NCBI GenBank assembly: GCA_963169875.1 | Contig: CAUJEL010000146.1 | Coordinates: 1 to 34,321 of the forward strand | Direction of reading: 5' to 3' | DNA from: Candidatus Zhuqueibacterota bacterium | GTDB taxonomy: Bacteria; Zhuqueibacterota; Zhuqueibacteria; Residuimicrobiales; Residuimicrobiaceae | DNA: 34,321 nt | In this document: piece by piece, positions 1 through 34,321 of the stretch | Layout: each line of letters starts with the position of its first letter | Position numbering within the stretch: the stretch's first letter is position 1 | Notes under the pieces: model-generated | What the model saw: only the letters and a program-made list of their open reading frames with translations | Databases searched by the model: none | What the model was told of the DNA's origin: nothing | Program-made: the position numbers and the translations under genes

Positions 1-189
1 CTTTAGCCGGAACGTAAAAGAGCGTATCTCCAACTCTTGATTACGTATCAATAGCAAACGTTCGTAGTACCGGCTTTAGCCGGAACGTAAAAGAACGTAT
101 CTCCAACTCTTGATTACGTATCAATAGCAAACGTTCGTAGTACCGGCTTTAGCCGGAGTAAAGCCCGCCTGAAGGCGGAACTACGAACC
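1..189. repeat. 73-bp tandem repeat carrying REP-like palindromes
   Basis: A 73-bp unit occurs at 1-73 and 74-146 with one visible difference (agcg/aacg near unit position 22); a third unit starts at 147 and diverges after 10 bases. Each unit junction carries CCGGCTTTAGCCGG, a 6-bp stem with a 2-base loop (70-83 and 143-156). The last one is followed by a second hairpin, CCGCCTGAAGGCGG (165-178). The pair is enclosed by an outer inverted repeat TTCGTAGT (134-141) and ACTACGAA (180-187). Two different short hairpins inside a short outer inverted repeat is the layout of REP/BIME-type intergenic elements. The array continues past the left edge. No gene is seen here. Confidence 0.8.
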
Positions 190-218
190 ATGGATTGCCG
201 CGATCCTGCGCAGCCCTG

Positions 219-1010
219 TCATCCCTTTTGATGTATGCTCTTGATGATCCCAGTGATCCAGCGTCGCGGCACCAGACGGTTGCTCATGGCGCCGGTTTTG
301 TTCATCACACCGGGGATCACCACCCGCCGTCCAGCCATCAAAGCTTTATAGCCGCTCCGGGCCACGGCCGCGGCATCCATCATCTTGAGGACCTTCAGTT
401 TCACCAGCCTGGTCTGGTCAATATTGGCCCGTTCCTGAAACTCCGAGGCCGTTGGACCTGGACAAAGCGTGGTGACGGTCACCCCGGTGCCGGCGCATTC
501 GCTCGCCAGCGCCTCGCTGAACGAGAGCACGAACGCCTTGGTCGCATAATAGACCGCCATCAGAGGTCCGGGCTGAAACGCCGCGGTGGATGCGACGTTA
601 AGAATGCGTCCCCGCTGACGCGCCAGCATGCCCGGCAGCAGCAGTTTGCTGAGCTGCAGCAGGGCGACGATATTGACCTGCACCATAGCCGCTTCCTTGG
701 CCCAATCCGTCTCGACAAAAAGTCCATGTTCGCCAAAACCGGCGTTATTGACCAGCACATCGATGCTGATCTGTTTCTCGGCCAGCGCCGCGGCGATCTC
801 AGCGGCCGCATCTGGGCGCGCCAGATCTTTTGCCAGAATGATCACCTCAACAGCGCCCAGCCGCTCCATTTCAGCAGCCACCTGACGCAGTTTTTCCTCG
901 CTCCGCGCCACCAGCACCAAAGCATGATGATCCGCCGCAAACAATTTCGCCAATTCATAGCCGATGCCATAAGAGGCGCCGGTAACTAATGCAGTTGATT
1001 TTTCAGTCAT
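219..1010 (-). CDS. Short-chain dehydrogenase/reductase (SDR family)
   Basis: This is a 263-residue classical SDR, a cytosolic NAD(P)-dependent oxidoreductase of unknown substrate. Visible motifs are the TGASYGIG cofactor loop (residues 10-17), NNAG (88-91), a catalytic Ser at about 141 and Tyr154/Lys158 in YYATK, followed by a CPGPT segment. The length is normal for the family. I chose ATG at 1010 because GGAAG lies about 8 bases upstream; an in-frame GTG at 1025 would add five residues. It follows cstA after 27 bp on the same strand and may be cotranscribed with it. The fold is certain, but the sequence does not reveal the substrate; homologues are often annotated loosely as DltE or YqjQ-like dehydrogenases. 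Confidence 0.88.
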   Translation of the reverse strand: MTEKSTALVTGASYGIGYELAKLFAADHHALVLVARSEEKLRQVAAEMERLGAVEVIILAKDLARPDAAAEIAAALAEKQISIDVLVNNAGFGEHGLFVETDWAKEAAMVQVNIVALLQLSKLLLPGMLARQRGRILNVASTAAFQPGPLMAVYYATKAFVLSFSEALASECAGTGVTVTTLCPGPTASEFQERANIDQTRLVKLKVLKMMDAAAVARSGYKALMAGRRVVIPGVMNKTGAMSNRLVPRRWITGIIKSIHQKG

Positions 1011-1037
1011 GGCAGGTTCTTCCACAGGTTAATAGTC

Positions 1038-2663
1038 TCAAAATACGCGCCGCAACGTGCGCACCGCTTCCACCATCAGGATGGCAGCCAGTACAAACAG
1101 CACCATGGCGATGGCGCCAATGGTCGTCAAGCGATATTGCATGATGAGTTGGATCAACGCCCACACCGTCATCACGTTCATAAAAATCATCGGACCGATC
1201 ACATAAAATGTCTTCCGTCCCGTCTTCTTCAGCCACACCAGGATCACCAGCAGCGTCAGACCCGCCAGCAGTTGATTGGTGGCGCCGAACACCGGCCAGA
1301 TGGCTTTCCAAACTGGCAGGGGATTGCCGTGGACATCTTTCAGGGTGATCAGCACAAACACCAGCGGCATGAACAAAGTGGCCAAGGTCGACAAATAACG
1401 CGTCGATGTGCCCTTCAAATTGAAAAATTCCTCGAATATGTAGCGCCCCAGCCGCGTCGCCGTATCCAGGGTCGTGAGAATAAAAGTCGACAGCGCCAAC
1501 AGGCCGAACGAAAAACCGAGCTTGTGGGGAATGCCCAGGGTGGCGAAAAAATTCCCAATGCCGGTGCCGTAAATGACCAGAGGCACTTTGCCCGCCAGTG
1601 GATCGCCGTTGGGCAACATTGCGACGGTTGACAGCGCGATGACCGCCACCACGCCTTCGATGAGCATGGCGCCATAGCTAATGGGACGCGCATCTTTCTC
1701 CTGGTCGAGCTGCTTCGATGACGTTCCGGAAGCCACCACGGCATGAAATCCGGAGCACGCGCCGCAAGCCACGGTGATGAAAAGCACCGGAAAAAGAGCA
1801 CCCAGGGCGGGCGCATACCAGCCGGCAAAGGCGGTGTACTGCACCGTGTAGCCGCCGAAAAGGATGCCGACGAACCCGCCCAGGACCGATGCATAAAGCA
1901 GGTACGAAGAGAGATAATCGCGCGGCTGCAGCAGAATCCACACCGGCGTCGTGGAGGCGATGAACGCATAAACGATGAGCAAGACACTCCAGAACTTGGC
2001 CGCATCTGCGCCGGTGAACGACGAGACCGCCTCCGCATTCAGGGGTATGATATGCCCGATCCAGGTGGCGAGAAACATCAGCGGCACAAAGACAAGTGAA
2101 CTCCACAACAAGGGAATTTTCAAACGATAAAGAAAGATGCCAAAACCAATGGCCAAAACAATAAACAGCATCGATGAAGTGGCGACACCGCCATCCTCGA
2201 CAAAAGTCGTTGCGGTCAGATCGGTGAAAACCGTGAGCACATAGACCAGTGTCAGCCAGATGAACGACAAAAACAATTTGTAGGCCAGAGGCGACATGTG
2301 TTCGCGCGCAATCTCGGCGATGGACCGCGCCTTGTGGCGGATGGAGGCCATCAGGGAGGAGAAATCGTGCACGCCGCCGATGAAAATCGAACCGAGCACG
2401 ATCCAGATCAGCGCCGGGAGCCAGCCGAACGCCACAGCCGCGATGATCGGGCCCACAATGGGACCGGCGCCGGCAATGGAAGAAAAATGATGACCCAGCA
2501 GCACCGCCTTGGGCGCGGGCACCCGGTCGATGCCATCGTAATCGCTGTGGCTGGGGGTTTTATTGTCATTGTTCACAGAAAACTCCCGCTCCAGGAAGCG
2601 GCCGTAAAACCGGAACGCCAACGCAAACAAGACGATCGCAATCAAAAGGATATAAAACAGCAT
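1038..2663 (-). CDS. cstA: Carbon starvation protein CstA family transporter
   Basis: The 541-residue protein is hydrophobic almost throughout, with many membrane segments. The N-terminal region after the first helix contains the family stretch APKAVLLGHHFSSIAGAGP (about residues 50-70), followed by GPIIAA and GGVHDF. CstA proteins import peptides or pyruvate in enteric bacteria. This is the short form, against about 700 residues in E. coli, as seen in many non-enteric bacteria. ATG at 2663 has AAGGT about 7 bases upstream. The upstream neighbour is the saccharopine operon, from which it is separated by a strong terminator only about 20 bases before the start. No convincing promoter fits between that terminator and the gene. 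Substrate is inferred from family only. Confidence 0.93.
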   Translation of the reverse strand: MLFYILLIAIVLFALAFRFYGRFLEREFSVNNDNKTPSHSDYDGIDRVPAPKAVLLGHHFSSIAGAGPIVGPIIAAVAFGWLPALIWIVLGSIFIGGVHDFSSLMASIRHKARSIAEIAREHMSPLAYKLFLSFIWLTLVYVLTVFTDLTATTFVEDGGVATSSMLFIVLAIGFGIFLYRLKIPLLWSSLVFVPLMFLATWIGHIIPLNAEAVSSFTGADAAKFWSVLLIVYAFIASTTPVWILLQPRDYLSSYLLYASVLGGFVGILFGGYTVQYTAFAGWYAPALGALFPVLFITVACGACSGFHAVVASGTSSKQLDQEKDARPISYGAMLIEGVVAVIALSTVAMLPNGDPLAGKVPLVIYGTGIGNFFATLGIPHKLGFSFGLLALSTFILTTLDTATRLGRYIFEEFFNLKGTSTRYLSTLATLFMPLVFVLITLKDVHGNPLPVWKAIWPVFGATNQLLAGLTLLVILVWLKKTGRKTFYVIGPMIFMNVMTVWALIQLIMQYRLTTIGAIAMVLFVLAAILMVEAVRTLRRVF

Positions 2664-2682
2664 AAAACAACCTTCATCATTT

Positions 2683-2717
2683 AAAAAAAAGCCCTTTGCA
2701 GCAGTTGTGCAAAGGGC
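2683..2717 (-). terminator. Rho-independent terminator of the saccharopine operon
   Basis: Read on the minus strand, a perfect 10-bp stem GCCCTTTGCA/TGCAAAGGGC (2708-2717 with 2691-2700) and a 7-base loop are followed by eight T residues (2690-2683). It lies 23 bases after the stop of the saccharopine dehydrogenase gene and just before cstA. Confidence 0.9.
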
Positions 2718-2739
2718 ATGATTATTTCACTGGACCAGG

Positions 2740-4062
2740 CTAAAACGGACGATACCGGTCGACGAATTTGATCTTCATCGTTTCCAGCTCGTCCAGGACC
2801 GGCTCATAGATGCCCGGCATGACGGGAATCTGCACGCCGGTGAGCGTGATCTTGCCCTGATTCAGTAACTTGACCGCAATGGCAGCGGGCAGGCTGACCG
2901 TGCGGGCCATGGAGGTGTCGCCATGGGGAATGCCGTAATCAATCAGCAGGCTGGTGATGGCTTCTTTTTTCCCGCCCGGATATTCAGCGATAAATTCATG
3001 CTGCAGGACGATCATATCGCGTTCGCCCGGTTTGTAGTCCATCTTGTGCTCCATCAGGTAGGTCAGTGCATCGAGCACCGAGGGCGGGTCGCTCTTGACT
3101 TTTTCATTCGAGAAGAGTCCCAGCCATTCGAAACGGGACAGGATCGCATGCGATTCCGGAATGCCGAGGTGTTTGGCCATGGCCGATTTAACCTGATCCG
3201 CCTTGGCGTTGATCAACGAAGCGGTCAACTGCGCCCACGTCCAACCGAGTATTTCCGGCCGCTCGTCATCGTTGAGGAAGCCCAGGTTGACCACTTTTTC
3301 CAGGGTTTCGCACCAGCCCAGGTTGCGGAAGGTGCCGCGGAAAATCGTCTGCGCATCTTTCAAGCCGTAGAGCTCCTGATAAAGCATGGAATCGCGGTTG
3401 GGATAGACTTCGAGCTTGCCCAGGCCTTCCACTTCCTTGATGGATACAGTGCGGAAGAGATCCTTGTTTTCGATCTGCATGTCTTTGCCATTTTTCAAGA
3501 AATGGGCGGAATTGCGTCCGGCCAGCAGCACGCCGCGTGGACTCCATGAAAATTTATAGCCAAAGGGATTGTCATTGGCTTCGGGGGCAGGCAAGCCGCC
3601 GCAAACCGACTCGAAGGAAGTCACCTTGCCGCCTTTTTTCTCCACGGCGTGGATCATTTTCATCGCTGACATATGGTCGATGCCGGGATCGAGACCGATC
3701 TCGTTGAGGAAGAGCAAACCCTGGTCCTTGGCCTGTTGATCAAGCGCACGCATGGCCGGACTGACATAGGAAGTGGTCACCAGATGGGTTTTGTGTTTGA
3801 GGCAGAGCTCGGCCACCTGAAGATGATAGATCCAGGGCAGCAGACTGATGGCGACATCGCTCTCCTTAACCAGGGCTTCGAGCTTGTCCTTCTCCTGGAC
3901 CGTTGCCGCAATGGCGCGACCTTTGGGATGGCCTTCAATCAAGGCTTCGGCTTTGCTGACAGTACGGCTGGCAATGATCACTTCTGTTTCCGGTTGATCC
4001 AACAGATAACGTACAAGGGGCCTGGACACAAGACCAGCGCCAAGAACCAGAACCTTCTTCAT
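2740..4062 (-). CDS. Saccharopine dehydrogenase (glutamate-forming), AASS C-terminal type
   Basis: The 440-residue protein begins with an NAD(P)-binding Rossmann motif VLGAGLVSRPL (about residues 5-15). It continues with LLPWIYHLQVAELC, a GLDPGIDHMSAM segment and a CGGLPAPEANDNPFGYKFSW stretch, all typical of the Lys9/AASS saccharopine dehydrogenase that oxidises saccharopine to glutamate and aminoadipate semialdehyde. Size matches the C-terminal half of AASS. ATG at 4062 has AAGGAG about 7 bases upstream. It starts 11 bp after the lysine-ketoglutarate reductase gene, so the two form one operon that recreates the bifunctional eukaryotic enzyme as two polypeptides. Lysine breakdown is the likely direction, judged by the partner enzyme. 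A carboxynorspermidine or homospermidine synthase is excluded by the partner and motif set. Confidence 0.93.
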   Translation of the reverse strand: MKKVLVLGAGLVSRPLVRYLLDQPETEVIIASRTVSKAEALIEGHPKGRAIAATVQEKDKLEALVKESDVAISLLPWIYHLQVAELCLKHKTHLVTTSYVSPAMRALDQQAKDQGLLFLNEIGLDPGIDHMSAMKMIHAVEKKGGKVTSFESVCGGLPAPEANDNPFGYKFSWSPRGVLLAGRNSAHFLKNGKDMQIENKDLFRTVSIKEVEGLGKLEVYPNRDSMLYQELYGLKDAQTIFRGTFRNLGWCETLEKVVNLGFLNDDERPEILGWTWAQLTASLINAKADQVKSAMAKHLGIPESHAILSRFEWLGLFSNEKVKSDPPSVLDALTYLMEHKMDYKPGERDMIVLQHEFIAEYPGGKKEAITSLLIDYGIPHGDTSMARTVSLPAAIAVKLLNQGKITLTGVQIPVMPGIYEPVLDELETMKIKFVDRYRPF

Positions 4063-4073
4063 ACGGTTGCTCC

Positions 4074-5384
4074 TTAAGATTTGGGTAAGTGCTGTTGTAA
4101 ATAGGCATATTCAGGGACCAATTGTCCCCGATGACAGATAATCGCATTTTTGATTTCCGCTGGCAAAGCCAGCTGCGCAAAAGGCCGGCTGAAATCAGCC
4201 TGAATCAACGCAGGCATAAACGGCAGCAGCGTCTGACTGAAAGCCTCGGAGCTGTCGCGGGGGATCTCCGCCGGCAGGTTATCCACGGCCATGATGACGA
4301 CACCGTCTCCTTCACTGCCGTCGGTCACCGTATCGGTGACAGGATTGTAGGTAAAATAGGGATTACCCGATTCCGTCGCCTTCTCGGTGCATTCGATGGA
4401 TCCATTGATATCGCAGCTGATATCGCCGATGGTCTGCAAACGCAGGGGCGCATTCTCTGCCCAGCGCTTTTTCAAGTATTCCTTGGTCACCAGTTTGGGG
4501 TAGCGACTGTCCCAATAGATGCCGTTGACCAGCATGCTCAGATGCGGCAGATGGCGTTCGAACTGGGAGCGGTATTTTTCCGGATGATTGAAATAGTCGC
4601 TCAATTCAAAAGTATCCTGAGCGGAGACGGGTTCGACCATATCGCGCTCGGCAAAAACGACTTTATAGAGAAATTTGTTGTTGTCGCTGGAAACGCGCGG
4701 CAGTTCCTGGGGTTCGATCTCCTGATGCGGCAGGAGATCGAACACTTCCTGAGCACCCTTGGAGACATGACCATAGCCGGAAAATCCCACCACGGCCGGA
4801 GATATCGACTCGGGCAATCCATGGGCGGATATTGTCTGACCGATTTGGCGGATATGATTTTTGGCGTCAGAGATATCTTTATATTCGTGGGCCATTTTGA
4901 TGGCGGAGAAGGGCGTATCCACGCCCTGTTGTTGCAGGCGCACCCCAAAGGCATGCAACGTGTCAACCATGCCGGCCAGGCCCGCATAACGGCCGAAAAA
5001 TACCAACCTGCGGCCTTTGTCGTCCTTGATGAGTTCATAATCAATCAGCGTCGCTTGCAATTCGAGGAGACGCTGCAGCATGGGCATATTATACTTTTGC
5101 GCTTTGATGGTATGCGAAAAGAAAAGATAGACTTTATTGGGCAGGAGGAGCGGCTCGGGAATCTCTTTGATGCCGAGGATGATGGAGCTGGGTGAAAGAT
5201 CTTCGCTGACTTGAGCGCCAGCACGCTGGTATTCCAAATCGGAGAAGGCGCGTGTGGGAAATGGTTGGCAGATAAATTCCACTGGATGTTGCTGTTTGAG
5301 GCGATTCACCTGTTCTGGCGTGAGGGCTACCCGCCGTTCCCATCGATTCTTGTCTTCACGGCGGATGCCTATGACCGTTTTCAT
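4074..5384 (-). CDS. Lysine-ketoglutarate reductase, AASS N-terminal type
   Basis: The 436-residue protein condenses lysine and 2-oxoglutarate into saccharopine with NADPH. It opens with IGIRREDKNRWERRVALTP, nearly the signature of eukaryotic AASS N-terminal domains, and continues with GIKEIP, FFSHTIKAQKYNMPML, IDYELIKDDKGRRLVFFG, and an FSGYGHVSKGAQEVFDLLPH segment in the second Rossmann domain. ATG at 5384 is chosen because AGGAGG lies 6 bases upstream; a longer frame upstream to 5429 has no such site and overlaps the mapped transcript start region. The gene heads the operon with saccharopine dehydrogenase. The whole protein is intact. Alanine dehydrogenase-like enzymes share the fold but not these segments. 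Confidence 0.93.
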   Translation of the reverse strand: MKTVIGIRREDKNRWERRVALTPEQVNRLKQQHPVEFICQPFPTRAFSDLEYQRAGAQVSEDLSPSSIILGIKEIPEPLLLPNKVYLFFSHTIKAQKYNMPMLQRLLELQATLIDYELIKDDKGRRLVFFGRYAGLAGMVDTLHAFGVRLQQQGVDTPFSAIKMAHEYKDISDAKNHIRQIGQTISAHGLPESISPAVVGFSGYGHVSKGAQEVFDLLPHQEIEPQELPRVSSDNNKFLYKVVFAERDMVEPVSAQDTFELSDYFNHPEKYRSQFERHLPHLSMLVNGIYWDSRYPKLVTKEYLKKRWAENAPLRLQTIGDISCDINGSIECTEKATESGNPYFTYNPVTDTVTDGSEGDGVVIMAVDNLPAEIPRDSSEAFSQTLLPFMPALIQADFSRPFAQLALPAEIKNAIICHRGQLVPEYAYLQQHLPKS

Positions 5385-5441
5385 CAGATTCCTCCCGGAT
5401 ACAACCCCTGCGTGTAGGACGCTATTCAAAAGACGTCCATT

Positions 5442-5470
5442 ATTCTAACAAAAAAAGCCCACAATGTCAA
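5442..5470 (-). promoter_or_regulatory. Sigma-70-type promoter of the lysine catabolism operon
   Basis: On the minus strand TTGACA (5470-5465) and TAGAAT (5447-5442) are separated by exactly 17 bases. The predicted start near 5435 gives a leader of about 50 bases before the AGGAGG-ATG of the reductase gene. Confidence 0.78.
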
Positions 5471-5558
5471 TTGAAATTTATCGGGCACACCTCATGCCAT
5501 TCGTGCAGTGGCGTTGTCATGATCCGGCAAACTGTGTCTCTTTACACGGTATTTATGC

Positions 5559-6608
5559 TCAGGATGATGGGGCACTTCGATGCACCACTGACCCGGCTAA
5601 TTGGCCGCAGGCGGCAGCGATGTCAGTGCCCTTGCTCCAGCGCACGGACACCGGTGCCTGCAGCGGCGCCAGCCAATCGGCAAAGCGCTGCACCTGTTCA
5701 TCCGACGGCCGCTGATAGCCCGGCACAGCCGGATTATAGGGGATGAGGTTCACCTTGCAGGGGACATGTTCCACCAGTTGACGCAGCGCCCGGGCATCCT
5801 CTTCGCCGTCGTTGACACCCGCCAGCAGCACATACTCAAAAGTCGGACGGCGGCGCAATTTTTTGGCATAATAGCGGATGGCTTCCATCAACTCTGTCAA
5901 ACCATAGCGTCTGGAAATGGGCACGAGTTTCTTGCGCTTTGACTCGATGGCGGCATGCAGCGAGATGGCGAGTCGGTAGGGCTGCATCTCGTCGGCATAG
6001 CGGCGAATAGCGGGCGTGATGCCCACGGTGGAGATGACGATGTGACGGTGGCCGATGGCCAGACCGTCGGCGTCGTTCATCAGCGCCGCGGCGGCGATGG
6101 CGGCCTCGTAATTGAGAAAGGGTTCGCCCATACCCATGAAGACGATATTGGTGAGCGGCTCGGCGATTTCGCGTTCCACCTGAATCACCTGATCGACGAT
6201 CTCACCGGTATGGAGATCGCGCTTGAAGCCCAGGGCGCCGGTGGCGCAAAAAGCGCAGTTGAGAGCGCACCCCGCCTGGGAGGAGACGCACAGGGTGCGG
6301 CGGTCGGCTTCAGGGATATAGACTGATTCGATGAGATGTCCGCCGGCTAATTCAAAAAGATATTTCACCGAGCCGCTCTTTGTGGAGACAGATTTTTCGC
6401 GCACCTGGAGACAGCCCAGGTCGGCCGTTTCTTCGAGGCGCTGGCGCAAGGATTTGCCGAGATCGCTCATCTCGGCAAAAGTGGCGGCCTTGCGGACATA
6501 AATCCAGTTGAAGAGCTGGCGGCCGCGGAATTTTTTCTCGCCCAGGGATTCGGCAAACTCCTCCAGCTGCGTTTTGCTCAGCCCTGTCAGGATGGTTTTA
6601 TCAGGCAT
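5559..6608 (-). CDS. rlmN: 23S rRNA/tRNA adenine-C2 methyltransferase RlmN
   Basis: A 349-residue radical SAM enzyme that methylates C2 of adenosine in 23S rRNA (A2503) and some tRNAs. The iron-sulfur cluster motif CALNCAFC holds Cys114, 118 and 121. The methyl-carrying and resolving cysteines of the family correspond to Cys334 (DIAAACGQL) and Cys107 (RTLCVSSQ). MGMGEP (about 158-163) is the SAM-binding turn. The reading frame is open upstream as far as 7001, but that part crosses REP repeats and looks noncoding. A strong promoter places the transcript start near 6626, inside the alternative ATG at 6629, so ATG at 6608 is preferred. The 6629 start would add seven residues and give a nearly leaderless message. 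The gene is complete. Confidence 0.95.
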   Translation of the reverse strand: MPDKTILTGLSKTQLEEFAESLGEKKFRGRQLFNWIYVRKAATFAEMSDLGKSLRQRLEETADLGCLQVREKSVSTKSGSVKYLFELAGGHLIESVYIPEADRRTLCVSSQAGCALNCAFCATGALGFKRDLHTGEIVDQVIQVEREIAEPLTNIVFMGMGEPFLNYEAAIAAAALMNDADGLAIGHRHIVISTVGITPAIRRYADEMQPYRLAISLHAAIESKRKKLVPISRRYGLTELMEAIRYYAKKLRRRPTFEYVLLAGVNDGEEDARALRQLVEHVPCKVNLIPYNPAVPGYQRPSDEQVQRFADWLAPLQAPVSVRWSKGTDIAAACGQLAGSVVHRSAPSS

Positions 6609-6632
6609 ATTTAATCCGTTTTTTTCCATGGC

Positions 6633-6661
6633 AATATAGAGAATTGCCCTCCGAAAGTCAA
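6633..6661 (-). promoter_or_regulatory. Sigma-70-type promoter of rlmN
   Basis: On the minus strand TTGACT (6661-6656) and TATATT (6638-6633) are 17 bases apart. The predicted start is near 6626, which decides the translation start of rlmN in favour of 6608. Confidence 0.7.
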
Positions 6662-6670
6662 ACGGTTTTG

Positions 6671-6772
6671 CAAAACACCTCTGTTGGAGGCCTTTTGTAG
6701 GAGGCCTCTCCAGAGGCCGACTCCTACAATCAAATCTCAAAACACCCCTGTAGGAGGCCTCTCCAGAGGCCG
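6671..6772. repeat. REP-like palindromes upstream of the RAYT gene
   Basis: Two clear copies of a unit with core TGTAGGAG, then GGCCTCTCCAGAGGCC (7-bp stem, 2-base loop) and CGA occur at 6696-6728 and 6749-6772. The first is closed by CTCCTACA (6721-6728), the inverted complement of TGTAGGAG. A degraded partial copy (ctgttggaggcc) precedes them near 6681-6692. A short conserved spacer (caaatctcaaaacaccc) links the units and reappears on the other side of the transposase gene. Confidence 0.85.
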
Positions 6773-6862
6773 ATATACAGCAGCGTTTTTTACTCTTGCG
6801 CAGATATCTTAAAATTTGTTTAATATGATGGTAGCTTGTCTGACAAAACAAGGAGCTGTAGC

Positions 6863-7369
6863 ATGGTGTCCCCTCATCAAAAAAACCTTCGTAAAGGCAG
6901 GAAATCTCTGCCTTTCCATGCATATTATGTGACAAAATGTCTATTTGATAGATCATATCCGGTGTTGGCGAATGAAGTAAATGCAAATATGTTGATTTCA
7001 AGCCTTGATTGGCTAAGAAAACAAGAAATAATCAAAATTGGTGGCTTTGTCGTGATGCCCGATCATTATCATGCCATAATCGGATTGACAGACAAGGAAG
7101 AACTTGATGATGTCATGGAAAGCCTCGATAAATACACAGCCCGACGAATCAATCGCTATTTAAACAGAAAAGGCAAGTTCTGGCAAGAAGGTTTTTTCGA
7201 TCATTGTATGCGAAACCTCATCGAATTTCGCGATATTTTGGAATACATTCATCAGAATCCAGTCAGAAAAGGTTTGGTTAAAATTGCTGAAGATTGGCCT
7301 TTCTCCACAGTAAATCCGCAATTTGCCAATTATATTGATTGGAAATGGTTTGGAATCACAATGCCTTAA
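6863..7369 (+). CDS. REP-associated tyrosine transposase (RAYT, Y1 HUH family)
   Basis: The 168-residue protein belongs to the IS200/IS605-like Y1 transposases domesticated as RAYTs. These bind and cut single-stranded REP hairpins and are thought to spread REPs. The HUH metal motif is visible as MPDHYH (His68, His70). Further family marks are YTARRINRYL (about 91-100), FWQEGFFDH, and the C-terminal ILEYIHQNPVRKGLV plus DWPFS. The catalytic tyrosine is probably Tyr91 or Tyr99; I cannot decide between them. ATG at 6863 has AGGAG 7 bases upstream; an in-frame ATG at 6836 lacks one. The gene is clearly more AT-rich than both neighbours, which suggests transfer. It sits alone between REP repeats of one family, with no transposon ends and no accessory TnpB. 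Confidence 0.9.
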   Translation: MVSPHQKNLRKGRKSLPFHAYYVTKCLFDRSYPVLANEVNANMLISSLDWLRKQEIIKIGGFVVMPDHYHAIIGLTDKEELDDVMESLDKYTARRINRYLNRKGKFWQEGFFDHCMRNLIEFRDILEYIHQNPVRKGLVKIAEDWPFSTVNPQFANYIDWKWFGITMP

Positions 7370-7387
7370 AATATAAAACACCAATGA

Positions 7388-7485
7388 TCGCGCTCTGGAG
7401 AGCGCTCCTAAAAACAAATCTCACAACACCCCTGTAGGAGGCCTCTCCTGAGGCCGACCTTCGCGCTCTGGAGAGCGCTCCTACA
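7388..7485. repeat. REP-like palindromes downstream of the RAYT gene
   Basis: Three units follow the transposase gene. GCGCTCTGGAGAGCGC hairpins lie at 7390-7405 and 7463-7478. A GGCCTC/GAGGCC hairpin lies at 7440-7455, preceded by TGTAGGAG (7433-7440). The last two units form a composite closed by the outer inverted repeat TGTAGGAG (7433-7440) and CTCCTACA (7478-7485), a BIME-like arrangement. The GGCCTC unit and the linking spacer (aaatctcacaacacccc) match those upstream of the gene. A short GC-rich palindromic stretch (gccggccgccggcc) follows at about 7511-7524. Confidence 0.85.
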
Positions 7486-7537
7486 ATCAAAACATAAAAC
7501 ATCCCTGCAGGCCGGCCGCCGGCCCCAACCATCACCA

Positions 7538-7566
7538 TTGACTTTTTTGCTTATTTTGTGTAAGTT
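7538..7566 (+). promoter_or_regulatory. Possible promoter of the moxR operon
   Basis: TTGACT (7538-7543) is followed after 17 bases by TAAGTT (7561-7566). The -35 element is good and the -10 is weak (three of six consensus positions). The ATG of the moxR gene is 64 bases further on. Confidence 0.4.
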
Positions 7567-7629
7567 TATCAAAACAGCATAACGACGCACCCCGGGTGCA
7601 TTTCACATAAAAAATGATGCGGAGGCGGC

Positions 7630-8628
7630 ATGGATGTTCGCAGCAACCAGGATATGCAGGCGGTACAGCAACTCAAACGGGCCCACGAAGCCATCAGCGA
7701 AGAAATCGGCAAGATCATTGTCGGTCAGCAGCAGGTCATCGATGAACTGCTCATCTCCCTGCTGGCGCGCGGTCACTGCCTCCTCGTCGGCGTGCCCGGC
7801 CTGGCCAAGACCCTGCTGATCAGCACGCTCGCCCGCGTGCTCGACCTGCAGTTCAAACGCATCCAGTTCACGCCCGATCTTATGCCCTCGGATATCACCG
7901 GCACCGAGGTCATCGAGGAAGAACCCGGCTCCGGCCGCAAAGCCTTCAAATATGTCAAAGGCCCCATCTTCGCCAACATCGTCCTGGCCGATGAGATCAA
8001 CCGCACGCCGCCCAAGACCCAGTCAGCCCTGCTGCAGGCGATGCAGGAGCATGAAGTCTCGGCCGCCGGCACCACCTACAAGCTCGACGAGCCTTTTTTC
8101 GTACTCGCCACCCAGAATCCCATCGAACAGGAGGGCACCTACCCCCTGCCGGAAGCGCAACTGGACCGCTTCATGTTCAACCTCTGGGTCGATTATCCCA
8201 GCGAAAGCGAGGAAGAGCAGATCGTCCGCACCACCACCAGCGCTTACCACGCCAATCTGCGCATTCTGCTCAAGGCAGGGGATATCATCGCCCTGCAGGA
8301 CCTGGTGCGCCGCGTGCCGGTGGCGGACAATGTCATCTCCTATGCCGTTAAACTGGTGCGCAGGACGCGTCCGGCGGATGCCACGGCCCCGGATTTCATC
8401 AAGGAATGGATCACCTGGGGTGCGGGTCCGCGCGCGTCGCAGTATCTGATCCTCGGCGCTAAAACCCGCGCCGTTCTCGACGGCCGCCCAACACCCGATA
8501 TCGACGATGTCAGGGCCATTGCCAAACCAGTGCTGCGACACCGCCTGGTCACCAACTTTAACGCCGAAGCGGAAGGCATCAATTCATCCCAAATCGTCGA
8601 CCGGCTGACAACCGGGCTGGAGCTGTAA
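7630..8628 (+). CDS. MoxR family AAA+ ATPase
   Basis: This 332-residue cytosolic AAA+ ATPase belongs to the MoxR/RavA group, chaperone-like ATPases that usually act on partners with von Willebrand A domains. Walker A is GVPGLAKT (54-61), Walker B is in VLADEINR (118-125), sensor 1 is in ATQNP (160-164) and the arginine finger is in LDRF (178-181). ATG at 7630 has GGAGG at 7621-7625. The gene ends 3 bp before a DUF58 gene, the usual MoxR partner. Normally such clusters continue with BatA/BatB-type membrane vWA proteins, but here a histidine kinase follows. It is intact; the cellular target is not evident from the sequence. Confidence 0.95.
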   Translation: MDVRSNQDMQAVQQLKRAHEAISEEIGKIIVGQQQVIDELLISLLARGHCLLVGVPGLAKTLLISTLARVLDLQFKRIQFTPDLMPSDITGTEVIEEEPGSGRKAFKYVKGPIFANIVLADEINRTPPKTQSALLQAMQEHEVSAAGTTYKLDEPFFVLATQNPIEQEGTYPLPEAQLDRFMFNLWVDYPSESEEEQIVRTTTSAYHANLRILLKAGDIIALQDLVRRVPVADNVISYAVKLVRRTRPADATAPDFIKEWITWGAGPRASQYLILGAKTRAVLDGRPTPDIDDVRAIAKPVLRHRLVTNFNAEAEGINSSQIVDRLTTGLEL

Positions 8629-8631
8629 TCC

Positions 8632-9540
8632 ATGGCCGGCGCGGCTCAAGATTACCGTCACTTTCTGCAACCCGCCACTGTCTCCAAACTGACCAACCTC
8701 GACCTCATCGCCCGGCTGGTGGTGGAGGGATTTATCACCGGATTGCATCGCAGCCCCTATCACGGTTTCAGCGTTGAATTCGCCGAACACCGTCCCTACA
8801 ACCCCGGCGACGATATCCGCCACATCGACTGGAAGGTGTACGCCAAGACGCACCGTTTTTACCGCAAGGAGTATCAGGAGGAGACCAATCTCAAGGCCTG
8901 GCTGCTGGTTGATGCCTCGGGATCCATGGGATTCACTTCCCACACCCTCAGCAAGCTGCAATATGCCACCTATCTATCCGCTTCGCTGGCCTATCTGATG
9001 ATGCATCAGCGCGATGCGGTCGGCTTGGTGACCTTTGATGATAAAATCCGCCGTTATCTGCCGCCGCGGTCGGTGATGAGCTATTTGAATGTGCTGCTGC
9101 AGGAACTGGAGAATACGGAGAGCACATCGCAGACCCAGATCGCGCCGACGCTGCACCAGATGGCCGATCGCATCCATCGCCGCGGCCTCATCATGATTTT
9201 TAGCGACCTCCTCGACGATCCCCAGGAGATCCTCTCCGGCCTCAAGCATTTTCGTCATAATAATCATGAGGTCATCGTCTTTCACATTTTGGATCCCTAT
9301 GAGCGTTTTTTCGATTTTAAAAAAGATGCCATTTTTGTCGATGTAGAGACCGGGGAAAAACTCGCCACGCAACCGTGGCAGATACGCGGTGAATATCGTC
9401 AACTGGTGGCCGGCCATATCGAGACCATCAAAAAACAGTGCCGCGAAAACCGCATCGATTATGTGCTCATGGACACCTCGGAATCCTTTGAACGGGCTCT
9501 GCTGCAGTATCTGGTCAAACGAAAACGCATTGGAGGTTAA
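8632..9540 (+). CDS. DUF58 domain protein with vWA-like fold
   Basis: The 302-residue protein carries the DUF58 signature RPYNPGDDIRHIDWKVYA (about residues 54-71). Next comes a vWA-type metal site DASGSMG (94-100), which keeps the DxSxS pattern, and later LIMIFSDLLDD. DUF58 proteins accompany MoxR ATPases and are thought to be their substrates or adaptors; the reaction is unknown. No membrane segment is seen, so it is probably cytosolic. The ATG at 8632 lies 3 bases after the moxR stop, so translation is likely coupled. The last codons contain GGAGGT, which serves as ribosome site for the kinase gene that follows. Length is normal for the family. Confidence 0.93.
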   Translation: MAGAAQDYRHFLQPATVSKLTNLDLIARLVVEGFITGLHRSPYHGFSVEFAEHRPYNPGDDIRHIDWKVYAKTHRFYRKEYQEETNLKAWLLVDASGSMGFTSHTLSKLQYATYLSASLAYLMMHQRDAVGLVTFDDKIRRYLPPRSVMSYLNVLLQELENTESTSQTQIAPTLHQMADRIHRRGLIMIFSDLLDDPQEILSGLKHFRHNNHEVIVFHILDPYERFFDFKKDAIFVDVETGEKLATQPWQIRGEYRQLVAGHIETIKKQCRENRIDYVLMDTSESFERALLQYLVKRKRIGG

Positions 9541-9547
9541 AACAGGC

Positions 9548-11107
9548 ATGCTCGCTTTCGGCCTGTGGTTGCTCATCGGCGGGATTATCCTGTTCGCGTT
9601 CATGGCTTTTGTACGGCAACGCACGGCGCGGCGCTCCCGGTTCCAGGCCCGGCTCACCCTGCTCTTCCTCCTCTTCATACTGATTCCCGTCATCAGCCTG
9701 ACCATCCTGATGAGTTATCTCCTGCTGCAGAGCAGTCAGATGCTGGAGCAGCCCGGCATGTCCGCGGCGCTGCAGCAATCACTGCAAGCGGTGCATGCCC
9801 AACTGGATCAGATGGGCGCGTCGCTGCTGAGCCGGCATCCAGATCTGTACGAGAAGACCCCGCAAGAGCTGCGACAGCTTGGCGTGCATCACGCAGGCGT
9901 ATTTCGCACAGGCCAGAACAAAGCACCGGGAAAGACGTGGAGCAGCGTGGACGGGAAAGCACCGCATTTTTCATTGCTCCCGGAGGAGATGGAGATGCGG
10001 CCGCACCAGGGCGTATGGGTGCCACAGGCGGATCCGCCGCTGTATGAGTACTATGATAAAAATGAGACGGGGATCACCTCTGCGGTGGCATTCATCGTGC
10101 CGCCCAATCTTGTGCAATCCCGGCAGGCGCTCGAACGCGCGTTGAACAGTTATGCCACCTTTGCATTGCTGCGCGAGTCGGTCATTGATCAGGGCTTGAT
10201 CTGGCTGGTGGCCCTGGTTCTGGTACTGATGCTGTCGTTGGCGGCGGTTTTCGTGGCCCGGCAGTTTTCGGACGAAATCAGCCAGCCCATTCGCGCGCTC
10301 GCTGAAGCGATGCGCCGCGTCGGCGAGGGCGAACTCGGCGCCCGCGTCACGGTCAAAGCCCGCGATGAGGTGGCGTTTCTGATCTCTTCATTTCATAACA
10401 TGGCCGATGCGCTCATCAGCAGCCGGGACAAACTGCAGCGCGCAGAACGGGCTGCAGCGTGGCGCGATGCCGCCAGGCAGGTCTCCCATGAAATCAAGAA
10501 TCCACTCACGCCCATTCAACTCTCCCTGCACCGCCTGAAAAAGCAACTCACGCCGCAGCAAGTCAAGCAGGAGGATATCCGCGAATCCCTGCGCATCATC
10601 GAAGAAGAAGTCGCCTCCATTGGCCGCATCGCTGGCACCTTTTCTGAATTCGCCCGCATGCCAGCCCTGGAACTGCAACCAGCAGACCCTGCCCGAGTTC
10701 TGCAGGAGGCGGTACAGCTCATCCGTGCAGAACATCCACAGGCAGAGGTGGATATCAAACTTGACAAGGAAATTCCGGAGATACCGCTGGATTGTGAGCA
10801 GTTGCGCCGCGCTTTGCATAATTTGCTGAAAAATGGCGTCGAAGCTTCGAGCAGTCCCGCCCGCCTTGAAATCGAATTGCGGAAATCGCCGGGACAGGGC
10901 ATTCTCTACCGCATCCGAGATCATGGGTGCGGCATGGACGAGAAAACCTTGCAACGGCTGCAGCAGCCCTATTTCACCACCAAAAAAGAGGGCACAGGCC
11001 TGGGATTGACCATAGCGCGCCGTATCATTCTGGAACATGGGGGAGAATTCAGGATGGAGAGCGAGGTGAACATCGGAACAACGGTGGAGATTCATTTGCG
11101 GGGGTAA
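9548..11107 (+). CDS. NtrY-like membrane sensor histidine kinase
   Basis: The 519-residue kinase has hydrophobic helices at about 3-22, 35-60 and 216-237. The stretch between the last two (about 61-215) is a sensor region probably outside the cytoplasmic membrane. A HAMP domain follows (about 238-290). The phospho-acceptor is His314 in QVSHEIKNPLTP. The ATP-binding domain has an N-box NLLKNGVEA (about 425-433), DHGCGM (458-463) and GTGLGL (482-487). The DHp sequence resembles NtrY. ATG at 9548 is preferred because GGAGGT lies 10 bases upstream, overlapping the DUF58 stop; the longer frame from 9389 only shadows the DUF58 gene. No response regulator is adjacent. The signal sensed is unknown. 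Confidence 0.92.
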   Translation: MLAFGLWLLIGGIILFAFMAFVRQRTARRSRFQARLTLLFLLFILIPVISLTILMSYLLLQSSQMLEQPGMSAALQQSLQAVHAQLDQMGASLLSRHPDLYEKTPQELRQLGVHHAGVFRTGQNKAPGKTWSSVDGKAPHFSLLPEEMEMRPHQGVWVPQADPPLYEYYDKNETGITSAVAFIVPPNLVQSRQALERALNSYATFALLRESVIDQGLIWLVALVLVLMLSLAAVFVARQFSDEISQPIRALAEAMRRVGEGELGARVTVKARDEVAFLISSFHNMADALISSRDKLQRAERAAAWRDAARQVSHEIKNPLTPIQLSLHRLKKQLTPQQVKQEDIRESLRIIEEEVASIGRIAGTFSEFARMPALELQPADPARVLQEAVQLIRAEHPQAEVDIKLDKEIPEIPLDCEQLRRALHNLLKNGVEASSSPARLEIELRKSPGQGILYRIRDHGCGMDEKTLQRLQQPYFTTKKEGTGLGLTIARRIILEHGGEFRMESEVNIGTTVEIHLRG

Positions 11108-11109
11108 CT

Positions 11110-11224
11110 GGCGGGCTCGCGTCCACCCCACCATGCTCTTGGGTTGACAAAGTCAGGATGGAATCATTTATCAGGATCTGCCAATAGATATGCTTTCCGG
11201 CGGGCTCGCGCCCACCCTGCCATG
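11110..11224. repeat. Two direct copies of a 26-bp GC-rich element
   Basis: Nearly identical 26-mers (ggcgggctcgcg, one variable base, ccaccc, two variable bases, ccatg) lie at 11110-11135 and 11199-11224, with 23 of 26 positions equal. The second contains the small palindrome GGGCTCGCGCCC. They fill the gap between two convergent genes. This is probably a third family of short dispersed repeat, and no terminator with a T-run was found. Confidence 0.6.
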
Positions 11225-11238
11225 AAACCAAAAGCTGG

Positions 11239-12357
11239 TCACGCCACGGACTCGTTGCGCTTTTCCTTCTCGCTGCAATTCATATAACCAATCACCTTGA
11301 TCCGGCATGGATACCCACCCTGTTGCACACTGCAATGTCCCCATAATCTGCAATGGATCGAACAGATCACTTTATTGTCCGCTTCGGAATCCGGTATCTC
11401 CGGCGTGGTAGAGATTGTGGTGCGGAAAGCCGGTGCGAGATACTTTTTCTGGAAAAAGAGGTGCTGGACGAGATGGCGGATATCTTCCGCGGCGCCGTGT
11501 TCCCGTCTGAGGATCAATTCGGGACGTCCCTCCTTGATGGCCAGGCGCAGGGCTTCGTCATAGTGGACGTGATGGAGATGATGAATATCCAGGCCAAGGA
11601 TATCATTTGCCGCGATGATAAGCGCCATGCCCTCTTCATAATCCTGGCGGGTTTCCAGCATATTCAGGACAACTTGGGGGCGGAACGCGGCAATTTCTTC
11701 TTCCCAGATGTCGATGGTGGGGTGCCCCAGCTGCGCGATCCGTTCAGTGAGGGCGCGCAAGGTCGGACCCGCGTTCAAATCCTGCAGGTCGAGATTGTCC
11801 TTCAGCACGTCATAGACTTCGGGCTGGGAGCGGAAGCGGCGGGTCAGGCGCCGGAAAAGGCCCAGCTTGATAAAGCTGTAACCATTCTGTATGGCCAGCG
11901 GTTCGGGGGTGATGACCACGACGCCGATGGGTGCAATGAGGAAATAGTCCAGTTCATTGAACGCGGTGCCTGCACCGATGTCGAGGAGCACATAATCCGC
12001 GTCGAGGCGGTTGAGGTGGCGGATGAGGCGGTATTTCATGTTAAAATTGATATTGGCCAGGCCCATGGCGTGGGAACTGCCCGAGAGCAGGTAGAGATTG
12101 GGCATGAAGGTGTCCAGGAGCAGGCGGTTGATATCGGGTTGGGTGCGAATGAGAAATTCACGAACGGTTGCCGGAGGGGATGGAATACCAAGGGCTTGAT
12201 GAAGATTGGCGCCGCCGAAATCGGCATCTACGACAACGGTTTTATGACCTTTCTGGGCGAGTGCGATGCCCATAGCGGCCGTCAACACCGTCTTGCCAAC
12301 GCCTCCTTTGCCGCCGGCGATGGCGATAATGAGGGGTTTTTCGGGTTTTGACTCGAT
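11239..12357 (-). CDS. MinD/ParA-like ATPase with a cysteine-rich tail and a probable AUC start
   Basis: A 372-residue ATPase of the MinD/ParA/FlhG class, which usually positions proteins or DNA on membranes or nucleoids. The deviant Walker A motif KGGVGKT (17-23), VVVDADFGGANLH (41-53) and YVLLDIGAGT are clear. The only canonical in-frame start is a GTG at 12288, inside the P-loop, which would remove the essential lysines. Upstream the frame stays open to a stop near 12398 with no ATG, GTG or TTG, but an ATC codon at 12355-12357 lies 6 bases after GGAGG (12364-12368). I therefore place the start there. The tail (332-361) has five cysteines and two histidines, suggesting a metal site. Its neighbours give no clue to the job; no flagellar gene is nearby. 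A one-base sequence error is the alternative. Confidence 0.8.
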   Translation of the reverse strand: MESKPEKPLIIAIAGGKGGVGKTVLTAAMGIALAQKGHKTVVVDADFGGANLHQALGIPSPPATVREFLIRTQPDINRLLLDTFMPNLYLLSGSSHAMGLANINFNMKYRLIRHLNRLDADYVLLDIGAGTAFNELDYFLIAPIGVVVITPEPLAIQNGYSFIKLGLFRRLTRRFRSQPEVYDVLKDNLDLQDLNAGPTLRALTERIAQLGHPTIDIWEEEIAAFRPQVVLNMLETRQDYEEGMALIIAANDILGLDIHHLHHVHYDEALRLAIKEGRPELILRREHGAAEDIRHLVQHLFFQKKYLAPAFRTTISTTPEIPDSEADNKVICSIHCRLWGHCSVQQGGYPCRIKVIGYMNCSEKEKRNESVA

Positions 12358-12463
12358 GATGCTCCTCCACCTGAATGCAAAACGTTGCCTGATCTGCTAA
12401 GCTGCTTGGGAGCGGAGATGAATGAGAGCGTCGACCGTTTGCCACAGGAACAGAGGCGTTACA

Positions 12464-12880
12464 CTAGCGGAACATGGCTTTAATGCTGCCCCAGGTCTGC
12501 CTGGCGGAGGAAATCTGTGGTGTCAGACACAGAATTTTGTCGTATTCGATCGAACTGCCGTCGAGCTGGATGAGTCTCAATTTGTAGTAAAAGTTGCGAT
12601 CCGTCTGCTTGAAAACGCTGTTATCTGTAAAGGCATAGGATTTTTCGCCGCTTTCATCGATCCTGGCCGTGACGTGACCGATGACCTCAAAGTCCTGATT
12701 GTTGAGACTGCGAAGGACTTGATAGCTGCGTAGATTGGTTTCAGCTGATACGACCCATTTCAATTCGACGCGATTGAATCCCGCTTCGCCTTGAAAGGTT
12801 GAGATGATGGCGCCGCCGAACAGCACCGATGTAAAAATCAACAGGGACACAGCTGCGATGAAGACAGGTTGCTTGAGCAT
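12464..12880 (-). CDS. Small secreted or membrane-anchored fibronectin-III-like protein
   Basis: The 138-residue protein has one N-terminal hydrophobic segment (about 5-25), either a signal peptide or an anchor. After it comes a single fibronectin type III-like beta domain: VELKWVVSAETNLRSYQVLRS, then FEVIGHV, YAFTDNSV and FYYKLRLIQLDG. Such domains are very common in surface proteins of FCB bacteria, usually near the C-terminus of larger proteins, so this one-domain form is short. ATG at 12880 has AGGAA about 7 bases upstream, and its own promoter lies 49-76 bases upstream. No type IX secretion tail is seen. The function is unknown; it stands alone between the ATPase gene and the divergently transcribed sigma factor gene. 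Confidence 0.8.
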   Translation of the reverse strand: MLKQPVFIAAVSLLIFTSVLFGGAIISTFQGEAGFNRVELKWVVSAETNLRSYQVLRSLNNQDFEVIGHVTARIDESGEKSYAFTDNSVFKQTDRNFYYKLRLIQLDGSSIEYDKILCLTPQISSARQTWGSIKAMFR

Positions 12881-12928
12881 GATAATTTCCTGCGTTCGAT
12901 GTCAAAAGTCACCGGACTAGTACAACTA

Positions 12929-12956
12929 AATATATCACTTTTATTGCCAAAGTCAA
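12929..12956 (-). promoter_or_regulatory. Sigma-70-type promoter of the FnIII-like gene
   Basis: On the minus strand TTGACT (12956-12951) and TATATT (12934-12929) are 16 bases apart. The two hexamers are the same as those before rlmN. The leader would be about 42 bases. Confidence 0.65.
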
Positions 12957-13018
12957 ATCATTTTTACCGTGCCCTGAAAAAATCAAGTTAAAACATGACT
13001 TGTTTTCAAAATCAATTA

Positions 13019-13047
13019 TTGACAAAAACCTTTCCTTTTAATATATT
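13019..13047 (+). promoter_or_regulatory. Sigma-70-type promoter of the primary sigma factor gene
   Basis: TTGACA (13019-13024) and TATATT (13042-13047) are exactly 17 bases apart in an AT-rich stretch. The predicted start near 13054 gives a leader of about 46 bases before the TTG start at 13100. Confidence 0.78.
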
Positions 13048-13099
13048 AGCCTTTTAGAGCCTATCAGGATCTCGGGATTTGCAAATCGGGGAGAAGTGT

Positions 13100-13960
13100 T
13101 TGGCGAGTGCCGGAATATCATATCCAAACGTAAACTCTGAAGATTCGCTCGATCGATACCTTCGCGAGATCAACGAAATACCTCTGCTGGACGCCAGTGA
13201 AGAGATTGATTTGGCAAAGCGTATTCGGATGGGGAGCCAGGATGCGCTGGAGTGTCTGACCAAAGCCAATCTGCGTTTCGTGGTGAGTGTGGCCAAGCAA
13301 TACCAGAATCAGGGGCTCTCGCTGGGGGATCTCATCAATGAAGGCAATCTCGGTTTAATCAAAGCCGCCACGAGATTCGACGAAAGCCGCGGCTTTAAAT
13401 TCATTTCCTACGCAGTCTGGTGGATCCGGCAATCCATCCTTCAGGCACTGGCAGAACAATCCCGCATCGTGCGCATCCCCCTGAATCGAATCGGGGCTCT
13501 CAACAAAATCGAAAAACTCTTCTCCGCTCTGGAACAGGAATTCGAGCGCGAACCCACCTCGGATGAACTGGCCGAGGAACTCGATATGAGCCCGGCGGAT
13601 ATTTCTGACCTCATGAGCAACACCAGTAAACAACTCTCCCTCGACGCTCCTATCGACGAGGAAGAGGAAAATAAGCTCATGGATGTCATTGAAGATTTCG
13701 AGATGCCGGCGCCGGACTCGCAACTGCAGACCGAATCGTTGCGCATCGAAATCGAGCGGGCTCTGGCAACCCTGGAAGAGCGGGAAGCGGAAGTTATTCG
13801 CCTTTATTTTGGCCTTTCCATGGAACATCCCCTCACCCTGGAGGAAATCGGCCAACGTTTCCAGTTGACGAGAGAACGCGTACGTCAGATCAAAGAAAAG
13901 GCGTTACGGCGCCTGCGCCATAACTCCCGCAGCAACCTGCTGCGCAAATATCTCGGTTAA
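13100..13960 (+). CDS. rpoD: RNA polymerase primary sigma factor, short FCB type
   Basis: The 286-residue sigma-70 factor contains region 1.2 ([15 protein letters not shown], about 16-30), region 2 with [15 protein letters not shown] and [15 protein letters not shown], region 3, and region 4.2 ([19 protein letters not shown], about 246-264). Region 1.1 and the long non-conserved insert are absent, and the length is that of the primary sigma factor of Bacteroidota and relatives. A TTG start at 13100 is chosen because GGGGAG lies 5 bases upstream; an upstream in-frame TTG at 13079 has no site. The near-identity of regions 2.4 and 4.2 to housekeeping sigma factors supports a primary role, but a second copy elsewhere in the genome cannot be excluded. 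Confidence 0.92.
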
Positions 13961-14012
13961 TTGATTATGTTTATGTATTTAAGCAAGTTACAGCAATGAC
14001 CTCACTTTTCTC

Positions 14013-14041
14013 TTGACAAATTAGTATTTCCTTCTTAAATT
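14013..14041 (+). promoter_or_regulatory. Probable promoter of the M23 peptidase gene
   Basis: TTGACA (14013-14018) is followed after 17 bases by TAAATT (14036-14041). The -35 is perfect, the -10 matches four of six positions. The leader would be about 100 bases. Confidence 0.5.
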
Positions 14042-14151
14042 TTAATAATTGCCTTCCTCATTATTTATTTTCTCCCAAAATTTCCACGAGGTTGGTTTGG
14101 CGTCAGTTAGAGGGTGGGAGTTAATTTTAACTAAGCTCAAAGGGAATAGAA

Positions 14152-15075
14152 ATGCGCAACAAACAGGTGAAGCTTCTCTATTTCTCTTTGGGGGGTACCG
14201 AGTTAAAAGAAATTAGTCTGGGCTGGAAAAGAATCGTTGGACTGGCTGCTCTGAGTGTATCGGTCATTCTTGTTTTGCTCTCTTTGACGATCGGCATTTT
14301 TTCCGAATTCATCAAAGACTGGCAAGTCTCACACCTGAGCCGCAGCAACAGCCGGTTGCAGAATATGCTCTCCGAGATGAACCGCAAGGTTCAACTCATC
14401 GAGTCCAAACTGCAAACCGTTGAAAAGCAGGATGACGATCTGCGAATTTTTGTCGATCTGCCAACCATCAACAACGATGTCAAAAAACTCGGTGTTGGCG
14501 GGCAGGCGATTGATGCAACGATCGACCTTGCCTATGGCTCCAGTGACGTGAACGAGCAGGCGTTTAAAATGAAAAGCATGCTCGAGAATCTTTCGCAACG
14601 GGCGGAGTTGGCTGTGGAAAGCCGGCAGGAAATCATGCAACAATACTATGATAACCTGCGCAAGCTGAAACAGACCCCTTCAATAAGGCCGGTTGGCGAA
14701 GGAAGAGTTACGGATAAATTTGGCTATCGTCTTGATCCTTTCATCGATCGTTTCAAGCATCACGATGGTGTCGATTTTTCTGCCCCCCGCGGCACCGATG
14801 TGTATGCAGTAGCAGATGGCAAAGTTATGGAAGTGGTGACGCGTTACCGGCCGAATCAAGACTATGGAAAATATGTGCTCATCGACCATGGTTTCGGCCG
14901 CAAAACCCGCTATGCCCATCTGGAGACAACCCTTGTCAAAGAGGGACAAACGGTCACGCGTTACACGGTAGTCGGCAAAGTCGGCGATACCGGGCGGTCC
15001 ACAGGACCTCATCTTCATTATGAAGTGCTCGTTGACAACAAACCTGTCGACCCGTTCAACTACATCCTGGACTAG
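14152..15075 (+). CDS. M23 family zinc peptidase, membrane-anchored
   Basis: The 307-residue protein has an N-terminal cytoplasmic stub, one membrane helix (about 28-50), a coiled-coil-like region (about 55-100) and a C-terminal LytM/M23 domain (about 185-307). Zinc and catalytic residues are visible as HHDGVD (His204, Asp208), a YAHL histidine (256) and HLHYE (287-291). Such proteins cut peptide cross-links of peptidoglycan, or activate amidases when a metal ligand is lost; here the ligands are kept, so direct hydrolysis is likely. The layout resembles NlpD/MepM-like and MreB-associated envelope peptidases of FCB bacteria. ATG at 14152 has AGGGA upstream. A strong terminator follows the stop. 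Confidence 0.92.
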   Translation: MRNKQVKLLYFSLGGTELKEISLGWKRIVGLAALSVSVILVLLSLTIGIFSEFIKDWQVSHLSRSNSRLQNMLSEMNRKVQLIESKLQTVEKQDDDLRIFVDLPTINNDVKKLGVGGQAIDATIDLAYGSSDVNEQAFKMKSMLENLSQRAELAVESRQEIMQQYYDNLRKLKQTPSIRPVGEGRVTDKFGYRLDPFIDRFKHHDGVDFSAPRGTDVYAVADGKVMEVVTRYRPNQDYGKYVLIDHGFGRKTRYAHLETTLVKEGQTVTRYTVVGKVGDTGRSTGPHLHYEVLVDNKPVDPFNYILD

Positions 15076-15092
15076 TGTCTTTTTGTTATTTG

Positions 15093-15122
15093 AGCCTGTC
15101 AATCTGGACAGGCTTTTTTTTT
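15093..15122 (+). terminator. Rho-independent terminator after the M23 peptidase gene
   Basis: An 8-bp stem AGCCTGTC/GACAGGCT (15093-15100 with 15107-15114) and a 6-base loop are followed by a run of nine T residues (15114-15122). The next gene begins 12 bases later, so it needs its own or read-through transcription. Confidence 0.88.
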
Positions 15123-15134
15123 GCCTGGAGCCCT

Positions 15135-16139
15135 ATGAAAAACCTGATGCGCATACAACTTACCCTGTTTACCTGTCTCCTCATAAGCCTTCCCATCCAA
15201 TCTCAACCAGGCAGCACGGCATTGCGGCAGGGCATCGAATGGGGCATCTCCCACCACTACGATCGCGCTTTGGCCTTGTTCGACAGCCTGGCAGTTGCAT
15301 TCCCGCAACACCCGGCACCCCCCTTCTACCGCGCCGCCATCTTCCAATCCATGATGCTGGATTATGAGACCAACGCATGGCAGGACACCTTCTATCACAG
15401 CATCGAAGAATCAATCCGCCTCTCCAAGCTCCTGCTTCGCAAAGAAAAGCAGGATGCCAGCGGATATTTTTATGCCGGCGCCGCTTATGCCTACAAAAGC
15501 GCACAACTGGCCCGCGATGGCAAATACTGGCACGCTTACCGCGCCATCCAGACTTCCCTGGACTATCTCAACCCGCTGTTGCGGCAGGACAGCTCCTACT
15601 GCGATGCACTCCTGGGTATTGGCACGTATCAGTACTGGCGCAGCCGTTTCACCAAAAATTTATCCTGGTTGCCCCTGTTTCCGGATCACCGTCAACAGGG
15701 CATCGATAAAATCATCCGCGTGAGCCGGTGCGCGCAGCTGTCACAATCATCCGCCTGGTCCAATCTCACCTGGATTTACATCCGCGAAAATAAATTCAAG
15801 GAATCGATACATTACGCCCGATTGGGACTCGATGCATTTCCGCAAAGCCGCTTTTTTCTCTGGCCGTTGGCCGAAGCGCAATTTCTCGACCACAACTACC
15901 AGGATGCTTCCACCACCTACCAACTATTATTGAAATCGACCCGCGACGCTCCGGTCAATAACGGCTACAACGAATTGGTCATACTCTGGAAACTGGCGCA
16001 GTGCGCCGAAAAATTGGGGGATTTGACGGAAGCGCAAAAGAAATACCAGGAAGTGGTGCATTGTCGTGTGGACGAGGAGGTGAGCAAACGGGCGGAAAAT
16101 AATAAAAATATGGCGAGAAAATGGCTGGAAAAGTTTTAG
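15135..16139 (+). CDS. Secreted TPR-like repeat protein
   Basis: The 334-residue protein starts with a signal peptide (MKNLMRIQLTLFTCLLISLP). It then consists of helical, TPR-like repeats: GISHHYDRALALFDSL, YFYAGAAYAYKSAQLA, YRAIQTSLDYLNPLL, IRENKFKESIHYARLGLDAFP, YQDASTTYQLLLKS and LGDLTEAQKKYQEV. It is probably a periplasmic or outer-membrane scaffold; no enzyme motif is seen. ATG at 15135 has GGAG 4 bases upstream; an upstream in-frame start at 15075 would run through the terminator hairpin and is rejected. The gene sits just after the terminator of the M23 gene. I do not recognise a specific family; similar TPR proteins are frequent in FCB and acidobacterial genomes. Confidence 0.82.
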   Translation: MKNLMRIQLTLFTCLLISLPIQSQPGSTALRQGIEWGISHHYDRALALFDSLAVAFPQHPAPPFYRAAIFQSMMLDYETNAWQDTFYHSIEESIRLSKLLLRKEKQDASGYFYAGAAYAYKSAQLARDGKYWHAYRAIQTSLDYLNPLLRQDSSYCDALLGIGTYQYWRSRFTKNLSWLPLFPDHRQQGIDKIIRVSRCAQLSQSSAWSNLTWIYIRENKFKESIHYARLGLDAFPQSRFFLWPLAEAQFLDHNYQDASTTYQLLLKSTRDAPVNNGYNELVILWKLAQCAEKLGDLTEAQKKYQEVVHCRVDEEVSKRAENNKNMARKWLEKF

Positions 16140-16145
16140 TATCAC

Positions 16146-16326
16146 CTAACCTGAGTTATTCACCGCCGAAGACGCAGAGGTACGCAAAGAAAAGAAAAAT
16201 ACAAAAATGGCATCGATAACAACTTGAATGACTGAGATGAAATTCGACTCAAAAATATCTCGATAATAACAATAAAAACAGCTCGGCGGCCTCGGCGCAC
16301 CCGGCAGTTTATGAATAGGACAGGCT
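16146..16326. repeat. MITE-like dispersed repeat, copy 1
   Basis: The element starts CTAACCTGAGTTATTCACCG, continues with an arm rich in acgcagag followed by an A-rich stretch, and ends with a GC-rich arm (ctcggcggcctcggcgcac) and a closing caggct. The two arms are imperfect inverted repeats (accgcc...cgcagag). A second copy lies at 18097-18257. No gene is seen in 16140-16361 apart from this element and a hairpin. Confidence 0.7.
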
Positions 16327-16367
16327 AAATAGCCTTGCAAAGGTTTTCCCCCTGCGCAAGGCTATTT
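16327..16367. terminator. Hairpin at the end of the YdjM-like gene
   Basis: A perfect 12-bp stem AAATAGCCTTGC/GCAAGGCTATTT (16327-16338 with 16356-16367) spans the stop codon of the minus-strand gene at 16362. It lacks a long T-run on either strand, so its role as terminator is uncertain. Confidence 0.45.
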
Positions 16368-16808
16368 CTTGAGATGCAAACGGGCTTCAATGACAACGAC
16401 CAATCCAATCCAAACCGGCACCCATCCCACGGTCGCCTCCGGCCCAAACCAGCCCAACTCAAACGTGCGCCATGAAAAGGGGTACAACCACAAATAACCG
16501 CCACCTAAATGCCGCTGCATGATGTCCAGGCTGAAATGCAGAGTCGCGCCCAAAAACAGCGCCTTTCGCGCGAGTGCCCGCAAATCCGCTGCAAACCATT
16601 CGCTCAAAAGAAAAATCGTCAGCGCGATAAAAACCGGCGTGTGAATGGCAATGGTATAGGCGTACCACCGCGGCGCCAGAATATAAATCGGCCTTGATAA
16701 AATATCCGGCAATATGGTACCCAGATAAAAGAGATAGCGGAAGGATCGCTGCGATGCCGTGCGCGTCAACAGATAAGCGGCGAACGTATGCGTTATGAGG
16801 TCCGGCAT
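16362..16808 (-). CDS. YdjM-like inner-membrane metal-dependent hydrolase family protein
   Basis: The 148-residue integral membrane protein starts MPDLITHTFAAYLL and has GTILPDI and ATLHFSLDIMQRH, the histidine/aspartate pattern of the YdjM/DUF457 group, followed by a GGYLWLYPFSW loop. Four or so hydrophobic segments are visible. The family is described as membrane-bound metal-dependent hydrolases, but activity is rarely shown. ATG at 16808 has GGAG about 8 bases upstream. It overlaps the preceding gene by 16 bp and is the last gene of a three-gene operon with an inositol monophosphatase. The exact function is unknown; the family call is moderately firm. Confidence 0.72.
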   Translation of the reverse strand: MPDLITHTFAAYLLTRTASQRSFRYLFYLGTILPDILSRPIYILAPRWYAYTIAIHTPVFIALTIFLLSEWFAADLRALARKALFLGATLHFSLDIMQRHLGGGYLWLYPFSWRTFELGWFGPEATVGWVPVWIGLVVVIEARLHLKK

Positions 16809-17236
16809 CGCCCCCGCTCCACGATCTCGAACCTGCGCCCATCCACTTTAAACGCGGAGAACAATGCCACGGCGATCAGCACAACGGGGACAACGGACAG
16901 GGCAATTTTCCAACGCCGTTTTTTGGCGATATAAAGCTTCTCCAGGACGAGCTGATCAGGCGCGCGAAATTGGGCGACCAGTTGCACGCTGTCGCCTTTT
17001 TTAACCTGCGCGGACTCGCCGTATACCCGTGCAAAACGTCCCATCTGATGAATGCGGAATCCATCCTCCAGGACTTCCCGAACCGTTATCTCGGTGCCGA
17101 TGAAAATGGTCTGGCCATCGTAAGCAGCCGGATTTTCCATGCACATGCCCAGCGTGATGGCAGGATTATGTTCTTTCCCGTAATAGATGAGACCGGCCAG
17201 CAGGGCACAGAGCAATATGCCATAAGCAGAGCGCAT
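16793..17236 (-). CDS. Small membrane protein with a possible OB-fold domain
   Basis: The 147-residue protein has a hydrophobic N-terminus (about 3-18) and a second membrane helix near 110-128. Between them is a beta-rich domain (NPAAYDGQTIFIGTEITV, FRIHQMGRFARVYGE, KKGDSVQLVAQFRAP) that resembles small OB-fold modules. I do not recognise the family. ATG at 17236 shares its first base with the TGA stop of the inositol monophosphatase gene, which points to translational coupling; a GTG directly upstream at 17239 is also possible. It overlaps the next gene by 16 bp. The context does not indicate a task beyond some envelope role. Confidence 0.72.
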   Translation of the reverse strand: MRSAYGILLCALLAGLIYYGKEHNPAITLGMCMENPAAYDGQTIFIGTEITVREVLEDGFRIHQMGRFARVYGESAQVKKGDSVQLVAQFRAPDQLVLEKLYIAKKRRWKIALSVVPVVLIAVALFSAFKVDGRRFEIVERGRCRTS

Positions 17237-18024
17237 CACGATTTCAGACCGGGAAGCAGTAGTTCGCGCGTCACCTGCAGCATCAGGGGATGCAGCGCGC
17301 CATTGGACGCCACGACGTTGCCGTTCCAGATCGCCTGATCGCCACCGCTGAAATCGCTGATCCTGCCGCCGGCTTCCTGCACCAGCAGGGATCCGGCCGC
17401 CACATCCCAGGGCGACAGGCCCAGCTCCCAGAATCCCTCGAACCGGCCGCAGGCCACATAGGCGAGATCGAGCGCGGCCGATCCGATTCTGCGAATGCCA
17501 CTCACCTGCTCAAACAGGGCCTGAAAGCTCGCAAGATAGGCGCCCAGATTTTGTTTCTGTTTGAAAGGAAATCCCGTTCCCAGCAGACTCAAGGCCGGAT
17601 CTCTGATGGAGGATACGGAGATGGGGACATCATTGAGGAAGGCGCCGCGTCCAATTTCCGCCCTGAACATCTCATCGCGGGTTGGATCGTAAATCAGCCC
17701 GAGGATGATTTGACCCTCCTTTTCCAGCGCCACCGAGATGGCGAAATGGGGCACGCCATGCACATAGTTTGTCGTGCCATCCAGCGGATCGATGATCCAG
17801 CGATACCCGCCGGCCGGCGCCCGCTGCGACTCTTCCGCATAAAAAGAATGATCCGGGAATGCTGCGTGCAACTCTTCAATTAAAATCCGTTCAGCTTCCC
17901 GGTCGACAAACGTGACAAAATCAAAGGTCTGCTTGCTGTCGATCTGTTCCTGCCGGATGGCGCCGAAATGTTTCATCAGCACGTCGCCGGCATTGTGAAC
18001 CGCGGCTATCGCCGTTTCTATCAT
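17236..18024 (-). CDS. suhB: Inositol monophosphatase family protein
   Basis: The 262-residue enzyme is a Mg-dependent, lithium-sensitive-type phosphatase of the IMPase/SuhB family. Motifs are a YAEES acidic pair (about 62-66), IIDPLDGTTNYVHG (77-90), which supplies metal-binding aspartates, and SPWDVAAGSLLVQEAGG near residue 210. These enzymes release inositol from its phosphate, and some act on related sugar phosphates or 3'-phosphoadenosine phosphate; the motif set favours IMPase over CysQ. ATG at 18024 is preferred over the upstream in-frame TTG at 18042, with GGACGG about 10 bases before. It is the first gene of a tight minus-strand operon with two small membrane proteins. The symbol is by family and not proof of the rRNA-related SuhB role. 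Confidence 0.92.
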   Translation of the reverse strand: MIETAIAAVHNAGDVLMKHFGAIRQEQIDSKQTFDFVTFVDREAERILIEELHAAFPDHSFYAEESQRAPAGGYRWIIDPLDGTTNYVHGVPHFAISVALEKEGQIILGLIYDPTRDEMFRAEIGRGAFLNDVPISVSSIRDPALSLLGTGFPFKQKQNLGAYLASFQALFEQVSGIRRIGSAALDLAYVACGRFEGFWELGLSPWDVAAGSLLVQEAGGRISDFSGGDQAIWNGNVVASNGALHPLMLQVTRELLLPGLKS

Positions 18025-18096
18025 GTATGTATGTCCGTCCAACTTTTGAATTAATTATCTGTGCATTTGTGGAGCGGGATCTGCCACTGGCCCCGT

Positions 18097-18257
18097 CTAA
18101 CCTGAATTATTGACCGCCCAAAACGCAGAGATACACAAATAATAAAAAACACAAAAAATGCAACGCCAGCAACTTGCAAATCAAAACTTGTTCCTTCATC
18201 CGGCATAAACTGCTCTGCGGGCTCTGCGCACTCGGCGGTTCAAGACAAGAACAGGCT
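18097..18257. repeat. MITE-like dispersed repeat, copy 2
   Basis: Starting with CTAACCTGAATTATTGACCG and ending with ctctgcgcactcggcggtt...caggct, this is a shorter relative of the element at 16146-16326, with the same order of arm, A-rich part, middle and GC-rich arm. The gap 18025-18352 otherwise contains nothing I can name. A weaker single-arm relative (aacgcagagaatact...aaacac) occurs near 33384-33408. Confidence 0.7.
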
Positions 18258-18352
18258 TACCTGCGGGAGCCTCTGCCCGGCTTCGCAAACAATTTTTTCA
18301 AGGCTTTTTGTGATGCATCTATTCAACAATGCAGGCGAGTCCATCCCCAATC

Positions 18353-20719
18353 TCATCCCGCCTTGAACGCCACCACGGTCACCCCGGAATCGCCTTCGTT
18401 CCAGTTGCCGAGGCGGGCGCTTTCCACCCGGGGACTGGTGCGCAAAAACTTGCCGATGCTGGCGCGCAGTGCGCCGGTCCCTTTGCCATGAATGATGCGC
18501 ACTTCGGAGAAACCGGCGAGGTAGGCCTCATCGAGAAAATACTGCACCCGTTCCAGGGCTTCATCGGCGCGCAGTCCACGCAGATCAATCTCATTTTTCA
18601 CCGCTTCGGGTTTCTCCAGCATCACGGTCGAGATGGTCTGGCGTTTTTGCGGCGCGCGGTTCACCTTGTGCAGCTCCTGCAGCGGCGCCTTGATCTTGAC
18701 GCCCTCGACGCGAACCAGCACCCGTCCCTGCTGATCCGGCTCCGAGATGACCTCGCCGATTCCGCTCATCTTTTCCCAGCTCACATAATCGCCCTTTGCA
18801 GCCGGTCCGTTGACCACCACGGGCGCGTCTTCGGCCTGAACTGCTTTTTTCTCTTTAATCACCTTCTCGCGCTGCTGCGACAGCCTTTCTTTTGCCGTCC
18901 GGATCGCCTCGCGCTCGGCGTTCTTTTCCTTGATTTCGCGAATGGACTGCTCCACCGCTGCGTTGGCCTGCTGCAGGATCTCCTCCGCCTCGGCAGCCGC
19001 CTTGCGCTTGAGCGCCTTCTCCTCCTTCTTGAGCGTATCGCTGCGCTCCTGATACAACTTGGCGAGACCGCGGAACTCCGTCTCCCGCAATCCGGCTTCG
19101 CGTGAGAGCGTCTGATAATGCTGGATTTTGCTCTCCAGTTCAAGGATCAGGCCTTCGAGCCGGTCTTTTTGCGCACCTACCAGTTCGCGCGCCCGCGCGA
19201 TGAGAGCTTCTTTCAATCCCATGCGGCTGGCAATTTCGAACGCATAGCTGGACCCCGGGATGCCGGTGCGAAACCGGTAGGTGGGTTTCAGCGTCTCCAC
19301 ATCAAATTCCATGGAACCGTTTTCCACCCGCTCTGTTCGATAGGCAAATGCCTTCAAGGCGCTCTGATGCGTTGTCACCAGGGAAAGAGCGCCGGCAGTC
19401 GTCAATTTTTCCAACAGGGACATGGCCAGCGCCGAGCCCTCTTCCGGATCGGTGCCGGATCCGATTTCGTCGATCAGCACCAGGCTGTGATCATCAGCGG
19501 CTTGTGAAATCTCGCGCAGGCTTTCCAGATGCGACGAAAAGGTGGAGAGATCATTGTCAATGGATTGCTGATCGCCGATGCTGGCAAAAATGTGATCGAT
19601 GGCGCCGATGCGTGAATGCGGCAGCGCCGGAATGTGTAAACCGCAGCGCGCCATCAGCGTCAACAGTCCCACGGTCTTTAAGGCGACGGTCTTGCCGCCG
19701 GCATTCGGTCCGCTGATGATGAGGGTGGTGAATGCCTCGCCCAGGGTGACATCCAGAGGAATGACGTTCTTCTCCCCCATGCGCAGCAGCAAGAGGGGAT
19801 GGCGTCCGCCGGCAATGGCGAGCAAAGGCTCGGAGACCAATTCGGGCGCGTTTCCCTGCAGCAGGCGCGAAAGCACCCCCTGACTATAGATCAGATCCAG
19901 TTCACCCAGCCGCTCCACATTGATACTGATGTGGCTCAAGGCGCCGCGGATTTTATCACTGAGGGCGCGGAGAATCCGTTCCACTTCGCGGCTCTCTTCC
20001 GCCTGTAATTCACGAATGTGATTGTTATCTTCGAGCGCTTCCAGCGGTTCAATGAAGAGACTGGAGCCGCTGGCCGATTGGTCCAGCACGAGGCCGCGCA
20101 CCTTGCGCTTATAGTCATCCTTGACCATCAGCACGAGGCGGCCGTTGCGGACGGTGATGACATTCTCCTGGAGCATGCCCTGACTGCCCAAATTGCGCAC
20201 CAGGGCTTCCATTTTTTGCCGGGCATGATTTTGCGCCCGCGTGATCTGCTTGCGCAGACTGGCCAATTCGGGCGTGGCGTCATCTTTCACCTGCACGGCG
20301 TTTTCATCGACGCAGCGGTGAATTTCCTTCTCAATGGACTCCAAAGGAATCAAGCCGGACGCAATTTGCCACAAAGCCGCGTTCTTTTCGCGGCGGCCGC
20401 TCAGATAAAGATGCAGACGACGCACAGCGCCCAGGGTCTGCAGCACCAGCAGCAATTCTTCCGGCTGTAAAAAACTGCCGCCTACGCGAAGTTGTTTCAA
20501 AAGCGGGCGCAGGTCATGGATGCCATCCATGGGCAGCGATTGATCATAGTCGAGGGTATCGCGCATTTCCGTGGTTTGCCGCATGCGGGTGGCGAGCAGC
20601 TTTTCATCGCGGATGGGATCCAGTCCCTGCGCTCTTTCAGCGCCCAAAGGAGAACTGGCACAGCCGGCTAATTTTTCGCGAACACGGTCAAATTCGAGGG
20701 TGTGATATAGGGAGATCAT
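18353..20719 (-). CDS. mutS2: Endonuclease MutS2
   Basis: The 788-residue protein lacks the mismatch-binding N-terminal domain of MutS. It shows the MutS2 core and lever (about 1-320), an ABC-type ATPase with Walker A GPNAGGKT (337-344) and LVLIDEIGSGTDP. A long charged coiled coil (about 505-640) and a KOW-like segment follow, then a C-terminal Smr domain (EIDLRGLRADEAL to the end, with IHGKGTGALR). MutS2 limits recombination and, in some bacteria, rescues collided ribosomes through Smr. The Smr motif is DLRG instead of LDLHG/LDLRG, a common variant. ATG at 20719 overlaps the cvpA stop by 4 bp. The protein is full length. Confidence 0.95.
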   Translation of the reverse strand: MISLYHTLEFDRVREKLAGCASSPLGAERAQGLDPIRDEKLLATRMRQTTEMRDTLDYDQSLPMDGIHDLRPLLKQLRVGGSFLQPEELLLVLQTLGAVRRLHLYLSGRREKNAALWQIASGLIPLESIEKEIHRCVDENAVQVKDDATPELASLRKQITRAQNHARQKMEALVRNLGSQGMLQENVITVRNGRLVLMVKDDYKRKVRGLVLDQSASGSSLFIEPLEALEDNNHIRELQAEESREVERILRALSDKIRGALSHISINVERLGELDLIYSQGVLSRLLQGNAPELVSEPLLAIAGGRHPLLLLRMGEKNVIPLDVTLGEAFTTLIISGPNAGGKTVALKTVGLLTLMARCGLHIPALPHSRIGAIDHIFASIGDQQSIDNDLSTFSSHLESLREISQAADDHSLVLIDEIGSGTDPEEGSALAMSLLEKLTTAGALSLVTTHQSALKAFAYRTERVENGSMEFDVETLKPTYRFRTGIPGSSYAFEIASRMGLKEALIARARELVGAQKDRLEGLILELESKIQHYQTLSREAGLRETEFRGLAKLYQERSDTLKKEEKALKRKAAAEAEEILQQANAAVEQSIREIKEKNAEREAIRTAKERLSQQREKVIKEKKAVQAEDAPVVVNGPAAKGDYVSWEKMSGIGEVISEPDQQGRVLVRVEGVKIKAPLQELHKVNRAPQKRQTISTVMLEKPEAVKNEIDLRGLRADEALERVQYFLDEAYLAGFSEVRIIHGKGTGALRASIGKFLRTSPRVESARLGNWNEGDSGVTVVAFKAG

Positions 20720-21252
20720 GAACCAGGGGGTTCCTCATCAGCGGGAGCAAAATCTTGATGGGCGGCGCCTGGCGCAATGCGCAGGACCGCATCGATGACG
20801 TATTGTGCAAATTTGGCCATATGCGGAAACAGGGCCGATTGTTGCTGATAAGCTTCAACGCGCGGTCCGACGCGTAAATTGGTCAATGCCAGGGCGATGA
20901 TGCTGATGATCAATGCGCCTTTGACGAAACCGACCAACGCGCCAAAAAATTTATCAATCGTCGCCTGTCCGCCTGACCCTGCCATTTTTTTCAGGGCCAT
21001 GAACCCAACTCTGAAGAGCAGATGCACCCCCACCAGGACGATGACAAAGCCGAGGGTGGAGACGGCCACGCCGCCGACCTGAGGCAGTCGAGATGCCACC
21101 ATCATGCCCGCCCGGCCGCCAAACCGCAGCGCGAGAATGGCTGCAATGATCCAGCCCGTCACACCGAGCATCTCGGCGGTGAGGCCCTTTCGAGCCCCCT
21201 TGTACACGAAATAGGTCAGGGCAGCTACGATTAATAGGTCCATTATATACAT
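20716..21252 (-). CDS. cvpA: CvpA family inner membrane protein
   Basis: The 178-residue protein has four hydrophobic segments (about 3-18, 28-48, 62-84 and 105-123) and the family features MDLLIVAALTYFVYKGARKGL and FFGALVGFVKGALI. CvpA was named for colicin V production and is linked to envelope homeostasis. ATG at 21252 has AGGA about 8 bases upstream; ATG at 21243 is the alternative. It shares ATGA with mutS2, a pairing repeated in many genomes. The final 20 residues are polar and likely cytoplasmic. Confidence 0.88.
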   Translation of the reverse strand: MYIMDLLIVAALTYFVYKGARKGLTAEMLGVTGWIIAAILALRFGGRAGMMVASRLPQVGGVAVSTLGFVIVLVGVHLLFRVGFMALKKMAGSGGQATIDKFFGALVGFVKGALIISIIALALTNLRVGPRVEAYQQQSALFPHMAKFAQYVIDAVLRIAPGAAHQDFAPADEEPPGS

Positions 21253-21285
21253 AGGCCGATTCCTGTTTTGTTGCAGCCTTGAAAC

Positions 21286-21332
21286 GAAAAAAGTGAATAA
21301 AGCGCCTCGAATAGCGACGCTCTATCCACTTT
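21286..21332 (-). terminator. Rho-independent terminator after yqeY
   Basis: On the minus strand a 15-bp RNA stem (21332-21318 with 21304-21290) pairs completely if two G-U pairs are allowed, and it runs into seven T residues (21292-21286). It separates rpsU-yqeY from cvpA-mutS2. Confidence 0.8.
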
Positions 21333-21356
21333 GAGTCGATGGGTAATGGACTGATA

Positions 21357-21803
21357 TTACAGACTCAGCTTTTTGCGTACCATGTCGCTGACAACTTTGC
21401 CGTCCGCCCTGCCTTTGGTTTGCCCCATCACGATGGGCATCACCTTGCCGATGTCCTTCAGCGTTTGGGCGCCTGACTGGGCAATGGCAGCGTCAATAAT
21501 TTTCTCGACCTCTGCAAGGTCGAGTGCAGCGGGAAGATATTCCTGGATGACGACCAATTCGGATTCTTCTTTGGCCGCTAAATCCTCACGGCCGGCATCC
21601 CGGTACGCTTGAATGGCTTCACGACGCTTCTTGGCAGCGTTGGTAAGGACGCCCAACTCCTCATCTTCCGTCAAATCCGCGCGCTTATCAATGGCGGCGT
21701 CCTTGATCTGACCACGCAACAGGCGAATAGTGGATAAACGCTCCTTTTCACCCGCTTTCATGGCGGTCTTCATGTCTTCAGTAAGCCGGTCAAGAAGACT
21801 CAT
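21357..21803 (-). CDS. yqeY: GatB/YqeY domain protein
   Basis: The 148-residue cytosolic protein begins MSLLDRLTEDMKTAMKAGEKERL and continues TIRLLRGQIKDAAID, EYLP and a C-terminal DIGKVMPIVMG..GKVVSDMVR, all typical of YqeY. The domain matches the tail of GatB, where it helps tRNA-dependent amidation; the stand-alone role is not settled. ATG at 21803 has GGAGA 5 bases upstream. It lies 39 bp after rpsU on the same strand, a frequent arrangement, and a terminator follows. Confidence 0.94.
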   Translation of the reverse strand: MSLLDRLTEDMKTAMKAGEKERLSTIRLLRGQIKDAAIDKRADLTEDEELGVLTNAAKKRREAIQAYRDAGREDLAAKEESELVVIQEYLPAALDLAEVEKIIDAAIAQSGAQTLKDIGKVMPIVMGQTKGRADGKVVSDMVRKKLSL

Positions 21804-21842
21804 GATCTCTCCAACTTGCCTAAAACCAAAAAGTAATGTAAA

Positions 21843-22037
21843 TTATCTTTCCATCATCTGCAGCTTGCGCATCTTGCGCCGTGCAGCATTGAGTTTGCGT
21901 TTTTTCCGCTCGCTGGGCTTCTCAAAATGCTGATGTTTTTTGATATCAGACATCAAGCCGGCCTTTTCGCAAGCCTTGGTAAAACGTTTCAAAGCTCTTT
22001 CGAAGGGTTCGTTTTCACGAATGCGAACTCCTGGCAT
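21843..22037 (-). CDS. rpsU: Ribosomal protein bS21
   Basis: This is the 64-residue small-subunit protein bS21, which sits near the anti-Shine-Dalgarno end of 16S rRNA. The sequence has the family pattern IRENEPFERALKRFTKACEKAGL, then a lysine/arginine-rich helix (SERKKRKLNAARRKMRK). ATG at 22037 is preceded by AAAGGAGGT, a very strong ribosome site, with 10 bases between. It leads the rpsU-yqeY unit. In Bacteroidia the same gene is one of the few with a strong site and is thought to be autoregulated through bS21; here other genes also have strong sites, so that reading is only a possibility. Confidence 0.96.
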   Translation of the reverse strand: MPGVRIRENEPFERALKRFTKACEKAGLMSDIKKHQHFEKPSERKKRKLNAARRKMRKLQMMER

Positions 22038-22083
22038 TCAGAATTCAACCTCCTTTCTGATCTTTTTTTTGTAACCGTTAAGA

Positions 22084-22112
22084 AATGTAAGTAAAAACAA
22101 GGATAAAAGCAA
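22084..22112 (-). promoter_or_regulatory. Candidate rpsU promoter
   Basis: On the minus strand TTGCTT (22112-22107) and TACATT (22089-22084) are 17 bases apart. Each matches four of six consensus positions, so it is only a candidate. The leader would be about 40 bases. Confidence 0.35.
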
Positions 22113-22273
22113 GGGGAATTTGCCCATTTGCAGCAGTCCAGCGATTACTCAGCCTGGCTTTCACCGCACTTTTTTATGCATTTTTAGGTTGATTTGTTCA
22201 TGTTTTTGCCGTATTCTATCTTATAGTAGCGAATAAACAGCCTGATCTTTTTAAAATAGAGGAGAATCCGGTC

Positions 22274-22618
22274 ATGAAAAAAATTCTGCTCGCGGTGCTG
22301 GTCATTGTCCTGGTGCTGCTCGTCGCGGCGGTCGCTTTCTTTTATTTCAATCGCGATAAAATTGCTCAGATGGCGATCGAGAAAAGCATGCCCCTGATTG
22401 AATCCACCATGGTGGAAAAATTGCCCGAAGGCGTTGATCGCGACGAAGTCAAAAAGGTATTTGAAATCGCCGAGTCCAAACTCAAAGCCGGGGAGATCGA
22501 TCTCAACAAGGTCCAGGGACTGTTTCTGGATTTCCGCAAGGCCTACGAAGACAAATCCATCGATGAAAAAGAATTTGCCAAAATCTATGACGAAGTGAAG
22601 CAGATGGCAGGACTATAA
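22274..22618 (+). CDS. Small single-pass membrane protein of unknown function
   Basis: The 114-residue protein has one strong N-terminal hydrophobic helix (about 4-26) followed by a charged, probably alpha-helical and periplasmic region rich in Lys and Glu (KLPEGVDRDEVKKVFEIAESKLKAGEIDLNKV). I do not recognise a family. ATG at 22274 has GAGGAG 8 bases upstream. It is divergent from rpsU and 15 bp ahead of the transglutaminase-like gene, so the two are likely cotranscribed. A weak promoter-like pair (TTGATT at 22189, TATTCT at 22212, 17 bases apart) lies upstream. Confidence 0.75.
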   Translation: MKKILLAVLVIVLVLLVAAVAFFYFNRDKIAQMAIEKSMPLIESTMVEKLPEGVDRDEVKKVFEIAESKLKAGEIDLNKVQGLFLDFRKAYEDKSIDEKEFAKIYDEVKQMAGL

Positions 22619-22633
22619 ACCCGGAGTGACCGC

Positions 22634-23263
22634 GTGCCGCAGCATGGCAATAACTGGCGTGATCAGGACGCATCGATTTTCCAGGAATTGACGACGCCCA
22701 TCAGGATTCAGCAATTTCTCGATCAGATTCCCTACAGCACGGATCCGATTTATCGCTGCCCGATGCGGGTTGTGAGGGATCGCAAAGCGCACTGCTTTGA
22801 TGGCGCTCTCTTTGCGGCCGCCGCCCTGCGCCGCATCGGTCATGCACCGCGCATCATTGATTTGTTCGCCGACCGCGATGATGACCATTTGCTCGCCCTG
22901 TACCGCGTTGATGGCTGTTGGGGTGCCGTGGCCAAATCCAATTTTGCGGGGCTGCGCTTTCGCGAACCCGTCCACCGTTCCCTGCGCGAACTGGTCATGA
23001 CCTATTTCGAAGTTTATTACAACATCGCCAGGGAAAAAACCCTGCGCGGCTATACGCTGCCGTTACATCTGCGCCGCTACGACCGGTTGGGCTGGGAAGT
23101 GAACGATGAACCACTCGACGAAATTGCCAACCGCCTCGATGAAATCCGCCGCGTGACTTTACTATCGCCGGCCCAGATTAATCAGTTGCACATCGTCGAT
23201 GATCGGTCCTATCAGGCGGGCTTGCTGGGCTCTGATGCGGCCGGATTGTATCAACCCGATTAA
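22634..23263 (+). CDS. Transglutaminase-like cysteine hydrolase candidate
   Basis: The 209-residue cytosolic-looking protein has a possible papain/transglutaminase-type site. Cys54 starts a helix in KAHCFDGALFAAAALRR, His85 lies in DDDHLLALY, and a third polar residue may be Asn103 in AKSNFAGLRF. The pattern of a cysteine at a helix start, then a histidine on a strand 30 residues later, fits the fold. Activity is inferred only. A GTG start at 22634 with CGGAG 8 bases upstream is chosen because no in-frame ATG is near. It is followed 17 bp later by the SMP-30 gene. No signal peptide is seen. Conserved hypothetical is a safe alternative label. Confidence 0.7.
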   Translation: MPQHGNNWRDQDASIFQELTTPIRIQQFLDQIPYSTDPIYRCPMRVVRDRKAHCFDGALFAAAALRRIGHAPRIIDLFADRDDDHLLALYRVDGCWGAVAKSNFAGLRFREPVHRSLRELVMTYFEVYYNIAREKTLRGYTLPLHLRRYDRLGWEVNDEPLDEIANRLDEIRRVTLLSPAQINQLHIVDDRSYQAGLLGSDAAGLYQPD

Positions 23264-23280
23264 AAGCAGGAGCATTTCTC

Positions 23281-24201
23281 ATGACTCGTGGTGTTTATTT
23301 CGTACTCGTTTTTTGTCTTTTTATCAGCCTGCAGCCATCCGGCGCGCAAGAGTCCCGGGAATCCGGCTTTATCAAAGTACTGGACGGATTGAAATTCCCC
23401 GAAGGCCCGGCCTGGGATGGCCGCGACAAATTATATGCTTCCAATTGTTACGGCGACTGGATCTCCGTCATCGGCCCCGGTACATCGCACGTGTTTCTCC
23501 GCGCCGGCGAGGAACCCTTCACCTTCTCCAAGACCAATGGCCTGACCTTTGGACCCGATGGCTGTCTCTATGCCTGTGACTTTGGCAAAGGCGCCATTCT
23601 GCGCATCACGCCGGCCGGAAAAAGTGAAATCTTCATCTCCGGTTATGAAGGAAAATCCTTCAACCGCCCCAACGATCTCGCCTTTGATCGCAAAGGCAAC
23701 CTCTACTTCACCGATCCGAAATCCTACGATCGCAACAACCGCGATGGCGCCGTTTACCGCTACGATGCCAGGGGAAAAACCGTCACGCGGGTGGCGGATG
23801 ACCTCGCATTTCCCAATGGCATCGCCTTCAGCGCGAACGGCAAATTCCTCTATGTCTGCGAATCCGCCTGTGAACGCGTTCTGCGTTTCCCGGTGCAAAA
23901 AAATGGTCTTTTAGGGCCACGTTCCATATACATTGAACTTCCCGGCGCTGATCCGGATGGCATCGCCTTCAACCAGCTCGGTGATCTCTATGTCGCCCAT
24001 TTTGGCGGCGGCGCCATCCATGTCATAGATAAAAAGGGCAAAATTAAAGAAATTCTCTTGACCCCCGGAAAAAAACCGAGCAATGTGGAATTTGCCGGTC
24101 CCGATTTACGCACGCTTTATATCACCGAAGATGAGACCAATGCGATTTATAAATTAGAGGTGCAAACGCCGGGAATAAAGCTGTTTGGGGTAAAGAAATA
24201 A
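23281..24201 (+). CDS. Secreted SMP-30/gluconolactonase-like beta-propeller
   Basis: The 306-residue protein has a signal peptide (about 1-22, ending SGAQ) and a six-bladed propeller pattern. The likely divalent-metal ligands of SMP-30 enzymes are present: Glu in KFPEGPAWD, Asn in RPNDLAFD and FPNGIAFS, and Asp in DPDGIAFN. Such enzymes open sugar lactones, and the exported form suggests action in the periplasm. ATG at 23281 has AGGAG 8 bases upstream. It follows the transglutaminase-like gene closely and ends 130 bp before nrfH. The substrate cannot be read from the sequence; related propellers include strictosidine synthase-like proteins. Confidence 0.87.
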   Translation: MTRGVYFVLVFCLFISLQPSGAQESRESGFIKVLDGLKFPEGPAWDGRDKLYASNCYGDWISVIGPGTSHVFLRAGEEPFTFSKTNGLTFGPDGCLYACDFGKGAILRITPAGKSEIFISGYEGKSFNRPNDLAFDRKGNLYFTDPKSYDRNNRDGAVYRYDARGKTVTRVADDLAFPNGIAFSANGKFLYVCESACERVLRFPVQKNGLLGPRSIYIELPGADPDGIAFNQLGDLYVAHFGGGAIHVIDKKGKIKEILLTPGKKPSNVEFAGPDLRTLYITEDETNAIYKLEVQTPGIKLFGVKK

Positions 24202-24281
24202 GCACTATGGCTCCAATCACGTCTGCGGATGAATACCGGAACCGTCGCACACTGGATCATCCGCCACGGGGTATTTTTTTC

Positions 24282-24310
24282 TTGATTTTGCTTTCCCGGT
24301 TGCCTATTTT
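24282..24310 (+). promoter_or_regulatory. Candidate nrfHA promoter
   Basis: TTGATT (24282-24287) and TATTTT (24305-24310) are 17 bases apart, each with four of six consensus positions. They lie just ahead of nrfH. No FNR- or NarP-like site could be recognised next to them. Confidence 0.35.
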
Positions 24311-24331
24311 GCAGAGTCAAATGATGAGTCC

Positions 24332-24964
24332 ATGATTTCTTTTATGCGGGGCACCTCGATGTGGAGATCTCTTAGCAAACGCCTCAAAGCATGGCTTCCC
24401 CCTCCAGCCTGGCAGATACCTGTTCTGATTTTGGCAGCGATTTTAATCGGCTTGAGTGGATTGGTGCTCCATCTTGCGCGGGTCACCTCTTACTTTTCCG
24501 ATGAACCGCGCACCTGCATGAACTGCCATGTCATGACGCCGCAATATGCCACATGGCAGCGCAGCAGCCACGCGCATGTGGCCACCTGTAATGATTGCCA
24601 TGTCCCGCATGACTCGTTCTTGCGTCATTACGCTTTCAAGGCCCAGGATGGCATGCGCCATGCCTTCATTTTCACCTTTCGTCTGGAACCGCAAGTCATC
24701 CGCATCAAATCGGCGGGCGCAAGCGTCGTCCAGGAAAACTGCATCCGTTGTCATCGCCCCCTGGTGGAACAGCTGCCCATGTATCAATTCGCCGCCACCG
24801 CAACCAGGCCGCAGATGCCGGGGAAAAAATGTATTTCCTGTCATGAAGAGACACCACATGGTCAGGTGAACAATCTCGCGTCGACACCCATGTCGCGCGT
24901 GCCAAAATTGACGCCGGCCATGCCGCGCTGGCTTTCCGATTACACGCAACGGAGCAAACCCTGA
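24332..24964 (+). CDS. nrfH: Cytochrome c nitrite reductase small subunit NrfH
   Basis: The 210-residue membrane cytochrome of the NapC/NirT family takes electrons from menaquinol and passes them to NrfA. It has one membrane helix (about 28-48) and four haem-binding motifs: CMNCH (62-66), CNDCH (86-90), CIRCH (137-141) and CISCH (167-171). The segment CHVMTPQYATW is typical, with the methionine that can bind haem 1. The start is uncertain: ATG codons at 24332, 24344 and 24359 are all in frame and none has a good ribosome site. nrfA follows after 85 bp, the standard nrfHA order of epsilon- and deltaproteobacteria and FCB bacteria. Confidence 0.94.
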   Translation: MISFMRGTSMWRSLSKRLKAWLPPPAWQIPVLILAAILIGLSGLVLHLARVTSYFSDEPRTCMNCHVMTPQYATWQRSSHAHVATCNDCHVPHDSFLRHYAFKAQDGMRHAFIFTFRLEPQVIRIKSAGASVVQENCIRCHRPLVEQLPMYQFAATATRPQMPGKKCISCHEETPHGQVNNLASTPMSRVPKLTPAMPRWLSDYTQRSKP

Positions 24965-25049
24965 TCCGCATGGACTGGTAGCAGGTGCCGGACGCCTCTC
25001 AAATGTGCGACACCTTTCAACTCCAATTTGGATTTTTCGAGGAATGGAT

Positions 25050-26504
25050 ATGGATGAAAAAAAGTCTCTCCTGCAGCGCAAGCCCTGGTTGACGTGGGTT
25101 CTCTTTTTCCTGACAGCCCTCGTGGTTTTTTTGCTCGGACTCTTTGGTGCTTCGGTCATGGAACGTCGCGGGGAATCCTATCAGCTGCTGCAGCCGGTGA
25201 AACCGATCGCGGAATGGGAGCCTCGCAACGAAGTCTGGGGCGAGAACTATCCGCGTGAATTTGAAACCTACCGCGCCACCATTGACACCACGTTTGCCAG
25301 TCTGCACGGCGGCTCGGCCACCATCGATATGCTGGAACGCTATCCGAACCTGGTCATCCTCTGGGCGGGCTATGCGTTCAGCCGCGATTATTCGCAGTCA
25401 CGCGGTCATTATCATGCTGTGGAAGATATTCGCAATACGCTGCGCACCGGCGTGCCGCAGCCCGGCACCTGCTGGACCTGTAAAAGCACCGATGTGCCGC
25501 GGTTGATGAACCAGATGGGTGTCGCCAATTTTTATAAAGCGACATGGGAAGAACTCGGCCCCGAAATTCAAAACAACATCGGCTGCCAGGACTGTCACGA
25601 TCCCAAAACCATGAACCTGCGCATTACGCGCCCGGCGCTCATCGAAGCCTACGAGCGCCGCGGGGTGAAAATCCAGGACGCGACCCACCAGGAAATGCGC
25701 TCGCAGGTCTGCGCCCAGTGCCATGTCGAGTATTATTTCAAGGGCAAGGCTGAAAAATATCTCACGTTTCCATGGGATAAAGGCGTGACGGCCGAGGAGA
25801 TCGAAAATTATTATGACGCCATCGAACACGTAGATTGGACGCACAGTCTGAGCCGGACCCCCATGCTCAAGGCACAGCATCCGGACTGGGAATTGTTCCA
25901 GCTCGGCATCCATTATCAACGGGGCCTGTCGTGCGCGGACTGCCACATGCCCTATCGCGCCGAAGGCGGTGTGAAATTCACCAACCATAAAATCACCAGT
26001 CCCTTGAGCAATATCGCAGGCTCGTGTCAGGTCTGTCACCGCGAGAGCGAACAGGCGCTCACGCAGAACGTCTACGACCGTCAGGAAAAGGTGCGACAGC
26101 TCGCCGGTATGGCGGAGGATCTTTTAGCCAAAGCGCATATCGAAGCCAGGATGGCGCTCGACCACGGCGCCACCACCCAGCAGATGGCGGCGGTGCAGAA
26201 ATTGATCCGCCAGGCGCAGTGGCGCTGGGATTTCGTCGGCGCCAGTCATGGCGGCAGCTTCCATACGCCGCTGGAGTGCGCGCGCATACTCGGCAACGCC
26301 ATCGAAAAGTCCTCAGCCGCGCGCGTTGAATTGGCGATCATACTGTCCAAACAGGGCGTGCAGCAGCCTGTTCCCATGCCTGACATCTCGACCAAAGCAA
26401 AAGCACAGGCCTATATCGGACTTGACATGGGAAAAATCAGGGAAGAAAAGAAGAGTTTCCTGATGAAGATACTGCCGCAGTGGTTGGCCAGACGCGCCGA
26501 TTGA
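25050..26504 (+). CDS. nrfA: Ammonia-forming cytochrome c nitrite reductase NrfA
   Basis: The 484-residue pentahaem enzyme reduces nitrite to ammonium in the periplasm. The catalytic haem motif is CWTCK (141-145) with the special lysine; the other four are CQDCH (179-183), CAQCH (221-225), CADCH (295-299) and CQVCH (326-330). The QHPDWE histidine (277) and a tyrosine in VEYYF fit the active site. An N-terminal helix (about 13-33) without a clear cleavage site suggests a membrane anchor. ATG at 25050 is chosen because AGGA ends 6 bases before it; 25044 is the alternative. No NrfE/F/G haem lyase for the CxxCK site is present in this window. Confidence 0.96.
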   Translation: MDEKKSLLQRKPWLTWVLFFLTALVVFLLGLFGASVMERRGESYQLLQPVKPIAEWEPRNEVWGENYPREFETYRATIDTTFASLHGGSATIDMLERYPNLVILWAGYAFSRDYSQSRGHYHAVEDIRNTLRTGVPQPGTCWTCKSTDVPRLMNQMGVANFYKATWEELGPEIQNNIGCQDCHDPKTMNLRITRPALIEAYERRGVKIQDATHQEMRSQVCAQCHVEYYFKGKAEKYLTFPWDKGVTAEEIENYYDAIEHVDWTHSLSRTPMLKAQHPDWELFQLGIHYQRGLSCADCHMPYRAEGGVKFTNHKITSPLSNIAGSCQVCHRESEQALTQNVYDRQEKVRQLAGMAEDLLAKAHIEARMALDHGATTQQMAAVQKLIRQAQWRWDFVGASHGGSFHTPLECARILGNAIEKSSAARVELAIILSKQGVQQPVPMPDISTKAKAQAYIGLDMGKIREEKKSFLMKILPQWLARRAD

Positions 26505-26629
26505 GGTGCCCGATACCCCTCCTGCCGAACGGATGTGTGCAGTACCAGAATCCGGCACCTGCTTCGAGTCGTATCAGGCGTCTGGCCTCCCCCCGCCTGT
26601 CCTGCTGCTATAGGAAATCGGCACAGGGA

Positions 26630-26951
26630 TACGCGTCTGCGCCAGAGCCATCAAAAACGCTTATTCAGGCGCGTTTTTGCTAAAAGGTCCCTACTGGATG
26701 ACATCCCTTTTTTTGTCATGCTGGAGGCATCTTTTATGAGTATCGGCATGATTACGCGTCTGCGCCAGAGCCATCAAAAACGATTATCCAGGCGCGTTTT
26801 TGCTAAAAGGTCCCTACTGGATGACATCTCTTTTTTTGTCATGCTGGAGGCATCTTTTAGGAGTATCGGCATGAATACGCGTCTATGCCAGAGCCATTAA
26901 AAACGCTCATCCCAGCGGGTACATGCTAAAAGGTCCCTACTGGATGACATG
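26630..26951. repeat. 123-bp tandem repeat array, about 2.6 units
   Basis: Units begin at 26630, 26753 and 26876 (tacgcgtctgcgccagagcc), so the period is 123 bp; the third is cut after about 75 bases. A diverged part-unit (ctgctataggaaatcggca) precedes the first. Each full unit carries two inverted repeats. One is CAAAAACGC/GCGTTTTTG with a 10-base loop (26652-26660 with 26671-26679; one mismatch in unit 2); the other is ATGACA/TGTCAT around a T-run. The array lies 126 bp downstream of nrfA and the first hairpin could act as its terminator. No gene is supported here. Confidence 0.85.
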
Positions 26952-27058
26952 AGAAGGTAATATCAGGTACCCTCCCCCCGGAAAATAAAATCACCACATT
27001 TTTTTCTTGCTATTATCCTCGAATTTCTTATCTTGTCTTAATAAGCGAAAGCCAGGAT

Positions 27059-27217
27059 ATGAAATACACCCCGATGACATATTTCCTCAACACCACGGGC
27101 GCGGAATCGCGCACCACCGGGGTGAACCATGTCCGGCGGGCATCAGCCCCGCTGATGCCCGCGATGAACCGCATCATAAATACTATTAAAAACCTTTTGC
27201 GAAAATGCCTGAATTGA
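27059..27217 (+). CDS. Possible 52-residue leader ORF before gltB
   Basis: A short frame begins at an ATG (27059) and encodes 52 residues starting MKYTPMTYFLNTTGAESR and ending with a basic tail NLLRKCLN. An AGGA sits only about 2 bases before the ATG, closer than normal. The frame runs exactly through the hairpins described at 27067-27162. It has no recognised relatives, and the RNA structure alone could explain the conservation-like pattern. It is listed as a candidate only. Confidence 0.25.
   Translation: MKYTPMTYFLNTTGAESRTTGVNHVRRASAPLMPAMNRIINTIKNLLRKCLN
27067..27162 (+). promoter_or_regulatory. Strongly structured segment in the gltB upstream region
   Basis: Two structures follow each other. 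First, CACCCCG (27067-27073) pairs with CGGGGTG (27118-27124) and encloses GCGCG-GAAT-CGCGC (27099-27112). Second is a perfect 12-bp hairpin GCGGGCATCAGC/GCTGATGCCCGC with a 3-base loop (27136-27162). There is no T-run, so it is not a plain terminator. A weak promoter-like pair (TTGCTA 27007, TATCTT 27029, 16 bases apart) lies ahead, so it could be the folded leader of the gltBD message or an independent small RNA. No known riboswitch class was recognised. Confidence 0.45.
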
Positions 27218-27315
27218 TTTCACTGGCTGCATAAGGTTTCCCACTCACACAACGATCTCCACAGTCAACGACTCTCATTCCTCGAAGCCCTTTGCAGCCA
27301 CCACACACTTTCTTC

Positions 27316-27333
27316 ATTCGGAATAATCCGAAT
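27316..27333. promoter_or_regulatory. Perfect 18-bp palindrome upstream of gltB, possible operator
   Basis: ATTCGGAATAATCCGAAT is a 7-bp inverted repeat around ATAA, centred 43 bases before the gltB start. Its size and place fit a dimeric regulator site. No regulator can be named from the sequence. Confidence 0.45.
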
Positions 27334-27367
27334 ATCGCTGTTTGAATTTTTGCTCAGGTGGTGCTAT

Positions 27368-30300
27368 ATGCCCGGCAAAATCGAGTCCGTTGAATACCCT
27401 TATCTCACACGTCAGCAGACCGGGACCGCTTCGTTGTACGATCCCTTTTATGAGCACGACAGCTGCGGCATCGGCTTTTTGGCGCACCTTGACGCCCATC
27501 CCCGTCATGAAGTCATCGAAAACGGCCTCTCCATTCTCGCCAATCTGGAACACCGCGGTGCCGTCGGCGGCGACACGGCCACCGGCGACGGCGCGGGCAT
27601 GATGCTGCAAATTCCCGACGACTTTTTCCGCGCCGGACATCTTCCTTTTGCACTGCCGCCCGGCGGACTCTATGCGGTGGGCATGCTTTTCCTGCCGCTC
27701 GACCCTGAGTTGGCGGAACGCTGCTGCAGGACCGTTGAAAAAATCGTCACCGAAGAGGGCTGCCAGGTTCTTGGCTGGCGTTCAGTCCCCATCGATGACC
27801 GCTTGCTGGGCGATTTGGCCAAAACCACCCAACCCTCCATCCGCCAGCTGTTCATCGCGCCAGGAAAAACATCCCTCAGCTACTTTGAGCAAAAACTCTA
27901 TGTGATCCGCCGCCTGGCTGAGAAAGAAATCTCCGCCCGGAAAGAACCCGAGGCCGGAGCCTTTTACATCTGCAGCCTTTCCACCCGCACCCTCATCTTT
28001 AAAGGTTTGTTGACCGCAACACAGCTGGCAGCGTTTTACACGGATTTGCGCGATCCATCGCTGCGCAGCGCCTTTGCCATTGTTCATCAACGTTACAGCA
28101 CCAATACCATGCCGGCCTGGAACCTGGCGCAACCGTTCCGCTATGTGGCCCACAACGGCGAGATCAACACCCTGCAGGGCAACATCATCCGCATGCGCAG
28201 CCGCGAATCACGCCTCGCTTCGCCTTTAATGGGCGAAGATATTGAAAAAATAAAACCGATCCTGGTCAGCGGCGGCAGCGATTCCGCCATTTTCGACAAT
28301 GCCCTGGAGCTCATGCTGATGAATGGCCGCTCTCTGCCCCACGCCATGATGATGATGGTTCCGGAAGCCTATGGACCCAAAATCCAGATGAGCGAGGACA
28401 AACGCGCCTTTTACGAATACCACGCCGCGCTCATGGAGCCCTGGGACGGACCCGCGGCCCTGGTATTCAGCGATGGCCGCTACATCGGCGCCACCCTCGA
28501 CCGCAATGGACTGCGGCCGGCACGCTATACCATCACCCGAGATGGTCTCATCATCCTCGCCTCCGAATCGGGCGTGATCGACATCGCGCCCGACCGGATT
28601 CTCCGCCGCGGACGGCTGCAGCCCGGCAAGATGTTCATCGTCGATCTGCAGCAGAACCGCGTTGTTCCCGACCATGAAATCAAGGCTAAAGTCAGCCGGC
28701 AAAAGCCCTACCGCCGCTGGGTCAAGGATAATCGCATCGAATTGCGCGGCCTTTTCATGCCCTCCAGCGTGCCATCAGCAGATCCCGCACAACTGCTGCG
28801 GCAGCAGCACGCCTTTGGCTACACCGATGAAGAACTGAAACGGATCATAACCCCCATGGCCTCCCAGGGACAGGAGGCGATCGGTTCCATGGGGGATGAC
28901 GCCTCCCTGGCCGTGCTCTCCAAGCGGCCGCAATTGCTCTTCACCTATTTCAAGCAGCTCTTCGCCCAGGTCACCAATCCGCCCATCGATCCATTGCGCG
29001 AGGAACTGGTGATGTCGCTGGAGAGTTTCGTCGGCAGCCAGATCGCCCTGTTCGAAGAAACGACCGGCAGCAAGATCGGACTTAAACTTCCGCACCCCAT
29101 CCTCACCATGGACGATATGGAGCGTCTGCACAGTGCCCGGCATCCCGATTTGCTCACCGGTTCCATCGACATTCTCTTCCCGGCGAATGGCAGCGGCAAG
29201 GATCTGGAGACCTGTCTGGATAAAGTACTGGATCAGGCGGTCACCCATATCCAACGCGGTGCCAAGCTTCTGATTCTGTCCGATCGAAGGATGGATGAAC
29301 ACCACGCCCCTATTCCGTCGCTCATGGCCGTGGCTGCCCTGCACCACCATCTCATCGGCGTGGGATTGCGGGAAAAAGTGGGCCTGATCATCGAGTCGGG
29401 TGAGCCACGCGAAGTCATGCATTTTGCCCTGCTCATCGCCTATGGTGCGGATGCCATCTGTCCCTGCCTGGCTTTCACCACCGTGCGCCAACTTGCGGAA
29501 GCCGGGCTGCTCAGCCGCCCATTGAATCCGGATGAAGCCATGGATGCCTACATCACCGCCATCAAAAAAGGCCTCTTAAAGACTTTCAGCCGCATGGGCA
29601 TTTCCACATTGCACAGCTATTTTGGATCGCAGATTTTTGAAGCCGTCGGTATCGGCAAATCCGTCATCGACCGCTGTTTCTGCGGGACGGCCTCGCGCAT
29701 CGGCGGCATCGGCTTCGAAGAGATCGCCTGTGAAACCAGGATGCGGCATGGCCGCGGTTATCCAGCGCAGGGGGATCCTGACGCACTTCTCGATCCCGGC
29801 GGCACGTATCAGGTTCGCAAGGGCGGAGAAAAGCATCTTTGGAGTTCAGAGGCCATCTATAGCCTGCAGCAAGCGGCGCGCACCAACGACCATGCCATGT
29901 TTAAAAAGTACACCCGGCTCATCGATGATCAATCGGTGGATCGGGTGACGCTGCGCAGCCTGCTGCAGTTCAAAAAGCGTCACTCTATCCCCATCGAACA
30001 AGTGGAGCCGGTGGAGACCATTGTCAAGCGCTTTGTTTCCGCGGCCATGTCCTTTGGCTCCATCAGTCAGGAGGCCCACGAAGCCATCGCCATTGCCATG
30101 AACCGGCTCGGCGGACGCAGCAATTCAGGCGAAGGCGGTGAAGACCCGGTCCGTTTTACGCCGCTGGCCAACGGCGACAGCAAACGATCGGCCATCAAGC
30201 AGATCGCTTCCGGCCGATTCGGGGTCACGGCTGAATATGTTCTATCCGCGGATGAGCTGCAAATTAAAATGGCACAGGGCGCCAAACCGGGCGAAGGCGG

Positions 30301-31951
30301 CCAGCTGCCGGGACATAAAGTGAGCGCAGACATCGCCCGCGTGCGCCATACCACCCCGGGTGTGACGCTGATTTCACCGCCGCCGCATCACGATATCTAT
30401 TCCATCGAGGATCTCTCGCAACTGATCTACGATCTCAAAGCCATTAATGATAAAGCGCGCGTATCGGTGAAACTGGTTTCCGAGGTGGGCATCGGTACGA
30501 TTGCTGCTGGTGTGGCCAAGGCTAAAGCGGATTTAATCCTGATTTCCGGCCATGATGGCGGCACAGGCGCTTCGCCGCTCACCTCCATCAAACACACAGG
30601 CCTGCCCTGGGAATTGGGTCTGGCAGAGACACAACAAACCTTGATCCGCAATCACCTGCGCGACCGTATTCGCATCCAGACCGATGGCCAGTTGAAGACC
30701 GGCCGCGACGTCATCATCGCCGCATTGCTGGGTGCCGAGGAATTTGGTTTTGGCACCACCCTGCTGGTCACGCTGGGATGCGTGCTCATGCGCAAGTGCC
30801 ACCTCAACACCTGTTCCGTGGGTATTGCCACGCAGGATCCACAACTGCGGCAGCGCTTCCAGGGCAAGCCCGAATATGTTGAACGCTTCCTCAGGTTCAT
30901 CGCTGCGGAGGTGCGTGAATATATGGCCCTGTTGGGTTTTCGGACCATGGATGAAATGATCGGTCGTGTCGATTGCCTCGAGATGAACCGTGATGTCAAT
31001 CATTGGAAAGCGAGCAAGTTGGACTTGTCCGCGTTGCTCGCCGTGGAACCCTCGCACGCGCATGCAGCAAGACGTTGTCTGCGGTTGCCGGTTCAGAATC
31101 ATGCCGATCTGCTCGATCATGAAATCATTCGTCGCGCCCAGCCAGCCCTGCAATCCCGGCAACCGGTCCGCATCGATTTGCCGGTTCGCAATGTGCATCG
31201 CACGTTGGGTGCACGGCTGAGCGGCGAAATCGTGAAAAGATACGGTCCGTCCGGTCTGCAGGATGGCGCCATACAACTCAATTTGAAGGGCAGTGCCGGT
31301 CAGAGCCTGGGCGCCTTTCTCGCCCCCGGCGTCTGTATCCGCGTTGAAGGCGATGCCAATGACTATGTCGGGAAAAGCATGTCCGGCGGCCGCATCATCC
31401 TGGTGCCCCCCATCGGCACGACCTTTCAACCCCATGAAAATATCATCATCGGCAATGTCGCCTTGTACGGCGCAACCGCCGGGGAGATGTACATCAATGG
31501 TGTGGCTGGAGAACGTTTTGCGGTGCGCAACAGCGGCGCCCGCGCCGTCGTCGAAGGCATCGGCGACCACGGCTGCGAATACATGACCGGCGGCATGGTG
31601 GTGATCATCGGCGCCACAGGCAACAATTTTGCAGCCGGCATGAGCGGCGGCATTGCCTATGTCTATGATGAGTCGCAGCTCTTTGACACCCGCTGCAATC
31701 TCGATACCGTCGATCTTGAACCCGTCTGGCAAAAAGAAGACAGCGAAAAACTGCTGGGGTTGCTGGAGGATCATTACCGCTACACCAGCAGTCCGCGCGC
31801 CAGGATGCTGCTGGAAAATTGGCAGGCGCATCTGCCGCTTTTCGTCAAGGTAATGCCCATCGACTATCGAAAATCGCTGGAGCGCATGCGTCTGGATGAA
31901 ACCCCGGACCAGGAAACCGTCGCGGTGACAGAGGAGGTGTTCCATGGCTAG
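27368..31951 (+). CDS. gltB: Glutamate synthase large subunit (GOGAT alpha)
   Basis: The 1527-residue enzyme makes glutamate from glutamine and 2-oxoglutarate. A propeptide of about 32 residues precedes the N-terminal nucleophile Cys33 (DSCGIGFLAHL) of the class II amidotransferase domain (to about 430). Then come the central domain, the FMN synthase domain (with GEGGEDPVRF and SGHDGGTGASP) and the 3Fe-4S cysteines in CVLMRKCHLNTC. A C-terminal GXGXG beta-helix domain (about 1260-1480) closes the protein. ATG at 27368 has AGGTGG about 7 bases upstream; the frame extends six codons further. It overlaps gltD by 8 bp. Size is normal for the bacterial NADPH-type enzyme. Confidence 0.97.
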   Translation: MPGKIESVEYPYLTRQQTGTASLYDPFYEHDSCGIGFLAHLDAHPRHEVIENGLSILANLEHRGAVGGDTATGDGAGMMLQIPDDFFRAGHLPFALPPGGLYAVGMLFLPLDPELAERCCRTVEKIVTEEGCQVLGWRSVPIDDRLLGDLAKTTQPSIRQLFIAPGKTSLSYFEQKLYVIRRLAEKEISARKEPEAGAFYICSLSTRTLIFKGLLTATQLAAFYTDLRDPSLRSAFAIVHQRYSTNTMPAWNLAQPFRYVAHNGEINTLQGNIIRMRSRESRLASPLMGEDIEKIKPILVSGGSDSAIFDNALELMLMNGRSLPHAMMMMVPEAYGPKIQMSEDKRAFYEYHAALMEPWDGPAALVFSDGRYIGATLDRNGLRPARYTITRDGLIILASESGVIDIAPDRILRRGRLQPGKMFIVDLQQNRVVPDHEIKAKVSRQKPYRRWVKDNRIELRGLFMPSSVPSADPAQLLRQQHAFGYTDEELKRIITPMASQGQEAIGSMGDDASLAVLSKRPQLLFTYFKQLFAQVTNPPIDPLREELVMSLESFVGSQIALFEETTGSKIGLKLPHPILTMDDMERLHSARHPDLLTGSIDILFPANGSGKDLETCLDKVLDQAVTHIQRGAKLLILSDRRMDEHHAPIPSLMAVAALHHHLIGVGLREKVGLIIESGEPREVMHFALLIAYGADAICPCLAFTTVRQLAEAGLLSRPLNPDEAMDAYITAIKKGLLKTFSRMGISTLHSYFGSQIFEAVGIGKSVIDRCFCGTASRIGGIGFEEIACETRMRHGRGYPAQGDPDALLDPGGTYQVRKGGEKHLWSSEAIYSLQQAARTNDHAMFKKYTRLIDDQSVDRVTLRSLLQFKKRHSIPIEQVEPVETIVKRFVSAAMSFGSISQEAHEAIAIAMNRLGGRSNSGEGGEDPVRFTPLANGDSKRSAIKQIASGRFGVTAEYVLSADELQIKMAQGAKPGEGGQLPGHKVSADIARVRHTTPGVTLISPPPHHDIYSIEDLSQLIYDLKAINDKARVSVKLVSEVGIGTIAAGVAKAKADLILISGHDGGTGASPLTSIKHTGLPWELGLAETQQTLIRNHLRDRIRIQTDGQLKTGRDVIIAALLGAEEFGFGTTLLVTLGCVLMRKCHLNTCSVGIATQDPQLRQRFQGKPEYVERFLRFIAAEVREYMALLGFRTMDEMIGRVDCLEMNRDVNHWKASKLDLSALLAVEPSHAHAARRCLRLPVQNHADLLDHEIIRRAQPALQSRQPVRIDLPVRNVHRTLGARLSGEIVKRYGPSGLQDGAIQLNLKGSAGQSLGAFLAPGVCIRVEGDANDYVGKSMSGGRIILVPPIGTTFQPHENIIIGNVALYGATAGEMYINGVAGERFAVRNSGARAVVEGIGDHGCEYMTGGMVVIIGATGNNFAAGMSGGIAYVYDESQLFDTRCNLDTVDLEPVWQKEDSEKLLGLLEDHYRYTSSPRARMLLENWQAHLPLFVKVMPIDYRKSLERMRLDETPDQETVAVTEEVFHG

Positions 31952-33353
31952 GACAACGGCTTTCATGACCATTCCGCGAAAGGATCCCGTCAAGCGCAGA
32001 GTGGCCGAGCGAATCACAGATTTCAAAGAATTTGAAACGCCGCTGCCCCCGGGCGCTCTTGCGGACCAGGCCGCGCGCTGCATGGATTGCGGCATTCCGC
32101 ACTGTCACAGCTACGGCTGTCCACTTAACAATCGTATACCAGATTGGAATGAGATGGTGCATACCCATCACTGGAAACAGGCCCTGGAATTGCTGCACAG
32201 CACCAACAATTTCCCCGAGTTGACGGGACGCATTTGTCCCGCGCCGTGCGAAACGGCTTGCACGCTGGCCATCAACCAATCGCCGGTATGCATCCGGCAA
32301 ATTGAGTGCGCCATCGTCGAACGCGGCTGGCAGGAAGGGTGGATCAAGCCGCAACCCGCTGCCAGAAAAAGCGGGAAAAGGGTCGCCATCATCGGTTCAG
32401 GTCCCGCGGGCCTGGCGGCGGCGCAGCAACTGGCGCGGTATGGACACCAGGTGATCGTCTTTGAACGCAACGACCGTATCGGCGGCCTGCTGCGCTATGG
32501 CATTCCGGATTTCAAGCTGGAAAAATGGATTCTGGATCGCCGTCTGGAACAGCTGCGCGCCGAAGGTGTCATCTTTGAAACAGCTGTAGAGGCCGGAACC
32601 GATCTCTCGCTGCATTACATGCAACGCTCGTTTGATGCCATCATTTTAGCCATCGGCGCCAGCGTGCCGCGCGACCTGACGGTGCCAGGCCGGGAACTGG
32701 AGGGAATTCATTTCGCCATGGATTTCCTGTGCGCCCAAAACCACCGCAGCGCCGGCCGTGCCGGCCGTAAAAAAGAAGCATTGACGGCATACGGCAAGCA
32801 GGTGGTGATCATCGGCGGGGGCGACACCGGATCTGATTGCGCCGGCACCTGCATCCGCCAGGGCGCCGCCAGGGTGACGCAGATCGAATTGCTGCCCAAA
32901 CCACCCAAACAGCGCACGCCGGATAATCCCTGGCCGGTTTGGCCCAGTGTCCTGAGAACAACGAGTTCACACGAGGAAGGATGCGAACGGTTGTGGAGTC
33001 TGGCCGCCAAAGAGTTCATCGGCACTGCGGGCCATGTGCAGCAAATCCGTTTGAATGCACTGAAATGGCGGGGAACATCCAGCGTGGAAAGCGACAAACC
33101 GTCCCTGCTGATCGATGCCGCTTTGGTGCTGCTGGCCATGGGGTTTCTCCATGCGGAGAGAACGAATCTGATGAGCGAAACAGGCTTAAAAACCAGTGAA
33201 CGCGGAAATATCCTCGCGGATCAGCAGCAGATGAGCAGCGTAAAGGGCCTCTTTGCCGCCGGAGATGCGGTTCTTGGGGCATCGCTGGTGGTCAGGGCCA
33301 TCGCCCAGGGCTGTCAGGCTGCGGCAGGGGTGCAAAATTATTTGAACGTTTAG
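31944..33353 (+). CDS. gltD: Glutamate synthase small subunit (GOGAT beta)
   Basis: The 469-residue flavoprotein passes electrons from NAD(P)H to the large subunit. The N-terminal part has the cysteines for two 4Fe-4S clusters (CMDCGIPHCHSYGCP and CPAPCETAC). An FAD-binding IIGSGPAGLAAAQQLA (about residues 149-164) and an NAD(P)H-binding VIIGGGDTGSDC (about 289-300) follow, and the C-terminal GLFAAGDAV completes the FAD site. The start ATG overlaps the end of gltB by 8 bp with GAGGAGG just upstream, so the subunits are translationally coupled. The gene is intact. Confidence 0.97.
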   Translation: MARTTAFMTIPRKDPVKRRVAERITDFKEFETPLPPGALADQAARCMDCGIPHCHSYGCPLNNRIPDWNEMVHTHHWKQALELLHSTNNFPELTGRICPAPCETACTLAINQSPVCIRQIECAIVERGWQEGWIKPQPAARKSGKRVAIIGSGPAGLAAAQQLARYGHQVIVFERNDRIGGLLRYGIPDFKLEKWILDRRLEQLRAEGVIFETAVEAGTDLSLHYMQRSFDAIILAIGASVPRDLTVPGRELEGIHFAMDFLCAQNHRSAGRAGRKKEALTAYGKQVVIIGGGDTGSDCAGTCIRQGAARVTQIELLPKPPKQRTPDNPWPVWPSVLRTTSSHEEGCERLWSLAAKEFIGTAGHVQQIRLNALKWRGTSSVESDKPSLLIDAALVLLAMGFLHAERTNLMSETGLKTSERGNILADQQQMSSVKGLFAAGDAVLGASLVVRAIAQGCQAAAGVQNYLNV

Positions 33354-33433
33354 TGTGAATTTCAAATCGCCGGCAACACCGGGCAACGCAGAGAATACTA
33401 AAAACACAAACAAACTAATGAAGGAATCTGATT

Positions 33434-34321
33434 ATGAAACATGGCTATTCCATCAATGCTGACCAGGTCATCGTCGATTATTCTTCGGTCTACTGCGAGA
33501 CGGTCGACAAATTGCTGCGCAGCAAACCGTTCGAACACATCCTGCACCGCTACATGGAAAACCTGGCGGACAAGGATTCATATCTGCACAGCTATCTGCA
33601 GAGCCGCTGCGCCTCAGCCAATCCCCTGGCGTGTTTTCGTGCCATGCTGGAGCTGCTCAAGCTGCTCAGCAACCAGACCGCAGCCGAAGTCTCCAGACTG
33701 AACAGGACCTTTGCGCGATTCCTGCAAGAACCGCAAATGGTCTACGAGTTCGTCGAAGGACTATACGACTTTTGGCGCTCCTATGAACGCTATATTGTCC
33801 TCATGGCGCCCAAAACCCGAGGCCGGACCCGGGACAGCATCCATCACGCCCAGTTTATCAAAGCCAATGAGACCCTGCGCCAGCTCATCCTGCATACGTA
33901 CCGGACCGTATGCGAGAATCTCATCAATACGCCCTTCCGGGTCTACCGTCAGCTTCCCGCGGGTGCACAGGTCGGCATCCTCAACCAGGCCATCCAATGG
34001 GATTGCCCCGCGGCCTACAGGCCCCTCAGCCAGATACCTTTCATCCGGCTGACGCTGCTGGAGCCCCCGGTCATATTTTATCCGAAAAAAAACACCCGTT
34101 CCGGGCTCTTCAAAGAGGTGCCTGCCAATCCGTTGGCCGAAATTGATATCAATCCCAAGGAATGGTTCTGCTACCCCGCCAAAATCGGTAAACTGCTGGC
34201 CTTCGCCTATTTTCACAAACGGTTCATGTCCCATGGCGTTTCGTTGGCCAACCTCTTTGAATTGGCGCACTATCAGGACATCGTCCACAAACGGCCCGAC
34301 ATTCTTCTCCTCTTTGGCGCG
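33434..34321 (+). CDS. Unrecognised conserved-looking protein, cut by the window end
   Basis: From ATG at 33434, with AAGGA 8 bases upstream, one frame stays open for 296 codons to the last base of the window and has no stop. The start reads MKHGYSINADQVIVDYSSVY. The visible part is soluble, rich in aromatic residues, with segments such as LYDFWRSYERYIVL and EIDINPKEWFCYPAKIGKLL, and helices near LLKLLSNQTAAEVSRLNRTF. No membrane helix, signal peptide or enzyme motif is seen. Base composition matches its neighbours. The last visible residues end LLLFGA, which resembles a beta strand, perhaps just before an additional domain beyond the edge. I cannot name the family. Confidence 0.8.
   Translation, partial: MKHGYSINADQVIVDYSSVYCETVDKLLRSKPFEHILHRYMENLADKDSYLHSYLQSRCASANPLACFRAMLELLKLLSNQTAAEVSRLNRTFARFLQEPQMVYEFVEGLYDFWRSYERYIVLMAPKTRGRTRDSIHHAQFIKANETLRQLILHTYRTVCENLINTPFRVYRQLPAGAQVGILNQAIQWDCPAAYRPLSQIPFIRLTLLEPPVIFYPKKNTRSGLFKEVPANPLAEIDINPKEWFCYPAKIGKLLAFAYFHKRFMSHGVSLANLFELAHYQDIVHKRPDILLLFGA

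Follow-up and report, generated by a model that had tools for sequence, protein, structure and literature searches.

Where does translation begin in a gene that offers no canonical start codon ahead of its own P-loop? This question is raised by a MinD-like ATPase gene on the minus strand of the window, i.e., the whole stretch of 34,321 nucleotides analyzed here (contig CAUJEL010000146.1 of a Candidatus Zhuqueibacterota bacterium). The reading frame is bounded upstream by an in-frame TAG (12397..12399) and ends at a stop codon at 11241-11239. On the minus strand it reads TAG(12399-12397) CAG ATC AGG CAA CGT TTT GCA TTC AGG TGG AGG AGC, then ATC(12360-12358) ATC(12357-12355) GAG TCA AAA CCC GAA AAA CCC CTC ATT ATC GCC, and continues ATC GCC GGC GGC AAA GGA GGC GTT GGC AAG ACG GTG TTG through the deviant Walker A motif KGGVGKT (12289..12309). 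The 36 codons from the TAG to the first canonical codon do not include a single ATG, GTG, or TTG. A preceding sequence-only reading had described a frame open to a stop near 12398, free of ATG, GTG, and TTG upstream of KGGVGKT, with two adjacent ATC codons of which the second (12355-12357) lies 6 nt past GGAGG. These statements are correct, the bounding codon being the TAG and the first canonical codon the GTG at 12288-12286. Its placement of the sole canonical codon inside the P-loop has to be amended, since this GTG (12286..12288) directly follows the Thr of KGGVGKT; a start there would remove the P-loop.

By simple arithmetic, 36 random codons lack a start with a probability of ~0.18, which by itself is not improbable. 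The missing canonical start gains its weight from homology (a MinD fold and an in-frame ortholog with 80% identity) and from a Shine-Dalgarno (SD)-ATC block that is kept in a second species.

Protein identity and gene neighborhood

Counted from the second ATC, the gene (11239..12357, minus strand) comprises 372 codons, from ATC 12357-12355 to the stop at 11241-11239. Its product matches the Pfam family CbiA (PF01656; E value 3.4e-16, 59.8 bits versus a cut-off of 25.4 bits) and PDB entries for MinD and FleN, starting from an E value of 6.8e-14. Based on the CbiA score above cut-off and the deviant Walker A motif KGGVGKT, the ATPase is assigned to the MinD/ParA (CbiA) superfamily. The resemblance to the MinD and FleN (FlhG) ATPases (PDB 1g3q, 3q9l, and 5j1j) covers the deviant Walker A motif and the P-loop core, residues 10-197. 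The protein differs from them in scoring far below the cut-offs of the curated NCBIfam MinD models (69.3 of 212.9 bits for TIGR01968 and 72.1 of 201.75 bits for TIGR01969), and in a C-terminal four-Cys motif.

This motif, C-x3-C-x5-C-x8-C (ICSIHCRLWGHCSVQQGGYPC; window positions 11239-11400, minus strand), is also present in the closest ATPase orthologs. It is common to most orthologs, the last Cys being missing in the one from the more distant family member G004, and it possibly represents a metal or Fe-S site. Because the motif is common to the closest relatives, the ATPase is placed, at the level of sequence comparison, in a separate subfamily of the MinD/ParA superfamily.

Upstream lies a co-oriented gene of 138 amino acids (12464..12880, minus strand), the stop codon of which precedes ATC 12357 by 106 nt. 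It did not match any family in Pfam or NCBIfam profile searches. The pair formed by this gene and the ATPase gene is kept in the same-genus genome G001 and in two more distant family members, G003 and G005.

The Shine-Dalgarno region and the two ATC codons

The 3' end of the 16S rRNA of the source genome (G000) reads GGATCACCTCCTTTCT and carries the standard anti-SD sequence. Therefore, the GGAGG at 12368-12364 is a true anti-SD match. It is part of the SD region AGGTGGAGGAGC (12361..12372, minus strand; GGAGG at 12364-12368), which forms a duplex with the 16S tail. Upstream of 12357, the energy of this duplex is -9.3 kcal/mol, a value reached by ~25% of start regions and by ~2.5% of random positions. 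GGAGG spacings of 5-8 predominate at the sampled canonical starts of the source genome, and a spacing of 6 is typical. Taken together, the spacing survey and the duplex energy place an SD sequence at native spacing in front of an Ile codon, the second ATC (12355..12357, minus strand), which is the most likely start codon. RNA folding of the start region did not give any signal for the source genome (z 0.43).

The first ATC (12358..12360, minus strand), which directly precedes the second, is an alternative start codon and would rely on AGGTG within the SD region. Both ATC codons are kept in G001, and the SD duplex upstream of 12360-12358 still amounts to -8.7 kcal/mol. But GGAGG is only 3 nt away from this codon, and GGAGG at a spacing of 3 was not found among the sampled canonical starts of the source genome. 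We therefore regard a start at the first ATC as unlikely. Entry through another frame, from the GTG at 12370 or a TTG near 12380 followed by programmed frameshifting, would make use of two out-of-frame codons that are indeed located near the block. However, no recognizable slippery site was found on inspection of this stretch and the mechanism is not needed, making such an entry extremely improbable.

Comparison with related genomes

The same-genus comparison is based on one genome, the MAG of bacterium UBA2214 (G001; DCUM01000123). The ortholog encoded there shares 80% identity with the ATPase along all 372 residues, without any change of frame in the N-terminal part. A nucleotide alignment revealed a 21-nt block, CAGGTGGAGGAGCATCATCGA (12353..12373, minus strand), that is identical in both genomes and spans the SD sequence and ATC ATC, while the flanking leader has diverged with mismatches and indels. 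Several canonical genes on the same contigs show a comparable conserved SD-plus-start footprint, e.g., GTTGGAGAGATCATG at 21803. If the block was instead read as codons (AGG TGG AGG AGC), it would need two AGG. Outside the block, AGG encodes none of the Arg residues of the ATPase gene in either species (0/24 and 0/26), and it makes up 16 of the 346 Arg codons in eight other genes of the window. Among degenerate codons of the ATPase gene with an identical amino acid in both species, 56% keep the same codon, so that all five degenerate codons of the block would match by chance with a probability of ~5% (0.556^5); this value counts against the reading as a ribosome-binding site, although the AGG usage carries more weight. 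In the simplest reading of codon usage and footprinting, the conserved block resembles a ribosome-binding site with ATC ATC behind it rather than coding sequence.

Two observations had been named in advance as speaking against an AUC start: an indel that joins the P-loop frame to the GTG at 12370, and relatives with an ATG at 12357. G001 has ATC at the latter position. An indel of the former kind is unlikely and was rejected, since the N-terminal region of the G001 ortholog does not change frame. A broader version of this concern is that an assembly or sequence error hides a canonical start. Both the source genome and G001 are MAGs, and they differ by 2 nt in length immediately ahead of the conserved block, at a place where an out-of-frame TTG aligns with an ATG of G001. 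But this difference is located in an otherwise diverged stretch, as expected for a non-coding leader, and the SD-ATC block is identical in the independent MAG. We consider such an error very doubtful.

The ATG of G001 mentioned above is in frame and precedes the second ATC by seven codons (MHRWRSIIDSK); it leaves some doubt on the AUC start. It lies outside the conserved block and is preceded by a weak SD sequence (-5.0 kcal/mol versus -9.3 kcal/mol for the ATC). The more distant family members add to both sides of this question. The ortholog in G005, which belongs to another genus of the same family, has an ATC that is just as far from the P-loop as in the source genome, with a moderate SD sequence (-7.8 kcal/mol), and also an upstream in-frame ATG (MLEGRLIES) with practically no SD sequence (-1.4 kcal/mol). 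The G004 ortholog can start only at an ATG that directly follows a TAA. Since this ATG lies two codons upstream of the ATC-equivalent position, a start near the ATC site is normal for the family. G003, a close relative of G005, has ATT at the equivalent site, but its copy is a decayed pseudogene with frameshifts and stops and counts little as a further witness for the start codon. At this locus (G003:C498, L053), the ATPase ortholog has decayed while the upstream gene remains intact.

These data could also be explained by an ancestral start at the upstream ATG that persists in G001 and was lost from the source genome, where the gene would be poorly expressed or decaying. The ATG codons of G001 and G005, which are separated by a gap of one codon, and the pseudogene in G003, which indicates that the gene is dispensable in the family, fit this scenario. 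However, the SD sequences favor the ATC sites over the ATG codons in both genomes, the G001 ATG is not part of the block, and the 372-codon frame is intact in the source genome and 80% conserved. The loss of an ancestral ATG is therefore quite unlikely in our judgment. An AUC start appears well supported in the source genus and possible in the sister genus represented by G005.

Probable AUC initiation, other non-canonical starts, and IF3

The claim of an AUC start at 12357, already made by the sequence-only reading, thus remains the best-supported one: the same SD sequence and ATC are found in a second species, the spacing is native, and other non-canonical starts, including that of infC, occur in the same genome and family. 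We consider it likely that this is a real gene whose product starts at AUC 12357-12355, with the SD sequence offsetting the weak codon. The AUC would be read by the initiator tRNA as fMet, giving the product fMet-ESKPEKPLIIAIAGGKGGVGKT..., and the strong SD sequence would partly compensate for the codon, so that a low output is to be expected. That ribosomes use the AUC, and the second ATC rather than the first, is what we infer from the evidence above.

In E. coli, AUU, AUC, and AUA initiate poorly, and IF3 discriminates against such codons. In agreement with this, IF3 excluded weak third-position pairs when codon-anticodon pairs were surveyed in vitro (PMC10158994). By analogy, IF3 may repress the AUC start of the ATPase gene as it does the AUU starts of infC. 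A dependence of ATPase translation on the level of IF3 is plausible, and a low, possibly IF3-responsive output would be expected. The likeness to the AUU/AUC starts of infC, the gene for IF3, consists of an Ile-codon start after a strong SD sequence, found within the same family. But infC regulates its own expression through its product, IF3, whereas the MinD-like ATPase lacks such a feedback loop. Any regulation of the ATPase through its AUC is therefore a guess, with low constitutive expression as the null expectation.

The infC start is ATT in G000, G001, and G004, and ATC in G003 and G005 (L050 and L049). All five are preceded by a GGAGG- or AAGGAG-type SD sequence (AAGGAG in G003 and G005). 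We also scanned ~1.7 of the 5.0 Mb of the source genome (about a third) mechanically for SD-preceded codons and then read the hits. By count, ATC is not strongly enriched among these codons: it made up 10 of 252 in one survey, two of them from the ATPase gene, and was low in a second. One ATC match was rejected, being the ordinary programmed frameshift of prfB; this gene (G000:C7, L062 near offset 309, minus strand) carries the usual CTT TGA site.

The additional non-canonical cases rest on protein homology and were judged singly. A LOG-family gene (TIGR00730, 152 bits versus a cut-off of 96; G000:C38, L094 12720-13301, minus strand) is without a canonical start. Its frame reads TAG GGG CAT GAG AAG GAG CGA ATT ATC GAA CGG AAA ATA GCG and continues GTA TAT TGT GCC, with only ATT and ATC available after AAGGAG. 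As judged from this frame, its start codon must be ATT or ATC; a close ortholog was not found within the family. hisA (G000:C24, L080 765-1499, plus strand) has a CTG start after AGGAGGCATT (AGGAGG), and the same codon is TTG in G001. A heptosyltransferase-family gene (PF01075; G000:C115, L186 about 2256-3260, minus strand) probably starts at a CTG after AAGGAG, its first ATG being inside a conserved N-terminal motif. On the basis of the infC, LOG-family, hisA, and heptosyltransferase cases, non-canonical starts appear to be part of the repertoire of this lineage, a statement on their presence rather than on their frequency relative to other organisms, the survey having covered the source genome alone.

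Standard gene callers do not recognize starts other than ATG, GTG, and TTG. Because of this limit, the ATPase gene would be called with a start past the P-loop and would look broken. To our knowledge, there are few documented examples of a natural AUC start in genes other than infC. The present case, from an uncultured lineage and with its ATC kept in a second species, would provide, along with the further non-canonical starts of the source genome, test genes for IF3 control beyond infC. Natural AUU starts outside infC have been validated, e.g., that of pncA (bbe22) of Borrelia burgdorferi by genetics, biochemistry, and structure; the protein was truncated in databases, and its fold depends on the longer form (PMC13398362). 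The ATPase gene, too, is a non-translation gene, with a probable Ile-codon start and an annotation that would be truncated. It differs in having AUC instead of AUU, and the evidence for its start is sequence-based. As read here, it makes a modest addition, with AUC and from an uncultured lineage, to the known class of AUU/AUC-started genes.

A fairly unlikely but more far-reaching possibility is that a handful of genes in this lineage have starts that are sensitive to IF3 or non-canonical in some other way, so that the level of IF3 would set the output of several unrelated genes rather than of infC alone. The candidates are infC (AUU), the MinD-like ATPase gene (AUC), the LOG-family gene (AUC/AUU), hisA (CUG), and perhaps the heptosyltransferase-family gene (CUG). 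The AUC of the ATPase gene could predate the split of the two genera, a possibility based on the SD-preceded ATC at the same site in G005.
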